DNA of 64,000 nucleotides from Caulobacter sp. 602-2 (GTDB lineage: Bacteria; Pseudomonadota; Alphaproteobacteria; Caulobacterales; Caulobacteraceae), in assembly GCF_011043625.1 (NCBI RefSeq), contig NZ_JAAKGT010000006.1:62001-126000 (forward strand). Reading direction: 5' to 3'. Every line of letters starts with the position of its first letter. Within the stretch, counting starts at the first letter, position 1. Of the stretch, positions 1 to 64,000 are shown piece by piece. Both the position numbers and the translations under genes were made by a program. A model generated the notes under the pieces. The model was not told where the DNA came from. It ran no database searches and worked only from the letters and a program-made list of their open reading frames with translations.

Positions 1-1
1 C

Positions 2-1222
2 GGGGTGATGGGCATCAAGTCGGCGCTGATGGCGTTCCTGGCCCACCGCCGCGAGGTGCTGACCCGTCGGGCTCGCCACCGCCTGGCCAAGATCGAAGCC
101 CGCCTGCACATCCTGGACGGCCTGCTGATCGCCTACCTCAATCTGGACGAGGTGATCCGCATCGTCCGCTACGAGGACAAGCCGAAGGAAAAGCTGATGG
201 CGGCCTTCGCCCTCAGCGACATCCAGGCCGACGCCATCCTCAACACCCGCCTGCGCCAGCTGGCCAAGCTGGAGGAGATGGAGATCCGTCGCGAGCACGC
301 CGAACTGGTGGAAGAGCGCGACGGCATCCTGGCCATGCTGGCCAGCGACAAGAAGCAGTGGGACCTGGTGGGCACTGGCCTGCGCCAGGTGCGCGCCAGC
401 TTGATCAAGATCAAGCATCCGCTGGACAAGCCGCGTCCCACGGGCGTGACCGGCCGCTCGGTCTTCGACGTGGCTCCGGTGGTCGACGCCGACGCCGCCA
501 TCGAGGCGATGATCGTGCGCGAGCCGATCACCATCATCCTGTCCGAGCGCGGCTGGATCCGCGCGGCCAAGGGCAAGATCGACGATCCGTCCGAGCTGAA
601 GTTCAAGGAAGGCGACAAGCTGGGCTTCCTGGTCCCGGCCGAGACCACCGACAAGCTCCTGCTGTTCACCTCGGACGGCCGGTTCTTCACGCTGGGCTGC
701 GCCAACCTGCCGTCGGCGCGCGGTCACGGCGAGCCGGTGCGGATGATGATCGAGCTCGACGACAAGGTGAAGATCATCGATGTCTTCCCGTTCAAGGCGG
801 GCCGCAAGCGAATCCTGGCCTCCAAGCAGGGCTACGGCTTCCTGCTGCCGGAGGAGGAGGCCCTGGCCAACCGCAAGGCGGGCAAGCAGGTGCTGACCGT
901 CGACGCCGCCGGCGCGGCCTTCTGCCTGGAAGCCGTCGGCGACCAGCTGGCCGTCGTGGGCGACAACGGCAAGATCCTGATCTTCCCGCTGGAAGAGCTG
1001 CCGGAGATGCCGCGCGGCAAGGGCGTGAAACTGCAGGCCTATCGCGAGGGCGGCCTGCGCGACGGCCTGTCGTTCAACGCCGAGACCGGCGCCTACTGGA
1101 TCGACACGGCGCTGCGTCGCCGCGAATGGACCGACTGGCAGACCTTCGTGGGTCGCCGGGCCGGCGCCGGCAAGCTGGCGCCCAAGGGCTTCCCGACCCA
1201 GAAGCGCTTCCGTCCCAAGTGA
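2..1222 (+). CDS. parC: DNA topoisomerase IV subunit A, C-terminal part (5' end outside window)
   Basis: This is the C-terminal 406 residues of the ParC subunit of topoisomerase IV, the type IIA enzyme that unlinks daughter chromosomes together with ParE. The frame is open to the left edge, so the breakage-reunion domain with the active-site tyrosine lies outside the window. The visible part begins in the coiled-coil tower (RREVLTRRARHRLAKIEARL) and contains the ADAILNTRLRQLAKLEE stretch typical of ParC. It continues into the beta-pinwheel DNA-wrapping domain from about residue 150 to the end. GyrA was considered, but the GyrA-box motif (QRRGGKG) is absent, which favours ParC. It ends in TGA, followed by a serine hydrolase gene 69 bp downstream on the same strand. 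Confidence 0.93.
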   Translation, partial: GVMGIKSALMAFLAHRREVLTRRARHRLAKIEARLHILDGLLIAYLNLDEVIRIVRYEDKPKEKLMAAFALSDIQADAILNTRLRQLAKLEEMEIRREHAELVEERDGILAMLASDKKQWDLVGTGLRQVRASLIKIKHPLDKPRPTGVTGRSVFDVAPVVDADAAIEAMIVREPITIILSERGWIRAAKGKIDDPSELKFKEGDKLGFLVPAETTDKLLLFTSDGRFFTLGCANLPSARGHGEPVRMMIELDDKVKIIDVFPFKAGRKRILASKQGYGFLLPEEEALANRKAGKQVLTVDAAGAAFCLEAVGDQLAVVGDNGKILIFPLEELPEMPRGKGVKLQAYREGGLRDGLSFNAETGAYWIDTALRRREWTDWQTFVGRRAGAGKLAPKGFPTQKRFRPK

Positions 1223-1291
1223 TGTGATATGGCGGGAGCCGGCGTCTTCGGCGCCATGCTCTCGCCAACCCTCTGAGAGATAAGTCGACTT

Positions 1292-2707
1292 ATGAGCTTG
1301 TGGCGCAAGTCCGTCGGGGCCCTGGCCGGGTTCCTGGGCCTGACCGCCGCCCATCCGGGCGTGGCGAGCGCCTTGCCGCGCGTCAAGCCCGAGGCGGTGG
1401 GGTTCTCGTCCGAGAAGCTCAAGCGGGTCGACGAGACCATGCAGCGCCTGGTCGACCAGGGCCAGATCGCCGGCGGCGTCACGCTGCTGGCCCGTCACGG
1501 CAAGGTCGTCAGCCAGACCACCTACGGCAAGCGCGCCCTCGATCAGCCCGAGGCGATGCCGGCCGACGCGATCTTCCGCATCCGTTCTGAGACCAAGCCG
1601 GTCACGGGCGTGGCCATGCTGATCCTCTATGACGAGGGTCGCTGGAAGCTCGACGATCCGATCACCAAGTTCATTCCCGAGTTCGAGAACCTGCGCGTCG
1701 CCAATGGCGTCGACGCCTCGGGCCGTCCGATCCTGTCGCCGATCAGCCGCCCGCCGACCATGCGCGAGCTGATGACCCATACGGCGGGCTTCGCCTATGG
1801 CATCGCCGACGATCCGGGCAGCCAGGCCGACCAGGCCTATTACCGGGCGGGCGTGCTGCAGTCGGAATCGCTGTTCTCGATGGTGCAGAAGATCGCCGGC
1901 CTGCCGATGTATTCCGAGCCCGGCAAGCTGTGGCGCTACAGCGTGGCGGCCGACATCCAGGGCCTGATCATCGAGCGCCTGTCGGGCCAGGCCCTGCCGG
2001 TGTTCATGCAGCAGCGGATCTTCAAGCCGCTGAAGATGAAGGACACCGCCTTCTGGGTTCCGGCCGACAAGGCCGCGCGCCTGGCGGCGATCTACGACGC
2101 CGATCCGGTCACCGGAAAGCTCATGCCCGCCGTCGAGGGCGGCTGGCGCGACGTCACCCGGCCGCCCCCGGCGCCGTCCGGCGGCGGCGGCCTTTTGTCG
2201 ACCGCCGGGGACTTCGCCCGCTTCGCCCAGATGATCCTCAACGGCGGCGACCTCGACGGGGTGCGCATCCTCGAGCCGGAGACGGTGGCGATGATGCGGC
2301 TCAACCACCTGCCGCCCAGCTTCCAGGTCACCACCGACGGCACGTCCGGCGTGCTCAAGCCCGGTCAGCAGAAGGCGTTCCCCTTCGCGCTGGGCATGGG
2401 CTACGGCATCGACGTGGCGGTGGCCGTCGACCCGGCGGCCTCGGGCGCGCCGGTCGGCCCCGGCACGATCAGCTGGGGCGGCAGCGCCGGCACCTGGTTC
2501 TGGATCGATCCGGCCAACGACCTCTTCTTCGTCGGCATGATCCAGCGCCTGGGCGGGGTGGGCCCCGGTCTCGACGCCGAGACCCGCAAGTGGGTCTATC
2601 AGGCCCTCGAAAGGCCGCCCGTCCGCCAGGCCGCCAACACGCCTCCGCATGGCGCGCCCGCGCCCGCCAAGGGCGGTTCCAGCGGCCGCGCGCCCTCCAT
2701 CCGCTGA
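1292..2707 (+). CDS. Beta-lactamase-family serine hydrolase, exported
   Basis: This 471-residue protein belongs to the class C beta-lactamase / penicillin-binding-like serine hydrolase superfamily (COG1680 type). The substrate cannot be read from sequence; family members act on esters, D-peptides or beta-lactams. The nucleophile motif SxxK is S99-E-T-K102, the second motif is Y216-S-V, and a late WGGSAGTW stretch fits the third active-site strand. The N-terminus (about 28 residues, hydrophobic, ending near ASA) looks like a signal peptide, so the enzyme is probably periplasmic. The C-terminal 25 residues are rich in Pro, Ala and Gly and probably disordered. ATG start follows a weak purine stretch (GAGAGATAAG). 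It is more likely an esterase or peptidase than a resistance enzyme. Confidence 0.9.
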   Translation: MSLWRKSVGALAGFLGLTAAHPGVASALPRVKPEAVGFSSEKLKRVDETMQRLVDQGQIAGGVTLLARHGKVVSQTTYGKRALDQPEAMPADAIFRIRSETKPVTGVAMLILYDEGRWKLDDPITKFIPEFENLRVANGVDASGRPILSPISRPPTMRELMTHTAGFAYGIADDPGSQADQAYYRAGVLQSESLFSMVQKIAGLPMYSEPGKLWRYSVAADIQGLIIERLSGQALPVFMQQRIFKPLKMKDTAFWVPADKAARLAAIYDADPVTGKLMPAVEGGWRDVTRPPPAPSGGGGLLSTAGDFARFAQMILNGGDLDGVRILEPETVAMMRLNHLPPSFQVTTDGTSGVLKPGQQKAFPFALGMGYGIDVAVAVDPAASGAPVGPGTISWGGSAGTWFWIDPANDLFFVGMIQRLGGVGPGLDAETRKWVYQALERPPVRQAANTPPHGAPAPAKGGSSGRAPSIR

Positions 2708-2802
2708 GGCTTTCGGCCCAAGCGCTTGGATTTTCCGTCTTTCCTCGCTATCACGCCCGCCTCGGCGGGCCGTCCCGCCCCAAGATCTCGAAAGCCGACC
2801 CG

Positions 2803-3057
2803 ATGAGCGATACGCCTCCCGACCGCCTGTCCGCCAATCCCGACAGCCCGTACTACAACGCCGAGGCGCTCGAGCGCGGCGTCGGCATCCGCTTCAAGGG
2901 CGTCGAGAAGACCAATGTCGACGAGTACTGCGTCAGCGAAGGCTGGGTGCGCGTGACCGCCGGCAAGACCGTCGACCGCAAGGGCAACGCCATGACCATC
3001 AAGCTGCAAGGCGAGGTCGTGCCGTACTTCCGCGACGCCGAAACCTCGGCCGAGTAG
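2803..3057 (+). CDS. DUF3297 family protein
   Basis: Small 84-residue cytoplasmic protein resembling the DUF3297 family, which is widespread in proteobacteria and has no assigned function. The recognisable core is LSANPDSPYYNAE at the N-terminus, followed by GVGIRFKG and the Lys-rich, hydrophilic C-terminal half. There is no signal peptide or membrane segment. The ATG at 2803 is chosen because the conserved N-terminus begins there; an upstream extension would translate GC-rich intergenic sequence. The next gene starts 7 bp after the stop, so the two probably share a transcript. Confidence 0.8.
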   Translation: MSDTPPDRLSANPDSPYYNAEALERGVGIRFKGVEKTNVDEYCVSEGWVRVTAGKTVDRKGNAMTIKLQGEVVPYFRDAETSAE

Positions 3058-3064
3058 TCCGCGC

Positions 3065-3328
3065 GTGAGCGATCCCGACCTGCAGGCCATGGCCGACGAC
3101 GAACTGTCGCGCGCCATGACCCTGTCCTGGCGCGAACTGTCGAAGGTGATTCCCTGGGGAGACACCTTCGACGGCATCTCGCCCGCCGGCCGCAACGTCG
3201 AGGTCGAGCGCAACTACCTGTGGGCCGCCCAGGAAGGCGGCGACATCCTGTGCGAGGTCGCCGTCTATGGCGGCGAGAGCCGCTACGACCAGGGCGCCCG
3301 CGCCCGCGGGGTGATTTCCCGCCGCTGA
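3065..3328 (+). CDS. Hypothetical protein, 87 aa
   Basis: A GTG-started reading frame of 87 residues placed 7 bp behind the DUF3297 gene. The protein is acidic at the N-terminus (DPDLQAMADDELSRAM) and has a central aromatic segment (WRELSKVIPWGDTFDG) and a C-terminal VAVYGGESRYDQGARA stretch. I do not recognise a family with confidence. Codon use matches neighbouring genes and the close spacing supports expression as an operon with DUF3297. No signal peptide or membrane helix is visible, so it is probably cytoplasmic. Confidence 0.7.
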   Translation: MSDPDLQAMADDELSRAMTLSWRELSKVIPWGDTFDGISPAGRNVEVERNYLWAAQEGGDILCEVAVYGGESRYDQGARARGVISRR

Positions 3329-3362
3329 TCTCAACCTTGGCCGTGCAAGCGTCGCGCGCATG

Positions 3363-3376
3363 CGTTAACCATAACG
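3363..3376. promoter_or_regulatory. Palindromic CtrA-like half-site upstream of Cys-rich membrane protein
   Basis: The sequence CGTTAACCATAACG is a 14-bp imperfect palindrome (CGTTA/TAACG arms) 35 bp before the GTG of the next gene. It contains TTAACCAT, a half-site form associated with CtrA in alphaproteobacteria. The full TTAA-N7-TTAA motif is not met, so this is only a candidate operator or promoter element. Confidence 0.3.
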
Positions 3377-3410
3377 TTGCTCGTCGAACGGCGCATGCGG
3401 GAGGGGTGGG

Positions 3411-4274
3411 GTGTATCAATCCGAGTTTCCGGTCGAGACGCCGGTGCCGATCTTCGATCCGACCCTGCTGGCCGGCATCGCGCTGATCACCCTGGCCGTC
3501 GCGGCCCTGGCCTTCTGCGCGGGACGCTTCACCGGCCGCAAGGGCAGAGACGAGCGCTGGCGCGACGTGCCCAAGACCATCCACAAGGCCATCCTGGCCC
3601 GCTGCGTGGCCGCCACCAGCGCGCCGACGGGCGAACTGCTGCGCCGCGCCGAGGAGCTGGTGGCCGAGGTCGAGGCCCGGGTCGGGGCGCTGATCGAATT
3701 CGCCGCCTGCGGCAAGGCGCTCAAGAGCCTGGAGAAGGCCTGCCTGGGCCAGTTCCCCAAGCCCGAGGCCAAGCCGGAGCCGCAGGCCTCCAAGCCCTGC
3801 ACCTGCGGCCATGGCGCCAAGGAGGAGGGCAAGCACGGTCACGAGGCCGAGCCCGCGCCTTCGCCTGCCTGCAAGGCGCCCGCGCCCTGCCAGTGCGTGA
3901 TCTGCTGCGTGCCGGTCAGCGTGGGCGGCCTGGCTCTAGCCTCGCCGCAGGTGAAGATCAGCAGCAAGCAGACCGTCATCGTCAACGCCAACTGTGCGCC
4001 GGCCGCCGCGCCGGCGTCTAAGACCCACGCCTGCACCTGCGGCGCGAAGCCCCAGGACAAGGGCTGCGAGGACAAGGCCGACGACAAGGCCGATCCGCCG
4101 CTGGAGTGGACCGAGCACATGCGCCGCCTGCGTCTGGCGGTGGTCGAGTTCGCCGACGTCTGGAACAGCCCCGACAACCTGCGCCTGCTGGAGCGCTGCC
4201 AGAGGCAGCTGACCCACACCGAGCCGGCCCCGAAGTCGGGTCACGACCACGGCGAGGCGCACGGCGGCCACTAA
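3411..4274 (+). CDS. Cys/His-rich single-pass membrane protein of unknown function
   Basis: A 287-residue protein I cannot assign to a family. One hydrophobic helix (about residues 17-38) near the N-terminus would anchor it in the inner membrane. A helical stretch follows (residues 55-115), then a Cys-rich central part: C130-T-C132-G-H134-G, C160-Q-C162-x2-C165-C166 and C208-T-C210-G. A second helical segment comes near residues 235-265. The last 15 residues are His-rich (HDHGEAHGGH). There are about 17 cysteines in total, unusual for a bacterial protein. The repeated CTCG and terminal His cluster suggest metal binding or disulfide chemistry, but this is inference. The GTG start is preceded by GGGAGGGGTGGG. 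Confidence 0.75.
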   Translation: MYQSEFPVETPVPIFDPTLLAGIALITLAVAALAFCAGRFTGRKGRDERWRDVPKTIHKAILARCVAATSAPTGELLRRAEELVAEVEARVGALIEFAACGKALKSLEKACLGQFPKPEAKPEPQASKPCTCGHGAKEEGKHGHEAEPAPSPACKAPAPCQCVICCVPVSVGGLALASPQVKISSKQTVIVNANCAPAAAPASKTHACTCGAKPQDKGCEDKADDKADPPLEWTEHMRRLRLAVVEFADVWNSPDNLRLLERCQRQLTHTEPAPKSGHDHGEAHGGH

Positions 4275-4487
4275 AGGCGCCGCTTGGTTGGGCGCGGTTA
4301 GGTGCGTATGCTCATGCGACGGGCGAAACGCCCGCTTTCCGCCACGGTCCGGGGCGGGTGATTGAGAGCGTTTCCATCGCGGCGCCAGATCGAAGGGCGC
4401 TCACGGTGGGTTGCCAGGGCGTGATTCGGCGTAGAGACGGCTCCGTCTTCGCGGGCCGCGGGCCGGAGCAGGAGGAAAGGAACAGGC

Positions 4488-5015
4488 ATGGCCGCGACGG
4501 TCTCATCTCTGACGCCGGGTTCACCGGACGCCGCCAGTGAACAGCTGTCGCTTTCGGATTACGTGCCCTATCGCCTGGCGACGGCCTCCAGCGCCGTCAG
4601 CCGCCTGATCGCCCGGGCCTATGAAGACCGCTTCGGCCTGTCGATCCCGCAGTGGCGCCTGATGTCGATCCTGATCGAGGGGCCGCTGACCCAGCACCAG
4701 GCCGTGGCGCGCACCGCCATGGACAAGGTGCGCGTCAGTCGCGCCGCCCAGGACCTGGTCGAGCGCCGGCTGGTGGCGCGGATCACCAACCGCACCGACC
4801 GCCGCTCGCACACGCTGGAGCTCACCGCCGCCGGCCGCCGGCTGTTCGCCGAGATCCGGCCGCTGGCCCTGGCCTACGAGGCCGCGTTGCTGGCGGGCCT
4901 GGCGCCCGGCGAGGTGGCGACCCTCAAGCGCCTGATGGGCCGCCTGGAAGCCGCCGCCGTCCAGCTCTACGGGGCCGACGCCCCGCCGGAAGTGGCCCCG
5001 GTCTCCGAGGACTGA
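4488..5015 (+). CDS. MarR-family transcriptional regulator
   Basis: A 175-residue winged-helix regulator. MarR signatures are clear: IPQWRLMSILIEGP, the recognition-helix area (MDKVRVSRAAQDLVERRL) and the wing ARITNRTDRRSHTLELTAAGR. MarR proteins bind palindromic operators as dimers and usually respond to phenolic or oxidative ligands; the ligand here is unknown. The ATG at 4488 is preceded by a strong ribosome binding site (GGAGGAAAGG at 4471-4480). The last 49 bp overlap tail-to-tail with the convergent P1 peptidase gene. The next gene upstream on the same strand is 213 bp away, so the regulator is probably transcribed alone. Confidence 0.92.
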   Translation: MAATVSSLTPGSPDAASEQLSLSDYVPYRLATASSAVSRLIARAYEDRFGLSIPQWRLMSILIEGPLTQHQAVARTAMDKVRVSRAAQDLVERRLVARITNRTDRRSHTLELTAAGRRLFAEIRPLALAYEAALLAGLAPGEVATLKRLMGRLEAAAVQLYGADAPPEVAPVSED

Positions 5016-6016
5016 TCTCCCGAAAGCCGGGCCTCATACGCCCCGCGGGCGATGGCCCGCGCCAGGGTGTCGGCCGCGGCCGAGCCCAGTCTCGCCAGGG
5101 CGATGGCGCGCCCCGGACCCTCGCCCAGGGTCTGCGCGCCGGAGGCCAGGGCGAACACCACGTCGCCGTCGAAGGGCGTGTGCACCGGCCGTATGGCCCG
5201 CGCCAGGCCGTCCTGGGCCATCATCGCAAGGCGGGCGCACTCGGCCGTCGTCAGGTCGGCGGTGACCGCCACCACGGCCAGGGTGGTGTTGGCGCCGGCC
5301 TGCAGGCGCCCCAGCGCCGCCAGCTTGGAATCCTCGGGGATCGGCTCGACCTCGACCGGCGCGTCGGGGGCGGGGCGCAGGCCGCCGAACTCGCCGTCGA
5401 TCTCCCAGGGCCAGGCCCAGAAGGTCTCGCCGTCGGCCATCCGCACCGAGCCCACCGGATTGACCGCCGCCAGCGCGCCGACCACCAGGCCGTCGCCCAG
5501 GTCGAGGGAGGCGCTGCCGACCCCGCCCTTGGCCAGGCCCGCCATGGCGCCCAGCCCCGCGCCGAATGCGCCGAGGGCGAAGTCCTTGTCGGCCGCGGCG
5601 GCGGCTTCGATGCCCAGCCAGCGATAGGGCGGGTCCAGGCCCCAGTCCTTGTCGCCGCCGTTGCCCAGGTCGTGCAGCACCGCGGCCGGCACGATCGGGA
5701 TGGCCGGCGAGGTCGGCGCCAGGCGGATGCCGCGCCCCGCGGCCGACAGGGCCGCCACCACGCCGTCGGCCGCGCCCAGCCCGAACACCGAGCCGCCCGA
5801 CAGGCAGATGGCGTGAGCCTTGCTGAAGTTGTTCTCGGGCCGCAGCACGTCGATCTCGCGCGTGCCCGGACCGCCGCCGCGCACGTCGACCCCGGCCGTC
5901 CAGGCGTCGGGGCAGAGCAGGGCGGTGACGCCCGAGGCCACGGCCTCGTCCTGGGCGTGGCCGACCAGCAGGCCCTCGACGTCGGTGATCAGGTTGCGGG
6001 GGCCGGGACGGGGCAT
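4967..6016 (-). CDS. P1-family peptidase (DmpA-like, S58)
   Basis: A 349-residue member of the P1/S58 family (DmpA and beta-aminopeptidase BapA group). These are self-cleaving N-terminal nucleophile enzymes that remove N-terminal residues from peptides or beta-peptides. The N-terminal NLITDVEGLLVGHAQD and the VTALLCPDAWTAGVDVRGGGPGT region are typical. The motif KGGVGSASLDLG near the middle holds the predicted autoprocessing site and nucleophilic serine. No signal peptide is visible, so it is probably cytoplasmic. The start codon ATG at 6016 gives the usual family N-terminus. Its 3' end overlaps the marR-type gene by 49 bp on the opposite strand. Confidence 0.9.
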   Translation of the reverse strand: MPRPGPRNLITDVEGLLVGHAQDEAVASGVTALLCPDAWTAGVDVRGGGPGTREIDVLRPENNFSKAHAICLSGGSVFGLGAADGVVAALSAAGRGIRLAPTSPAIPIVPAAVLHDLGNGGDKDWGLDPPYRWLGIEAAAAADKDFALGAFGAGLGAMAGLAKGGVGSASLDLGDGLVVGALAAVNPVGSVRMADGETFWAWPWEIDGEFGGLRPAPDAPVEVEPIPEDSKLAALGRLQAGANTTLAVVAVTADLTTAECARLAMMAQDGLARAIRPVHTPFDGDVVFALASGAQTLGEGPGRAIALARLGSAAADTLARAIARGAYEARLSGDQSSETGATSGGASAP

Positions 6017-6063
6017 GGCGGGGCTCCGATGAAAGCGCCCCCGTGTTTGAGACGAAAACCTCG

Positions 6064-6088
6064 TCCTTCGACAAGCTCGGGATGAGGT
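6064..6088. repeat. Single arm of intergenic palindrome family B
   Basis: TCCTTCGACAAGCTCGGGAT followed by GAGG, lying between the peptidase and the histidine kinase. It closely matches the left arm of the complete element at 26881-26956; the right arm is missing here. Confidence 0.6.
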
Positions 6089-6118
6089 TTTTTCAGCGCT
6101 CTGGACCGAAAGGCGCCC

Positions 6119-7099
6119 CTAGACCGCCCGCGCGTAGCTCAGCCGGCACACCGTCCAGCCGTCGACCCGGGCCATGGTGAAGGCGCCGCCCAGCTGGCGG
6201 GCCATGGCGTGGACGATGCGCAGGCCAAGGCTGGGCGAGGCGGCCGGTTCGAACCCGGCCGGCGGGCCCGCGCCGTTGTCGCGGATGGTCAGCACGTGGC
6301 TGTCGCCTTCCTGCGCCAGGGCCACGACGATGCGGCCGTCGGTCCCGCTGGTGAAGGCGTGCTCCAGGGCGTTGTTGAAGCACTCGAGCATGACCAGGGT
6401 CACGGGCGTGGCCTGCTCGGGATGCAGCGGGTCGTCGCCGCCCTCGACGCGGACGGCGTGGCGGACGCCGAAGGCCTGGCCCGCGTCGTCCAGAAGGGCC
6501 TCGGCGAAGGCCCGGAACGAGGTCGGCTCGCCGGTCTGGTCGTGCAGCTGGCGCTGGATCTTGGCGATGGTCTCGATGCGGCCGCCGGCCTCGACCAGGG
6601 CGTGGCGGGCGTCCTCGTCCTTCATGCCCGACGACTGCAGGCGCAGCAGCGCGCCGACCATCTGCAGGTTGTTGCTCACCCGGTGGTGCATTTCGCGATA
6701 GAGCAGGTCGCGGCTGCGGGCCAGTTCCGCCTGGGCCTCGCGCTCCTGGGCCAGGTTGCGCATGGCCTTGCGCATGCCGTCGATGAAGAAGATGTCGACC
6801 GCCGCCACGAAGACGTAGAACGTGATCGCCACCGTCGTGGCGAAGTCGACGTGGAAGCTGTTGTACGGCGGGATGAAGAAGTACCAGGCGCACAGGCCCG
6901 ACAGCGCCGCGCACAGGATGCCCGGTCCGCGCCCCGCGAAATAGGCGGTCAGCACGATGGCCGGGAAGAAGGTCAGGTACGGAAAGCCCGGCGGGAACCA
7001 GCTGTTGAGCGCCAGGCGCACGCCGAAGGCCCCGCCCGCGGCGGCGGCCGCCAGGGCGTAGCCCCACGCGGCAGGAAGAGGCGTGCTCGCCCGCGACAT
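6119..7099 (-). CDS. Sensor histidine kinase, HisKA_2 type with DUF4118 membrane sensor
   Basis: A 326-residue histidine kinase. The first 115 residues form several hydrophobic segments matching the DUF4118 membrane sensor layout found in KdpD-like kinases. The phosphoacceptor region LLYREMHHRVSNNLQMV is the HisKA_2 motif, with His as the phosphorylation site; the usual Lys of HHRVKNN is Ser here. The C-terminal HATPase domain shows ECFNNALEHAF, IRDNGAGPP and LGLRIVHAMARQLGG. The kinase has no adjacent response regulator and may be an orphan. HisKA_2 kinases in alphaproteobacteria often feed the general stress response or light signalling, but nothing here proves that. ATG start at 7099. Confidence 0.92.
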   Translation of the reverse strand: MSRASTPLPAAWGYALAAAAAGGAFGVRLALNSWFPPGFPYLTFFPAIVLTAYFAGRGPGILCAALSGLCAWYFFIPPYNSFHVDFATTVAITFYVFVAAVDIFFIDGMRKAMRNLAQEREAQAELARSRDLLYREMHHRVSNNLQMVGALLRLQSSGMKDEDARHALVEAGGRIETIAKIQRQLHDQTGEPTSFRAFAEALLDDAGQAFGVRHAVRVEGGDDPLHPEQATPVTLVMLECFNNALEHAFTSGTDGRIVVALAQEGDSHVLTIRDNGAGPPAGFEPAASPSLGLRIVHAMARQLGGAFTMARVDGWTVCRLSYARAV

Positions 7100-7213
7100 G
7101 ATCTTCGAAGAGCCCCGACTCGTCCGGCGTCGAACGCTCCGCCGCCGAGGGGAGAATATTTCCTAAAAAGACTTTCGGGTCACGGCAAATCCCCGTGTTC
7201 GCTCCGGATACGG

Positions 7214-7245
7214 AAAAGCCCGCCCGTCACGCGACAGGCGGGCTT
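7214..7245 (-). terminator. Rho-independent terminator after the TonB-dependent receptor
   Basis: On the minus strand a 9-bp stem (AAGCCCGCC with GGCGGGCTT), an 11-13 nt loop and a TTTTCC tail lie 25 bp after the receptor stop codon. The position and T-run fit an intrinsic terminator. Confidence 0.75.
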
Positions 7246-7269
7246 CCCAAGTCATCCTCGGGTGGAGGA

Positions 7270-10200
7270 TCAGAACCGCTTGGAGATGTTCATGTACCAG
7301 TAGCGGCCGGTCGAGCTGTGCAGGGAACCCGAGTAGCCGAAGTTGCTCGAGGTGACCGGCGGATCCTTGTCGGCGATGTTGCGAACGCCGACCCGCAGGG
7401 TCGAGCCGTCGAACTGGCCGCTGCTGAACGCGTACTGGCCGTACAGGCTGACCGTGGTCCAGTCCGAGATCGGGAAGTACTGGCCGTCCACCTGGGCGGG
7501 ACCGGTGTCGTAGGTCTCGCCCACATAGTTGACGAACGCGCCCGCGCCCCAGCCGTCCTTGCGCCAGGTGAAGCTGGCGGAGCCGCGGAATTCCGGGAAG
7601 CCGTCCATCTTGATCTGGCTGCCGGCCGACGAGACCGTCAGGCCCGCAAGCGCGCCGCTTTCGATGGCCTGTTGCAGGATCTGCTCGATCGGGCTGGCCG
7701 ACTGGTCGTACTTGGTCAGCTTGGCCACGTTCAGGTTGAAGCCGAAGTCGCCCCAGGGGGTGTCGTCCAGGTCGTAGGCCAGCGAGAAGTCGACGCCCTG
7801 AACCACGCGCGGCTGCAGGTTCATGTAGGTGTCGCTGATGTAGGCGATGGCGCCGACGGTGTTGGTGCCGACCGGGTCGTCACGCACGACGTTGGGGTTG
7901 TAGCTCCCCTGCTGACGCAGCAGCAGGTCGTAGGCGATCTGGTTGTAGCCGCCCAGGATGCCGATGACGTTCTTTTCCCGGATCGACCAGAAGTCGGTCG
8001 TCAGGGTCAGGCGGCCGTATTCCACCGGGATGAACTTGGGCTGGTAGACGAAGCCGATCGAGGCGTTGTCGGCGTCTTCCGGTTTCAGGTCCTTGTTGCC
8101 CTGGCGCACTTCCAGCGTCGAGGTGCTGGCGCAGGTCGTGGCCGTCGGGGTGTTGATCCGGCAGAAGGCGTAGTCGGGACGGCCGTTCGAGACGGTCGAG
8201 CCCTCGCTGTAGAACTGCGGCAGGTTCGGCGCGCGGAAGCTCTGCGACACCGAGGTGCGGAACGACAGGCCCTGGCCGACCTTCCAGAGCAGGGCGCCCT
8301 TCGGCTTCAGCACGTTGCCGAAGTCCGAATAGTACTCGTCGCGGGCGGCCAGCTGCAGGGTGACTTCCTCGACGAACGGGATGTTCATCTCGGGCGAGAT
8401 GATCGGCACGGCCAGTTCGGCGAAGGCCGAGCTGATGACGCGGTCGCCCTTGATGTCCGGCGAGCCGGAAGCCCCCAGGACGTCGCTGCCGTAGGTCACG
8501 CCGGTGACGCTGTTGGTGTAGGTGGTCGTGCCGTCCAGGCGGTCGTCACGATCGTCCTTGTAGGTCTCGCGGCGCACTTCGACGCCCGAGGCGAAGCCGA
8601 CGTCGCCGCCCGGCAGGGTGAAGAGGTCCTTCTTGGAGACCTTGAAGTCCCACATCGCCAGCGAGGTCTCGCTGATGCGGTAGACGTCGATCAGGAACGA
8701 GTTGATCGTCGCCTGGCTGTTGCCGGTGGCGTCGTCGCCCGACCAGTTGGTCAGCGAGCCGCCGTTGAACGGGTTGTAGGCGCTGGAGTCCGTGCGGTTC
8801 AGAGCCTGCTGGAAGAGCGTGTTGCTGATGGCGTTGTGGGTCTTGTCCTTCGTCCGGGCGAACGAATAGAGACCCGCCGACTCCCACTTCCAGCCTTCGC
8901 CGAACGTGCCCTTCAGGCCGCCCAGCAGGCGATAGCTGTCGTCGGTGACGGTGTAGGTGCGCGGACCCGCATCGACCGGACGGTAGGTGGTGATGTTCAT
9001 CGCCACGCCCGAGGCGCCCACGCCGGTCAGGCCCGACAGGCGGTTGGGGTTGGCGCTGCCATCGGCCAGGGTGGTGGCGCCGAAGGGGTTCCAGTAGGCG
9101 TTGGCCGCGATGCTGATCGGGGCCGACGAGATCGGGGCCGACTGCTCGCGCTGGCCGGTGAACAGGGCGTGGTAGTAGCCGGCTTCACCGAAGAAGGTCA
9201 TGCCGTTGTCGAGGTCGCGCTCGACGGTGCTGAACAGGTTGGTGCGCTCCAGGCCGCCCTTGAGGGTGCGCTGGGGGTTCTCGTCATAGCGCAGGTCGCG
9301 GTCGGCGGCGCCGGTGATGGTGCCCGACTTGATGCAGAGGCTGCCGGCCAGGACGGCGCTGCTGCAGCCGGCGGCCGTGTTGGCGGTCGGCTCGATGTGG
9401 AACACGCCCGAGGTCGTCAGGGCCACGCCGTTCTGGCGGGGCGCGGTCGACGACGGGATCAGCGTGAACGAACCCCAGGGGCTGGAGGTCGAGCGGTTGT
9501 CGAAGCTGGTGCTGCCGGCCCAGGGGGTGTCGGCGATCTGGCTGCGGTGATCTTCGCTGGCGGCGTAGTCGCGCTCGGTCGCCATCATGCGGCTGTGGGC
9601 GGTGTACGAACCGAAGAAGGTCAGGCGCGTGCCGTCTTCCAGGCGCGTGCCGGCCTTCAGGTTGACGGTGCCTTCGCGATAGCCGGTGCCTTCCGAGCCG
9701 CCGACCTGGGCTTCGACGCGCAGGCCCTGGAACTTGGTGTCGAGCACGGTGTTGACCACGCCGGCCACGGCGTCCGAGCCGTAGAGCGCGCCGGCGCCGT
9801 CGCGCAGCACTTCGACGCGTTTGACGCCGGCCACGGGCAGGGCGTTGGTGTTGACGGTCTGCACCGGCACCAGGTTCTCGGTCTGGGTGCCCGGGTGCAG
9901 CACGGCGCGGCGGCCGTTCAGCAGGGCCAGGGTGTTGCCGGTGCCGAGGCTGCGCAGGTTCAGCGACGAGACGTCGCCGCGGGCGTCGTTCAGGTTGCCG
10001 GTGGTGCGGGCTTCCTGGAACTGCACGTCGCCGGCCTGCGGGATCGAGCGGAACAGCTCGTCACCCGAGACGGCGCCGGTGGCGATGATGTCCTTCTCGG
10101 TCACGACCGAGACGGGGAGGGCTTCGGTGGTGCGGGCGCCTTCGATCTGGCTGCCGACCACGATGATGGCTTCGACTTCGGCGACTTGTTCGGAAGCCGC

Positions 10201-10560
10201 TTCAGTCGCGGCGGCTTCCGACTGGGGGCGGGCGGCCGGCGCGGCGCGCAGGGTGATGGTCTTGCCGTCGTCGGAGGCGACGACCAGGCCGGCGGCGTCG
10301 GCCAGGCGCTTCAGCGCCTCGGCGTCCGACAGGTCGCCGGTGACGGCCGGGGTCTTGCGGCCGGTGGCGGCCTCGTACGGGAACAGCACCTGCTTGCCGG
10401 TCTGCTTGGCGTAGGTCTGCAGCGCCGACACCGCGTCCTGCGGCGGGATGTTGAAGGTGTGGCGCGCGCCCTGGGCGGCGGCCTGGCCCGCGATCGTCAG
10501 GACGGCGGCGGACGCCAGCAGCAAGCCGCGGACGGCCCGGCGACGTTGGTTCGTACGCAT
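7270..10560 (-). CDS. TonB-dependent outer-membrane receptor with STN signalling domain
   Basis: An outer-membrane active transporter of about 1096 residues. A signal peptide (RRRAVRGLLLASAAVLTIAG, cut near AQA) is followed by an STN (secretin/TonB short N-terminal) domain at about residues 33-100, as in FecA-type transducers that contact an anti-sigma factor. The plug is recognisable by the TonB-box-like IIVVGSQIEG, the LRSLGTGNTLALLNGRR block and VKRVEVLRDGAGALYGSDAVAGVVN. The remaining sequence is a long beta-barrel ending in the aromatic C-terminus ...MNISKRF. The substrate is not evident. The ATG at 10560 is preferred; an in-frame TTG lies two codons upstream. The FecR and sigma genes at 11421-12982 point the same way, so surface signalling is likely. 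An 860-bp gap implies its own promoter. Confidence 0.95.
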   Translation of the reverse strand: MRTNQRRRAVRGLLLASAAVLTIAGQAAAQGARHTFNIPPQDAVSALQTYAKQTGKQVLFPYEAATGRKTPAVTGDLSDAEALKRLADAAGLVVASDDGKTITLRAAPAARPQSEAAATEAASEQVAEVEAIIVVGSQIEGARTTEALPVSVVTEKDIIATGAVSGDELFRSIPQAGDVQFQEARTTGNLNDARGDVSSLNLRSLGTGNTLALLNGRRAVLHPGTQTENLVPVQTVNTNALPVAGVKRVEVLRDGAGALYGSDAVAGVVNTVLDTKFQGLRVEAQVGGSEGTGYREGTVNLKAGTRLEDGTRLTFFGSYTAHSRMMATERDYAASEDHRSQIADTPWAGSTSFDNRSTSSPWGSFTLIPSSTAPRQNGVALTTSGVFHIEPTANTAAGCSSAVLAGSLCIKSGTITGAADRDLRYDENPQRTLKGGLERTNLFSTVERDLDNGMTFFGEAGYYHALFTGQREQSAPISSAPISIAANAYWNPFGATTLADGSANPNRLSGLTGVGASGVAMNITTYRPVDAGPRTYTVTDDSYRLLGGLKGTFGEGWKWESAGLYSFARTKDKTHNAISNTLFQQALNRTDSSAYNPFNGGSLTNWSGDDATGNSQATINSFLIDVYRISETSLAMWDFKVSKKDLFTLPGGDVGFASGVEVRRETYKDDRDDRLDGTTTYTNSVTGVTYGSDVLGASGSPDIKGDRVISSAFAELAVPIISPEMNIPFVEEVTLQLAARDEYYSDFGNVLKPKGALLWKVGQGLSFRTSVSQSFRAPNLPQFYSEGSTVSNGRPDYAFCRINTPTATTCASTSTLEVRQGNKDLKPEDADNASIGFVYQPKFIPVEYGRLTLTTDFWSIREKNVIGILGGYNQIAYDLLLRQQGSYNPNVVRDDPVGTNTVGAIAYISDTYMNLQPRVVQGVDFSLAYDLDDTPWGDFGFNLNVAKLTKYDQSASPIEQILQQAIESGALAGLTVSSAGSQIKMDGFPEFRGSASFTWRKDGWGAGAFVNYVGETYDTGPAQVDGQYFPISDWTTVSLYGQYAFSSGQFDGSTLRVGVRNIADKDPPVTSSNFGYSGSLHSSTGRYWYMNISKRF

Positions 10561-10712
10561 GGACAAGTTCGAAAGACCCCTTTGTCCGTCGCGCCCCCTC
10601 GACGCGACGTTCTTATGGCCTTCGACGGGGGACCGTGGGGAAACCTCCAGTCGCCGACCGAAATTTTGTGGCGGCGGTGTGACGAGTGTGGCGTTGGCGC
10701 CACTAGGGGAGG

Positions 10713-10741
10713 GCTGATGCTCCCCCAGAGGGGGAGGATCT
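10713..10741. repeat. Fragment of palindrome family D
   Basis: The stretch CTCCCCCAGAGGGGGAGGAT matches the right arm of the complete element at 44142-44278. It lies directly before the family A element in the receptor upstream region. Confidence 0.5.
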
Positions 10742-10753
10742 TGGCTGGCGCCT

Positions 10754-10857
10754 TGCGTCCTTCGAGGCCCGCTGCGCGGGCGCCTCAGGATGAGGAAGTC
10801 ATAGCTCTAAGCTCCTCATCCTGAGGTGCGAGCCGAAGGCGAGCCTCGAAGGACGCA
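10754..10857. repeat. Intergenic palindrome family A, copy 1 (104 bp)
   Basis: Outer arms TGCGTCCTTCGAGGC and GCCTCGAAGGACGCA are perfect inverted repeats. Inner arms CCTCAGGATGAGGA and TCCTCATCCTGAGG also pair, giving a long cruciform-capable element. A second 104-bp copy lies at 46704-46807, differing mainly in the central loop. Confidence 0.9.
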
Positions 10858-11420
10858 TGGCTTTTCAGCCTCTCGTGGAAACCACGGAAGTTGATGGAGA
10901 GGGCGCGGGGCGTCCGGGCCTCGCCCGGATGTGTTTGTTTCAAGTACCGTTTCGACGAAGCTTAAACGCCCCGCGCGATCGTTATTCCTCAGGCCGGGAC
11001 GCGCAGGCCTCTTCCGCCTTTTGCCCCTTCCCCATGCAGTGCGCCCCGTTTCTTGGCGGCCAGGCGTGCATGGCGGCGCGGACCCTTGGACGGGCGGAGG
11101 TTCATGACAGGCGAACCAACCGATAGGCGGGTTTACGTCCCCCGCCCTCTAAACCCGCTCGATCGCATCCACGTCGCCGCTTCGGGCCGGATCCTTGCGC
11201 CCTCTCCCTGCGACGGGACCCGTTGATTATGCCGCCGGTTTCAGCGCGTCTGATCGGCGAGCGTGAGAAAGTTGCAAGTGGTTGAGTTGGTTCAAGAGTT
11301 TTCGATGTCCGCAGAGGATGGACGGACGTCTATCCCCGTCCGAGCCACTTTTCCCTTCCCGTCGGCGGATAGGGGAAGGGCTTTGAGCGGCGAAAACGTC
11401 CCCCCTCCGGCCTTCGGCCG
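10858..11420. other. 560-bp intergenic stretch without a convincing gene
   Basis: Between the family A repeat and the end of fecR I find no reading frame with a credible start, family match or codon pattern. The last 100 bp contain C-rich/G-rich fragments (CCCCTTCC, GGGGAAGGG) like other family D remnants. A short inverted repeat GGACGG/CCGTCC sits near 11320-11355. It may hold part of the receptor promoter region, but no sigma site is identifiable by eye. Confidence 0.5.
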
Positions 11421-12425
11421 CTACCCCTTGCGCGCCAGGCGGATCACGCCGTCTTCGCCTTCGCTGACGCGCACCGGGAAGGTGTGGGTGACGGCGGTGA
11501 CGAAGGCCATGGGTTCGGTGCTCTGGAAGTAGCCGGCCAGACGCAGGTCGGCGATCGATGGGTCGGCGATGCGCACCTTGCGGCGGTTGTAGCGGTTGAA
11601 CTCGGCCACGGCCTGGCTCAGCGACTGGCCGTTCAGCGCGATGGCGCCCTGGCGCCAGGCCAGGGCCCGGTCGATCTCGGCGTCCGACAGCGGCTGGGCG
11701 TGGCTGCCGCCCGGGCCGTAGACCATGGCCGTTCCGGCCGCGACCTTGGTCTCCCTGGCGGGGCCGTCGCCGTCGGGCTCGACCTGAGCGGCGCCGCGGC
11801 GCACGGTGACGGCGGCGTTCTCGGCGCCCAGGCGGACGGAAAGCTCGCCGCCGGTGGTGGCGATGCGGGCGTCGCGGGCCTTGACCACGAAGGGGCGCGC
11901 GTCGGCGGCGGCCTCGAACAGGGCCTCGCCCTTGACCAGCTTCACCTCGCGCACGCCGCCGCGATAACGCACCACGACCTTGCTGTCGGTGTTGAGCTCG
12001 ATGCGGCTGTTGTCGGCCAGCACCACGACGCGGCGCTCGCCGATGTCGGTGGCGTAGGCGGTCGAGGCGGTGGCGGTCATCACGCCGGTCCCGACCACGC
12101 CGGCGACGGCGGCCAGCGCGGCCATCATCGTCCAGGGCGAGCGGCGGTCGAAGGCGCGGCGGGGCGCGTCTTCCGGCGCGAGGAGGTCGGCGTCGGGCTT
12201 GGCGCCCGAGGCCAGGCCGCCGGGCTTGAAGGCGCGCAGGCGCTCGGTCCGCTCCCAGGCGGCGTGCTCGCGCTCGAACGCGGCCTCGTGCTCGAAGCTT
12301 TCGGCGCGCCAGGCCTCGAAGGCCGCGCGCACGTCAGACGCGCAGGCGGGATCGGACAGCCGCACCGCCCATTCGGCGGCGGCCGCTCTTACCGCTTCGC
12401 GTCGCGATCCCGCTTCCCGGCCCAT
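11421..12425 (-). CDS. FecR-family anti-sigma factor / iron-type sensor
   Basis: A 334-residue FecR-like membrane protein that would relay a signal from the TonB receptor to the ECF sigma factor. The N-terminal cytoplasmic part carries the DUF4880-like anti-sigma segment (AAAEWAVRLSD, FEAWRAESFEHEAAFER). A single transmembrane helix lies near residues 100-120 (MMAALAAVAGVVGTGVMTA). The periplasmic FecR domain follows (IGERRVVVLADNSRIELNTDS, VKLVKGEALFEA), then a C-terminal STN-like segment (LSQAVAEFNRYNRRKVRIAD). I chose ATG 12425, which overlaps the sigma gene by 37 bp; an in-frame extension upstream reads through unrelated sequence. The tight overlap argues for co-translation with the sigma factor. 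Confidence 0.92.
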   Translation of the reverse strand: MGREAGSRREAVRAAAAEWAVRLSDPACASDVRAAFEAWRAESFEHEAAFEREHAAWERTERLRAFKPGGLASGAKPDADLLAPEDAPRRAFDRRSPWTMMAALAAVAGVVGTGVMTATASTAYATDIGERRVVVLADNSRIELNTDSKVVVRYRGGVREVKLVKGEALFEAAADARPFVVKARDARIATTGGELSVRLGAENAAVTVRRGAAQVEPDGDGPARETKVAAGTAMVYGPGGSHAQPLSDAEIDRALAWRQGAIALNGQSLSQAVAEFNRYNRRKVRIADPSIADLRLAGYFQSTEPMAFVTAVTHTFPVRVSEGEDGVIRLARKG

Positions 12426-12982
12426 GAACGCCCTTCGTCGATACGCACTGGTTGGGTCGCGCCCGCGCGGCCCAGCTTTTCGGAACAATAGCGAAGCCCC
12501 TTGATCAGGTGCTTCTCGACTGTTGAGACGGACAAGCCCATGCGGACCGCTATCTCGCCCGGTGAAAGGCTATAGACTTTCCTCAGGGTGAATACACGCC
12601 GACATTGTGTCGGCAGTTCCGATATCGCCTCGCGAAGCTGGCGAAGTTCGTCGCGCGAGACCAGCGTGGCCTCGGGGCCGGGGGTCTCGTCCATGCCGCC
12701 GATCAGCTCGAAGTCGGCGACGGCGGTGATGGTCAGCACCTTGCGGCGGCGCAGGCCGTCGAAGGCCACGTTGCGCAGGGTGCGAGAGGCGAAGGCGGCC
12801 GGGTTGGTGATCTCGCGCCAGGTCTTGCAGGCGATCACGCGGGTGAAGGCGTCGTGGACCAGATCCTCCGGATCGGCCTCGCCGTCGCGGCAGAACTTGC
12901 GCGCATAGGCCAGAAGCCTGGGCTCCAGGGGCAGGATCTCCCTCCGGAACCAGGCGCGCCGCTCTTCGTCGTCTGCTGTCAT
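12389..12982 (-). CDS. ECF RNA polymerase sigma factor, FecI-like
   Basis: A 197-residue extracytoplasmic-function sigma factor. Region 2 is seen in LLAYARKFCRDGEADPEDLVHDAFTRV (quoted here as two blocks, AYARKFCRDG and DPEDLVHDAFTRV) and the -10 binding helix near residues 60-80. Region 4 is CRRVFTLRKVYSLSPGEIA followed by the helix-turn-helix LSVSTVEKHLIKGL. It lies first in the sigma-fecR-receptor order and overlaps fecR by 37 bp, the usual arrangement for surface signalling. The ATG at 12982 starts a typical acidic N-terminus (MTADDEER). The upstream 209 bp to the UdgX gene must contain its promoter. Confidence 0.93.
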   Translation of the reverse strand: MTADDEERRAWFRREILPLEPRLLAYARKFCRDGEADPEDLVHDAFTRVIACKTWREITNPAAFASRTLRNVAFDGLRRRKVLTITAVADFELIGGMDETPGPEATLVSRDELRQLREAISELPTQCRRVFTLRKVYSLSPGEIAVRMGLSVSTVEKHLIKGLRYCSEKLGRAGATQPVRIDEGRSWAGKRDRDAKR

Positions 12983-13191
12983 CGCCCTCTTCCCCGGCCG
13001 GGAACCAACCCTGGCAGCGCCGTCGTGGCAAGAGGCGAACGGCGCCCCGGGCGGCGGGGAGGGCTTATGCGCCCGGTTCCGGCCGCAAGTATTACGAGGC
13101 GGGGCAAGGGATTGCGCCGCAGAGAGCGACGCCGAAAGTTTGAGCAGATTTTTTGCGCGCGGCGCTCGCCAGGCGGGCGGCTTTGCTCGCT

Positions 13192-14637
13192 TCAGTCGAT
13201 CAGTTTTGCGAGCTCGCCCGCAAGGCGCAGGTCGCCGACGAATTCGGCGCGGGCCCGTTCGCGTGCGTCGGCGTCGGGCAGGCGCAGCAGGAACGAGGGG
13301 TGATAGGTGACGACCAGTTGGGCCTGGCCGCCGCCTTGATCCGGCAGTTGCAGCGGCCGGCCGCGGCTTTCGCCCACCGGCGCAGCCTTGCCCGTCACCG
13401 CCAGGGCCGCCGTCGCGCCCAGGGCGACGATCACGCGGGGGCGCACCAGCCGCCGCTCGGCGTCGAGCCACCAGCGGCAGGCCGTGACCTCGCCGCGATC
13501 GGGGGTCTTGTGGATCCGCCGCTTGCCGCGCGGCTCGTGCTTGAAGTGCTTGACCGCGTTGGTGACGAAGGTGCGATCGCGCGGCACGCCGGCCTCTTTC
13601 AGCGCCGCCTCGAACACCTGGCCGGCGGGGCCGACGAAGGGCAGGCCGGCCAGGTCTTCCTGGTCGCCTGGCTGTTCGCCGACGAACATCAGCGGAGCAT
13701 GGGCCGCGCCTTGCCCGGGCACGGCCTGGGTGGCGTCGCGCCACAGCGCGCACCGGCGGCAGACCTGGGCGGCGGCGGCGACCTCGTCGAGGCTGGTCGG
13801 CAGGTCGCCGTTGTAGGCCCCGTCGCGCGCGTGGCGCAGGGCGGCCTTCAGCACCCGGTCGGGCGGCGGGGAGGGCGTAGCGGCGACCATGGCGGCTGCG
13901 CGCGCCTGGGCGGTCTCGACCAGTTCCGGAATAAGCCGCGCCTCGGGCAGGTTGCGCCAGTACCGCTTGGGCATCTCCTGGCGCATCATCCGCTCGTTCA
14001 GCCGCGCGGGGTTGAAGATCGAGGCGTAGTAGGTGCGCCAGAGCTCTTCCTGGGCGTCTTCGGACGGCGCGTCGGCTGGATCGGCGCCTTCGGAGACCTT
14101 CAGCGTCTGGCCGTCCCAGGCCACGCAGGCGTCGGGCGTCAGGATCGTCCAGGTCATGTTGGTGAAGCGGCGGGCGAAGAACGGCGCGGCGGCTTCGGTG
14201 ACGCGATGGGCCGGCTCGAACCAGGCGGCGTAGGTCTCGGGCTCGGTCTCGACGAGGCGAAAGCGCACGAAGGCGTGCATCTTGTGGATCGCGCGGGCCA
14301 CGGCCTTCTGCATGTCGCGCGCCCGGGCCATGTCGGGATCGGCGGGGTTCTCGATCAGCCGCGGCTCGCGCTCCAGCCGCCACAGCAGCCGATAGAGCAG
14401 GGAAAAGCGCTCGCCGGAACGGTGCAGGACCACCGACCGGGCGAGGTCGACGAAGGCCGGCGGGACGGTGAAGGCCCCGGCGGCGGGGGAGGGCGTCTCG
14501 ACCGGTGCGGCTTCGAAAAGGTCGGCCTCGACCGTCCAGAGCACCGCATCGGGCGCGACGCCCTCGGCGCGCAGCCGCCGCGCGGCCGTCCGCCAGCCGT
14601 CGAAGTCGATCTCGGAAGAAAGCCGCACCACCCGCAT
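13192..14637 (-). CDS. DUF4130-UdgX fusion: DNA-repair protein with uracil-DNA glycosylase-like domain
   Basis: A 481-residue two-domain protein. The N-terminal part (about residues 1-260) matches the DUF4130 / TIGR03915 putative DNA-repair domain (DMQKAVARAIHKMHAFVRFR, EPAHRVTEAAAPFFARRF). The C-terminal part (about 280-481) is a family 4-like uracil-DNA glycosylase of the UdgX type. It has the cluster-ligand motif CRRCALW, the active-site G320-E-Q-P-G-D325-Q-E-D and the UdgX-specific loop KRRIHKTP with His at 376. In characterised UdgX that His forms a covalent bond with DNA at uracil. Its start codon overlaps the radical SAM stop by one base (TGATG), so the two are translationally coupled. 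Confidence 0.92.
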   Translation of the reverse strand: MRVVRLSSEIDFDGWRTAARRLRAEGVAPDAVLWTVEADLFEAAPVETPSPAAGAFTVPPAFVDLARSVVLHRSGERFSLLYRLLWRLEREPRLIENPADPDMARARDMQKAVARAIHKMHAFVRFRLVETEPETYAAWFEPAHRVTEAAAPFFARRFTNMTWTILTPDACVAWDGQTLKVSEGADPADAPSEDAQEELWRTYYASIFNPARLNERMMRQEMPKRYWRNLPEARLIPELVETAQARAAAMVAATPSPPPDRVLKAALRHARDGAYNGDLPTSLDEVAAAAQVCRRCALWRDATQAVPGQGAAHAPLMFVGEQPGDQEDLAGLPFVGPAGQVFEAALKEAGVPRDRTFVTNAVKHFKHEPRGKRRIHKTPDRGEVTACRWWLDAERRLVRPRVIVALGATAALAVTGKAAPVGESRGRPLQLPDQGGGQAQLVVTYHPSFLLRLPDADARERARAEFVGDLRLAGELAKLID

Positions 14638-15857
14638 CAGAACAGGCTCAGTTGGGCCGGTTCGACCAAGCGGGCCTTCAGGTGCTGGCCGTCGGTCGCC
14701 GCGCCCGGCGTCCAGCCCTCGGCGACGACGAAGGCCTGGGCCCGCTTGACCACGGCGCCCACGCGCCTCAGGTCGTCCATCGTCAACCGCGCCTGCCTGC
14801 GGGCCGCGAGGATGCGGTCGACGGCCTTGGCGCCCAGGCCCGGCACGCGCAGCAGGGTCTCGCGGTCGGCGGTGTTGACGTCGACGGGGAACCTGTCGCG
14901 GTTTCGCAGGGCCCAGGCGGTCTTGGGATCGACCGACAGGTCCAGATCCTCGCCTTCGCCGATGATCTCGGGCTGGGCGAAGCCGTAGAACCGCATCAGC
15001 CAGTCGGCCTGGTAGAGGCGGTGTTCGCGCAGCAGCGGCGGCCGGCTGGAGGGCAGGCGGCGGCTGGCGTCCGGGATCGGGCTGAAGGCCGAGTAGTAGA
15101 CGCGGCTGAGGCGATAGGCGCCGTACAGCGAGGCGCTGCGGGCCAGGATGTCGCCGTCGCTGGCCGCGTCGGCGCCGACGATCAGCTGGGTCGACTGGCT
15201 GCGGGCGAAGGTCTTGCGCGGCGCCTTGCGGGCCGGCTCGGCGCGCTCGTCGATGGCCAGGCGCATGCGGCCCATGGCCCGCTTGATGTCGCCGACGTCC
15301 TTCTCAGGGGCCAGGGACTTCAGGCTGTCGTCGCGGGGCAGCTCGATGTTGATCGACACCCGGTCGGCGTAGAGCCCGGCCTCGGCGGCCAGTTCCGGCG
15401 AGGCCTCTGGGATGAGTTTCAGGTGGATGTAGCCCCGGAAGTCGTGGTCCAGCCGCAGGCTTTTGGCGATGCGGACCATCTCTTCCATCGTGTAGTCGCC
15501 GCTCTGGATCACGCCCGACGACAGGAACAAGCCCTCGATGTAGTTGCGCTTGTAGAAGTTGAGGGTGAGGTCGACGACCTCCTTCACCGAGAACCGCGCG
15601 CGCGGCGTGTTCGACGACACCCGGTTGATGCAGTAGGCGCAGTCGTAGATGCAGAAGTTGGTCAGCAGGATCTTCAAGAGGCTGATGCAGCGTCCATCCG
15701 GCGCGTAGGCGTGGCAGATGCCCATGCCCTCGGTGGAGCCGACGCCCTTGCCGCCGACCGAGTCGCGTTTTTCGCCCCCCGAGGAGGCGCAGGAAGCGTC
15801 GTACTTGGCGGCGTCGGCGAGAATGGCGAGCTTGCGGCGGATATCGAGAACGGCCAT
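14637..15857 (-). CDS. Putative DNA modification/repair radical SAM protein (TIGR03916-like)
   Basis: A 406-residue radical SAM enzyme with the 4Fe-4S ligand motif C69-IYD-C73-AY-C76. A Gly-rich N-terminal block (GEKRDSVGGKGVGSTEGMGI) precedes it and is typical of this family. The C-terminal 80 residues carry a helix-hairpin-helix of ComEA type (DVNTADRETLLRVPGLGAKA), a DNA-binding fold. The reaction is unknown. The family nearly always sits next to the DUF4130/UdgX gene, as here, where its TGA overlaps the next ATG. ATG 15857 is preferred over a GTG two codons upstream. It is divergent from a small gene starting at 15970. Confidence 0.92.
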   Translation of the reverse strand: MAVLDIRRKLAILADAAKYDASCASSGGEKRDSVGGKGVGSTEGMGICHAYAPDGRCISLLKILLTNFCIYDCAYCINRVSSNTPRARFSVKEVVDLTLNFYKRNYIEGLFLSSGVIQSGDYTMEEMVRIAKSLRLDHDFRGYIHLKLIPEASPELAAEAGLYADRVSINIELPRDDSLKSLAPEKDVGDIKRAMGRMRLAIDERAEPARKAPRKTFARSQSTQLIVGADAASDGDILARSASLYGAYRLSRVYYSAFSPIPDASRRLPSSRPPLLREHRLYQADWLMRFYGFAQPEIIGEGEDLDLSVDPKTAWALRNRDRFPVDVNTADRETLLRVPGLGAKAVDRILAARRQARLTMDDLRRVGAVVKRAQAFVVAEGWTPGAATDGQHLKARLVEPAQLSLF

Positions 15858-15969
15858 CCGCACAGTCTATAGTTCTCATTTTGTTCCGTCGAGTTGCGCG
15901 GTGTCGCACCTTGGCGCGGAACCGGGCGAGGGCCTCGCGCGATCCCCTTGCAGGCAAGGGAGTTCCGCC

Positions 15970-16260
15970 ATGGCGCGCCGCAAGGAAGACTGGCCCTCGA
16001 CGATGCTGGACGCCTGGGCGCTGGGCATGGAGGCCTCGGCCGTCATCAGCCTGCGGACCCTGGTGCTGGCCGGCGGCGGGGCCAGGGCCCAGGCCGAAGC
16101 GGTGCGCATGACCACCGAGAAGGTGGCAGCCGCCGCCGACATCGGCCTGCAGTTCTGGACCGGCGGCCTGCCGCAGGCGCCCGACGCGGCGACCCGCGCG
16201 GTGGTGAAGCGCTATCGCGCCAAGGTGCGGGCCAACCGCAAGCGGCTGGGCGGCTTCTAG
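15970..16260 (+). CDS. Small alpha-helical protein, phasin-like or so-called antifreeze family
   Basis: A 96-residue protein with a long amphipathic helical middle (LGMEASAVISLRTLVLAGGG, then AQAEAVRMTTEKVAAAADIG) and a basic C-terminus (VVKRYRAKVRANRKRLGGF). It resembles small alphaproteobacterial proteins annotated as antifreeze or phasin-like proteins, whose true function is not established. ATG at 15970 follows AAGGGAG. Its TAG stop shares the tetranucleotide CTAG with the stop of the convergent LysR gene, so the two genes overlap by 3 bp. Confidence 0.75.
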   Translation: MARRKEDWPSTMLDAWALGMEASAVISLRTLVLAGGGARAQAEAVRMTTEKVAAAADIGLQFWTGGLPQAPDAATRAVVKRYRAKVRANRKRLGGF

Positions 16261-17159
16261 GCGGCGATCATCAGTTCGGCGGCCAGGAAGTCGACCAGGG
16301 CGCGCACCTTGGGCGTCAGCAGTCGGTTGGACGGCCAGACGACGCGGAACATCCCCGTGCTCTTCAGGAACGGCTCGAGCACGCAGACCAGAGCGCCCGA
16401 CGCCAGCTGCGCGCGCACCGAGAACAGCGGCACGCAGGTGACGCCCTGGCCCTGTTCGGCCAGGTAGATCAGGGGCTCCAGCGTGCTGGCCGTCACGGCC
16501 GTGGGCAGACCGTCGCCGACGAAGACATCGTCGCGATAGAGCGGCCAGCGCTCCAGCTTGCCGGTCGAGGGATAGCGGTGCTGCAGGCAGGCGTGGCCCG
16601 CCAGGTCCTCGGGCGAGCGGGGCGTTCCGTGACGTTCGAAATAGGCGGGCGAACCCACCACGCGATGTTCGAACGCGCCGAGCGAGCGCGTCATCAGGCG
16701 GGAATCGGAGACCTCGCCCGTGCGGACGACGGCGTCGAAGCCCTCCTCGATGACGTCGACGATGCGGTCGGTGAAATCCAGGTCGAGCTCGATCTGCGGA
16801 TAGGCCCGCATGAACGCCGACAGGGTGGGCATCAGCAGCATGCCGACCAGCGGGAAGCTGACGCGCAGGCGGCCGCGCGGCGCTTCCCGCGAGGCCGAAA
16901 GCTCGCCCGTCAGCGCGTCGATCTCGGCGAAGATCCGCCGGCAGCGGTCCAGCAGCAGGCCGCCCTCGGCGGTCAGCGCCACCGACCGCGTGCTGCGATG
17001 AAAGAGGCGCGTTCCAAGCTGGGCCTCCAGGCGCGCGATCGCCTTGCCCACCGCCGAGGGCGACACGCCCAGGCGGCTGGCGGCGCCGGTGAAGCTGCGG
17101 GTTTCGGTGACCCGAACGAAGACGTTGAGAGCGCCCAGGCTGTCCATGGCGAGATCCAT
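16257..17159 (-). CDS. LysR-family transcriptional regulator
   Basis: A 300-residue LysR regulator. The winged HTH occupies residues 1-65 (FVRVTETRSFTGAASRLGVS, PSAVGKAIARLEAQLGTRLF). The remainder is the LysR substrate-binding fold of the small-ligand type (GRLRVSFPLVG, IVDVIEEGFDAVVRTGEV). ATG 17159 gives a usual LysR N-terminus; a further in-frame ATG is at 17147 and longer upstream starts look unlikely. It is divergent from the monooxygenase-like gene and MFS transporter at 17271-18787, the likely targets. A perfect palindrome lies directly upstream at 17162-17177. Confidence 0.92.
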   Translation of the reverse strand: MDLAMDSLGALNVFVRVTETRSFTGAASRLGVSPSAVGKAIARLEAQLGTRLFHRSTRSVALTAEGGLLLDRCRRIFAEIDALTGELSASREAPRGRLRVSFPLVGMLLMPTLSAFMRAYPQIELDLDFTDRIVDVIEEGFDAVVRTGEVSDSRLMTRSLGAFEHRVVGSPAYFERHGTPRSPEDLAGHACLQHRYPSTGKLERWPLYRDDVFVGDGLPTAVTASTLEPLIYLAEQGQGVTCVPLFSVRAQLASGALVCVLEPFLKSTGMFRVVWPSNRLLTPKVRALVDFLAAELMIAA

Positions 17160-17161
17160 TG

Positions 17162-17177
17162 CGGACTTTTTTGTCCG
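17162..17177. promoter_or_regulatory. Palindrome CGGAC-T6-GTCCG between divergent LysR and monooxygenase genes
   Basis: Two perfect 5-bp arms separated by six T residues, starting 3 bp before the LysR ATG. Position and symmetry suit an autoregulatory operator or a hairpin in the LysR leader. No binding data can be inferred from sequence alone. Confidence 0.4.
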
Positions 17178-17270
17178 AATTGAATGAAGATGTGGCCTGT
17201 TTTTCGCTGATTGTCTCGCGGCCACTGTCCGGGGCGCGGCCGATCGGGCCGCCTATCCGGACTTTCGATC

Positions 17271-17615
17271 ATGATCTCGCCCGCCTTCAGCGCCGCGCCT
17301 GCGCCGACCGTCTTCATCGTCAACGTCATCCATGCCCGGCCGGGCCTGCAGGACGAGGCCTTCGCCATCATCCAGGACGTGGTTCGCCTGGCCTCGGGCA
17401 AGCCGGGCTTCCTGTGGAGCAACCTGGCCAAGAGCACCGACGGCCTGACGGTGGTGAACATCGAGGCCATCGCCGACGAGGGCAATGTCGGCGAATTCTT
17501 CTCCGACCCCGTGTTCGTCGAGAAGTTCCGCCGGCTGGACGAGGTCTCGACCAGCGAGTTCCACACCTATCGCGTCACCGACCTGATCCTGCCGCGCGTC
17601 GAGCCGGCCGCGTGA
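17271..17615 (+). CDS. Antibiotic biosynthesis monooxygenase (ABM)-domain protein
   Basis: A 114-residue protein with the ferredoxin-like ABM/quinol monooxygenase fold: VFIVNVIHARPGLQDEAFAI, a central FLWSNLAKSTDGLTVVNIE strand pair and FFSDPVFVEKFRRLDEV helix. Members oxidise quinols or heme, or are non-catalytic. The ATG at 17271 is preferred; longer upstream frames would read into the regulatory region. Its TGA overlaps the GTG of the MFS gene (GTGA), which indicates an operon. The divergent LysR gene probably controls both. Confidence 0.8.
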   Translation: MISPAFSAAPAPTVFIVNVIHARPGLQDEAFAIIQDVVRLASGKPGFLWSNLAKSTDGLTVVNIEAIADEGNVGEFFSDPVFVEKFRRLDEVSTSEFHTYRVTDLILPRVEPAA

Positions 17616-18787
17616 GCGAGGCGGTGATGGAAAGGCCTGGGGCGGCATTGCCGCTCTGGAGCCTTTCGGCCCTGGCCACGGCCGGGTTCCTGACCATCCT
17701 GACCGAGGCCTTGCCCGCGGGACTGCTGCCCGCCATCGGCGCGGATCTCATGGTGTCGCAGGCCATGGCCGGCCAGTTGGTGACGGCCTATGCGCTGGGC
17801 TCGCTGGTCGCGGCCATTCCGCTGACGGCGGCCACGCGGGCCTGGCGGCGACGCCCGCTGCTGATGCTGGCGGTCGGCGGATTCCTGGTCACCAACGCGG
17901 TGACGGCCCTGTCGCACGGCTATGCCCTGACGCTGGCGGCGCGCTTCGGTTCGGGCGTGTTCGCAGGATTAGTCTGGGCGCTGCTGGCCGGATACGCCGG
18001 GCGCATGGCGCCGGAGCACCTGCGCGGCCGGGCCATTGCGGTGGCCATGGTCGGTACGCCCCTGGCCCTGGCGATCGGCATTCCCGCGGGAACCCTGCTG
18101 GGCTCGGTGATCGGCTGGCGCGGGGTGTTCATGATCATGAGCGGGCTCAGCCTGCTGCTGGTCGGCTGGATGGCCCCGGGCGTTCCCGATTTTCCGGGGC
18201 AGGCGGACGCGCGCCGGCGGACCTTGAGGGACGTCGTCGCCCTGCCGGGGCTCAAGACCATCCTGGCCGTGACCCTGGCGTTCGTGCTGGCCCACAACGT
18301 GCTCTACACCTATGTCGCGCCGCTGCTGCAGGCGGCGGGCCTGGGCGCGCGGGTCGACGCGACCCTGCTGCTGTTCGGCGTCGTGGGGCTGGGCGGCATC
18401 TGGGTGGTCGGGGCGCGGGTCGATCGCCGCCTGCGGACCCTGACCCTGGCCAGCATCACGCTGTTCGCGGCGGCGGCGCTGGTTCTGGGCGTGTTCGGCG
18501 GGCGGCCCTGGCCGGTGCTGGCGGCGATCGCCGTCTGGGGCGCGGCGTTCGGCGGCGCGGCCACCCTGTTCCAGACGGCCTCGGCGCGCATCGCCGGGGA
18601 TGCGACCGATGTCGCCCAGTCGATGATCGTCACCGTCTGGAACCTGGCGATCGCGGGCGGCGGGGTGATCGGCGGCCTGATCTTGCGCGAGCAGGGGCCG
18701 GGCGGGCTGGCGTGGAGCGTCGCGGCCTTGCTGGCGGGAGCCTGGATCCTGGTGAGGTTCGACCAGCGCGCGGGCTTTCGGGACTAG
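17612..18787 (+). CDS. Major facilitator superfamily exporter
   Basis: A 391-residue inner-membrane transporter of about twelve hydrophobic segments, of the DHA1 drug/sugar efflux type (AraJ/YdhP-like). Visible marks include the N-terminal TEALPAGLLPAIGADL helix, the loop-2 region around RAWRRRPLL and motif C-like GTPLALAIGIPAGTLLG. It likely uses proton motive force; the substrate is not known. GTG 17612 overlaps the upstream stop; an ATG at 17627 is an alternative five codons in. Operon with the ABM-domain gene and divergent LysR suggests response to a small aromatic or quinone compound, which is inference. Confidence 0.9.
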   Translation: MSEAVMERPGAALPLWSLSALATAGFLTILTEALPAGLLPAIGADLMVSQAMAGQLVTAYALGSLVAAIPLTAATRAWRRRPLLMLAVGGFLVTNAVTALSHGYALTLAARFGSGVFAGLVWALLAGYAGRMAPEHLRGRAIAVAMVGTPLALAIGIPAGTLLGSVIGWRGVFMIMSGLSLLLVGWMAPGVPDFPGQADARRRTLRDVVALPGLKTILAVTLAFVLAHNVLYTYVAPLLQAAGLGARVDATLLLFGVVGLGGIWVVGARVDRRLRTLTLASITLFAAAALVLGVFGGRPWPVLAAIAVWGAAFGGAATLFQTASARIAGDATDVAQSMIVTVWNLAIAGGGVIGGLILREQGPGGLAWSVAALLAGAWILVRFDQRAGFRD

Positions 18788-18903
18788 GCGCGGGCCTTCC
18801 TCCCCCGATCGCCGTTCGCGCTCTTTACCCGCAGGCGGCGAGCCCTTACGCAGGGCGCTCTTCCCGGCCGCGTGGGGCGGCCGAATCCACGCAAGGTCGT
18901 TCC

Positions 18904-19842
18904 ATGCCCTCGGGTCTCGTCGCGCTTCTGGATGACGTCGCCGGCATCGCCAAGATCGCCGCCGCCTCGGTCGACGACATCGGCGCCGCCGCCGGCAAGG
19001 CGGGCACCAAGGCCGTGGGCGTGGTCGTCGACGACGCCGCGGTGACCCCCGGCTACGCCATGGGCTTCACGCCCGACCGCGAACTGCCGATCGTGGCCAA
19101 GATCGCCGTCGGCTCGCTGCGCAACAAGCTGCTGTTCCTGCTGCCCGGCGCGCTGCTGCTCAGCGCGTTTGCGCCGTGGGCGGTGACGCCGATCCTGATG
19201 CTGGGCGGCGCCTACCTGGCCTTCGAGGCGACCGAGAAGATCATCGAGATGTTCGTCCCGCACGGCGACGAGGTCGAGACCGAGGACCTGGCGCTCAGCG
19301 GTCCCGAACTGGAAAAGCAGAAGGTCGCCGGCGCCATCCGCACCGACCTGATCCTGTCGGCCGAGATCATGGCCATCGCCTTGGCCGACGTCAGCGACAT
19401 GTCGCTGCCGATCCAGGCCGCCGCCCTGGCCCTGGTCGGGGTGGTGATCACCATCCTGGTCTATGGCGTCGTCGCGCTGATCGTGAAGATGGACGACATC
19501 GGCCTGCACATGGCCAAGAGCCCGCGCGCCCCGACCCAGAAGTTCGGCCGCGGCCTGGTCAAGGCCATGCCGGTGGCGATGAGCAGCCTGGCCTATATCG
19601 GCACCGCGGCCATGCTGTGGGTCGGCGGCGGCATCATCGTGCACGGCCTGCACCACTTCCACCTGACGCCGATCCCGGCCTGGGTGGAGGGCGCCTCGCA
19701 CGTGGCCGCCCAGGTTCCGGGCATCGGCGCCGTCACCGGCTGGCTGGCCACTGCGATCGGTTCGGCCATCGTCGGCCTGATCGTCGGCGGCGTGATCGCC
19801 GGCGTTCTGCACTTCATTCCGCGCAAGAAGGCGGCGCACTAG
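18904..19842 (+). CDS. DUF808 family inner-membrane protein (YedI-like)
   Basis: A 312-residue membrane protein of the DUF808/YedI family. The conserved N-terminus reads GLVALLDDVAGIAKIAAASV and DDAAVTPGYAMGF. Five to six hydrophobic helices follow (LLFLLPGALLLSAFAPWAV, VGVVITILVYGVVALIV and two near the C-terminus). A conserved ATEKIIEMFVPH segment sits after the second helix. The biochemical role is unknown. The stop TAG is part of the ribosome binding site of the next gene, so co-expression is likely. Confidence 0.92.
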   Translation: MPSGLVALLDDVAGIAKIAAASVDDIGAAAGKAGTKAVGVVVDDAAVTPGYAMGFTPDRELPIVAKIAVGSLRNKLLFLLPGALLLSAFAPWAVTPILMLGGAYLAFEATEKIIEMFVPHGDEVETEDLALSGPELEKQKVAGAIRTDLILSAEIMAIALADVSDMSLPIQAAALALVGVVITILVYGVVALIVKMDDIGLHMAKSPRAPTQKFGRGLVKAMPVAMSSLAYIGTAAMLWVGGGIIVHGLHHFHLTPIPAWVEGASHVAAQVPGIGAVTGWLATAIGSAIVGLIVGGVIAGVLHFIPRKKAAH

Positions 19843-19852
19843 GAGAGGGCGG

Positions 19853-21232
19853 TTGGCCGAACCCAAGCCGAAAGCCGTCAAGAAGGCCGCGCCGCGCAAG
19901 TCGGTCAACGCGGCCAATCTCGCGCACCTGGGGCCTGAGGCCTTAGCGGCGCTGCTGATCGAGGTCGCCGACGGCCATGCCTCGATCAAGCGTCGCCTGA
20001 AGCTGGCCCTGCTGGGCGAGGTGGGCGCGGCCGACCTGGCGGCCGAGATCGACAAGCGCATCGACGCCATCGCCGGCAGCGGCGCGCGCATCAACTGGCG
20101 CAAGTTCAAGGACTTCGTCCGCGACCTGGACGCCCACCGGGCCGCTGCCGGCGGCAGGCTGGGCGAACTGGACCCCAATATCGCCGTGCCGGTGCTGGTG
20201 CGGCTGGTGCGGGTGTCCGAAGACCTGGAAGGCCGGATCAAGGATCCGAAGGGCGAGCTGCAGGCCGTGTTCGACCAGGCCGTGGCCGACGTCGCCCGCC
20301 TGTCGCCCAAGGCCCTGACGCTGGACAGCCGCTACCTGGCCGATGCGCTGCTGGCCTTCGTCAGCGAGGCCTCGACCAAGCTGTCGGTCGACCTGCTGCG
20401 GGCGGCGGCCCCCGCCCTGGCCGACGACGCCGTGGCCGTGCTGCGGGGCAAGGTGCGCGAGCGCCTGGCGGCCCAGCGGCGTCCCGATCCTCGCCTGCGG
20501 GCGGCCGCCCAGGTGCTGGCCGACCTGGAGGGCGACGTCGAGGGCTTCGCGGCCCTGTTCACCGCCTCCCAGCAGGTGCTGCCGCCGATCGGGGCCCAGA
20601 TCGCCCGCCGCTATCTGGCCGTGGGGCGGGTGGCCGAGGCCCTGGCCGCCCTCGACCGCGCCGCGCCCGGGCCCAGCCTGGCCGAGCAGGCCGATCCCGG
20701 CGCCGTCACCTGGAACGAGGCCCGCATCGCCGCCCTCGAAGCCGCCGGCGAGACGCTGGAGGCCCAGGCCGTGCGCTGGGCCAGCTTCAAGGCGACCCTG
20801 TCGGTCGAGGCCCTGCGCGCCTTCCTCAAGGGCCTGCCCGATTTCGAGGATGTCGAGGCCGAGGAGCAGGCGCTGGCCTACGCCCAGACCTATCCCGACC
20901 CCTACAAGGCCCTGGCCTTCCTGACCGCCTGGCCCTCGGCGGTCGAGGCGGCCCGGCTGGTGATGGAGCGCGGCCCGGCGTTGCACGGCGACCGGCCCGA
21001 GGTGCTGGAGCCGGCCGCGCGCCTGCTGGAGCATCGCTATCCGCTGGCGGCCACCGTGCTGCTGCGGGCCATGGTCGACGACGTGGTGCGCTTCGGCCGC
21101 GCCGAGCGCTACGCCGACGCCAACCGCTGGCTGCTGGAGGCCGAGTCTCTGGTTCCCACCCTGCCGGACGATGCGGCGATCGACGATCACGCCGTCTGGG
21201 CGAGGCGGGTGGCGGGCTACCGGCGGCTGTAG
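19853..21232 (+). CDS. DUF6880 family protein, TTG start
   Basis: A 459-residue soluble, Ala-rich, mostly helical protein of the kind annotated DUF6880 in alphaproteobacteria. The N-terminus is basic (PKPKAVKKAAPRKS) and is followed by LAHLGPEALAALLIEVAD. Helical-repeat-like segments run to the end (VAEALAALDRAAPG, EALRAFLKGLPDFEDVEAEE). Function is unknown. The TTG at 19853 is accepted because AGGAGAGGG (19841-19849) lies at good spacing before it, and no ATG or GTG is near. It begins 10 bp after the DUF808 gene. Confidence 0.85.
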   Translation: MAEPKPKAVKKAAPRKSVNAANLAHLGPEALAALLIEVADGHASIKRRLKLALLGEVGAADLAAEIDKRIDAIAGSGARINWRKFKDFVRDLDAHRAAAGGRLGELDPNIAVPVLVRLVRVSEDLEGRIKDPKGELQAVFDQAVADVARLSPKALTLDSRYLADALLAFVSEASTKLSVDLLRAAAPALADDAVAVLRGKVRERLAAQRRPDPRLRAAAQVLADLEGDVEGFAALFTASQQVLPPIGAQIARRYLAVGRVAEALAALDRAAPGPSLAEQADPGAVTWNEARIAALEAAGETLEAQAVRWASFKATLSVEALRAFLKGLPDFEDVEAEEQALAYAQTYPDPYKALAFLTAWPSAVEAARLVMERGPALHGDRPEVLEPAARLLEHRYPLAATVLLRAMVDDVVRFGRAERYADANRWLLEAESLVPTLPDDAAIDDHAVWARRVAGYRRL

Positions 21233-21326
21233 CCGCGACATCGCGCCACACCGGGCGCAAGTGGCTGATCATCAAGCCTTAAAGATGCGGGGCGCACGAC
21301 GGAGCGACAATAAACGCGACCGTTCG

Positions 21327-23288
21327 ATGATCCGATTCCCCTGGCCCAGACCCGTCCCGTCGACCCCCGAGCTGCTGAGGGCCCAGGTGCGCGCCTTCTC
21401 GCGCCAGGTGCCGATGATGTACGCGCTGGTGCTGGTCAACACGATCGCCCTGTCGGCCACCCACCTGCACAACTCGCCGCCAGTGCTGACCCTGGGCTTT
21501 CCGGGCCTGCTGGCGGTGGTCAGCGTGGCGCGGCTGGTGATCTGGTGGCGGGCGCGGCGGACGGCCATCGAGACGGCGGGCGCCGAGCGGCTGCTGCGCC
21601 AGACCATGGTGTTCGCCGGCGCGCTGGGGGCGGGGTTCACGCTGTGGGCGTTCAGCCTGTTCCCCTATGGCGACGCCTTCGCCCAGTCGCACGTCGTGTT
21701 CTACATGGCCATCACGGCGATCGGCTGCGTGTTCTGCCTGATGCACATGCGGGCGGCGGCCTTCCTGCTGACCGGCATCGTCGTCGGCCCGATCACCGTC
21801 TTCCTGATCGCCAGCGGCAAGCCGGTGCTGGCCGCGATCGGCTTCAACATGGCCCTGGTGGCGGTGACCATGCTGGTCATCCTGCTGATCGCCTATCGCG
21901 ACTTCTCGCGGCTGGTGGAATCCCGGCGGGGGCTGGAGGAGCGCCAGGCCGAGATCCAGAGCCTCAGCGACGACTATCTGCGCCTGGCCAACCTGGACGT
22001 CCTGACGGGCCTGCCCAATCGTCGCCAGTTCTTCGCCCGTCTGCAGCGGGTGACCGACGAGGCCGCGGCCTCGGGCGCGCGGTTCGCCGTCGGGGTCATC
22101 GACCTGGACGGCTTCAAGCCGGTCAACGACGCCTATGGCCACGCGGTCGGCGACAAGGTGCTGATCGAGGCCGGCGACCGGCTGAGCCGCGACCATGGCC
22201 AGCCGCTGTTCGTGGCCCGGCTGGGCGGCGACGAGTACGGCCTGATCATCGAGGCCGACCTCGACGCCGAAGCCCTTCAGAGCCTGGGCGCGGACCTGTG
22301 CGCGGCCCTGCGCGAACCCTACTGCATGCCCGGCGTCACGGCCCAGGTCTCGGGCTCGGTGGGCTTTGCGGTCTATCCGCAGGCGGCCGCTGCGCCCGAA
22401 CTGCTCTACGAGCGCGCCGACTACGCCCTCTATCACGCCAAGCAGAACGTGCGCGGCGCGGCGGTGGTGTTCTCGGCCGACCATGAGACGGCGATCCGGG
22501 CCTCGGGCCTGATCGAGCAGGCCCTGCGCCACGCCGACATGGAGGCCGAGTTCCACCTGGCCTTCCAGCCCCTGGTCGACATCAGGAGCGAGCGCACCGT
22601 CGGCTTCGAGGCCCTGGCCCGCTGGACCAGCCCGACCCTGGGCGTGGTCTCGCCCGGCGACTTCGTGCCGGTGGCCGAGCGTTCGGGCCTGATCGCGGCC
22701 ATGTCGCCGGTGCTGCTGTCCTGGGCGCTGAAGACGGCCGCGACCTGGCCGGACGACGTGCGGCTGGCGTTCAACCTGTCGGTCCGCGACATCGCCTCGC
22801 CCGAGCAGATCGCCCGCATCGTGGCGATCATCCAGGAGAGCGGCGTCGCGCCCGAGCGGATCGACCTGGAGATCACCGAGACGGCGGTGATGCGCGACTT
22901 CGACCAGGCCGCCCGCTCGCTGGCCAGCCTGAAGGCGCTGGGCGTGCGCATCGCGCTGGACGACTTCGGGGCCGGCTATTCCAGCCTCAGCTACGTGCAC
23001 CGCCTGCCGATCGACAAGCTGAAGATCGACGGCAGCTTCATGCGCGGCCTGCAGGCTGCCGACAAGCGCCGGGCCATCGTCAAGACCATCCTGGACCTGT
23101 GCCGCAACCTGGGCCTCGACTGCGTGGTCGAGGGCGTCGAGGCGCCCGAACAGCTGGTGCTGCTGCAGCCGCTGGGCTGCCGCGTGGTGCAGGGCTTCCT
23201 GTTCGCCCGGCCGATGCCGGCCGAGGCCGTGACCGACTACCTGGCCGCCGAACGCGGCGAAGGCGTCGCGCTGCGGTCGGCGGGGTAG
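21327..23288 (+). CDS. Cyclic di-GMP enzyme with GGDEF and EAL domains, membrane-bound
   Basis: A 653-residue protein. About 200 N-terminal residues form five or six membrane helices of the MASE kind. The GGDEF domain (about 230-390) has LTGLPNRRQFF but the signature is GGDEY (near residue 300), with Tyr in place of Phe. No RxxD inhibitory site is present at the usual distance. The EAL domain is intact: E428-A-L, NLSVRDI, DLEITE, DDFGAGYSS, KIDGSF and QGFLFARP. It is therefore most probably a phosphodiesterase, with the GGDEF domain active or serving as GTP sensor. ATG 21327 begins the first hydrophobic region cleanly. Confidence 0.93.
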   Translation: MIRFPWPRPVPSTPELLRAQVRAFSRQVPMMYALVLVNTIALSATHLHNSPPVLTLGFPGLLAVVSVARLVIWWRARRTAIETAGAERLLRQTMVFAGALGAGFTLWAFSLFPYGDAFAQSHVVFYMAITAIGCVFCLMHMRAAAFLLTGIVVGPITVFLIASGKPVLAAIGFNMALVAVTMLVILLIAYRDFSRLVESRRGLEERQAEIQSLSDDYLRLANLDVLTGLPNRRQFFARLQRVTDEAAASGARFAVGVIDLDGFKPVNDAYGHAVGDKVLIEAGDRLSRDHGQPLFVARLGGDEYGLIIEADLDAEALQSLGADLCAALREPYCMPGVTAQVSGSVGFAVYPQAAAAPELLYERADYALYHAKQNVRGAAVVFSADHETAIRASGLIEQALRHADMEAEFHLAFQPLVDIRSERTVGFEALARWTSPTLGVVSPGDFVPVAERSGLIAAMSPVLLSWALKTAATWPDDVRLAFNLSVRDIASPEQIARIVAIIQESGVAPERIDLEITETAVMRDFDQAARSLASLKALGVRIALDDFGAGYSSLSYVHRLPIDKLKIDGSFMRGLQAADKRRAIVKTILDLCRNLGLDCVVEGVEAPEQLVLLQPLGCRVVQGFLFARPMPAEAVTDYLAAERGEGVALRSAG

Positions 23289-23289
23289 G

Positions 23290-23375
23290 GGCTGTCGCGA
23301 AGCGACTGAGGGGGTGTTGGCGCGGCGCTTCCCCTTCCGGCCCTCCGGGCCGCCTCCCCCAGAGGGAGAGGATCT
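23290..23375. repeat. Palindrome family D, copy after the GGDEF-EAL gene
   Basis: CTGTCGCGAAGCGACTGAGG, then a GGCCCTCCGGGCC hairpin and CTCCCCCAGAGGGAGAGGAT. The first block is nearly the reverse complement of the right half of the element at 35081-35192. The position suggests a role as a transcription end for the upstream gene. Confidence 0.6.
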
Positions 23376-23402
23376 GATGCCTAACGTTGATCTGCGAAAT
23401 CG

Positions 23403-23425
23403 TACTCATTTTCCCAAACTGAGTA
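23403..23425. promoter_or_regulatory. Inverted repeat TACTCA-N11-TGAGTA upstream of small membrane protein
   Basis: Perfect 6-bp arms at 23403-23408 and 23420-23425, about 50 bp before the 45-residue reading frame. Could be an operator or weak hairpin; nothing else supports a function. Confidence 0.3.
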
Positions 23426-23476
23426 GCGCCGCCCGCGAACCTGTGATTGCATCGTCAAAAAACAGGGTGGAAACAA

Positions 23477-23614
23477 ATGCAGATGGCTCAATGGCCGGCG
23501 CTTATCGTACTGGCGCTCAGCGTCATCGTGTGGGGCGGCATCATTCTCTATCGTGGAAGACGGGACGGCCCGCAGACGGCCGACGAGGATCTCGACCCGA
23601 TTTCGGGCGACTGA
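23477..23614 (+). CDS. Small single-pass membrane protein, 45 aa
   Basis: A short frame translating as MQMAQWPALIVLALSVIVWG followed by GIILYRGRRDGPQTADED and ending LDPISGD. Residues 5-25 form one hydrophobic helix; the basic RGRR after it and the acidic tail suggest an inserted N-out, C-in protein. The ATG is preceded by AGGGTGGA at a proper distance. No family is recognised. The gene fills an otherwise empty 460-bp interval. Confidence 0.6.
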   Translation: MQMAQWPALIVLALSVIVWGGIILYRGRRDGPQTADEDLDPISGD

Positions 23615-23750
23615 GACGCCTGTCGCTTCCGGCGAACTGATCGAAGTTTCAGCCAGCGCGAGCCTGCCTGGGGCGGGCTCGCGTCTTGGCGCGTGGCGGC
23701 GTCTTGCGCGAATCCTGGCGTCGGCCGGCGGCCTCGCCTAGCTTGCGGCC

Positions 23751-24107
23751 ATGACCACGACGCCGCTTTCCGCTCTCAAGCCCATCATCCTGACCAACGA
23801 GGCCGGGGCCGCCTTCCTGCAGCGGCATCCGGCGACTCGCGAGGCGGCGACCACGCCGTCGGAGGCTGGGCTGTTGCGGGTGGAGCTGCATTTCGTCGAC
23901 GCCATCGAGCCGCCGCCGGCCGATGACTGGGTGATGCCCAACGCCGACGTGCCGCAGGACCGCGAGCACGACCTGAGCTTCGAGAACGACGGCCACGCGC
24001 CGCCCTACGGCTTCTGGATCACCCATCCGGACGTCCTGGCCTGGACCACCGAACTGACCGAGGACGATCGTCCCGACTGGTGGGTCAAGGTCTGGCTGAA
24101 GGCCTAG
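23751..24107 (+). CDS. Hypothetical protein, 118 aa
   Basis: A 118-residue acidic cytoplasmic protein I do not recognise. It has a conserved-looking aromatic C-terminal half (PPYGFWITHPDVLAWTTELT, DRPDWWVKVWLKA) rich in Trp. The middle contains DDWVMPNADVPQDREHDLSF. No signal peptide or membrane segment. The ATG at 23751 is the first in the frame, and codon use agrees with neighbouring genes. It precedes the tRNA-Leu, which is on the other strand. Confidence 0.65.
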   Translation: MTTTPLSALKPIILTNEAGAAFLQRHPATREAATTPSEAGLLRVELHFVDAIEPPPADDWVMPNADVPQDREHDLSFENDGHAPPYGFWITHPDVLAWTTELTEDDRPDWWVKVWLKA

Positions 24108-24135
24108 CGCCGGCCTTCCTGATATTTGAAAGAGT

Positions 24136-24220
24136 TGGTGCGGGCGGTCGGGGTCGAACCGACACTCCTTTCGGAACCGGATTTTGAGTCCGGCGCGTCT
24201 ACCAGTTTCACCACGCCCGC
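24136..24220 (-). tRNA. tRNA-Leu (anticodon CAA)
   Basis: An 85-nt tRNA on the minus strand. The acceptor stem pairs GCGGGCG with CGCCCGC, the discriminator is A and CCA is encoded. The anticodon arm is CCGGA / loop CTCAAAA / TCCGG, giving anticodon CAA that reads UUG. The variable arm (TTCCGAAAGGAGT area) is of the class II type expected for leucine, and the T arm contains GGTTCGACC. Confidence 0.96.
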
Positions 24221-24307
24221 GCCTCGCCGGGTCGAGGCCCGAAGCGAAGAGGCGACTACCTAGCAGTGGTCGCCGGGAAGTTCCAGAGGCGGTTTCCCCC
24301 AAATCTT

Positions 24308-24414
24308 GTCATCCGGGCCGAAGGCGCATGGCGCCGTAGAGCCGGGATCTCCCACGGTTCCGGCGCGGCGAGGTGCGAGATCCCGGCGCTTCGCTGCGCT
24401 ACGGCCGGGATGAC
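24308..24414. repeat. Intergenic palindrome family C, copy 1
   Basis: Begins GTCATCCGGGCC and ends CTACGGCCGGGATGAC, with internal GCCGGGATCTCCC and GAGATCCCGGC arms. Related to the longer element at 51789-51927. Lies between the tRNA-Leu promoter region and the 3' end of the LysR gene. Confidence 0.8.
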
Positions 24415-24437
24415 AATAGGAGAGCCGAGCCGATAGC

Positions 24438-25346
24438 TCATCCCAGCCACGGCGCCTTGGCCAGCCGTTCGGCCAGGAACTCCATCAGCACGCGCACGCG
24501 GGCGGGGCGGATCGGGTTGGGCGGGGTGACCAGGTGCATGGCGATGGCCGGCGGGGTCCAGTCGGCCAGCACCTGCTCCAGGCGGCCGGCGGCGACGTCG
24601 TGCCAGGCCATGAAGTCGGGCTGCATCGCGAGCGCCTGGCCGTCGAGCAGCAGGGCGCGGAAGACGTCGGCGTTGTTGGCCCGCAGGGGCGCGGGCACGC
24701 TGATGGCGTACTGGCCGTGGGTCTTGTGCTCGAACCGCCAGGCGTCGCGCGAGCGGCCGCCGGTGTAGAAGAGGGCGCGGTGGCGGGCCAGGTCCTTGGG
24801 ATGCTCGGGCCGGCCATGCTTGTCGAAATAGGCCGGCGAGCCGACCAGCATCACCCGCACCGGGCACAGCCGCCGGGCCAGCAGGCTGGAATCCTCCAGC
24901 GCCGAGATCCGCAGGGCCAGGTCGAAGCCGTCCTCGACGATGTCGATCAGCTGGTCCGACAGCGAAAGCTCGACCGACACCTCCGGATAGAGCGCGAAGA
25001 AGTCCGACAGGGCCGGGCCCAGGTGGGCGATCCCGAACGACATCGGCGCGGCCATGCGCACCAGGCCCTTGGGCGTCACCGACTGGGCCGAGGCCTCCAG
25101 TTCCAGGCTCTCGCCGTCGGCCAAGAGCCGGCTGGCGGCCTCCAGCGAGCTCTGGCCGCTGTCGGTCAGCGACAGCCGGCGCGAGGTGCGGTGGAAGAGG
25201 GTGGCGCCCAGCCGCTGCTCCAGCCGGGAGACGGCTTTCGACACCGTGGCGTTCGACAGGCCCAGGTCCTTGGCGGCCCGGGCGAACGAGCCGGTCTCGG
25301 CCACCTTGGCGAACACGGCCCAGGCTTCGAAGTCGGGAAGTTTCAT
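24438..25346 (-). CDS. LysR-family transcriptional regulator (divergent from pirin)
   Basis: A 302-residue LysR regulator. The HTH is in AKVAETGSFARAAKDLGLSN and ATVSKAVSRLEQRLGATLF. The effector-binding domain includes GLVRMAAPMSFGIAHLGPAL and QLIDIVEDGFDLALRIS. Divergent pirin (quercetinase-like) and wrbA (quinone reductase) genes suggest regulation by quinones or flavonoid-type compounds, as commonly seen for this gene set. ATG 25346 is 13 bp from a perfect 24-bp palindrome at 25360-25383 that is the best candidate operator. Confidence 0.93.
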   Translation of the reverse strand: MKLPDFEAWAVFAKVAETGSFARAAKDLGLSNATVSKAVSRLEQRLGATLFHRTSRRLSLTDSGQSSLEAASRLLADGESLELEASAQSVTPKGLVRMAAPMSFGIAHLGPALSDFFALYPEVSVELSLSDQLIDIVEDGFDLALRISALEDSSLLARRLCPVRVMLVGSPAYFDKHGRPEHPKDLARHRALFYTGGRSRDAWRFEHKTHGQYAISVPAPLRANNADVFRALLLDGQALAMQPDFMAWHDVAAGRLEQVLADWTPPAIAMHLVTPPNPIRPARVRVLMEFLAERLAKAPWLG

Positions 25347-25359
25347 GATGTCATTTTTG

Positions 25360-25383
25360 GAAATGGTTCCTTTCGACCATTTC
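25360..25383. promoter_or_regulatory. Perfect palindromic operator candidate for the LysR regulator
   Basis: GAAATGGT and ACCATTTC form perfect 8-bp arms around an 8-bp spacer. It lies 13 bp before the LysR start and 88 bp before pirin. Dyad symmetry and location in the divergent promoter match a LysR recognition site. Confidence 0.6.
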
Positions 25384-25471
25384 TATTTCGGATCAAGCGA
25401 TCTGTCTCCATCTTCCTCGTCAACGGAGAGGCCAACACGGCCAGCCACACAAGACACTCCAGGAGATCGAC

Positions 25472-26170
25472 ATGATCGAAGTTCGCAAGTTCGACAGCCT
25501 GGGCGGCGCCAATCACGGTTGGCTCGACGCCAAGCACCACTTCTCGTTCGCCGGCTACCATGATCCCAAGCGCGTCCACTGGGGCGCCCTGCGGGTGTGG
25601 AACGACGACACCATCGCCGCCGGCACCGGCTTCCCGCCGCACCCGCACAACGACATGGAGATCATCACCTATGTCCGCGAGGGGGCGATCACCCACCAGG
25701 ACAGCCTGGGCAACAAGGGCCGCACCGAAGCGGGCGACGTGCAGGTGATGAGCGCCGGCACGGGCATCCGTCACTCGGAGTACAACCTCGAGCCGGGCGT
25801 GACCAAGATCTTCCAGATCTGGATCATTCCGGACCGCGGCGGCGAACCGCCCGCCTGGGGCGCCAAGCCTTTCCCGAAGGGCGACCGCTCCGGCAAGTTC
25901 GTGGCCCTGGCCAGCGGCTTTTCGGATGACAACGACGCCCTGCCGATCCGCACCGACGCCCGCGTCCTGGGCGCCACGCTGAAGGCCGGCGAGGAAACCG
26001 AGTACACGCTGGGCGCCGGTCGCCACGCCTACCTGGTGCCCTCGACGGGGTCGATCGAAGTCAACGGCGTCAAGGTCGACACCCGCGACGGCGCGGCGAT
26101 CGCCAACGAGAACACCATTCGCGTCAAGGCCCTGGCCGACGCCGAACTGGTCCTGGTCGACGCGGCGTAA
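25472..26170 (+). CDS. Pirin-family bicupin protein (YhhW-like quercetinase)
   Basis: A 232-residue bicupin of the pirin family. The first cupin carries the metal-ligand motif in GFPPHPHNDMEIITYV and the later GTGIRHSEYN (His and Glu ligands). The E. coli homologue YhhW has quercetin 2,3-dioxygenase activity. The second half (residues 150-232) is the degenerate cupin. ATG at 25472 is preceded by AGGAGA. Transcribed divergently from LysR and followed by wrbA, 91 bp later behind a terminator-like hairpin. Confidence 0.94.
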   Translation: MIEVRKFDSLGGANHGWLDAKHHFSFAGYHDPKRVHWGALRVWNDDTIAAGTGFPPHPHNDMEIITYVREGAITHQDSLGNKGRTEAGDVQVMSAGTGIRHSEYNLEPGVTKIFQIWIIPDRGGEPPAWGAKPFPKGDRSGKFVALASGFSDDNDALPIRTDARVLGATLKAGEETEYTLGAGRHAYLVPSTGSIEVNGVKVDTRDGAAIANENTIRVKALADAELVLVDAA

Positions 26171-26194
26171 ACAAAGCGTCGCTGAATTCCTTCA

Positions 26195-26223
26195 AGACGC
26201 GGCTCACGCAGCCGCGTCTTTTC
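26195..26223 (+). terminator. Terminator hairpin between pirin and wrbA
   Basis: AGACGCGGCT, loop CACGC, AGCCGCGTCT, followed by TTTTCC. A 10-bp perfect stem with T-run 24 bp behind the pirin stop. It may end or attenuate the transcript before wrbA. Confidence 0.75.
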
Positions 26224-26261
26224 CTCCCCAACCTCAAAGAAGACTTCTCTAGGAGACTCTC

Positions 26262-26861
26262 ATGGCCAAGGTTCTGGTCCTTTACTACTCGTCGTACGGC
26301 CACATCGAGACGATGGCCAAGGCCGTCGCCGAAGGCGCTCGCAGCGCCGGCGCCACCGTCGACATCAAGCGCGTTCCGGAAACCGTGCCGGAAGAGATCG
26401 CCAAGGGCGCTCACTTCAAGCTGGACCAGGAAGCCCCGATCGCCACCGTCGCCGAACTGGCCGACTACGACGCGATCATCGTCGGCACCGGCACGCGTTT
26501 TGGCCGCATGAGCTCGCAGATGGCCGCGTTCCTCGACCAGGCCGGCGGCCTGTGGGCCCGCGGCGCGCTGAACGGCAAGGTCGGCGGCGCGTTCGTCTCG
26601 ACCGCCACCCAGCACGGCGGCCAGGAAACCACGCTGTTCTCGATCATCACCAACCTGCTGCACTTCGGCATGACGATCATCGGCCTGCCCTATAGCCACC
26701 AGGGCCAGATGAGCAACGACGAGATCGTCGGCGGCGCGCCCTACGGCGCCACCACCGTCGCCGGCGGCGACGGCAGCCGTCAGCCGACCCAGATCGACCT
26801 GGACGGCGCCCGCCACCAGGGCGAGCTGATCGCCGCCGCGGCCATCAAGCTGCACGGCTAA
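26262..26861 (+). CDS. wrbA: NAD(P)H:quinone oxidoreductase, type IV
   Basis: A 199-residue flavodoxin-fold protein of the WrbA family, which reduces quinones by two electrons using FMN and NAD(P)H as a tetramer. The FMN phosphate-binding loop is [12 protein letters not shown]. Other marks are [26 protein letters not shown] and the [20 protein letters not shown] block. ATG follows AGGAGA at 26251-26256. Length and motifs are standard. Its place next to pirin under a LysR regulator suggests a quinone stress response. Confidence 0.97.
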
Positions 26862-26880
26862 GACTGGTGCGTGGTCCTTA

Positions 26881-26956
26881 TCCTTCGACAAGCTCAGGAT
26901 GAGGACCATTCCACCGGCCCTGCATTCGAGATCCTCACCCTGAGCCCGTCGAAGGG
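26881..26956. repeat. Intergenic palindrome family B, complete copy
   Basis: Left arm TCCTTCGACAAGCTCAGGAT plus GAGGA; right arm ATCCTCACCCTGAGCCCGTC plus GAAGG. The arms are inverted with few mismatches. A single arm is also found at 6064-6088. Confidence 0.85.
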
Positions 26957-27014
26957 CGAGGGTCTCGCACAAGACCCCCGGCCGGATTTCCTCCCCCAAC
27001 GGTCTGGCCGGCCT

Positions 27015-27066
27015 AGCCGCGTCGCGCTTCATCCTCCCCCAGGAAGCGCGGCGCGGCTTTTCTTTT
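27015..27066 (+). terminator. Strong terminator downstream of wrbA
   Basis: A 16-bp stem (AGCCGCGTCGCGCTTC with GAAGCGCGGCGCGGCT, one G-T pair), a 12-nt loop and TTTCTTTT tail. It ends the wrbA transcript beyond the family B repeat. Confidence 0.8.
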
Positions 27067-27153
27067 GGAAAACGCACGCTTAACCGCGTTTGTGAGCGTC
27101 GTGTTCAGCCTGATGCGTGAAGATGCCCGTACGCAGGGGACAGCGAGGCGGGC

Positions 27154-27273
27154 GTGGCGAAGAAGGACAAGGTCGCGAAACGGAGGTCGGGAATGGCCGA
27201 CTTCATGACGCTCCTGGTCTGCGTCGGCTGCACCGTCTGGGCCTTCAGGACGATCGTCGGCCTGGCCGGCTGA
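27154..27273 (+). CDS. Possible small membrane protein, 39 aa
   Basis: GTG-started frame giving [17 protein letters not shown], then [20 protein letters not shown] and AG. A very basic N-terminus followed by a single hydrophobic helix ending at the C-terminus is a plausible small membrane protein with positive-inside topology. The upstream GAGGCGGG is a fair ribosome binding site. No homologue is recognised. Confidence 0.4.
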
Positions 27274-27347
27274 TTAGCGCTTGGCCTGAAGGCCGGAAGG
27301 CGGCACTTGAACGGGAAAGCCGTTTCAAGATCAGGATGCCGCCGCCC

Positions 27348-27992
27348 ATGACGACCCAATCCCTTTCGGGCGTGACCATCGTCGACCACCCGCTGGTGCA
27401 GCACAAGCTGACCCTGATGCGGGACAAGGAAACCTCGACCAAGACCTTCCGCGCCCTGATGCGCGAGACCGCGACCCTGATCTGCTACGAGGTCACGCGA
27501 CAGCTTTCGATGGACGAGGTCGAGATCCAGACCCCGGTCGCGCCGACCAGGGCCAAGGTCATCGCCGGCAAGAAGCTGGTGTTCGCGCCGATCCTGCGCG
27601 CGGGGCTTGGCATGGCCGAGGGCATGCTGGACCTGGTGCCCGCCGCCCGCGTCGCCCACATCGGCCTCTATCGCGATCCCGAGACGCTGGAAGCGGTCGA
27701 GTACTACTTCAAGACCCCCGAAGACATCGCCGACCGCCTGGTCATCGTCGTCGATCCGATGCTGGCCACCGGCCACACGGCGGTGGCCGCGATCGACCTC
27801 CTGAAGAAGCGCGGCGTGCGCGATTTGCGCTTCGTCTGCCTGCTGGCTTCGGTTCCGGGCGTCGAGACCCTGCGCGCGGCCCACCCCGACGTCGAGATCT
27901 GGACGGCGGCGGTCGATCCGCAGCTGAACGACCACGGCTACATCGTTCCGGGCCTCGGCGACGCCGGCGATCGCACTTTCGGTACGCGCTGA
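27348..27992 (+). CDS. upp: Uracil phosphoribosyltransferase
   Basis: A 214-residue enzyme that makes UMP from uracil and PRPP in pyrimidine salvage. Family signatures are [22 protein letters not shown] at the N-terminus (quoted in part: [19 protein letters not shown]), [17 protein letters not shown], the PRPP-binding [12 protein letters not shown] and the uracil-binding C-terminal [17 protein letters not shown]. Start: ATG 27348 gives the usual length; an in-frame ATG at 27336 would add four residues. The gene stands alone and is followed by an orphan receiver gene. Confidence 0.97.
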
Positions 27993-28079
27993 CCCCGGAT
28001 CGGGGCCGAGTGTGCGCTTGAGCACTTGCGCGACTCCACCGGCGCGGTAAGCAGCGGCGTTAACCTTTGTAGAGTCCGC

Positions 28080-28463
28080 ATGCTGGTTACGCCGCCTCAG
28101 ATCTATGTCGCCGACGACGACGCCCTGACGCGCGAGCTGGTCGAGATCCAGCTGGGGCAGGGCGGCTACGGCGCGCGCACGTTCGAGACGGTGGAGGAGC
28201 TGCTGTCGGCGGTGGCTTCGGCCCCGCCGTCGCTGATCCTGCTGGACGTGCGCATGCCGGGCCTTTCGGGCCTCGACGCCCTGCGCAGCCTGAAGTCGGC
28301 CCAGGGCGCCGAGGACATTCCCGTGCTGATGCTGACCGGGGAGGGGCGGCTGGACCGCATCGTCCAGGCCCTGCAGCTGGGCGCGGCCGGCTATGTGATG
28401 AAGCCGTTCACGGGCAAGGCCCTGGTCGCCAAGATCGATGAGGTGCTGAACGCCGAAGCCTGA
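28080..28463 (+). CDS. Single-domain response regulator (CheY-like receiver)
   Basis: A 127-residue protein consisting of one receiver domain. Acidic pocket DDD near residue 12, phosphoacceptor Asp in LILLDVRMPGLSG, Thr in VLMLTGEGR and Lys in GYVMKPFTGKAL are all present. There is no output domain, so it probably passes phosphate or binds a partner protein, as many such Caulobacter receivers do. No kinase is adjacent. The upstream 30 bp contain GCGTTAACCTTTG, a possible half-site for CtrA. ATG 28080 starts the domain directly. Confidence 0.9.
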   Translation: MLVTPPQIYVADDDALTRELVEIQLGQGGYGARTFETVEELLSAVASAPPSLILLDVRMPGLSGLDALRSLKSAQGAEDIPVLMLTGEGRLDRIVQALQLGAAGYVMKPFTGKALVAKIDEVLNAEA

Positions 28464-28526
28464 GCATTGTCGCCTCGCGCCGGACACGCCATAGGTGTGT
28501 CATTATTTGTTTGCGCGGGGGCGTTG

Positions 28527-29543
28527 GTGCTTCGAAAACTGTTTGCGGCGACGGGCGTGGCGCTCGTCGTGTTGGCGTCGCAGGGCGCTGTCGCCTGGGC
28601 GGCGACGCCGCCGCCGGCCGCCGTGGCCGACGATGATCAGGGCAAGGCCCAGGCGATCCTGGATCGCGCCCAGGTCCTGACCCAACTGTTGGATGAGGTT
28701 AGCGGCTCCATCCAGGGCGTTGACCTGACGGCCGTCTCGCGGGCGCCGACGCCCCAGACCGTGGCTTCCGTGGTGGCGCAGTTGGAGCAGGCCTAGGTCG
28801 CCGCGTCGCGCGCCGCCGCCCGCCTGCGAGCCCTGCCGGCCTGGACCGGGACCGGCGAGGACGATCGCCTGATCGCCGTGGCGTCGCGCGATGCGGTGGT
28901 GTTCGCTGACGACGTGGTCGAGCTGATCGGCGCCATGCGAACCAGCCTGACCCTCGCCGGCAAGGGCGACAAGGCGGCGTTCCAGAAGGCCCAGGACAAG
29001 CTGATGAGCGGCGGCGTCAAGATGCTGGTCGGCCAGGCGCTCAGCGCCCGTACGCGCGCGGCGATGATGCCGAAGGAAGCGGCCGACCGTCACATCGTTC
29101 TGGCGCAAGCCGAGATCTACGAAGGTTTCGGCTCGGTGTTGAGCTACAGCGGCGGCTTCACCGAGGGGGCGTCGGCCGCCAAGGCTCTGCGGACCTTCGA
29201 AGCCAATGTCCGCAAGCAGACGATTGTCGGGCGCGAGCGTGAGCTAGCCCAGGTGAAGAGCGACCGCGCCGAGCTGGCCGATGGGCTGCTGGACCCCGTC
29301 GTCCGAGCGGCCTTCGATCGCCAGCACGCCTTGCAACTGGACGTCTTCAAGTCGCTGGAGCGCAGCGCCGACGCCCTGGGCGCGATCGCCGGCAAGCTCG
29401 AAGCCAGCGGCGGCAAGCGCCTGCAGCTGCGTCCGGACATGCTGCCGCTTGAGAAGGAAGAGAGCGTCCAGTCCCAGCTGATGCAGGAACAGATGGCCGC
29501 GTATCAGCAGATGGTCGATCGGGCCAACGAGCTGGCCAAATAG
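28527..29543 (+). pseudogene. Exported helical protein interrupted by an in-frame TAG
   Basis: A GTG start at 28527 opens a frame with a clear signal peptide (LRKLFAATGVALVVLASQGA, cleavage near AWA-ATPPP). After codon 89 it meets TAG at 28794-28796. The same frame continues without shift to 29543, and the sequence on each side is a continuous helical region (VASVVAQLEQA, stop, VAASRAAARLRALP). The downstream part alone (from GTG 28878, 221 residues) lacks a signal peptide and a ribosome binding site. The intact protein would be about 338 residues, acidic and mostly helical, of unknown function. Explanations: point nonsense mutation, sequencing error, or less likely readthrough. A strong terminator follows at 29559. 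Confidence 0.75.
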
Positions 29544-29558
29544 GCCGCCGAAAACAAG

Positions 29559-29586
29559 AAAGGCCGGGGATCGCTCCCCGGCCTTT
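29559..29586. terminator. Bidirectional terminator between convergent genes
   Basis: AAAGGCCGGGGA, loop TCGC, TCCCCGGCCTTT: a perfect 12-bp stem with A-run before and T-run after, so it can stop transcripts from both the interrupted gene and the phosphomannomutase gene. Confidence 0.9.
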
Positions 29587-29611
29587 CGTTCTTCACGGGC
29601 CGTAAGGCCGA

Positions 29612-31108
29612 TCAGATTTCCTGGTTGTACTTGCCGACGCGGGCGCCCAGGCGGGGCTTCACTTCCTCGCGGAAGAGGGCGCGCATGTCGTCTTCCGACT
29701 GGGTGCTTTCCACGACGACCACGACTTCGGGCTTGTTCGACGAGGCGCGGACCAGCACCCACGAGCCGTCTTCCAGGTGCACGCGCACGCCGTTGACGGT
29801 GATGACCTCGACGATCTTGCGGCCCAGGATCGAGCCGCCGGCGGCGAACAGGTCCTCGTATTCCTTCACCACCTCGGCGACGACGCCGTACTTCACCTCG
29901 TCGGCGCAGTGCGGGCTCATGGTCAGCGAGGTGAAGGCCACCGGCAGGGCCTTGCGCAGGTCCGACAGCTTCTTGTCCGGGTTGCGGTCGAGCATGGCCA
30001 GCACGGCGGCCGCGGCGGTCAGGCCGCAGTCGTAGCCGTAGCCCAACTCGCCGTTCATGAAGAAGTGGCCGCTCTTTTCGAAGCCGGCCAGGGCGCCCAG
30101 CTCGGCGCTCTTGCGCTTGATGTAGCTGTGGCCGGTCTTCCAGTAGATGACCTTGCAGCCGTGTTCCTTGAGGATCGGGTCGGTGGCGTAGAGGCCGGTC
30201 GACTTGACGTCGACGACGAAGGTCGCGCCGGGGTGCAGCGGGGCCAGGTCGCGGGCCAGCATCAGGCCGATCTTGTCGGCGAAGATCTCCTCGCCCTCGT
30301 CGTCGACCACGCCGCAGCGGTCGCCGTCGCCGTCGAAGCCGAAGGCCAGGTCGGCTTTGTGCTCACGGACGGCGTGGGCCATCTCGTGCAGCATCTCGGC
30401 GTCTTCAGGGTTGGGATTGTACTTGGGGAAGTTGAAGTCGAGGTCGGTGTCCATCGGCACCAGGTCGGCCACGCCCATCTTCTTCAGGGCGTCGACCACG
30501 AAGGCGCCGGCCGTGCCGTTGCCGCAGGCGGCGATCACCTTCAGCGGACGGGTGACGCTGGCGCGCTTGGCGACGTCGTCGATGTAGCGCTGGGCCTCGC
30601 CCTGCACGCGGATCAGCTTGCCGCCGTCGCGCTCGACGAACTGGGCCCCCAGCACGATCTCCTTCAGGCGGCCCATTTCGTCGGGACCGAAGGTGAGGGG
30701 CTTCTGGGCGCCCATCTTCACGCCGGTCCAGCCGTTTTCGTTGTGGCTGGCGGTGACCATGGCCACGCACGGGATGTCGAGGTCGAACTGGGCGAAGTAG
30801 GCGGTCGGCGACAAGGCCAGGCCGATGTCGTGCACTTCGCAGCCGGCGCTCAGCAGGCCGATGATCAGCGCGTTCTTGATCGAGGTCGAATAGGAGCGGA
30901 AGTCATGGCCGACCACGATCTTGGTCTGGCCCAGTTCCTGGATGTAGGTGCCCAGGCCCAGGCCCAGGGCCTGGACGCCCAGCAAGTTGATCTCGGGGCC
31001 GAACAGCCAGCGCGCATCGTATTCGCGGAAGCCCGTCGCCTTGACCAGCGGCTCGTTTTCGTAAGCGGCGGTATTCGGAACCAGATCGGCGCGGGGAGTC
31101 GAGAACAT
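29612..31108 (-). CDS. Phosphomannomutase/phosphoglucomutase
   Basis: A 498-residue alpha-D-phosphohexomutase that interconverts hexose 1- and 6-phosphates for polysaccharide and nucleotide-sugar synthesis. The catalytic phosphoserine loop is TASHNENGWTGVKMG. The Mg-binding loop is FGFDGDGDRCGVVDD and the sugar-binding loop is GEKSGH-like (GFEKSGHFFMNGELGYG). The C-terminal phosphate-binding loop is VRASSNKPEVVVVVES. The start ATG 31108 is preferred over a TTG five codons upstream. Whether mannose or glucose phosphate is the main substrate cannot be told from sequence; algC/manB-type enzymes often use both. Confidence 0.95.
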   Translation of the reverse strand: MFSTPRADLVPNTAAYENEPLVKATGFREYDARWLFGPEINLLGVQALGLGLGTYIQELGQTKIVVGHDFRSYSTSIKNALIIGLLSAGCEVHDIGLALSPTAYFAQFDLDIPCVAMVTASHNENGWTGVKMGAQKPLTFGPDEMGRLKEIVLGAQFVERDGGKLIRVQGEAQRYIDDVAKRASVTRPLKVIAACGNGTAGAFVVDALKKMGVADLVPMDTDLDFNFPKYNPNPEDAEMLHEMAHAVREHKADLAFGFDGDGDRCGVVDDEGEEIFADKIGLMLARDLAPLHPGATFVVDVKSTGLYATDPILKEHGCKVIYWKTGHSYIKRKSAELGALAGFEKSGHFFMNGELGYGYDCGLTAAAAVLAMLDRNPDKKLSDLRKALPVAFTSLTMSPHCADEVKYGVVAEVVKEYEDLFAAGGSILGRKIVEVITVNGVRVHLEDGSWVLVRASSNKPEVVVVVESTQSEDDMRALFREEVKPRLGARVGKYNQEI

Positions 31109-31231
31109 CGGAGCTCGCTTCAATGAGTGGTGGAGTGCGTTTAGCTGTCGGAGTGGTTGCTTGCCACCCTCTTCGTATGACGATGATCGATCAATGTGAC
31201 GATTGACCGATAGAGGCGCGAGAAAAAGCGC

Positions 31232-31477
31232 CTATTGCCCGGCCTCGGCACTGGCGGCCGCGGCGGCCTCTGCTTCGCGGCGGCGGCGGTCTTCGCTGCG
31301 GCGCGCGGCGGTCTTTTCCTTCTCGATCAGCGCCTTCATTTCCGGGGTCTGCTGAATCGGGGTCGAGCCGAACGGACCGGGCGAGCGGTCGCCATAGCCC
31401 TGCGGCCAGACCATGGAGAAGGCGATCATCGCCAGGGCGACCAGCGCGCAAAGAGGCATGAAGATGCGATCGGGCAT
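31232..31477 (-). CDS. Small membrane-anchored protein with charged helical tail
   Basis: An 81-residue protein: an N-terminal hydrophobic helix (FMPLCALVALAMIAFSMVWP), then a Gly/Pro-rich linker (QGYGDRSPGPFGSTPIQQTP) and a highly charged helix (ALIEKEKTAARRSEDRRRRE) ending Ala-rich. It is likely inner-membrane anchored with a periplasmic or cytoplasmic coiled tail. No family is recognised. Divergent from gpmA. Confidence 0.7.
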   Translation of the reverse strand: MPDRIFMPLCALVALAMIAFSMVWPQGYGDRSPGPFGSTPIQQTPEMKALIEKEKTAARRSEDRRRREAEAAAAASAEAGQ

Positions 31478-31576
31478 GGTCCGCCTATACCACGCCTCCT
31501 GTGGCTGGATAGGGGCGATGCTTGACGCGAGGTCTCGCGAGCCTTAGCCCGCCATGACCAAATCCAAGGAGCTCAG

Positions 31577-32290
31577 ATGCCCGTCCTCGTTCTGCTTCGC
31601 CACGGCCAGAGCCAGTGGAACCTCGAGAACCGCTTCACCGGCTGGGTCGACGTCGACCTGACCGCCGAGGGCGAGGCCCAGGCCCGCAAGGGCGGCGAAC
31701 TGATCAAGGCGGCCGGGCTCGACATCGACGAGGCCTTCACCTCGGTCCAGACCCGCGCCATCCGCACCTGCAACCTGGCGCTCGACGCGGCCGCCCAGAG
31801 CTTCGTTCCGGTCACCAAGGACTGGCGCCTGAACGAGCGCCACTACGGCGGCCTCACGGGCCTGAACAAGGCCGAGACGGCCGAGAAGCACGGCGAGGAG
31901 CAGGTCACCATCTGGCGCCGCTCGTACGATGTTCCGCCTCCGGAACTGGCCCCGGGCGGCGAGTACGACTTCGCCAGCGACCGCCGCTACAAGGGCGCGA
32001 GCCTGCCGACGACCGAAAGCCTGGCCACCACGCTGGTGCGCGTGCTGCCCTACTGGGAAGAGGCGATCGCGCCGAAGCTGAAGGCCGGCGAGAACATCCT
32101 GGTGGCCGCCCACGGCAACTCGCTGCGCGCCATCGTCAAGCACTTGTTCGCGGTGCCGGACGACCAGATCGTCAAGGTCGAGATCCCGACCGGCAATCCG
32201 CTGGCCATCGAGCTGGACGCCGACCTCAAGCCGGTGGGCGCCCGCTACCTCGACGAGGCCCGCGCCGAAAAGCTGCCGGCGATCGGCTGA
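31577..32290 (+). CDS. gpmA: 2,3-bisphosphoglycerate-dependent phosphoglycerate mutase
   Basis: A 237-residue glycolytic enzyme that interconverts 3- and 2-phosphoglycerate. The phosphohistidine motif [18 protein letters not shown] lies at the N-terminus (His 9). Other conserved blocks are [34 protein letters not shown] with the catalytic Glu, and [15 protein letters not shown] with the second His. Length and motifs match the family well. The ATG at 31577 is preceded by AAGGAG at 31567-31572. A hairpin follows at 32304. Confidence 0.97.
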
Positions 32291-32303
32291 TCCATGACTT
32301 CCG

Positions 32304-32335
32304 GGGTTCCTTTCGTCCGCGGGCGAAAGGAACCC
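32304..32335 (+). terminator. Hairpin downstream of gpmA
   Basis: GGGTTCCTTTCG and CGAAAGGAACCC form a perfect 12-bp stem around an 8-nt loop, 14 bp after the gpmA stop. The tail (TAGGTCGTTTC) is a poor T-run, so termination may be partial. Confidence 0.65.
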
Positions 32336-32444
32336 TAGGTCGTTTCAGGTCGTGTCTGCGCGCAGGAAGTGCCTGGAAACACGACGTTAATGCTGATGGG
32401 CGCATCAAGTTGGTCTACCCTTCGGGGAAACGACGCGAGCTTGC

Positions 32445-33704
32445 ATGAACACCCCGGCAGCGGCGGGCCAGGAACACCGGCGCCTGACGCAACAAGAAGT
32501 CGACGTGATCTGCGCCAAGCACGACCGCCTGTGGTCGGCTAGGCTCGGCGGCGCGCGCGCGGTCTTCGCTTTCTGCGACCTGTCGGGGCTGGTCCTGGCG
32601 GGACGCAATCTGTGCGACGCCGACTTCACCGGCGCGCTGCTGGTCGGAACCGACCTGCGCCGCTGCAAGCTCGACAACGCCAACCTCTACGGCGCCGACA
32701 TGCAGGGCGCCGACCTCACCGATTCTTCGCTGCGTCGCGCCGACCTGCGCGGCTCCAGCCTGCGCGGCGCCAACCTTACCGGCGCCGACCTGTTCGAGGC
32801 CGACCTGCGCGAGGGCCAGATCGCCGCCGCCGACCGCGAGAAGGGCTACCGCATTCTCGAGCCGGTGCAGCGCGAGGCCTATGCGACGGGGGCCAACCTG
32901 TCGGGGGCCAACCTCGAGCGCTCGCGGCTGTCGGGCATCGTGGCCACCAAGGCCGACTTCAGCGACGCGATCCTCAAGGACGCCAAGCTGGTCCGCGCCA
33001 ATCTCAAGCAGGCCAACTTCAACGGCGCCAACATGGCCGGCGCCGACCTGTCGGGGGCCAATCTGGCCGGGGCCGACCTGCGCAACACCGTGCTGGTGGG
33101 GGTCAAGACCCTGTCCTGGAACGTCACCGGGGCCAGCATGGAAGGCGCGCTGACCGACAAGGCCTCGGGCGTCGACGTTTCCGACATGCCCTACGAGCAG
33201 ATGATCTCCGACCATGCGCGCTGGTGCGAGACCGGCGGGGCGGAGGGCAAGCCTTCGGTCTTCGACCGGGCCGACCTGCGCAATCTGAAGAGCATCCGCG
33301 GCTTCAACCTGACGGCCCTGTCGGCCAAGAGCGCGGTGTTCTACGGCCTCGACATGGAAGGCGTGCAGATGCAGGGCGCCCAGCTGGAAGGCGCCGACCT
33401 TCGGGCCTGCAACCTGCGCCGGGCCGACCTGCGGGGCGCGAGACTGAAGGGCGCCAAGCTTTCCGGCTCGGACCTGCGCGACGCCCAGCTGGGGCCGCTG
33501 CTGATCGGCAAGGACCGGCTGCTGCCGGCCGACCTGACCGGGGTGCTGCTGACCAACGCCGACCTGGCCCGGGCCGACCTGCGCGGCGCGTGCCTGGCGG
33601 GCGCCGATCTCTCGAGGGCGAACTTCACCAACGCCAACCTCAAGGACGTCGACATCACCGGCACGGTCCGGCTGGGCGCCCGAGGGCTCGAAGACCTCAT
33701 CTAA
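32445..33704 (+). CDS. Pentapeptide-repeat protein, first of tandem pair
   Basis: A 419-residue protein made largely of A(D/N)LxX pentapeptide repeats that fold as a right-handed quadrilateral beta-helix. Repeat blocks lie at about residues 40-125, 145-230 and 285-410. They are separated by two non-repeat inserts: one with REGQIAAADREKGYRILEP, the other with ARWCETGGAEG. The first 35 residues are helical (LTQQEVDVICAKHDRLWSA). No signal peptide is seen. Pentapeptide proteins can mimic DNA (gyrase protection) or act as scaffolds; no function is proven here. A paralogue of identical length follows 106 bp downstream. Confidence 0.9.
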   Translation: MNTPAAAGQEHRRLTQQEVDVICAKHDRLWSARLGGARAVFAFCDLSGLVLAGRNLCDADFTGALLVGTDLRRCKLDNANLYGADMQGADLTDSSLRRADLRGSSLRGANLTGADLFEADLREGQIAAADREKGYRILEPVQREAYATGANLSGANLERSRLSGIVATKADFSDAILKDAKLVRANLKQANFNGANMAGADLSGANLAGADLRNTVLVGVKTLSWNVTGASMEGALTDKASGVDVSDMPYEQMISDHARWCETGGAEGKPSVFDRADLRNLKSIRGFNLTALSAKSAVFYGLDMEGVQMQGAQLEGADLRACNLRRADLRGARLKGAKLSGSDLRDAQLGPLLIGKDRLLPADLTGVLLTNADLARADLRGACLAGADLSRANFTNANLKDVDITGTVRLGARGLEDLI

Positions 33705-33810
33705 GCTACCCAATTTGAGAAGTGTGGGGCGACCTTAACCGTTCGCTCGTCGATTCCTGTTATCCGATGACCTGTAGAAGATCTGAGTATCGCCGGGAGG
33801 GGGTCCCGCA

Positions 33811-35070
33811 ATGAACGCCGCACAGAGCCTCGCGGGCCGCCGCAAGCTCAGTCAGGCCGAACTCGACATGATCGTCACGGCCCACGAGAAGTTCGTGACC
33901 GGCAAGCAGGGCGGCAAGCGAGCCTCGCTGCGGTTCATGAACCTGTCGGGGCTGGACCTGTCGTTCCGCAACCTGACCGACGCCGATCTTTCCGCCTCGA
34001 TCCTCGACGGCTGCCGGATGGTGCGCGCCAAGCTGGACCGCGCCAGCCTGTTCGGCTGCGACCTGCGCAAGGCCGACCTGCGCCAGGCCAGCCTTCAGCG
34101 CGCCGACCTGCGCGGAGCCTGCCTGCGCGGCGCCAACCTTTCGCAGGCCGACCTGACCCAGGCCGACTTCCGTGAGGGCCAGATCGCCATCCCACACCCC
34201 CGCAAGGGCCTGGACACCGTCAAGCACGAGGTCCGCAACGGCGAGGTCGACGAGGTCAACTTCTCGGGCGCCACCCTGGACGGCTCGCAGTTCACCGGCG
34301 TCTCGGCGTTCAAGGCCGACTTCTCCGACTGCTCCTTGCGCGGCGCCAAGCTGTCGGGCGCTAACCTCAAGGAAGCCAATCTGGTCGGGGCCATCCTCGA
34401 CAACGCCGACGTCAAGGGCGCCAACCTGGAGGGGGCCAACCTGCAGGGCGCGGTGATGTCGGGGGTCGACACCTCGACGGCGCGGGTGAGCGGCGCGCAC
34501 ATGACCGGCGCCCTGACGACCTCGACGCCCGAGGCGGTGAACAAGGCCCGCGAGCTCTACGCCCGCTGCCTGGCCAACCAGCAATGGTGCCAGACCGGCG
34601 GCAAGGAGGGCGCGGCGGCCCGTCTCGACGGCGAGGACCTGCGCCCGATCGGCGATCGCCTCAAGGGTCTGCGCCTGACGGCCATGAGCGCCCGGGGCGC
34701 CTGCTTCGTCGGCATGGACCTGTCCGGCGCCCAGCTGCAGGGCGCCAACCTGCAGAACGCCGACCTGCGCGCGGCCAACCTGCGCGGCGCGGACCTGCGA
34801 GGGGCCAAGCTGACCGGCGCCAACCTGACCAAGGCCGACCTGCGCCAGGCCTTCCTGTCGCCCCTGCCGCTGGGGCCCGAGCGCAAGACCGTCGGCAGCC
34901 TGGCCGCCGCGCGCCTGCGCTACGCCATGCTGCAGACCGCCGACCTTTCCGAGGCCGTCCTCGACGGCGCCGACCTGCGCGGCGCCGACTTCACCGGCGC
35001 CCGTATCGCCAAGGCCAGTTTCCGCGACTGCGACGTCGGCCAGGCCCAGGGGCTGGAGTTCGGGGCGTAA
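33811..35070 (+). CDS. Pentapeptide-repeat protein, second of tandem pair
   Basis: A 419-residue paralogue of the preceding gene with the same layout. It has the N-terminal helix (KLSQAELDMIVTAHEKFVTG), the first repeat block, the insert starting REGQIAIPHPRKGLDTVKHE, a second block and the insert QQWCQTGGKEG. The last repeat block ends ASFRDCDVGQAQGLEFGA. The shared REGQIA and WCxTGGxEG inserts show that the pair arose by duplication of a whole gene rather than by chance similarity of repeats. ATG 33811 follows GGGAGGGGG. The 106-bp gap contains CCTTAACCGTT and a GANTC site, so it may have its own promoter. Confidence 0.9.
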   Translation: MNAAQSLAGRRKLSQAELDMIVTAHEKFVTGKQGGKRASLRFMNLSGLDLSFRNLTDADLSASILDGCRMVRAKLDRASLFGCDLRKADLRQASLQRADLRGACLRGANLSQADLTQADFREGQIAIPHPRKGLDTVKHEVRNGEVDEVNFSGATLDGSQFTGVSAFKADFSDCSLRGAKLSGANLKEANLVGAILDNADVKGANLEGANLQGAVMSGVDTSTARVSGAHMTGALTTSTPEAVNKARELYARCLANQQWCQTGGKEGAAARLDGEDLRPIGDRLKGLRLTAMSARGACFVGMDLSGAQLQGANLQNADLRAANLRGADLRGAKLTGANLTKADLRQAFLSPLPLGPERKTVGSLAAARLRYAMLQTADLSEAVLDGADLRGADFTGARIAKASFRDCDVGQAQGLEFGA

Positions 35071-35080
35071 CCCCAAAACC

Positions 35081-35192
35081 CTCCCCCTGAAGGGGGAGGT
35101 GGCCCAGAGGGCCGGAGGGGGAAGCGGCTGCTGATGCGCCGCCATCACTTCCCCCTCAGTCGCTCCGCGACAGCTCCCCCTTCAGGGGGAGC
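35081..35192. repeat. Palindrome family D, complete copy between convergent genes
   Basis: CTCCCCCTGAAGGGGGAGGT at the left, GGCCCAGAGGGCCGGAGGGG next, and CTCCCCCTTCAGGGGGAG at the right. Internal CAGTCGCTCCGCGACAG is another inverted unit. The element could end transcription from both the pentapeptide gene and the peptidase gene. Confidence 0.85.
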
Positions 35193-35201
35193 GTCTTGTC
35201 C

Positions 35202-36716
<1,515 letters not shown>

Positions 36717-36789
36717 GGAGGAAGTGTGGCCCTTGCGGATGAAGCGATGGCTTCGCTTACACCCGCCTTGGGGCGAAGACGAGGCGCAG

Positions 36790-36990
36790 CTAGAAGCGCC
36801 GCCGCTTCAGCGAGGCGAAGGCGTCGAGCATCACGGCCGCCAGGTGGCTCTGGCTGCGGGCGAAGGCGGGATCGGCGGCCTCGCCCGACAGCCGCATGCC
36901 GTCGGGGCGGGTGACGCTCCAGGTGCAGCGGCCGGCGGCGACGTCGAGTTCGACCTGGCAGTCGGAGGCGGGCGGGGCGGCGGTCAGCAT
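36790..36990 (-). CDS. Hypothetical protein, 66 aa
   Basis: A 66-residue protein with ASDCQVELDVAAGRCTWSVT in the first half and a helical end (RSQSHLAAVMLDAFASLKRR). It contains two cysteines spaced like a small beta-hairpin. No family is recognised. An 11-bp spaced direct repeat (GTGGAG/GTGCAG) about 75 bp upstream resembles repeats before the nearby response regulator gene, so it may be a target of that regulator. Confidence 0.6.
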   Translation of the reverse strand: MLTAAPPASDCQVELDVAAGRCTWSVTRPDGMRLSGEAADPAFARSQSHLAAVMLDAFASLKRRRF

Positions 36991-37061
36991 GGCAAATCTC
37001 CTGGCCGAAGAGGCGTCAGCGGCACCCTACGGACGGCGTGCGGCGCCCTGATGGACCGCAT

Positions 37062-37078
37062 GTGGAGATTTCGTGCAG
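37062..37078 (-). promoter_or_regulatory. Direct repeat GTGGAG / GTGCAG with 11-bp period
   Basis: GTGGAG at 37062 and GTGCAG at 37073 start exactly 11 bp apart, one helical turn. The same unit and period occur at 39468 and 39479 upstream of the response regulator gene. It may be a binding site for the OmpR-type regulator. Confidence 0.35.
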
Positions 37079-37082
37079 ACGG

Positions 37083-38675
37083 TCAGGCCGGCGGCAGCGA
37101 CAGGGTGAAGCGCGCGCCGTCGGCCCCGGCGACATAGGCCACCTCGCCGCCGTGGGCGCGGGCCAGGGAGCGGGCGATCGACAGGCCAAGACCGGTTCCG
37201 CCCTCGGCCCGGCGGGTGGTGAAGAACGGCTCGAACAGCCGCGCGGCGTCGGCAGAGGCCACGCCAGGGCCGTCATCGGCGACCACCAGCACGACGGCCT
37301 GCCCGCGGTCGTGGCCGCTGATCGCGACCTTGCCGGCGCCGGCCTGGCGGCTGTTCTCGACCAGAACGGTCAGCACCGTCTCGATCATCGCCAGCGGGGC
37401 GGCGACCGGCGGCAGGTCGCCGGAAAGATCAGCCGTCACCGCGAAGGCGGGCGTCGACAGGGCGGCCGCCACGGACTTCGCCGCCGCCGCGGAAGCGGCC
37501 GCGACCCCTGCCTCGGGGGTCGCCATGTCGGCCCGGGCCAGTTCCAGCAGCCGTCCGACCAGGGCCGACAGGCGGGCGTTGTCGGCGGCGATGTTGGCCA
37601 GGAAGCGTTCGCGCTCGGCCTGGCTCATGGTGGGGTAGTGGTCCTGCAGGAGCTCGATGGCCCCGCGCACCCCGGCCAGCGGGGTCTTGAACTCGTGGCT
37701 GAGGGCGGCGGCGAAGTCGCGCAGATAGCGCGAGCGCTTGTCGATCGCCCCGGCCATGGCCCGGAAGTCGTCGTACAGCGCCTGGATCTCGACGGCCGCG
37801 GTGCGGGGCGTTTCGGGCGCATCGCCCTGGCCGGTGGCCATGGCGCGGGTGGCGGCGCTGAGCTGCTCGATCGGCCGGGTGACCCCGCGCGACACCAGGC
37901 CCGCCAGGCTGAACAGCACCAGCAGGATGACGCCGGCGCCCAGCAGCAGCTTGCCGCGGTCCTCGTGCAGGCCCTTGAACAGGCCGCGCGGCGAGCGCGA
38001 CAGCAGCAGCACGCCCACCGTCCTGCCGTCGACCACCACCGGGCGGACGTGGTGCAGGCGCACGGCCGAGGCTCGGCTCAGCCATTCCCAGATGTAGCGC
38101 GGACGGTACTGGCCGATCCGGCGAAGCACGGTCTCGGACCGTCCCGACAGGGCGTGGCGCACCTCGGGCAGGGTCGACAGGTCGCCGCCGGCGCCCAGGC
38201 CCCGCACCACGCGGCCATGGGCGTCGGTCAGCACGACGGCGGCCAGGGTGCTGCGGGTGGTGTCGGCGAAGATGCGGTCCAGTCGGGCGGCGGCCGCGAC
38301 GGCGTCGGGATCCGGCGTCCCGGCGGCCGGGGCGGGCGTAGGACGTTCGGGCAGGATCACCGCGGCCGACAGATCGATGCTGGGCTTTTCGGGGCGATAG
38401 TAGGCGGGGTCTTCCGGATCCGGTTCGGGCAGGGCGGAGGCGGGCGGCGCGCCGGGCCACAGGGCCGCCGCCGCGGCCGCCAGGGCCGCGCCCTGGGCGT
38501 TCAGCTCGGCCTCGGTCTGGCGCACCAGGGTGTTTTCGTAGCTGCGCAGGAAGATCCCGCCCAGCGCCGGCATGGCGGCGGCGAACATCAGCACCGCCAG
38601 CAGGATCGAGCGCAGGCGCAGCGCCGGCCAGCGGCGCTTGATCGCGTCCTTGAAGGCCGACAGCGCGGCGATCAC
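37083..38675 (-). CDS. Two-component sensor histidine kinase
   Basis: A 530-residue membrane kinase. A first transmembrane helix (ILLAVLMFAAAMPALGGIF) is followed by a periplasmic domain of about 240 residues with a Pro-rich stretch. A second helix (LLLGAGVILLVLFSLAGLV), HAMP-like linker (VTRPIEQLSAATRAMA) and HisKA domain with phosphoacceptor His in AAALSHEFKTPLAGVRGA come next. The HATPase part has VENSRQAG, VVADDGPGV, FEPFFTTR and GTGLGLSIARSLARAHGG. GTG 38675 overlaps the regulator stop as GTGA. The signal is unknown; the layout is CreC-like. Confidence 0.93.
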   Translation of the reverse strand: MIAALSAFKDAIKRRWPALRLRSILLAVLMFAAAMPALGGIFLRSYENTLVRQTEAELNAQGAALAAAAAALWPGAPPASALPEPDPEDPAYYRPEKPSIDLSAAVILPERPTPAPAAGTPDPDAVAAAARLDRIFADTTRSTLAAVVLTDAHGRVVRGLGAGGDLSTLPEVRHALSGRSETVLRRIGQYRPRYIWEWLSRASAVRLHHVRPVVVDGRTVGVLLLSRSPRGLFKGLHEDRGKLLLGAGVILLVLFSLAGLVSRGVTRPIEQLSAATRAMATGQGDAPETPRTAAVEIQALYDDFRAMAGAIDKRSRYLRDFAAALSHEFKTPLAGVRGAIELLQDHYPTMSQAERERFLANIAADNARLSALVGRLLELARADMATPEAGVAAASAAAAKSVAAALSTPAFAVTADLSGDLPPVAAPLAMIETVLTVLVENSRQAGAGKVAISGHDRGQAVVLVVADDGPGVASADAARLFEPFFTTRRAEGGTGLGLSIARSLARAHGGEVAYVAGADGARFTLSLPPA

Positions 38676-39388
38676 GCCTGGGCGTCCTGGCCCTGGCAGG
38701 CGCCCAGGCGATAGCCGACCCCGGGACGGGTCTCGACCACGTCGGTTCCGCCCAGCCTGGCGAACTTGGCGCGCAGGTTGCGCACGTGGCTGTCGATGGT
38801 GCGGTCGGTGAGGGCGAAGCCGGGGCCGCGCAGCTTGTCGATGATGGCGTCGCGGGTGAAGACGCGGCGCGGGGCGCTGGCCAGGGTCCACAGGATGCCG
38901 AACTCGGTGACGGTCAGGGACGTCTCGGTCTCGCCCCAGGCCGCCCGCCAGGCGTCGGCCTCCAGGCTGAGGCGGCCATGGCTGACCAGCTTGGCTTCTT
39001 CGGCCGCCGGCGCCGGGGCCGCGGCGCTGGCGCGGCGCAGGATGGCGCTGACCCGGGCCGTCACCTCGCGCGGGCTGAACGGCTTGACCACGTAGTCGTC
39101 GGCGCCCAGTTCGATGCCCAACACCCGGTCGATCTCGTCGTCGCGCGACGACAGCAGCAGCACCGGCAGCTGGCCCTCGGCGCGGATGCGGCGGCAGACG
39201 TCCAGGCCGTTGAGGCGCGGCATGTTGATGTCGAGCACCACCAGGGCCGGCCGGTGAGCCGCGATCGCCTCCAGCGCCGCCTCGCCGTCGGCGGCCTCGA
39301 CCGTGGCGTAGCCGGCCTTGCCCAGGGCGAAAGCCAGCAGTTCGCGGATGTGCGGCTCGTCGTCGACGATCAGGATCGGCTGAGTCAT
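38672..39388 (-). CDS. OmpR-family response regulator
   Basis: A 238-residue regulator. The receiver domain has DDE near residue 10, phosphoacceptor Asp in LVVLDINMPRLNG, and Lys in DDYVVKPFSPREV. The C-terminal OmpR winged helix shows LTVTEFGILWTLASAPRRVF, DRTIDSHVRNLRAKF and a closing VGYRLG. A low-complexity Ala/Pro linker joins the two. It is translated with the kinase gene (GTGA overlap). Three GTGCAG units 57-96 bp upstream, two of them 11 bp apart, suggest autoregulation. Confidence 0.95.
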   Translation of the reverse strand: MTQPILIVDDEPHIRELLAFALGKAGYATVEAADGEAALEAIAAHRPALVVLDINMPRLNGLDVCRRIRAEGQLPVLLLSSRDDEIDRVLGIELGADDYVVKPFSPREVTARVSAILRRASAAAPAPAAEEAKLVSHGRLSLEADAWRAAWGETETSLTVTEFGILWTLASAPRRVFTRDAIIDKLRGPGFALTDRTIDSHVRNLRAKFARLGGTDVVETRPGVGYRLGACQGQDAQA

Positions 39389-39444
39389 GGCGCAGATGTT
39401 CCGCTTGCGACGTCCGGGGTCAACGGCGGGCATAGGCGCGGGGC

Positions 39445-39484
39445 GTGCAGGATCTGCGGCCAGGGCCGTGCAGATCCGGTGCAG
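39445..39484 (-). promoter_or_regulatory. Three GTGCAG direct repeats upstream of the OmpR-type regulator
   Basis: Units start at 39445, 39468 and 39479, so spacings are 23 and 11 bp, on one face of the helix. OmpR-family proteins bind direct repeats with such spacing. A similar pair precedes the gene at 36790-36990. Confidence 0.4.
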
Positions 39485-39488
39485 ACGT

Positions 39489-39518
39489 AAAAAAGGGCGG
39501 CGCGAGATCGCGCCGCCC
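39489..39518 (-). terminator. Terminator downstream of hsp20
   Basis: On the minus strand GGGCGGCGCGA and TCGCGCCGCCC form an 11-bp stem with a 2-nt gap, followed by TTTTTT. Located 44 bp after the hsp20 stop. Confidence 0.9.
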
Positions 39519-39561
39519 GAAAGTCGGAGGGGGAATTCAGAGACAGAGAAAGCGGTCGCCC

Positions 39562-40020
39562 TTAGGCGGCCTTTTCGCCTTCGATCACGGCGGTGTCGGC
39601 GCCGGTGCTGATCGGGATGCTGCGGGGCTTGAGGGCTTCCGGCAGTTCGCGCTTGAGCGCGATGGTCAGCAGGCCGTCGGCCAGGGCCGCGTCGGTCACC
39701 ACCACGTAGTCGGCCAGCTGGAAGCGGCGGTCGAAATTGCGCTCGGCGAGACCGCGATGCAGGTAGCGCTTGGTCTCGTCGTTGGCCGCCTTGCGGCCCG
39801 AGACGGTCAGCAGGCCTTCCTTGGCCTCGATCGACAGTTCTTCCGGCTTGAAGCCGGCGACGGCGATCTCGATGCGGTAGGAATTCTCGTCGGTGCGCTC
39901 GATGTTGTAGGGCGGATAGCCGGAGGCGGCTTCGGTCTTGGCGGCGGCGTCGAGTTGCGCGGCCAGGCGGTCGAAGCCGACGAGCGAGCGGTACAGGGGC
40001 GAAAGGTCGATCGTACGCAT
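39562..40020 (-). CDS. Small heat-shock protein, Hsp20 / IbpA type
   Basis: A 152-residue small heat-shock chaperone that binds unfolding proteins in large oligomers. The alpha-crystallin domain runs from about residue 38 to 130 (YNIERTDENSYRIEIAVAGF, LLTVSGRKAAND and the LADGLLTIALKRELPE end). The C-terminal IxI-type motif is RSIPIST. The N-terminus LYRSLVGFDRLAAQLD is as in IbpA-class alphaproteobacterial proteins. The leader contains a sigma-32-like promoter and a hairpin that pairs with the ribosome binding site. ATG 40020. Confidence 0.95.
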   Translation of the reverse strand: MRTIDLSPLYRSLVGFDRLAAQLDAAAKTEAASGYPPYNIERTDENSYRIEIAVAGFKPEELSIEAKEGLLTVSGRKAANDETKRYLHRGLAERNFDRRFQLADYVVVTDAALADGLLTIALKRELPEALKPRSIPISTGADTAVIEGEKAA

Positions 40021-40028
40021 AAGTGTAG

Positions 40029-40050
40029 AACCTTCTTCTCAAGCAAGGTT
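40029..40050 (-). promoter_or_regulatory. ROSE-like RNA thermometer hairpin covering the hsp20 ribosome binding site
   Basis: In the transcript, AACCUUGCUU, a GAGA loop and AGAAGGUU fold back on each other. The purine stretch AGAAGG, 8 nt before the AUG, is the ribosome binding site and is paired with CCUUGCU. The UUGCU opposite the Shine-Dalgarno sequence is the hallmark of ROSE elements found before small heat-shock genes in alphaproteobacteria. Confidence 0.65.
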
Positions 40051-40134
40051 GCAGTCAGTATTCGAACCTTCGACGACCCGTCATCGGCCTCGTCTGCGAT
40101 CCGGAAGGCCCGGCTGTCCAGCGCCTTCGGTTGA

Positions 40135-40164
40135 ATAGTTGGGAGGTCGTTTTTCGACTTCAAG
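40135..40164 (-). promoter_or_regulatory. Sigma-32-type heat-shock promoter of hsp20
   Basis: On the minus strand CTTGAAG (-35) and CCCAACTAT (-10) are separated by 14 bp. The heat-shock sigma factor consensus is CTTGAAA and CCCCATNT with 13-17 bp spacing. It would give a leader of about 105 nt before the ATG, the usual ROSE length. Confidence 0.6.
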
Positions 40165-40307
40165 GGGTGCGGCGTTTTTGAATGTAGTCGTCGCTGGGGC
40201 ATGGCCCGGGCAGGTCGTACAGGTCCCCGGCGGGGAGGGCCGGAATCGCTTGATCGAGCGCCACCCAAGGTTAAGGTCCGTCACCTCGACGACGACGGAG
40301 ACAGACC

Positions 40308-41150
40308 ATGCCCGCCCGCCGCCACCTGCTGATCCTGGCCGCCGCCGCGGCCCTCGTTCCAGCCACCAGCGCCCTGGCCGCTGACGCCGCCCTCAAGGCC
40401 GCCGTCGCCTCGCCCGACCGCACGCCCGCCAGCGTCGCCCGCGACGGCGCCCGCCACCCGTACGAGAGCCTGGCGTTCTGGGGGCTCAAGCCCGGCCAGA
40501 CCGTGATCGAGGTCTCGCCCGGCGGCGGCTATTGGACCGAGATCCTCGCGCCCTACGCCAAGGCCACGAAGGGGACCTACGTCGCCGGCGTCGCCGACCT
40601 GGCCAATCCCAAGCTTTCGGAAGGCGCCCGCAAGGGTCGCGCGGCCTTCGAGGCCCGCTTCGCCGACGAGGCCAAGTACGGCAAGGTCAAGTTCGTCGAC
40701 TTCGGCCCCGTGGCCGCGCCGCTGGGCGCGCCGGGCTCGGCCGACTTGGTGCTGACCGCCCGCAACGTCCACAACTGGACCGGCCGTCCGGGCGAGGTCG
40801 ACAAGATCTTCGCCGACTTCTTCGCCGTGCTGAAGCCGGGCGGCGTGCTGGCCATCGAGGAGCACCGCGCCGAGCCGGCCGACGAGAAGAGCCCCGGCGC
40901 GGGCGGCTACATGGCCACCTCGACCGTCGTCGCCATCGCCGAGAAGGCCGGCTTCAAGCTCGACGCCAAGTCCGAGGTCAACGCCAACCCCAAGGACACC
41001 AAGGACCACCCCTTCGGCGTCTGGACTCTGCCGCCCACCCGCCAGTCGGCGCCGTCGGGCCAGCCGGCCGATCCGAACTTCGACCGCGCCAAGTACGACG
41101 CCATCGGCGAGAGCGACCGCATGACCCTGCGCTTCAAGAAGCCGGCGTGA
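40308..41150 (+). CDS. Exported methyltransferase-fold protein (COG4798-like), first paralogue
   Basis: A 280-residue protein with a Sec signal peptide (LLILAAAAALVPATSALAAD). The mature part is a class I SAM-dependent methyltransferase fold: the motif I-like VIEVSPGGGYWTEILAPYA, a conserved VLTARNVHNWTG strand and LKPGGVLAIEEHRAEP. The end has the family-specific NANPKDTKDHPFGVWTLPPT and YDAIGESDRMTLRF. It resembles proteins labelled predicted methyltransferase, with no proven substrate. Export is odd because SAM is made in the cytoplasm. It is followed by a paralogue 47 bp downstream. Confidence 0.88.
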   Translation: MPARRHLLILAAAAALVPATSALAADAALKAAVASPDRTPASVARDGARHPYESLAFWGLKPGQTVIEVSPGGGYWTEILAPYAKATKGTYVAGVADLANPKLSEGARKGRAAFEARFADEAKYGKVKFVDFGPVAAPLGAPGSADLVLTARNVHNWTGRPGEVDKIFADFFAVLKPGGVLAIEEHRAEPADEKSPGAGGYMATSTVVAIAEKAGFKLDAKSEVNANPKDTKDHPFGVWTLPPTRQSAPSGQPADPNFDRAKYDAIGESDRMTLRFKKPA

Positions 41151-41196
41151 TCGGGCGTCGCCATTTGGCCAAGGTCGCGGTCTAAGGCTGGGATCC

Positions 41197-42111
41197 ATGC
41201 GTAACGGGGGATCGATGGACCCAGTCTCTTCCTGGTCGCGTCGCGGCCTGCTCGTCGCCGCCGGTGCGGCCGGCCTGGTCGGTTGCGGCCGCAAGAAGGA
41301 CGAACCGACCGCCAAGGCCGAGCCGCCCAAGCCCGCCAAGGGCGGCGCCGCCACCCTGCAGGGAGCGGTGGCCGGCGACTGGCGCTCCAGCGCCGACAAG
41401 GCCCGCGACGCCTGGCGCCATCCGGTGCAGAGCCTGGAGTTCTGGGAGATCCGGCCCGGCCAGACGGTGGTCGAGTTCTGGCCCGGCGCGGGCTGGTACA
41501 CCGAGATCCTGGCGCCGTTCCTGGCCTCGACCGGCGGCAAGCTCTACGAGGCGGTGCTGGAGGCCGATCCCGCCGACCCGGCCGCCGCCGAGATCGTCGC
41601 CGCCTATCGCCGCAAGCTGGAGGCCAAGCCCAGGCTCTACGGCAAGGTCGACATCACCACCTTCGGCCGCAACAGCGGTCCGGTGGCCCCGGCAGGCAGC
41701 GTCGACCGGGTGCTGTTCCTGCGCAACCTGCACAACTGGATGGCCGGCGGCATCGCCGAGAAGGCCTTCAAGGACGCCCTGGCGGCGCTGAAGCCCGGCG
41801 GCATCCTCGGCGTCGAGGAGCATCGCGGCGAGCCCGGACGGGTGCAGGACGTGCTGGCCGCCGACGGCTATGTCCAGCAGGCCTATGTCGAGCAGTTGGC
41901 CAAGGAGGCCGGCTTCGTCCTGGCCGGCGCCAGCGAGATCAACGCCAATCCCAAGGACACCAAGGACCATCCGTTCGGCGTCTGGACCCTGCCGCCGACC
42001 CGCCTGTCGGCGCCGCGCGGCGACCCGGCCGAGCCCGATTTCGACCACGCCAAGTACGACGCCATAGGGGAGAGCGACCGCATGACCCTCAAGTTCGTGA
42101 AGCCGAAGTGA
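41197..42111 (+). CDS. Exported methyltransferase-fold lipoprotein, second paralogue
   Basis: A 304-residue paralogue of the previous gene. The leader SRRGLLVAAGAAGLVGC combines a twin-arginine-like SRRGLL and a lipobox LVGC, so it may be exported folded and lipid-anchored. The mature part has VVEFWPGAGWYTEILAPFLA, VLFLRNLHNWMAGGIAEKAF and LKPGGILGVEEHRGEP. The end NANPKDTKDHPFGVWTLPPT is identical to the first paralogue. An alternative start ATG lies at 41215. Its stop overlaps the GTG of the next gene (GTGA). Confidence 0.87.
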   Translation: MRNGGSMDPVSSWSRRGLLVAAGAAGLVGCGRKKDEPTAKAEPPKPAKGGAATLQGAVAGDWRSSADKARDAWRHPVQSLEFWEIRPGQTVVEFWPGAGWYTEILAPFLASTGGKLYEAVLEADPADPAAAEIVAAYRRKLEAKPRLYGKVDITTFGRNSGPVAPAGSVDRVLFLRNLHNWMAGGIAEKAFKDALAALKPGGILGVEEHRGEPGRVQDVLAADGYVQQAYVEQLAKEAGFVLAGASEINANPKDTKDHPFGVWTLPPTRLSAPRGDPAEPDFDHAKYDAIGESDRMTLKFVKPK

Positions 42112-42776
42112 GCGGCCGCATCGCACGGCGCGCGCTGGTCGCCGCGGCCCTGGCGCTGGTCGCCGGTTCGGCGGCGCTGGCGCAGGGCAACAAGACCGCG
42201 CCGGCCGACAAGGTGTTCGCCTATCTGGAAAATTTCCTGAAGGTGCCGGCCCAAGAGCGGGCGCGTACCCGGGTGGCCTACGCCCTGACCCGCGACGGCA
42301 AGCCCGCCGCCGGCCTGAAGGCGACCCTGATCGAGACCAGCGGCGTGCGTACGCCGATGCCGATCGGCGCCGACGGGCGGTTCGAGCGCCTGCCGACGCT
42401 GGCCCAGCTGCAGGGCGGGGCCAAGATCGAGTTCGAGGCCTCGGCCGACGGCAAGTTCGGCTCGACCCTGATCATCGAGCCGGTCCTGAAGCCAGCGGCC
42501 GAGTACGAGGTGGCCGAACTGAAGGCCGTGCTCGACTCGACCAACGGCGTCATCGGCAAGGCCGCCGGCCCCATGGCCATGCTGGCCCCGAAGATGACCG
42601 GCTTCGGCTTCCCCGGGGCGACCGGCGGCGTCGTGGTCGGGGCCGACGGCAAGTTGCAGGCCCTGCCGCTGTCGGGCAAGACGCCGATCCTGCGGCTGGC
42701 CGATTTCAAGGGCGCGGCCCGTGTCCGGCTGTCGGCGACGCCTTCGCGGGTGGGTTTCATCCAGAGCAAAAAATAG
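42108..42776 (+). CDS. Exported protein of unknown function, co-transcribed with methyltransferase paralogues
   Basis: A 222-residue protein with a signal peptide (RALVAAALALVAGSAALAQG). The mature region (about 195 residues) begins NKTAPADKVFAYLENFLKVP and contains beta-rich segments such as VAYALTRDGKPAAGLKATLI and IEFEASADGKFGSTLIIEPV. I do not recognise a family. The first third (KVFAYLENFLKVPAQERART) recalls small periplasmic binding or assembly domains, but that is weak. GTG start overlaps the upstream stop, so it is expressed with the two methyltransferase-like proteins. Confidence 0.8.
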   Translation: MSGRIARRALVAAALALVAGSAALAQGNKTAPADKVFAYLENFLKVPAQERARTRVAYALTRDGKPAAGLKATLIETSGVRTPMPIGADGRFERLPTLAQLQGGAKIEFEASADGKFGSTLIIEPVLKPAAEYEVAELKAVLDSTNGVIGKAAGPMAMLAPKMTGFGFPGATGGVVVGADGKLQALPLSGKTPILRLADFKGAARVRLSATPSRVGFIQSKK

Positions 42777-42886
42777 CGTGGAGAGCGTCTGAACGGTGTT
42801 TACTTGCGGCCCGGCTCCGGCCAGGGTGCCCACCAAGTTTTCACGCGCAGAACGCTCAAGCGCAGAAAAGAGGGAGACAGCGTTTC

Positions 42887-43195
42887 ATGGCCACGTTGCA
42901 GGAAATCACCGACAAGATCAAAACCGCCGTGGGCGACGACAGCGGCCTGGGCAAGAGCCTGAAGTTCGACCTGAAGGGCGAAGGCGTCATCCTCATCGAC
43001 GGCGGTTCGGTCACCAACGAGGACGGCCCGGCCGACCTGACCATGACCCTGTCGAAGGAAGACTTCCTGGCCATCGGCGCCGGCTCGCTCGACCCGACCA
43101 TGGCCGTCATGACCGGCAAGCTGAAGCTGTCGGACATGGGCGCGGCGATGGCGCTGCAGTCCAAGATGGCGGCGCTGTTCTCGAAGCTCCGCTAA
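42887..43195 (+). CDS. SCP2 sterol-binding domain protein
   Basis: A 102-residue protein consisting of one SCP2 (sterol carrier protein-2) domain. Signatures are LGKSLKFDLKGEGVILIDGG, PADLTMTLSKEDFLAIGAGS and the hydrophobic end MAVMTGKLKLSDMGAAMAL. SCP2 domains bind lipids or hydrophobic ligands in a tunnel. The gene lies 3 bp before an alpha/beta hydrolase, which suggests lipid ester metabolism as a shared theme. ATG 42887. Confidence 0.92.
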   Translation: MATLQEITDKIKTAVGDDSGLGKSLKFDLKGEGVILIDGGSVTNEDGPADLTMTLSKEDFLAIGAGSLDPTMAVMTGKLKLSDMGAAMALQSKMAALFSKLR

Positions 43196-43198
43196 GCC

Positions 43199-44143
43199 AT
43201 GGGGGAACCTGCGCCGCTGGTCTCGATTCCCGAGGCGCCGGTTCCCGACCACGGCAAGGCCGAATGGTTTTCCGGCGCGGATGGGGCGACCCTCCGCGCC
43301 GCTCTATTTTCGCCCCAGGGCGATCCGCGCGGTTCGGTGGTGGTCAGCCCCGGCCGCAGCGAACCGATCGAGAAGTACTACGAGGTCGTCGACGACCTTC
43401 TGGCCCGGGGCTTCGTCGTCCTGGTGCACGACTGGCGAGGGCAGGGGCTTTCCCACCGCGCCTTGCCCGATCGTCTGAAGGGCCACGCGGCCGGCTTTCA
43501 CGACTTCGTCGGCGACTATCAGGCCCTTCTGGCGGCCTTCGAGACGCGCCTGCCCAAGCCCTGGATCGCCCTGGGACACTCGATGGGCGGCTGCCTGACC
43601 AGCCTGGTCCTGGCCCACGGCGAAACCCGTTTCTCGGCCTGCGTGCTGTCGGCCCCGATGCTGGGGCTGAACACCGGCGGCAAGCCGGCCGGCATGGCCC
43701 GCGCCCTGGCCTGGCTGGCGGCCCGCACGCCGCTGCGCGGCGGCTATGTGCTGGGCGACGTCGGCGATCCCTTCAAGCACGTCTTCCCGCAGGACGCCCT
43801 GACCCACGACGCGGCGCGCTACGCCCGCCACCAGGCCCAGATCCGCGCCTGCCCCGACATCGCGCTCGGCGGCATCACCTGGGGCTGGACCGACTTTGCA
43901 TTCGAGGCCTGCGCCTGGCTGGCGCGCAGCAAGGGCGTCGAGGCCATCGCCATCCCGGTGACCATCGTCGGGGCGGGGGTCGACACCCGCGTCCTGACCT
44001 CGGCTCAGAAGGCGATCGCCGCGCGCATCCCCAAGGGCCGCTACATCGAGATCGAGGACGCCTTCCACGAGATCCTGATCGAGACCGACGACCGCCGGGC
44101 GCGGTTCTGGACGGCGTTCGACGAGACGGTGGCGACCCTCTAG
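43199..44143 (+). CDS. Alpha/beta hydrolase, lysophospholipase / monoacylglycerol lipase type
   Basis: A 314-residue alpha/beta hydrolase of the PldB/monoglyceride lipase group. The nucleophile elbow is GHSMGG. The oxyanion region VLVHDWRGQGLS precedes it. Candidate acid and base are Asp in GAGVDTRVLT and His in DAFHEIL. No signal peptide is present, so it probably acts in the cytoplasm or on the inner membrane face. It starts 3 bp after the SCP2 gene. A complete family D repeat follows directly. Confidence 0.9.
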   Translation: MGEPAPLVSIPEAPVPDHGKAEWFSGADGATLRAALFSPQGDPRGSVVVSPGRSEPIEKYYEVVDDLLARGFVVLVHDWRGQGLSHRALPDRLKGHAAGFHDFVGDYQALLAAFETRLPKPWIALGHSMGGCLTSLVLAHGETRFSACVLSAPMLGLNTGGKPAGMARALAWLAARTPLRGGYVLGDVGDPFKHVFPQDALTHDAARYARHQAQIRACPDIALGGITWGWTDFAFEACAWLARSKGVEAIAIPVTIVGAGVDTRVLTSAQKAIAARIPKGRYIEIEDAFHEILIETDDRRARFWTAFDETVATL

Positions 44144-44278
44144 ATCCTCCCCCTGAAGGGGGAGGTGGCCCGGAGGGCCGGAGGGGGGACGTTTTCAGCT
44201 ATCGAGGTGGTGGCGGGCTCATCAGCTACACCCCCCTCCGTCGCCTTTGGCGACACCTCCCCCAGAGGGGGAGGATCT
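44142..44278. repeat. Palindrome family D, complete copy
   Basis: Left arm AGATCCTCCCCCTGAAGGGG, right arm CCCCAGAGGGGGAGGATCT. Between them, GGTGGCCCGGAGGGCCGGAG and the CTCCGTCGCCTTTGGCGAC hairpin. Sits between convergent hydrolase and phosphatase genes. Confidence 0.85.
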
Positions 44279-44285
44279 TTGATCC

Positions 44286-45125
44286 TTATTTCGCCGAGCG
44301 TTTCAGGGCCACCAGGGCCTCGTCCAGCACGCGCTGGTCGCCGGCGATGGCCATCTGGCCGCCGTGCTGGCCGATCGGCGCGCCGCGCCAGTCGGTGACG
44401 ACGCCGCCGGCGCCTTCGATCAGGGGGATGGCGGCCTCGACGTCCCAGCTCTTGAGGCCGGCCTCGATGACCATGTCCATCGTGCCGGCCGCGACCATGG
44501 CGTAGGCGTAGGCGTCGCAGCCCAGGCGGGCCAGCTTGGCGGCGGCGCGCACCTGGCGCCAGGCGCCCAGCTCGGCGCCGTCGAAGCAGGCCTCGGGATC
44601 GGTGGTGGCGATGATGGCGTCGGTCAGCACGGCGCAGGGACGCACGTGCAGGGCTTTCTCACCGCCGCGGGCGATCAGGCGCGAACCGAGGGCGGCCGAG
44701 CCGACATAGAGCTCGCCGATATAGGGCTGGCCGATCGAGCCCAGAACGGGACGCCCCTGGTGGCGCAGGCCGATCAGGGTGGTCCACAGCGGCAGGCCCG
44801 AGATGAAGGCGCGGGTGCCGTCGACGGGATCCAGCACCCAGACGAACTCGGCGTCGGGGCGGTCCTCGCCATATTCCTCGCCAATCACGCCGTGCTCGGG
44901 AAAGCGCTCGGAGATCAGCTTGCGGATGGCCGCTTCGGCGCCGCGGTCGGCCTCGGTGACGGGATCGAACGCCGCGTGGGTGTCGCGCGGCAGGTTCTTG
45001 CCGGCCGCCTTGTCCTCCAGCCCGTGGTCGGACCGGAAAAGCGGCAGGATGGCGCCTGCGGAAGCACTGTTGAGCTCGACGATGAAGGCGTCGAGGGCGG
45101 CGAGGCGATCGGCGGAGAGCGTCAT
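44286..45125 (-). CDS. hisN: Inositol-monophosphatase-family phosphatase, probable histidinol-phosphatase
   Basis: A 279-residue Mg-dependent phosphatase. Metal-binding motifs are GEEYGEDR, WVLDPVDGTRAFISG and the C-terminal SWDVEAAIPLIEGAGG. The FISGLPLWTTLIGL stretch after the second motif is typical of histidinol-phosphatases of this family (HisN type) used in alphaproteobacteria and actinobacteria. Inositol or 3'-phosphoadenosine phosphatase cannot be excluded. ATG 45125. The neighbouring gene is an XRE-type regulator 53 bp upstream on the same strand. Confidence 0.85.
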   Translation of the reverse strand: MTLSADRLAALDAFIVELNSASAGAILPLFRSDHGLEDKAAGKNLPRDTHAAFDPVTEADRGAEAAIRKLISERFPEHGVIGEEYGEDRPDAEFVWVLDPVDGTRAFISGLPLWTTLIGLRHQGRPVLGSIGQPYIGELYVGSAALGSRLIARGGEKALHVRPCAVLTDAIIATTDPEACFDGAELGAWRQVRAAAKLARLGCDAYAYAMVAAGTMDMVIEAGLKSWDVEAAIPLIEGAGGVVTDWRGAPIGQHGGQMAIAGDQRVLDEALVALKRSAK

Positions 45126-45178
45126 GGAGGCAGGCTTTAGCCCGCCTTGGCCCAGGACGCTACTCCACTGAAGCAGGC

Positions 45179-45571
45179 TCAGGCTTCGAGCTGCTCGACG
45201 CCGTTCAGCGACTTGGCCAGGTCCAGCAGCCGGCGGCGCGGACGCTCGCCCAGCAGGTAGTAGGCCCGGATCAGGTCGATGGTCTCCTTGCGGGCGAACA
45301 TCTCGCCGCCTTCGGAGTCGTTGCTGGCCGCCGGGGCGGTGTCGCGGGCGATGGCCGACAGGCCGTCGTAGAAGTAGCCGACCGGCACTTCCAGCGCCTC
45401 GGACAGCTGCCACAGGCGAGCGGCCGAGATGCGGTTGGCGCCGCATTCGTACTTCTGGATCTGCTGGAAGCGCACGCCGACGGCGCCGGCCAGTTGCTGC
45501 TGGGTCAGGCCGAGCAGCCGGCGACGGCGGCGAAGGCGCTTGCCCAGGTGAGTGTCGATGTCGTTGCCCAT
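45179..45571 (-). CDS. XRE-family helix-turn-helix regulator
   Basis: A 130-residue protein with an N-terminal Cro/C1-type HTH (LGKRLRRRRRLLGLTQQQLA, GVRFQQIQKYECGANRISAA). A helical C-terminal region (KETIDLIRAYYLLGERPRRR) likely serves dimerisation. The basic stretch RRRRR in the first helix is striking. This kind of small regulator is common in Caulobacterales. It may be transcribed with hisN. ATG 45571. Confidence 0.9.
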   Translation of the reverse strand: MGNDIDTHLGKRLRRRRRLLGLTQQQLAGAVGVRFQQIQKYECGANRISAARLWQLSEALEVPVGYFYDGLSAIARDTAPAASNDSEGGEMFARKETIDLIRAYYLLGERPRRRLLDLAKSLNGVEQLEA

Positions 45572-45734
45572 GATGTGGACCCTTGACCCCCGATGGCTTT
45601 CCCCCGTCCCGAAACGGAACGGTCTGCCCTGACAGCCGCAAGTCGCGCGCCAAGCGAAGCTCGCTCGCCCGACGGGGTCAGGAGGTTCCGGCGCCACAGT
45701 TCCGCCGCCGGCCAAGTCGAGCTAGTAAGGGCCG

Positions 45735-46667
45735 ATGTCCAACGACCGTGTTTCCCCCACCCAAGACTTCCTCTGGCGCCTGGAGGCGTTCGGCTACGAC
45801 CTGTTCATGGGTCTGTTCCGCCTCTTGGGCGTGGACGCGGCCTCGGCGCTGGGCGGCTGGTTCGGGCGCACGTTCGGGCCGCTAAGCGGGGCCCACAAGG
45901 TGGCCGACCGCAACCTGCGCCTGGCGTTCCCGGAAAAGGACGCGGCCTGGCGCGCCGACATGCTGCGCAAGCAGTGGGACGGCCTGGGGCGCACGTTCGG
46001 CGAGTTCCCACTGATGGACAAGCTGCTCCCCTCGACCGGCCGGGTCGAGGTGGTCAACGCCGAGCGCCTGGCCCAGATCGCCCGCGACAGCGAGCCGGTG
46101 GTGTTCGTTTCGGGCCACCTGTCGAACTGGGAAGTGATGCCGGCGGCGATCGTCGATTCCGGCGTCACCTGCCAGATGACCTACCGCGCGGCCAACAACC
46201 CCTACATCGACGAGCGCATCAAGAAGAGCCGCTTCCGTTATGGGGTGCGCCTGTTCGCTCCCAAGGGCGGCGACGGCGCGCGCGAGCTGCTGGACGCCAT
46301 GAAGCGCGGCGAGTCGGTGGCGCTGATGAACGACCAGAAGTTCAACGGCGGGGTCGCCGCGCCGTTCTTCGGCCACGACTCGCGCACCGCGCCGGGCCCC
46401 ACGCGCCTGGCGATCCGCTTTGGCACGGTGCTGCAGCCGATGTCGGTGCAGCGCACCAAGGGCGCGCATTTCCGCGCCGTGGTTCACGATCCGATCGTCC
46501 CGCCCGACACCGGCGACCGCACGGCCGACATCGAGGCCGGCGTGCGGATGATCAACGCCTTCATGGAAGACCGCATCCGCGAGCGCCCGGAAGAGTGGTT
46601 CTGGGTCCACCGCCGCTGGCCCAACGAGGTCTATGCGGCGCTGCTGGCGGGGGATGCGGCGGAGTAG
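45735..46667 (+). CDS. Lipid A biosynthesis acyltransferase (LpxL/HtrB family)
   Basis: A 310-residue lysophospholipid acyltransferase-like enzyme that adds a secondary acyl chain to lipid A at the inner membrane. The catalytic HxxxxE-type motif is GHLSNWE. The N-terminal helix LFMGLFRLLGVDAASALGG suits membrane anchoring. Later blocks MTYRAANNPYIDERI, VALMNDQKFNGG and the closing EEWFWVHRRWPNE are conserved. It is divergent from the XRE gene and followed by repeat A2. Lauroyl or other chain preference cannot be told. Confidence 0.92.
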   Translation: MSNDRVSPTQDFLWRLEAFGYDLFMGLFRLLGVDAASALGGWFGRTFGPLSGAHKVADRNLRLAFPEKDAAWRADMLRKQWDGLGRTFGEFPLMDKLLPSTGRVEVVNAERLAQIARDSEPVVFVSGHLSNWEVMPAAIVDSGVTCQMTYRAANNPYIDERIKKSRFRYGVRLFAPKGGDGARELLDAMKRGESVALMNDQKFNGGVAAPFFGHDSRTAPGPTRLAIRFGTVLQPMSVQRTKGAHFRAVVHDPIVPPDTGDRTADIEAGVRMINAFMEDRIRERPEEWFWVHRRWPNEVYAALLAGDAAE

Positions 46668-46703
46668 GCTCTGCACGGGCAACGACGGGAGCGGCCCTTT
46701 TCC

Positions 46704-46807
46704 TGCGTCCTTCGAGGCCCGCTGCGCGGGCGCCTCAGGATGAGGAAGTCAGCGCAATGATATCCTCTTCCTGAGGTGCGAGCCGTAGGCGAGCCTCGAA
46801 GGACGCA
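46704..46807. repeat. Intergenic palindrome family A, copy 2 (104 bp)
   Basis: Same arms as copy 1 at 10754-10857 (TGCGTCCTTCGAGGC/GCCTCGAAGGACGCA). Same length; differences are in the 18-bp loop and a few bases. Lies between convergent lpxL-like and receiver genes. Confidence 0.9.
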
Positions 46808-46844
46808 CGGAAGGTGCGGGCGTCCAGTCGCTTCCACTTGCGCC

Positions 46845-47351
46845 TTAAAGCTCGATCGCGCCCTTGTCGGTGGCGCGACGGAACGGGCCGCCGTAGTGCG
46901 GGTCCTGGCGGCGGCGGCGGCAGGGGCCGAAATAGTCGCCGCTGCGGATGAACGGCCGCGGCTTGAAGATCACCATGTCGATGCGGTCGAGCAGCGAGCG
47001 GGCCGTGACCGGCTTGACGACGATCTCGGTGACGCCGGCGTCGCGCGCCTCGAACACCCTGTGCCGCTCGGCGAAGCCGGTAAGCATGATGATCGGCAGG
47101 AACGGGTCGGTGCTGTCGGGCGAATTGCGGACCAGCTGGGTGAACTGCACCCCGTCCAGCGGCGACATCTTGAAGTCGACGATAGCGATGTCGATCTGGC
47201 GATCCTTCAGGATCTGCAGGCCTTCTGCGCCGTCGATGGCCTCGTGCACATGGCGCACGCCGACCCCTTTCAGGATCGTGCTGACGATCGCCCGCATGTG
47301 GTGGTTATCGTCCACCAGCAGGAAACGGAGCTTGTCGAGCACCGCGGACAT
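46845..47351 (-). CDS. CheY-like receiver protein with basic C-terminal tail
   Basis: A 168-residue response regulator. Receiver marks: FLLVDDNHHMRAIV, phosphoacceptor Asp in IAIVDFKMSPLDG, IIMLTGF and VVKPVTARSLLD. After residue 130 there is a short tail of unusual composition (RPFIRSGDYFGPCRRRRQDP) seen in a group of alphaproteobacterial receivers. No DNA-binding domain is present. No kinase is adjacent. ATG 47351. Confidence 0.9.
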   Translation of the reverse strand: MSAVLDKLRFLLVDDNHHMRAIVSTILKGVGVRHVHEAIDGAEGLQILKDRQIDIAIVDFKMSPLDGVQFTQLVRNSPDSTDPFLPIIMLTGFAERHRVFEARDAGVTEIVVKPVTARSLLDRIDMVIFKPRPFIRSGDYFGPCRRRRQDPHYGGPFRRATDKGAIEL

Positions 47352-47457
47352 GCGGGATTACGCCTCATACGCGAGTTTCAAAAGCGGGGCTGGGGATAAC
47401 CATAACCACGACGACCTGTCGATAGGCGGTGTCCCGAAATGGTCAAGTTTGATCTCG

Positions 47458-48315
47458 TCACTGTCGCATTCCTGCGTCAGCGACCCACAGGCTGGGGTCG
47501 AGGTTGCGGTCGCGCCACTTGAGGCGCCAGCACAGGTGCGGGCCCGTCGCGCGGCCTTCCTTGCCGACCGCGCCGATGACCTGACCCTGGGCCAGGCGCT
47601 GGCCGACGGCCACGTCGATGCGGGAAAGGTGCAGGTAGGCGCTGATCAGGCCCTGGCCGTGATCGATCAGCACGAGGCCGCCCTCGAAGTGCAGCCCGGT
47701 CTCGGCGAAGGCCACGACCCCCGCGGCCGGGGCGACCACGGGCGTTCCCACCGGCGCGGCCAGGTCGACGCCATAGTGCGGGCGCTTGGGCTCGCCGTTG
47801 AGGATCCGCTGGCCGCCGAAGCTGGACGAGCGGCGGGTGGCCTTCACCGGCCAGATGAAGCCGGTGCGGAAGAAGTCGCCGTCTACGCGGCTGGCAAAGC
47901 CTGCGGCCTTGCGCGCGCCCTCGGCGGCGATGCGGGCCAGCAGCACGGGATCTTCGGGTGAGACCTGCGACGGCGGCAGGCCGTCGATGCGCTGGATGTC
48001 GAAGGTTCCCGGCGCGATCGCCACGCGGTGGCTGGCCGAGCCGTCAGGCGTCTGGACGGTGATCTCGGCGTTGGGCGGGGCGTCGCGGTCGAAGCCGACG
48101 ACGAACCAGCCGTCGGCCGAGGCCTGGGCGGCGAGAGCGCCGTCGACCAGCACCTCGGCGCGCGGCGCGGTCCGTCCCAGGGCGTAGCCGCCCTGCTGGA
48201 GACGGCCGCTCAGCACCAGTCCCGGCGCCGCGGCGGCGGCGGGGAAGGCGAGGGGAGCGACGCCGCAGGTCAGGGCGGCGAGAAGCGCCCGTCTATTCGG
48301 ACGCCAGGGATTCAG
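47458..48315 (-). CDS. M23 peptidase (LytM-type), apparent CTG start
   Basis: A 285-residue exported protein. A leader of Arg-rich then hydrophobic residues (RPNRRALLAALTCGVAPLAF) precedes a beta-rich N-terminal domain and the M23 domain from about residue 160. Zinc ligands are H180 and D184 (HYGVD) and H260; the usual HxH motif is H260-L-C262, with Cys in place of the second His. It would cut or regulate peptidoglycan crosslinks. No ATG, GTG or TTG exists at a suitable place: the frame has CTG at 48315, 8 nt after AGGAG and overlapping the upstream TGA (CTGA). Confidence 0.85.
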   Translation of the reverse strand: MNPWRPNRRALLAALTCGVAPLAFPAAAAAPGLVLSGRLQQGGYALGRTAPRAEVLVDGALAAQASADGWFVVGFDRDAPPNAEITVQTPDGSASHRVAIAPGTFDIQRIDGLPPSQVSPEDPVLLARIAAEGARKAAGFASRVDGDFFRTGFIWPVKATRRSSSFGGQRILNGEPKRPHYGVDLAAPVGTPVVAPAAGVVAFAETGLHFEGGLVLIDHGQGLISAYLHLSRIDVAVGQRLAQGQVIGAVGKEGRATGPHLCWRLKWRDRNLDPSLWVADAGMRQ

Positions 48316-48530
48316 GCCTTGGTCTCCTGCCAGCGCTTCAGCGCTTCCTTCGGCGTGGCGTAGGCTTCCTGCAGCTCGGGGCTCCAGTAGCGCAGGGCCT
48401 CCAGCGGGATCTTCGCGCCGGTGACGGCGCAGACGACGTACTGGCCGGGCTGGAGCACGGCGAAGTCGCCGTCGCCGTAGTGCAGGACGGCCAGGCCGGA
48501 TTTTCCGAGGTCGCGATCGTAAGCGTTCAT
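48312..48530 (-). CDS. DUF2093 family protein
   Basis: A 72-residue alphaproteobacterial protein of the DUF2093 family. Core: AVLHYGDGDFAVLQPGQYVV, CAVTGAKIPLEALRYWSPEL. The family function is unknown. It is followed by the M23 peptidase gene with a 3-bp overlap (CTGA). ATG 48530. Confidence 0.9.
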   Translation of the reverse strand: MNAYDRDLGKSGLAVLHYGDGDFAVLQPGQYVVCAVTGAKIPLEALRYWSPELQEAYATPKEALKRWQETKA

Positions 48531-48557
48531 GGGTCTCTTCTACGCCAATCTCGGGGT

Positions 48558-50090
48558 CTAGAACAGGTCGCCCTGCGACGACGAAGGCGGCGCGGCGGGC
48601 TTGGGGCGGGGCTTGGGGGCGGCCGTTGAAACCGGAGCGGGCGGGGGAGGCGGCGGCGTGGCGCCTTCGCCGTCGATCACCGCGTCGCGCTCGCCGTGCT
48701 TGAACTTCAGGTTCACGCGCTCGCCGGCGGACAGATCCGAGGCCGATCGGGCCAGGGTCCCGTCCATCTTGCGCACCAAGGCAAAGCCCAGTTCCAGCGG
48801 CCGCTCCGGGTTCAGCGACTGGCGCAGCTTGTCCAGTCCCGCCAGGCGGTCGGCCTCGCGGTCGAGGCGGCGGCGGGCCACGGCGTTGAGGCGGTCCCAC
48901 AAGGCCGGCAGGCGGGCGTGCTGGGCGGCGCGCTCGGGCGCGCGGCGGGCGGCGAGATCCAGGCGGCGCGACAGGTCGGACAGGCGCTCCGCCTTGGCCT
49001 GGCGCTGGCGGGCCAGGGCCTCGGGCGACAGGCGGGCGGTGACCTTGAGCAGGTCCTGGGCGTGGACCGAGGTGTTGCGGGCCAGGGCGGCGTCGAGGCG
49101 GCCGGCGGCGATGTCGAACCGCTGCTGGGCCAGGGCCAGCAGGTCGTTGGGGCGCGGCAGCCCCCGGGCGGCCGCCTGCAGGCGCGTGCGGCGCTCCTCG
49201 ACCACGCGCCCGGCGCAACGCGACAGGCGGCGGTCGTAGTCGGAGACGAGGCCCCGCAGTTCGGCCAGCACCGGCGTGGCCATCTCGGCCGCCGCCGTCG
49301 GGGTGGGCGCGCGGCGGTCGGATACGAAGTCGATCAGGGTGGTGTCGGTCTCGTGGCCGACGGCCGAGATCAGCGGGATCGTCCCGTCGGCCACGGTGCG
49401 GGCCAGGGCTTCGTCGTTGAAGGCCCAGAGGTCTTCGACCGAGCCGCCGCCGCGGGCGACGATCAGGATGTCGGGGCGCGGAACCGGGCCGCCGGGTTGC
49501 AGCGCGTTGAAGCCCCGGATGGCGCCGGCCACCTGGGCGGCGGCCGCGTCGCCCTGCACCACCACCGGCCAGACGATGACGCGGCAGGGCCAGCGGTCGC
49601 GGATGCGGTGCAGGATGTCGCGGATCACCGCGCCCGTGGGGCTGGTGATGACGCCGACCACGGCCGGCATCGAGGGCAGGGGCCGCTTGCGTTCGGGCGC
49701 GAACAGGCCCTCGCCGGCCAGCTTGGCCTTCAGCCGCTCCAGCTGGGCGAGCAGCGCGCCGACGCCGGCGGCTTCCATGCTGTCGATGACGATCTGGTAG
49801 CGCGAGCCGGCCGGATAGGTGGTGATCTTGCCGGTGACGATGACCTCGAGCCCATGCTCGGGCCGAACGCCCAGGCCGCGCACATTGCCCTTCCAGACGA
49901 CGCCGTCGATGGCGGCCTTGTCGTCCTTGATGGTCAGGTAGACGTGGCCGTTGGAGTGGTGGGTGACCTTGGAAAGCTCGCCGCGCAGCCGCACGAAGCC
50001 GTAGCGGTCTTCCAGGGTGCGCTTCAGCGCGAAGGCCAGTTCCGAGACGGAATAGGCGGGCGCGTTGGAATCGGGGGCGAGGTCGGTCAT
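48558..50090 (-). CDS. xseA: Exodeoxyribonuclease VII large subunit
   Basis: A 510-residue subunit of exonuclease VII, which degrades single-stranded DNA with XseB. Domains: OB fold ([39 protein letters not shown]) and catalytic core ([53 protein letters not shown]). A long coiled-coil follows, and a Pro-rich C-terminus ends with SQGDLF. xseB is not nearby in this window. ATG 50090 is preferred, but ATG 50102 has a better ribosome binding site (GGGGAGGG), which is itself part of a hairpin. Confidence 0.95.
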
Positions 50091-50181
50091 TGGCGACAAC
50101 ATAAAGCCCTCCCCGCGGAACGGGGAGGGCTGCATGGCGAGAGCGCCTGAACGACGCTTCTCTTCTTATGGCTTGCTGGCG

Positions 50182-50712
50182 CTAGATGTAGCGGCGCAGC
50201 GAGCGGGCGAGCTCGGTGGCGCCGCCCTTTTTCTTGGTCGACTGCTGCGGCTGGTAGGCCACCCGGGCGTGCTCGACGCAGTAGGGGCCTTCCGACGAGC
50301 GGCGGCCGCAGAAGGTGAAGCTGTCCGACGACGGGTCGCCGATCGGCCACTTGCACATGTGGGCGCCCAGGGTCAGCACGGTGGCCGAGCCGGGGGCTTC
50401 GTTGCGCAGGATCGGCATCGAGGGCTGGGCCTGGACCGGAACCGGAGCCGGGGCGACCGGCTCGGCGGCGACCACGCGGCGCGGCGCGGCCGGGATCGTC
50501 GAGGCGGCGGCCGGACGGGCCGGGCGCGGGGCCTTGAAGGCCGGACGGGCCGGTTGCGACGGCGCGGCGCGACCCGACAGGCCCAGGCGATGGACCTTGC
50601 CGATCACGGCGTTGCGGGTGACCCCGCCCAGTTGTTTGGCGATCTGGCTGGCCGACAGGCCGTCCAGCCAAAGCTTTTTCAGGGTGGTGACCCGTTCGTC
50701 AGTCCAGCTCAT
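50182..50712 (-). CDS. gcrA: Cell-cycle regulator GcrA
   Basis: A 176-residue GcrA protein. In Caulobacter it joins RNA polymerase with sigma-70 and activates promoters that carry CcrM-methylated GANTC sites. The N-terminal HTH is MSWTDERVTTLKKLWLDGLS then ASQIAKQLGGVTRNAVIGKV. A Pro/Ala-rich linker follows, and the C-terminal domain has CKWPIGDPSSDSFTFCGRR and PYCVEHARVAYQP. The ATG 50712 agrees with the family. The divergent ABC permease starts 242 bp away and the region between has CtrA-, DnaA- and CcrM-like sites. Confidence 0.96.
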   Translation of the reverse strand: MSWTDERVTTLKKLWLDGLSASQIAKQLGGVTRNAVIGKVHRLGLSGRAAPSQPARPAFKAPRPARPAAASTIPAAPRRVVAAEPVAPAPVPVQAQPSMPILRNEAPGSATVLTLGAHMCKWPIGDPSSDSFTFCGRRSSEGPYCVEHARVAYQPQQSTKKKGGATELARSLRRYI

Positions 50713-50819
50713 GGCCCATCTCCGCCTAAAATCCGGGCCATGACGAGAAACCCCACCTCGCCATCGCCCTACATCTGGTGTACAGACCGCCCCGCCGGCG
50801 GCTGACCTACCAGATAGTG

Positions 50820-50834
50820 TAAAGAATGCGTTAA
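50820..50834 (-). promoter_or_regulatory. CtrA box candidate upstream of gcrA
   Basis: On the minus strand TTAA-CGCATTC-TTTA: 7 of 8 matches to TTAA-N7-TTAA with exact spacing, 108 bp before the gcrA ATG. CtrA is known to repress gcrA in Caulobacter. Confidence 0.5.
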
Positions 50835-50858
50835 GACGCACAATAGGCGCCAGGTAGT

Positions 50859-50867
50859 CTGTCCACA
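50859..50867 (+). promoter_or_regulatory. DnaA-box-like sequence upstream of gcrA
   Basis: CTGTCCACA matches TTATCCACA at 7 of 9 positions. DnaA is known to activate gcrA in Caulobacter, so the context supports it, but the match is weak. Confidence 0.35.
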
Positions 50868-50880
50868 GAAACTATATATT

Positions 50881-50885
50881 GATTC
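50881..50885. promoter_or_regulatory. GANTC (CcrM) site in the gcrA/permease intergenic region
   Basis: GATTC 73 bp before the permease ATG and 169 bp before gcrA. A single GANTC methylation site in a promoter region can be read by GcrA itself. Confidence 0.45.
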
Positions 50886-50954
50886 TCGGAGCGGGACGCT
50901 TGCGTCCGACCCCCGCCGGGCGCACATGGCGAAGGAATTTCCAGGATCGGGCCA

Positions 50955-51776
50955 ATGAGAGACATGGCAGACAGCGTCGTTCCGCCGCAGCCGCGCGACT
51001 ACCACGGCTGGAACTGGAGCGGGTTCCTCACCCTCTATCAGCGCGAGATCCGCCGGTTCTGGAAGGTGGGCATGCAGACCGTGGCCGCCCCGGTCGTGAC
51101 CACGCTGCTCTACATGCTGGTGTTCGTGGTCGCGGTCGGCTCCGACCGTCCGGCGGTCGAGGGCGTGACCTTCGGCCATTTCGTGGCCCCGGGCCTGATC
51201 ATGATGGCGGTGCTCAACAACGCCTTCGCCAATTCGTCCTCGTCGCTGATCCAGGCCAAGATGATGGGCCTGACGTCGGACTTCCTGACGCCGCCGCTGA
51301 CCCCGCTGGAGCAGGTGGCCGCCTTCGGCCTGGGCGCGGCCACCCGCGGCGTCGTGGTCGGCGCGGTGACGGCCGCCGTCATCGGCGTGCTGCCGGGCGC
51401 GGGCCTGCAGGTCTCGCACCTGTGGGCGATCATCTACTTCGCGGTCGGGGCGGCGATCATCCTGGGCCTGGCCGGCGTGCTGGCGGGCCTGTGGTCGGAG
51501 AAGTTCGACCAGCTGGCGGCGGTGACCAACTTCGCCATCATGCCGATGACTTTCCTGTCGGGCACCTTCTACCTCGTCGACAAGCTGCCCGAGCCGTTCC
51601 GGACGGCCAGCCACTTCAACCCGTTCTTCTACCTGATCGACGGCTTCCGCTACGGCTTCATCGGCCACGCCGACGGCAGCATCGCCATCGGCGTGGTGGT
51701 CACGGCCGTGCTGGCCACGGGCCTGTTCCTGTGGTGCTGGGCGCTGTTCCGCAGCGGGTACCGCCTGAAGAGCTAG
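50955..51776 (+). CDS. ABC-2 type transporter permease
   Basis: A 273-residue inner-membrane permease. It has six hydrophobic segments with an amphipathic N-terminus (GFLTLYQREIRRFWKVGMQT). A conserved block MGLTSDFLTPPLTPLEQVAA follows the third helix, and PMTFLSGTFYLVDKLPEPFR lies near the fifth. These are typical of NodJ/DrrB-like exporters. It lacks an adjacent ATPase gene, which must lie outside the window. ATG 50955 or 50964. Divergent from gcrA, so it may share cell-cycle control. Confidence 0.92.
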   Translation: MRDMADSVVPPQPRDYHGWNWSGFLTLYQREIRRFWKVGMQTVAAPVVTTLLYMLVFVVAVGSDRPAVEGVTFGHFVAPGLIMMAVLNNAFANSSSSLIQAKMMGLTSDFLTPPLTPLEQVAAFGLGAATRGVVVGAVTAAVIGVLPGAGLQVSHLWAIIYFAVGAAIILGLAGVLAGLWSEKFDQLAAVTNFAIMPMTFLSGTFYLVDKLPEPFRTASHFNPFFYLIDGFRYGFIGHADGSIAIGVVVTAVLATGLFLWCWALFRSGYRLKS

Positions 51777-51788
51777 CATACAGCAGTC

Positions 51789-51927
51789 GTCATCCCGGAA
51801 AGCGCGCAGCGCTTATCCGGGACCCAGGGGGACTGGGCTCGGCGAATGACTACTTACCATCACGGTGGCTGTCGCTCTGCGGCGGCCCCTGGGTCCCGGC
51901 TCTCCGCTTCGCTACGGCCGGGATGAC
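51789..51927. repeat. Intergenic palindrome family C, copy 2
   Basis: Arms GTCATCCCGG and CCGGGATGAC, with internal CCGGGACCCAGGGG and CCCCTGGGTCCCGG arms. Lies between permease and lipoprotein genes whose ends converge. Confidence 0.85.
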
Positions 51928-51942
51928 GAGCATTTTTGCTCC

Positions 51943-52350
51943 CTACCGCCCCACGCCCTTGACCAGCACCTCGACGTCCTTCGTCGGGCCGTCGTTGATC
52001 ACCGCGATGTGGGTGTCGTTGATGAAGCGCAGCTGGCCGTCCACCTCCACCCGCGCCGACACCGAGTAGCGGTGATTGGGGCGGATCTGCGCCGGGTCAT
52101 AGGCCAGCTTGAAGGCCACGGGCGGGGCGCGCGTGCCGTCGATCACGTCCTCGGCCAGCACCTTGGCCGGCGCGTCGGCCAGGCTGACGTCCTGCAGCCG
52201 CACGATCGTCTTCGTATTGGGCGGCAGCATGATGCGCTCGCGCCAGACCACGGTTCCGGTGACGGCGGCGGGGCCGGGCGACGCGGGCGTCGAGGCGCAG
52301 CCGGGCAGGGCGGCCAGGGCCAGCAGGGCGAGGGAAACGGCGGCCTTCAT
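51943..52350 (-). CDS. YbaY-family lipoprotein
   Basis: A 135-residue lipoprotein with signal peptide and lipobox (SLALLALAALPGCAS). The mature domain is the YbaY / type III secretion pilotin-like fold: VTGTVVWRERIMLPPNTKTI, VRLQDVSLADAPAKVLAEDV and RPNHRYSVSARVEVDGQLRF. Family members bind the cell envelope; function is uncertain. ATG 52350. Divergent from argD. Confidence 0.9.
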   Translation of the reverse strand: MKAAVSLALLALAALPGCASTPASPGPAAVTGTVVWRERIMLPPNTKTIVRLQDVSLADAPAKVLAEDVIDGTRAPPVAFKLAYDPAQIRPNHRYSVSARVEVDGQLRFINDTHIAVINDGPTKDVEVLVKGVGR

Positions 52351-52570
52351 CGTGGATCCTCCATGCATCTCCCCCGCGCCCAGGCTTAGGTCGGATCGCG
52401 CGTGGATGGCAAGTTAGCGGTCCCGCGCCGCCAGGGTGTGTCCGCCACGCCCCGCAGGCCGAAAATTCATAGTGATTTCATTGACAGGGCAGGACTTCGC
52501 GTCGACAACGTCGGGCCTTCCAGTCCCCGCGCGAAAGCCCGGGGGCTTCTTGCCTTTTTGGGAGGCCGCT

Positions 52571-53785
52571 TTGAGCACCGCGACGTCGTCGAACCCCTCG
52601 CAACACCACATCATGGGCGTGTACAACCGCGCTCCGCTGGCGTTCGAGCGAGGCCGAGGCGCGCGCCTGTTCTCGACCGACGGCGGCGAGTACCTGGACT
52701 GCGTGGCCGGCATCGCCACCTGCGGCCTGGGCCACGCCCACCCCGTGCTGGTCGACGCGCTGAAGACCCAGGGCGAAAAGCTCTGGCACGTCTCCAACAT
52801 CTACACGATCCCCGAGCAGGAAGTGCTGGCCGACAAGCTGTGCGCGGCCACCTTCGCCGACGTGGTGTTCTTCACCAACTCGGGCACCGAGGCGATCGAA
52901 TGCGCCCTGAAGGCCGCCCGCCGCTATCACGCGGTGGCCGGCAATCCGGAACGCATCGACATCATCGGCTTCGACGGCTCGTTCCACGGCCGTTCGTACG
53001 CGGCGGTCAACGCCTCGGGCAACGCCGGCTATCTGGACGGCTTCGGCCCGCGCCTGCCGGGCTTCATCCAGCTGCCGTTCGGCGATCTGGAGGCCCTGAA
53101 GGCCGCCATCGGCCCGACCACGGCCGGCGTCATCATCGAGCCCGTGCAGGGCGAGGGTGGGGCGCGCGCCCTGACCGAGGCCCAGCTGGTCGAACTGCGC
53201 CAGATCACCCGCGAGGCCGGTGTCCTGCTGATCTTCGACGAGGTGCAGAGCGGCATGGGCCGGACCGGCAAGCTGTTCGCCCACGAGTGGGCCGAAGGCG
53301 CCGAGCCCGACATCATGTGCGTGGCCAAGGCCCTGGGCGGCGGCTTCCCGGTCGGCGCGTGCCTGGCCACCCACGAGGGCGCCAAGGGCATGACCCCCGG
53401 CACCCACGGCTCGACCTACGGCGGCAACCCGCTGGCCATGGCGGTCGGCACGGCGGCCTTCGACGCGATCAACACGCCCGAGCTGCTCGACAACGTGAAG
53501 ACCATCGCCGGCTACTTCACCCAGCAGCTGAACGGCCTGAAGGACCGCTTCCCGGACGTCGTGCTCGACATCCGCGGCAAGGGCCTGCTGATCGGCGTCA
53601 AGCTGGCCTCGAACAACCGAGAGTTCATGGCGCTGGCCCGCGATCAGAACCTGCTGATCGCCGGCGGCGGCGACAACTGCGTCCGCCTGCTGCCGCCGCT
53701 GAACCTGACGCTGGCCGAGGCCCAGGAAGCCGTGGCCAAGCTCGAAAAGACCTGCGAGGTCGTCCGCGCCCAAGCGGCGGCCTGA
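52571..53785 (+). CDS. argD: Acetylornithine/succinyldiaminopimelate aminotransferase
   Basis: A 404-residue PLP-dependent class III aminotransferase that converts N-acetylglutamate semialdehyde to N-acetylornithine. Motifs: FFTNSGTEAIECALKAARRY, FDGSFHGRSYAAVNASG, LIFDEVQSGMGRTGKLFA and the PLP-lysine in CVAKALGGGFPVGA. TTG 52571 is chosen because GGGAGG lies 6 bp before it; ATG 52613 is an alternative that gives the usual MGVYNRAPLAFERG. The argF gene follows 75 bp later, the usual argD-argF pair. Confidence 0.96.
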   Translation: MSTATSSNPSQHHIMGVYNRAPLAFERGRGARLFSTDGGEYLDCVAGIATCGLGHAHPVLVDALKTQGEKLWHVSNIYTIPEQEVLADKLCAATFADVVFFTNSGTEAIECALKAARRYHAVAGNPERIDIIGFDGSFHGRSYAAVNASGNAGYLDGFGPRLPGFIQLPFGDLEALKAAIGPTTAGVIIEPVQGEGGARALTEAQLVELRQITREAGVLLIFDEVQSGMGRTGKLFAHEWAEGAEPDIMCVAKALGGGFPVGACLATHEGAKGMTPGTHGSTYGGNPLAMAVGTAAFDAINTPELLDNVKTIAGYFTQQLNGLKDRFPDVVLDIRGKGLLIGVKLASNNREFMALARDQNLLIAGGGDNCVRLLPPLNLTLAEAQEAVAKLEKTCEVVRAQAAA

Positions 53786-53860
53786 TCGCAGTCCGGACCG
53801 ACGCCCCTGCCGATGACGGCGGGGGCGTCCACTTCAGCTCATTCGGAAAGGTGGCCTGAG

Positions 53861-54796
53861 ATGACCGCCCCCCGCCACTTCATCGACCTCTGGAAGCTCG
53901 ACGGCGCCACGCTGCGCCTGATCCTCGAGGACGCCAAGGCCCGCAAGACCGCCCGCAAGGGCTTGCCGCAGGGCCGTATCGACGCCGACGCGCCCGCCAA
54001 GGACCGCGTGCTGTCGATGATCTTCCAGAAGAATTCGACCCGCACCCGCTTCTCGTTCGACGCGGCCATGCGCCAGCTGGGCGGCGACGCCATCATCTCG
54101 ACGGCCTCGGACATGCAGCTGGGCCGCGGCGAGACCATCGAGGACACCGCCAAGGTGCTCTCGCGCATGGTCGATGCGGTGATGATCCGCGCCAACGTCC
54201 ACGCCGACGTCGAGCGCTTCGCCCAGGTCTCGACCGTGCCGGTCATCAACGGCCTGACCGACAAGAGCCACCCCTGCCAGATCATGGCCGACCTGCTGAC
54301 GATCGAAGAGCATCGCGGCGACGTGGGCGGCAAGACGATCGCCTGGGTCGGCGACGGCAACAACGTCTGCTCCAGCTTCATCCACGCCGCCCCGCTGCTG
54401 GGCTTCAAGCTGAAGATCGCCTGCCCGGCGGTCTATCACGCCGACCTGCACGACCTGGCCCGCGCCGCCGGCCTGAACGGCGACGTGACCATGAGCGAGG
54501 ACCCCAAGGAAGCCGTGCGCGGCGCCGACGTGGTCGTGGCCGACACCTGGGTGTCGATGGGCGACACCGATCATGACGAGCGCCTGAAGGCCTTCGAGCC
54601 CTATCAGGTCGACGACGCCCTGATGGATCTGGCGAGGCCGGACGGCGTGTTCCTGCACTGCCTGCCCGCGCACCGCGGCGAGGAAGTCACCGACGCCGTC
54701 CTCGACGGCCCGCGTTCGCTGGTCTGGGACGAGGCCGAGAACCGCATCCACGCCCAGAAGTCCGTCCTGGCCTGGTGCTTCGGCGCGATCGGCTGA
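53861..54796 (+). CDS. argF: Ornithine carbamoyltransferase
   Basis: A 311-residue enzyme that makes citrulline from ornithine and carbamoyl phosphate. Carbamoyl phosphate binding is [13 protein letters not shown]. The ornithine-side marks are [25 protein letters not shown] and [13 protein letters not shown]. The N-terminal [15 protein letters not shown] is typical for alphaproteobacteria. ATG 53861 is the start. It is likely transcribed from argD and the next gene starts 2 bp later. Confidence 0.98.
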
Positions 54797-54798
54797 CC

Positions 54799-55035
54799 AT
54801 GGCCCGCATCGAGCTCGACAAGGACGTCCGCGAGGCCGCCCTGCGCAAGCTGACGCTCTACATGCGCGACGAGCTCGATCGCCCGGTCAGCGGCCTGGAG
54901 GCCGGCTTCCTGCTCGACTTCATCGGCGAGACCCTGGGCCCGGCGTTCTTCAACCAGGGCGTCCGCGACGCGCAGACGCTGATCCTGCAGAAGCTCGAAG
55001 ACGTGGTCTACGAGATCGAGAAGCCCTTGGACTGA
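54799..55035 (+). CDS. DUF2164 family protein
   Basis: A 78-residue cytoplasmic protein. DUF2164 core: LDKDVREAALRKLTLYMRDE, GFLLDFIGETLGPAFFNQGV and the EDVVYEIEKPLD end. The family function is unknown. It starts 2 bp after the argF stop, so it is part of the arginine transcript. A terminator and family D-like repeat follow. Confidence 0.92.
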   Translation: MARIELDKDVREAALRKLTLYMRDELDRPVSGLEAGFLLDFIGETLGPAFFNQGVRDAQTLILQKLEDVVYEIEKPLD

Positions 55036-55037
55036 TC

Positions 55038-55202
55038 CCTCTCCCCTTGCGGGAGAGGGTGGCCTCCTGAAGGGAGGTCGGGTGAGGGGTCTCTCAAAAG
55101 CAGGACGCCGCGAAAGCTGATCGGCTTTCGCGGCGTTTTTCGTGGGTGCGACCCCTCATCCGTCGCCTTGCGGCGACACCTTCTCCCGCAAGGGGAGAAG
55201 GA
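55038..55202. repeat. Large palindromic intergenic repeat (family D variant) with terminator core
   Basis: Outer arms CTCTCCCCTTGCGGGAGAGG and CCTTCTCCCGCAAGGGGAGA are inverted copies. Inner units GGTGAGGGGTC and GACCCCTCAT pair as well. The central hairpin is a terminator. It lies between convergent DUF2164 and rnr genes. Confidence 0.85.
55105..55140 (+). terminator. Terminator of the argD-argF-DUF2164 transcript
   Basis: ACGCCGCGAAAGC, loop TGATCG, GCTTTCGCGGCGT followed by TTTTC. A 13-bp perfect stem with T-run, 70 bp after the DUF2164 stop, in the centre of the surrounding repeat. Confidence 0.9.
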
Positions 55203-55204
55203 AG

Positions 55205-57547
55205 CTAGCGCCGCTTGCCCCGCCGCACGCCCTTGGGCAGGCCGCCGCGCGGCTTGACCGCGGCCTGTCGGCGCGCGCCCAGGCGCGGCCTCGGCAGCTT
55301 CGGATCGGCGGGAAGCGGGTCGGTGAGCATCTCGAACAGCAGGCCGCCGGTCACGGGCGTGGCCTCGCGCAGGCGCACCTCGACCGACAGGCCCAGCGGC
55401 CAGCGCTTGCCGGTGCGCTCGCCCACCAGCGAGTGCAGCTTTTCGTCGTGGACGAAGAACTCCTCGCCGAGGTTGGAGATCGGCACCAGGCCGTCGGCGC
55501 CGGTCTCGTCCAGCTTGATGAACAGGCCAAAGCGGGTGACGCCGGTGATGCGGCCGGCGAAGGTGGCGCCCACGCGGTCGGCCAGGAACGAGGCGATGTA
55601 GCGGTCGGTGGCGTCGCGCTCGGCGGCCATGGCCCGGCGCTCGGCGTGGGTGATGACCTCGGCGGTGTCCTTGATGCGGGCGATGTCCTGGTCGGTCAGG
55701 CCGTCGTCGCCCAGGCCCAGCGCCCGGATCAGCCCGCGGTGCACGATCAGGTCGGCATAGCGCCGGATCGGGCTGGTGAAGTGGGCGTACTTGGCCAGGT
55801 TCAGGCCGAAGTGGCCGATGTTGTCGCTGGAATAGTGGGCCTGCATCTGGGTGCGCAGGACCACCTCGTTGATGATCGCCGCGTGTGGGCTCTCGCGGGT
55901 GTCTTCCAGCAGCTTGTTGAAGCGCGCGGTCTGCGGGGCCTCGCCCTTGTTCCAGCGGATCTCCAGGGTCTGCAGGAACTCTGCCAGGTTCTGCACCTTC
56001 TCCAGGCTGGGCGTGTCGTGCACGCGGTAGATCAGCGGCGAGCGCTTGGCTTCCAGGCTCTCGGCGGCCGAGACGTTGGCCTGGATCATCATCTCCTCGA
56101 TCAGCTTGTGGGCCTCGAGGCTGGCGCGGCGGGTGATCGAGGCGATCTCGCCGGCCTTGGTGATGACGATGCGGCGCTCGTCGCTTTCGATGGCGAGCGG
56201 CGAGCGGGCCTCGCGGCCCTTGCCCATCAGGCGGAAGGCCTCCCACAGCGGGGTCAGGATCGCGTCCAGCAGCGGCGGGGCCTTGTCCGGGTCCTGGCCG
56301 GCCGGCGGCGGGGTTCCGTCGATGGCGGCCTGGGCCTGCTCGTACGACAGCTTGGCGGCCGAACGCATCAGGCCGCGCACGAAGCGGTGGCTCGTCTTGC
56401 GGCCGTTCTTGTCGAACACCATCCGCACCGCCAGCGTGGCGCGGTTCTCGCCTTCACGCAGCGAGCACAGGCCGTTCGACAGGGTCTCGGGCAGCATCGG
56501 CTCCACCCGGTCGGGGAAGTAGACGCTGTTGCCCTTGTCGCGGGCGTCGCGGTCCAGGGCCGAGCCCGGGCGCACATAGGCGGCCACGTCGGCGATGGCC
56601 ACCCAGACCACCCAGCCGCCCTTGTTGTTCTCGGCCTCGTCGGGATGGGCGTAGACGGCGTCGTCGTGGTCGCGGGCGTCCACCGGGTCGATGGTCACGA
56701 ACGGCAGGTGACGCAGATCCTCGCGGCCCTCCAGCGTCGGCTCCTTGGCGGCCTTGGCCTCTGCTTCCGCCTCGTCGGAGAAGCCGGTGGGAATGCCGTG
56801 GCTGTGGATCGCGATCAGCGAGGCGGCGCGGGGGTCCTCCTCGTTGCCCACCGTCTCCAGCACGCGGCAGGGCTTGGGGCCGTAGCGGCCGGCGTGGCCG
56901 GTCTGCTGCACGACGACCAGGTCGCCGTCCTGCAGGTCGCCGACGCCCGGCTGCGAGACGTCGAGCAGGTAGCTGTCCTTGGACTTGCGATCGACGGGCT
57001 CGACGCGGATCTCGCGGCGCTGCTTGCGCACCACGCCCAGCACCTTGTGGGCGCTCTGGCCCAGGCGCTTGATCAGGCGGGCCTCGTACTCGCCGCTCTC
57101 CAGCTTCTCGAAGCGCACCAGCAGGCGGTCGCCCAGGCCGGGCGCGCCCGCGGCGGCCTCGCGGCGGTCGGGGGCCAGGCGCACCACCGGCGCGTCCTCG
57201 TCGGCCTTGGTCAGCTTGACGAATAGGTCGCCGTCGGCGTCGCGCTCGATCACGTCGGCCACGCCCACCGGGGGCAGGGCGCCGGCCTCGGCGAAGCCGC
57301 GGCGGCCGCGCTTGCCCAACTGGCCCTGGGCTTCCATCTCGCGGATCATCTCGCGCAGCGCGCGGCGATCGGCGCCCTTCAGGCCGAAGTGGCGGGCGAT
57401 GTCGGCCTTGGCGGCCTCGCCGGCGTCGCGCAGGAAGGCCAGCAGCGTCTCCTTGTCGGGCAGGCCGGCAGGCGGACGGGGCTTGGACGCCATCTTGGGG
57501 CGCGGGGACTTCGGGGCGGCGGTCTTGGGAAGGCGAGGTTTGGCCAT
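55205..57547 (-). CDS. rnr: Ribonuclease R
   Basis: A 780-residue 3'-to-5' exoribonuclease of the RNB family that degrades structured RNA. N-terminal basic region and winged HTH (LLAFLRDAGEAAKADIARHF), cold-shock domains, then the RNB catalytic core with FVTIDPVDARDHDDAVYAHP (metal-binding Asp residues). The FTSPIRRYADLIVHRGLIRA block and an S1 domain near the C-terminus (GATFAGRITGVTRFGLFIKL) follow. The end is basic (LPKGVRRGKRR). ATG 57547. The gene follows topA and a small membrane protein on the same strand. Confidence 0.97.
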   Translation of the reverse strand: MAKPRLPKTAAPKSPRPKMASKPRPPAGLPDKETLLAFLRDAGEAAKADIARHFGLKGADRRALREMIREMEAQGQLGKRGRRGFAEAGALPPVGVADVIERDADGDLFVKLTKADEDAPVVRLAPDRREAAAGAPGLGDRLLVRFEKLESGEYEARLIKRLGQSAHKVLGVVRKQRREIRVEPVDRKSKDSYLLDVSQPGVGDLQDGDLVVVQQTGHAGRYGPKPCRVLETVGNEEDPRAASLIAIHSHGIPTGFSDEAEAEAKAAKEPTLEGREDLRHLPFVTIDPVDARDHDDAVYAHPDEAENNKGGWVVWVAIADVAAYVRPGSALDRDARDKGNSVYFPDRVEPMLPETLSNGLCSLREGENRATLAVRMVFDKNGRKTSHRFVRGLMRSAAKLSYEQAQAAIDGTPPPAGQDPDKAPPLLDAILTPLWEAFRLMGKGREARSPLAIESDERRIVITKAGEIASITRRASLEAHKLIEEMMIQANVSAAESLEAKRSPLIYRVHDTPSLEKVQNLAEFLQTLEIRWNKGEAPQTARFNKLLEDTRESPHAAIINEVVLRTQMQAHYSSDNIGHFGLNLAKYAHFTSPIRRYADLIVHRGLIRALGLGDDGLTDQDIARIKDTAEVITHAERRAMAAERDATDRYIASFLADRVGATFAGRITGVTRFGLFIKLDETGADGLVPISNLGEEFFVHDEKLHSLVGERTGKRWPLGLSVEVRLREATPVTGGLLFEMLTDPLPADPKLPRPRLGARRQAAVKPRGGLPKGVRRGKRR

Positions 57548-57601
57548 TGCTCCCCTCTAAGCCGTTTCAGGGCCGAGGGGAACGGGCAGGGGGCCTCAGA
57601 C

Positions 57602-57976
57602 CTAGTACAGGTCCTCGATCCGCTGCGGCGTCTGCTGGGCCGGTGGGACCTCGGGCTTCTTTTCGGCCGGAGGCGGGGTCACGGGCGCGACCGGGGCCTG
57701 GACGACCGGCGGCGTCTCGGGGGCGACCTCCTCGGGCGCTTCCTCGACCGGCTTGGGCGCGGGCGGGGGAGGCGGCGGGGCGACCTCGACCGGGGCCGGG
57801 GTCGCGTCCTTCACCGGCACGCCCGAGACCTCGGCCAGGGGCGCGGTCGAGACCGCGTCGGCGGGCCGGCCCGTGTCCAGCGCGCCGCGCAGGCCCAGCA
57901 CGAAGCCCACGACGCTGACCGCCGACAGCAGGACCACCACCAGCGGCAGCGGCAAGGGACGTTCGAGCGTGGTCAT
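57602..57976 (-). CDS. Proline-rich membrane-anchored protein
   Basis: A 124-residue protein: an N-terminal transmembrane helix (LPLVVVLLSAVSVVGFVLGL) and a long region of Pro, Ala, Glu and Val ([19 protein letters not shown]) that should extend into the periplasm. The composition resembles the linker of TonB-like proteins, but no TonB C-terminal domain is present. No family is recognised. ATG 57976. Located between topA and rnr and likely co-transcribed. Confidence 0.75.
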   Translation of the reverse strand: MTTLERPLPLPLVVVLLSAVSVVGFVLGLRGALDTGRPADAVSTAPLAEVSGVPVKDATPAPVEVAPPPPPPAPKPVEEAPEEVAPETPPVVQAPVAPVTPPPAEKKPEVPPAQQTPQRIEDLY

Positions 57977-58008
57977 GGCCCTAGTCTACTCTCCCCGATC
58001 GCCGCCCG

Positions 58009-60690
<2,682 letters not shown>

Positions 60691-60805
60691 TACGACTCTG
60701 GGCTAGGGGAGGTGGATCGCCCTTCCGGCGAACCAGGAGGCGAGCGCCGGAAAGTGGGGGCGAGCCTATGACAATGTCAACGGCGTCGGTGTCCGTCTGG
60801 TCAAA

Positions 60806-61213
60806 CTAGGCTGTTCCGCTCTTGCGAGGGCGGCCGCCCTTGGCGCCGTTCATTCGCGCGGCGGCGGATTTCGCGGGGGAGGTCGCGCGGCCGGCCAGGC
60901 GGGCCATGTGCGCCTTGGTTCCGAACAATCCCGCCGTCAGTTCCGGCACCGACAGATCGACGTCCAGCGCTTCCCAGTGCAGGCCCGATCCCGCGCCAAG
61001 CACGGTCACCTCGGCCAGTTGCGTCTCGTCAGCCGTCTCCAGCCCCTGGGCCTGACGGGCCGGGAAGGCGAAGGCGGCGCCGTTGGTCAGCTCCACCACG
61101 ATGCGGCCGCTGGCCGGGTCGTAGCGGGCCGACAGGGCGCGTGGTTCGGAGGCGCGGGCGGAGGCTCCCCGGGCCAGAGCCGCATCGATGTCCTGGTCGG
61201 TCAGGTCAGCCAT
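60806..61213 (-). CDS. DUF2442 domain protein
   Basis: A 135-residue protein whose core is a DUF2442 domain: ARYDPASGRIVVELTNGAAF, AFPARQAQGLETADETQLAE, VLGAGSGLHWEALDVDLSVP. The C-terminal end is Ala/Lys-rich (RMNGAKGGRPRKSGTA), probably nucleic acid-binding. DUF2442 proteins often sit next to DUF4160 proteins, as here with 8 bp overlap, and the pair has been proposed as a toxin-antitoxin-like module. ATG 61213. Confidence 0.88.
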   Translation of the reverse strand: MADLTDQDIDAALARGASARASEPRALSARYDPASGRIVVELTNGAAFAFPARQAQGLETADETQLAEVTVLGAGSGLHWEALDVDLSVPELTAGLFGTKAHMARLAGRATSPAKSAAARMNGAKGGRPRKSGTA

Positions 61214-61445
61214 GGATTTCCTTCCATCGCATCAGCAGGGCCTCGCGGTGCTCCGCGACGGTCGCCATGGCGCGGCGGATCTCCGCCCTGGTCATGGCTT
61301 CGGCGCGAACCAGTTCGGGCGCGCCGTCGCGCCCCACGAGATTGATCTTGGCCTCGCCGTCTCCATACACGTGGACGTGCGCCGGTTCATGATCGTTGGT
61401 GAAGATCACGACGCGCAGTCCCCGTATGCGAAGGACGGTGACCAT
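61206..61445 (-). CDS. DUF4160 domain protein (putative partner of DUF2442)
   Basis: A 79-residue protein of the DUF4160 family: GLRVVIFTNDHEPAHVHVYG followed by GEAKINLVGRDGAPELVRAE. The conserved NDHEPAHVHV is the family mark. It overlaps the DUF2442 gene by 8 bp and is read first. The partner arrangement is like that of a small two-gene toxin-antitoxin operon; activity is unproven. ATG 61445 is 14 bp from the M61 peptidase stop, so it may also be on that transcript. Confidence 0.88.
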   Translation of the reverse strand: MVTVLRIRGLRVVIFTNDHEPAHVHVYGDGEAKINLVGRDGAPELVRAEAMTRAEIRRAMATVAEHREALLMRWKEIHG

Positions 61446-61459
61446 TCAAAATAACCCAA

Positions 61460-63166
61460 CTAGATCGGTTTATGAAGGGGGCTGGCCGAAGCACCGGAAG
61501 GGAAGGCGCACAGGGCCGGCGTCTTCGCCGCTTCCGGCGTCAGGACCAGGCGCTGGTAGTCGTGAGCGCGATCGCCGCGCGGCAGGAAGCTGATCGTCGC
61601 GACGGGTCCTTCCTTTTCGCGCACCGCCAGCTCGTAGGGCTTGCTCGGATCGCCGCTGGTTCCACTGCGCTTCTCGACGATGACCATGCCGTCCCGCAGG
61701 CCTGCGAGCTCGGCGGGGGAGCCCTTGCGCAGGCGCGTGATCGTCATCACCCCGGCGTCGTCGACGACTGGTTCGAAGCCGAGGTCGAAGATCGGACCGC
61801 TGACGTCCTCGACCCGCGCGCAGGGCAGGAACGCGTCGGCGGGCAGGCGGATCGGGCGTCCTTCGTCGATGTGCCGTTCGATGTCGGCGGTCACGTCCAG
61901 GCCCTGGCCCTTGGCTGCGTCGACGAAGGCCTGGATCAGTTTCACCTTGGGCCGCTCCTTTCGCGCCTTGGCTTGGGCGTGCAGCACCGCGTCCAGGCTG
62001 GAGCCGGCCTGGCGCAGCTTCAGGTCCCAGGTCGCCGCCAGCAGGGCGCCGCGCTGATAGGCCAGCTGGTCGGCGTTCGGATCGGTCCAGAACTTCTCGG
62101 CCGCCTCCTTGCCGGGCATGGCGATGACCGGAGAGGTTCCGTAGGCCCGCAGGGATTCGTTCCAGGCGGCGACGAAGTCGGCCGGCCCGATCAGCCCCTC
62201 CCGGATCATCAGGCGACGGGCGTAGAAGTCGGTGAAGCCCTCGCTGAACCAGTAGCCGGCCGGACCGATGGGCTCGCCCAGCCGCTGGGGATTCCAGGCG
62301 TGGAAGATCTCGTGCGCCAGCAGGACGCGCATGTCCGCCAGCGTCATGTTCGGGGTCGTGGCCATGGCGAAGGCCTGGTGCTTGCCGGTGCCGTGGAAGG
62401 ACGCGCCGCTCTCGGCCTTCAGGCTCTGGGCGGTGACCAGATAGGGCGCCTCGGCGTCGTCGCCGAAGAAGCCGCGCTCGGCCCGCAGGATCACCTCCAG
62501 CGTACGCACGAGTTCGGCCTCGTCGAAGCCGTAGGCGCCGCGCACGGCCAGCCGCACCGGACCCGAGCGCAGGACCCGTACGTCGCGGCCGCCGATCAGC
62601 ACGCTATGGCCCAGGTGGTCGTTCCAGCCGGCGGCGTCTTCCAGGTTGCTGGCCAGCTTGAAATCCTTCGGCCAGCCCTTGCCCCACCGGAAGGTCACCG
62701 GGCCGTTCTCGCGGTCGTCCACCGTGATCAGGGCGCTGACGCCGTCGACATAGAACCAGGACGGCCGCACCCAGGGCTCGCTGGGGTAGCTGTCGGACTG
62801 CACGGGTTCCCGTTTCAGCGTGTCGTTGACCCGGTAGCGGAGAGTGAGCTTGCGTCCCGGCCTGGAGCGGATGATCCGGGCCTTGGGCGTGTCCTCGACG
62901 ACGGAGTCCGCGCCTTCGACGCTCAGGTCGGTCAGGTTGCGCCAGATCCCGCTGCGCCCCATCCAGTTGTTGGGCAGCGACAGGTGCGTCTCGCCGTCGG
63001 CGTCGGCCTTGAAGGTGGCGGTGATCTCCAGCGCGGTCAGGTCGCCGTCCTTCATCACCGGCGAGACGACATAAGCCACCGGGGCGAGCCCAGGGGCGGC
63101 CAGCGCCGGCGCGGCAAGCATGACGAAGGTTAGCGCCGTCGCGACGCCAAAGGTCCTGGATTTCAA
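61460..63166 (-). CDS. M61-family glycyl aminopeptidase-like protein with PDZ domain
   Basis: A 568-residue exported protein with signal peptide (GVATALTFVMLAAPALAAPG). The N-terminal beta domain is followed by the gluzincin catalytic domain. The zinc motif is H285-E-I-F-H289 with the third ligand Glu at 309 (SEGFTDFYARR). A PDZ domain (LRKGSPAELAGLRDGMVIVE) is near the C-terminus. M61 glycyl aminopeptidases remove N-terminal Gly or Ala in the periplasm. It lies between dprA and topA. ATG 63166. Confidence 0.92.
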   Translation of the reverse strand: MKSRTFGVATALTFVMLAAPALAAPGLAPVAYVVSPVMKDGDLTALEITATFKADADGETHLSLPNNWMGRSGIWRNLTDLSVEGADSVVEDTPKARIIRSRPGRKLTLRYRVNDTLKREPVQSDSYPSEPWVRPSWFYVDGVSALITVDDRENGPVTFRWGKGWPKDFKLASNLEDAAGWNDHLGHSVLIGGRDVRVLRSGPVRLAVRGAYGFDEAELVRTLEVILRAERGFFGDDAEAPYLVTAQSLKAESGASFHGTGKHQAFAMATTPNMTLADMRVLLAHEIFHAWNPQRLGEPIGPAGYWFSEGFTDFYARRLMIREGLIGPADFVAAWNESLRAYGTSPVIAMPGKEAAEKFWTDPNADQLAYQRGALLAATWDLKLRQAGSSLDAVLHAQAKARKERPKVKLIQAFVDAAKGQGLDVTADIERHIDEGRPIRLPADAFLPCARVEDVSGPIFDLGFEPVVDDAGVMTITRLRKGSPAELAGLRDGMVIVEKRSGTSGDPSKPYELAVREKEGPVATISFLPRGDRAHDYQRLVLTPEAAKTPALCAFPSGASASPLHKPI

Positions 63167-63178
63167 CTCAACGCCCCC

Positions 63179-64000
63179 TCAGACGCCGGCCACCATGCCC
63201 CCGGGCAACAACTCGGCCCGGTTGGCGAGGGCCAACTCCACAACCGCAGCCATCACCGCCGAAGTCGGCGCTTTTACGGCGCGCACCAGTTCGTCGCGCG
63301 ACACCGGCGTGGGCGAAAGCAACGCCGCCAGTCTTTCGCGCAGGGCGTCATGATCCAGGTCGTCGGCGGCCTCGTCCGGGTCCCAGGCCCGCTCGCGCTC
63401 GCGCATCGACGGGCTGGCCGACAGCGAGCGCAGCACGTCCTCGACGCCCTCGCACAGGATCGCGCCCTGGCGGATCAGGTCGTTGGGTCCCTTGGCGCGG
63501 GGGTCCAGCGGCGAGCCGGGCACGGCGAAGACGTCGCGCCCCTGTTCGGCGGCCAGGCGGGCGGTGATCAGCGAGCCCGACTTGAGTTCGGCCTCGACCA
63601 CCACGACGCCCAGGGACAGGCCCGAGATGATGCGGTTGCGGCGTGGGAAGTCCTTGGCCTGGGCCCGGCGCAGTGGCGCGCTTTCGGAAACCACGCAGCC
63701 GTGCTCGGCGATGCGGGCGTGCAAGGACGCGTGCTCGGGCGGATAGATGTCGGCGATCCCGCCGCCCAGCACGGCGATCGTGCCGGTCGACAGCGAGCCC
63801 TCGTGCGCCGCGCCGTCGACGCCGCGCGCCAGGCCCGAGACCACCACGTGGCCGTGCTGACCCAGTTCCGCGGCCAGTTGCCGGGCGAAGCGCTGGCCGG
63901 CGGCCGAGGCGATGCGGGCGCCGACGATGGCGACGCTGGGCTGGGGCAGCAGTTCGTAGTGGCCCAGCGCCCAGATCACCGGCGGCGGCGGATCCAGGCT
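63179..64000 (-). CDS. dprA: DNA-processing protein DprA, C-terminal part (start outside window)
   Basis: The last 273 residues of DprA, which protects incoming single-stranded DNA and loads RecA. The frame is open to the window edge, so the start is missing. The Rossmann-like domain shows SVAIVGARIASAAGQRFARQ, VSGLARGVDGAAHEGSLSTG and IAVLGGGIADIYPPEH. The FPRRNRIISGLSLGVVVVEA and FAVPGSPLDPRAKGPNDLIR blocks follow. The C-terminal winged helix (DELVRAVKAPTSAVMAAVVE) is typical. It ends 12 bp before the M61 gene. Confidence 0.96.
   Translation of the reverse strand, partial: SLDPPPPVIWALGHYELLPQPSVAIVGARIASAAGQRFARQLAAELGQHGHVVVSGLARGVDGAAHEGSLSTGTIAVLGGGIADIYPPEHASLHARIAEHGCVVSESAPLRRAQAKDFPRRNRIISGLSLGVVVVEAELKSGSLITARLAAEQGRDVFAVPGSPLDPRAKGPNDLIRQGAILCEGVEDVLRSLSASPSMRERERAWDPDEAADDLDHDALRERLAALLSPTPVSRDELVRAVKAPTSAVMAAVVELALANRAELLPGGMVAGV

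Follow-up and report, generated by a model that had tools for sequence, protein, structure and literature searches.

Gene content of the locus

The locus lies within a 64,000-nucleotide stretch of DNA from Caulobacter sp. 602-2 (hereafter, the window) and comprises two genes on the same strand: the first encodes a radical SAM/HhH protein and the second a protein in which DUF4130 (TIGR03915) is fused to UdgX (TIGR03914) (Table 1). The two reading frames meet at TGATG, with the start codon of the DUF4130-UdgX gene inside the radical SAM stop codon and an overlap of one base. An alternative ATG start at 15857 would give a radical SAM protein of 406 aa (14637-15857), and its cysteines are numbered from this ATG.

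Table 1 Features of the operon in the window
Feature	Position	Strand	Remarks
Predicted LexA box GAACAAAATGAGAAC	15872..15886	(-)	GAAC-N7-GAAC, alphaproteobacterial type; conserved in related loci
Radical SAM/HhH protein (TIGR03916) gene	14637..15863	(-)	GTG start at 15863 (408 aa)
Second cysteine set, C23, C48, C57	15687..15791	(-)	Invariant in 61/61 aligned sequences
CxxxCxxC radical SAM cluster motif, C69-C73-C76	15630..15653	(-)	Invariant in 61/61 aligned sequences, window included
Candidate beta-sliding-clamp binding motif QLSLF	14640..14654	(-)	Last five residues of the radical SAM protein
DUF4130-UdgX fusion gene	13192..14637	(-)	481 aa
DUF4130/TIGR03915 domain	13939..14613	(-)	aa 9-233; 220.8 bits (cut-off 112.25)
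UdgX domain	13222..13935	(-)	aa 235-472; TIGR03914, 313.4 bits (cut-off 189.95)

The window copy exceeds the cut-offs of all three NCBIfam families, TIGR03914/15/16, and has the same gene order; nothing that we found sets it apart from other members. The radical SAM protein scored 547.1 bits against TIGR03916 (cut-off 343.5) and 42 bits against Pfam Radical_SAM (above the cut-off of 29.5), while its HhH matched HHH_3 at 25.6 bits, slightly under the Pfam cut-off of 27. DUF4130 and UDG in the fusion protein were both above their Pfam cut-offs. These assignments bear out the identities (UdgX, DUF4130 and radical SAM) given to the genes in an earlier note on this DNA, and the one-base coupling and the residues that it had named as intact (C69, C73, C76, GEQPGD from 320 and H376) were also confirmed. 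The cysteines C23, C48 and C57, the C-terminal QLSLF and the LexA box went unmentioned there. A search for RNA families across positions 12500-16500 of the window gave no match.

LexA boxes upstream of the operon

The predicted LexA box is separated by 8 bases from the GTG start of the radical SAM gene and by 14 from the ATG. Within the window alone the pattern was not significant (three found versus 1.27 expected from shuffling). Upstream of related loci, the alphaproteobacterial box was present in 71/77, 39/41 and 20/25 cases compared to 7/3871, 2/734 and 2/455 control windows, although these counts, and those for the clamp motif and the UdgX R-loop given below, are not independent because some genomes belong to both collections. 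In the phylum sample, every one of the 20 loci from the same class carried this box, and CTGT-N8-ACAG was found at 3 of the 5 from other classes (control, 2/455 windows) and at 2 of 6 further beta/gamma loci (control, 0/243). Outside Pseudomonadota, or at loci without an assignment, GAAC-N4-GTTC occurred in 2/10 (control, 1/294). No box of the tested types was found at the other eight of these ten loci, at four of the six beta/gamma loci or at loci L054 and L002.

In our reading, the TIGR03914/15/16 system corresponds to the COG1573-COG4277 pair described in PMC8565304. SOS control of the radical SAM/DUF4130-UdgX pair is already in print, in passages of PMC8565304 and also of PMC3828012. A search by term of PMC13384398 and PMC9380542 returned nothing on the pair, save for an unspecified radical SAM gene in a Streptomyces list.

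The radical SAM protein and its cysteines

The radical SAM protein contains exactly six cysteines, at positions 23, 48, 57, 69, 73 and 76. The C23/C48/C57 set was kept in 16 of the 17 sequences of a broader alignment, the 17th being a sibling under the family cut-off, and its three residues are possible ligands of an auxiliary Fe-S cluster. Matches to other families were all weak. The nearest were ThiH (17/17 members), HydE (13), MqnE, CofG/CofH and LipS1, and the spore photoproduct lyase (SPL) model was absent among the 25 of 32 families listed for the radical SAM members. The AlphaFold2 model of the protein (mean pLDDT 83.9, pTM 0.84, with low confidence at residues 27-60) was also compared to solved structures. 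Among the matches listed, the best was LipA 4u0o (Z 17.5, rmsd 3.4, 224 residues aligned, 12% identity), tied with HydE 7o1o (Z 17.0, rmsd 3.0, 214 aligned), and SPL was not among the 50 listed. This fold is common to many radical SAM enzymes.

Two specific identities were considered and rejected. LipA has a second set of three cysteines N-terminal to its SAM cluster, with the spacing CX4CX5C; the spacing here is CX24CX8C, and lipoyl synthase was set aside on this ground. The hydrogen-donor cysteine of SPL lies C-terminal to CxxxCxxC, and the window protein, which has no cysteine beyond C76, was not accepted as an SPL for that reason. SplB likewise belongs to the radical SAM superfamily and has DNA as its presumed substrate, and splB is under SOS control in several species (PMC8565304); the window protein differs from it in carrying HhH and a clamp motif as well as in its missing cysteine. 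A related proposal is that the radical SAM protein is a SplB-like photolyase reversing a thymine photoproduct, with DUF4130 and UdgX assisting. The absent donor cysteine and the ThiH/HydE-type kinship, weak as it is, make this improbable, even though UV damage would be compatible with SOS control and a passage in PMC3765255 labels the partners 'SplB-like radical SAM photolyases'.

A candidate clamp-binding motif at the C terminus

The last residues of the radical SAM protein fit the consensus QL[S/D]LF for binding to the beta sliding clamp (PMC3716654). A motif of this type was found within the last 12 residues at 123/131 loci (including the window's own locus and a remnant in genome G182), compared to 3/2563 and 5/4537 in the controls. 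Seven of the eight loci without the pattern have a variant at the end or 20-39 residues before it, and the eighth is cut by a contig end; the variants recognized by eye (QLSIF, QLSMF, QLSFF, QLSLW, QPRLL and QPDLF) were counted as misses in the 123/131. In the broad alignment the motif glutamine was invariant (17/17), and the 25 residues that precede it vary. Because pLDDT fell below 50 at residues 402-406 of the AlphaFold2 model, the QLSLF tail is probably flexible. From the motif, we infer that the protein may be recruited to the clamp through QLSLF; a QLxLF-type tail can also exist without function. Both the clamp motif and the second cysteine set are family-wide features of the TIGR03914/15/16 system and not specific to the window.

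Translesion polymerases share the combination of SOS control and a clamp motif (for example, UmuC with QLNLF; PMC3716654), and DUF4130 is termed a 'predicted mutagenesis-related enzyme' in a passage of PMC3765255. It is nonetheless unlikely that the pair is a mutagenesis factor, that is, a clamp-bound partner of a translesion polymerase that alters bases for successful bypass: profiles from NCBIfam and Pfam revealed no polymerase domain in either protein, and imuA, imuB and dnaE2 were not beside the pair in the eight of fifteen retrieved records that are annotated.

The DUF4130-UdgX fusion protein

The fusion protein was modeled by AlphaFold2 with a mean pLDDT of 93.7 and a pTM of 0.63. Its UdgX half carries the published signature of GEQPG, KRRIH with the nucleophile histidine and HPS(S/A)(L/V)(L/V)R (PMC10359453), as motif A at 320-324, the R-loop KRRIH with nucleophile H376 and motif B HPSFLLR at 446-452, the one deviation being F in place of S/A. 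This deviation is common among fused relatives, where the residue is mostly Y (63/110). The nucleophile histidine was found in all 110 fused frames (100 by pattern and 10 by eye) and GEQPG in 107 by pattern, the pattern having matched another string first in the other three. The UdgX structure 6l6s aligned to this half over 202 residues with 54% identity (VIA-align Z 31.8, rmsd 1.6), and phmmer matched the domain to 8iie at 7.1e-57. UdgX from Mycobacterium smegmatis shares GEQPG, KRRIH and HPSxLLR, whereas the window UdgX is fused behind DUF4130. By analogy with characterized proteins, the UdgX half can probably cap damaged DNA covalently.

HMCES attaches covalently to an abasic site through its N-terminal cysteine. 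HMCES/SRAP is in this sense an analogous SOS-associated protein joined to an abasic site, the nucleophile in UdgX being a loop histidine (PMC10359453); a passage in PMC3765255 describes the link between SRAP and SOS.

Profile searches with DUF4130 alone gave nothing convincing: over 21 members, matches to other Pfam families reached E 0.042 at best, and solved structures yielded one match, at E 0.29. Using the fused model, only UDG-type proteins were found among the 50 PDB matches listed, which the UdgX half filled, and mostly UDG and polymerase proteins among the viral matches listed. We infer that DUF4130 may be a shared DNA- or lesion-binding partner.

Pairing of the genes across genomes

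Using curated cut-offs, DUF4130 was found in 39/39 radical-SAM genomes from a phylum sample of 249, in 52/53 from 119 family genomes and in 11/12 from 240 class genomes; these samples overlap, and the counts exclude radical SAM matches under the cut-off (10/22 class genomes and 7/46 phylum genomes, the G182 remnant among them). Among the best 80 of 585 relatives, DUF4130 lay downstream of the radical SAM gene on the same strand at all 80 loci, and UdgX was absent in 12/81 DUF4130 frames (11 loci and one broken-copy frame). Nor did UdgX occur in the retrieved stretch of any of ten other loci, which come from Bacteroidota, Bacillota and Fusobacteriota or, in two cases, from faecal records with no assignment. 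What is conserved at the core is the radical SAM-DUF4130 pair, and it is DUF4130 that accompanies the radical SAM gene steadily, rather than UdgX.

Conversely, the radical SAM gene was absent in 9 of the 17 class-sample genomes with UdgX over the curated cut-off, which was used instead of E 0.001 (at that threshold TIGR03914 matches 229/240 class genomes because related UDGs match). In three genomes (G538, G554 and G319, the last with DUF4130 under the TIGR03915 cut-off), DUF4130-UdgX follows a LexA box and no radical SAM gene was matched; the radical enzyme is therefore not always needed. In two others (G255 and G269) the genes are on separate contigs, and the radical SAM frame of G255 is abnormal. 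The operon of G182 has decayed jointly, leaving a LexA box, the radical SAM remnant, a split DUF4130 and a weak UdgX fragment.

The earlier note had named a lack of linkage of the pair in other genomes as one observation that would refute it, and the linkage holds across the phylum sample and the best 80 loci. A role in DNA damage is likewise supported, as a likely one. Its emphasis on UdgX now appears misplaced in view of the loci that lack this domain, and the system can no longer be called undescribed: NCBIfam has all three families, under names that link them, and SOS control of the pair had been published.

The same distribution bears on another possibility, implied by a test that the earlier note proposed, in which the covalent adduct of UdgX with DNA would be released or processed by the radical SAM protein. 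The overlap of the DUF4130-UdgX fusion with the radical SAM gene and the retention of the nucleophile in every fused frame would suit this, but we consider it very doubtful because radical SAM-DUF4130 loci without UdgX exist; the class-sample genomes with UdgX and no radical SAM gene also argue against it, and a passage of PMC10359453 suggests that the adduct is resolved by a RecA-dependent or protease route. A role other than repair, in which the operon would modify the DNA of its own cell to mark it or to defend the cell, is more improbable still: despite the NCBIfam name 'putative DNA modification/repair' and the occurrence of the gene on plasmids (158 records) and in records labelled as phage (10), neither protein matched any family among 5027 PADLOC defence models (E 0.01), and LexA boxes across several clades better suit a damage response.

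Proposed function

On balance, we lean towards an SOS-regulated operon that handles base lesions at the replication fork, in which a clamp-recruited radical SAM protein acts with DUF4130 and UdgX provides capping. DNA damage would strip LexA from the box before the radical SAM gene, allowing both proteins to be made, a step that we predict because the boxes are conserved in position. The radical SAM protein would hold DNA through its HhH and, judging from the motif, be tethered to the beta clamp by the C-terminal QLSLF. Its SAM cluster, probably with a second three-cysteine cluster, could then perform radical chemistry on the damaged base together with DUF4130; our first guess is direct conversion of a damaged pyrimidine. 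In many Pseudomonadota, the fused UdgX would excise uracil at the site and remain attached to the abasic sugar, capping it, which has been shown for other UdgX proteins and is suggested here by the intact active site. UdgX is most likely an accessory to this module, there to cap abasic sites that derive from uracil.

A more specific version of this fork-associated repair operon is put forward tentatively, as a possibility that we rate below even: a replisome-tethered radical SAM repair enzyme that is SOS-induced, is held on the beta clamp by a C-terminal motif found across phyla, has a second Fe-S site with three cysteines, acts on damaged bases by radical chemistry next to DUF4130, and in many Pseudomonadota hands uracil products directly to a fused UdgX for capping of the abasic site. 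If true, radical repair and covalent capping would be united at the replication fork. The passages of the literature that we consulted make no mention of the clamp motif, the six-cysteine pattern or DUF4130 as the steady partner. These three features make a vague 'repair system' testable, the predictions being that the enzyme binds the clamp, holds two Fe-S clusters and works where forks have stalled.

A paired gene arrangement from a catalogued family

The window copy is intact and ordinary for its family, which is catalogued but uncharacterised. Using curated NCBIfam cut-offs, the radical SAM protein was assigned to TIGR03916 and the 481-residue protein to both TIGR03915 and TIGR03914. Pfam matches to Radical_SAM, DUF4130 and UDG were also above cut-off, with the HhH of the radical SAM protein scoring slightly under. 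The genes share a one-base TGATG overlap that places the DUF4130-UdgX ATG on the stop of the upstream radical SAM gene, and the catalytic residues are intact, those that the earlier note had named as key being found where it had placed them. A LysR regulator lies upstream and an ECF sigma factor with a FecR-type gene, a common signalling arrangement, lies downstream; no tie between these neighbours and the pair was seen.

Coordinates of the pair and adjacent features in the window
Feature	Position	Strand	Remarks
Radical SAM protein gene	14637-15863	minus	408 residues; 406 from ATG at 15857
DUF4130-UdgX gene	13192-14637	minus	481 residues
ECF sigma factor, then FecR-domain gene	11421-13000	minus	Pfam; directly downstream of pair
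LexA box GAACAAAATGAGAAC	15872-15886	minus	alpha-type pattern upstream of radical SAM gene

The earlier note had put the pair forward as its best candidate for an undescribed system, which is not borne out: the NCBIfam model names rSAM_link_UDG and SAM_7_link_chp already connect the families, and both operon and SOS control have been published. We take COG4277 to be the TIGR03916 family. Excerpts of PMC8565304 describe a COG1573-COG4277 operon in Bacteroidetes under SOS-type motifs and cite prior reports from Verrucomicrobia and Alphaproteobacteria, and excerpts of PMC3828012 propose LexA control for Clostridium acetobutylicum CAC3343-CAC3344, the first gene of which carries the TIGR03916 name. 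An excerpt of PMC3765255 labels DUF4130 a 'predicted mutagenesis-related enzyme' and links it both to SplB-like radical SAM proteins and to uracil glycosylases, and a family member in Acinetobacter Tol 5 goes up on drying (PMC13130816, excerpt). The pair draws its interest from features shared across the family, through which function becomes testable, rather than from the window locus.

Linkage across genomes

The pairing proposed in the earlier note holds across genomes, with both genes present in 11/12, 39/39 and 52/53 radical SAM genomes of the class, phylum and family samples, which have some genomes in common. TIGR03915 exceeded its cut-off in 12 of 240 class-sample genomes, as did the radical SAM model; DUF4130 was found in 41 of 249 phylum-sample and 53 of 119 family-sample genomes. 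Exceptions in the class sample were a radical SAM gene ending at a contig edge (G045) and a decayed operon (G182) comprising a LexA box, a C-terminal radical SAM remnant, DUF4130 in two frames and a weak UdgX fragment; in family-sample genome G242, DUF4130 is partial and under cut-off. DUF4130-UdgX lacked a radical SAM match in G538 (locus L191), G554 (L187) and G319 (L194), each preceded by a LexA box, and in G278, where the locus ends at a contig edge. The G319 locus has two LexA boxes and a divergent DUF4130 under the TIGR03915 cut-off. Both genes are present on separate contigs in G255 and G269; in G255 (L195), radical SAM positions 1-265 continue into a 1966-residue open frame, possibly a broken copy, with no Pfam match at E 0.001 beyond the radical SAM part.

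Among the best 80 of 585 relatives, DUF4130 lay downstream on the same strand in 80/80 loci, and its 81 frames included 26 one-base overlaps, 13 four-base overlaps and 9 gaps of >60 bases (maximum 1269). A cytidine/dCMP-deaminase-family gene sits between the two in Fulvimarina (L072 6865-7506) and a hemerythrin-domain gene in Sphingomonas (L139 6694-7149). On an Azospirillum plasmid (L151 1529-7200), the pair has metK (SAM synthesis) on one side and mtnA (methionine salvage) on the other, with CopG and RelE/ParE family genes separating it from mtnA, a setting that may be coincidence.

SOS box

Because the LexA box pattern is no rarer than chance within the window, its support comes from conservation in relatives. 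Searching the 200 bases preceding the KYDxSC motif, we found the alpha-type box conserved in 71/77, 39/41 and 20/25 loci, compared to 7/3871, 2/734 and 2/455 control windows. The five loci without it in the last set are precisely the five outside the class, three of which carry CTGT-N8-ACAG (control windows 2/455), as do 2/6 further beta/gamma loci (0/243). GAAC-N4-GTTC occurred in 2/10 loci outside Pseudomonadota or unassigned (control 1/294), at -69 in Lachnospira and -198 in Pusillibacter; no tested box type was found in the other 8/10, or in 4/6 beta/gamma loci. We infer LexA control of the window copy.

Clamp motif

In the window copy, the last five residues of the radical SAM protein are QLSLF, matching the clamp consensus QL[S/D]LF (PMC3716654, excerpt). 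A clamp-type pattern is conserved within the last 12 residues at 123/131 radical SAM loci, compared to 3/2563 tails of other ORFs, 5/4537 internal windows of the same proteins and 0/141 DUF4130 frames. The eight misses comprise one at a contig end, three ending QPRLL or QPDLF, and four in which QLSIF, QLSLW, QLSMF or QLSFF stands 20-39 residues from the C-terminus; a clamp-like motif was seen by eye in 32/32 later-fetched loci. Its Gln is invariant in a 17-sequence alignment that spans Pseudomonadota, Bacteroidota, Bacillota and Fusobacteriota and also takes in a single unassigned record and a Gemmatimonadota sibling scoring under the family cut-off; the 25 positions ahead of the motif are variable. 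The radical SAM protein is predicted to bind the beta clamp via QLSLF. Among the matches listed for radical SAM with clamp terms, no title or abstract opening concerned the TIGR03916 family.

UdgX as an add-on

UdgX is an add-on to the radical SAM/DUF4130 pair. It is fused in 69/81 DUF4130 frames (best 80 of 585 relatives) and in 0/10 fetched stretches belonging to Bacteroidota, Bacillota or Fusobacteriota or, in two cases, to unassigned faecal records. Seventeen class-sample genomes had UdgX over cut-off, nine without the radical SAM gene and eight with it (seven fused, one separate, in G033). Fused UdgX looks active, since the nucleophile His is kept in 110/110 frames, 100 of them recognised by pattern and 10 read by eye. 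The UdgX half of the AlphaFold2 model aligned with UdgX crystal structures over 202 residues (Z 31.8, rmsd 1.6), and the two halves may move independently of each other, to judge from a low pTM (0.63) alongside a high pLDDT (93.7).

Proposed mechanism

DNA damage would take LexA off the box, so that both proteins are made in step; the clamp-held radical SAM protein would encounter lesions at stalled forks and, jointly with DUF4130, act on these by radical chemistry. Where it is fused, UdgX would excise uracil and remain bonded to the abasic sugar, a capping step matching the protective role proposed for UdgX (PMC10359453, excerpt). We lean slightly towards this overall reading of SOS-induced lesion handling, and consider any specific radical reaction less probable than the whole; the DUF4130 role and UdgX capping are putative.

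Cysteines and radical SAM kinship

The six cysteines of the window radical SAM protein (23, 48, 57, 69, 73 and 76) are invariant in 61/61 aligned sequences, itself included. Cysteines 23, 48 and 57, a putative second iron-sulfur site, lie in a low-confidence region of the structure model. In sequence comparisons the next radical SAM families, each a weak match, were ThiH, HydE, MqnE, CofG/H and LipS1; LipA and HydE shared the top of the structural rows, both with Z about 17. In spore photoproduct lyase, the hydrogen-donor cysteine is located after the CxxxCxxC; the window protein, in contrast, has no cysteine C-terminal to C76 and the 'SplB-like' label is therefore doubtful.

The three extra cysteines are kept in 16/17 sequences of the broader alignment, the sole exception being a radical SAM-HhH sibling on a Gemmatirosa plasmid (L147 2827-4278) with QLSLW near its end and 302.7 bits against the TIGR03916 cut-off of 343.5. 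No DUF4130 was present in the fetched stretch, and this one sequence possibly represents a separate subfamily and a natural contrast.
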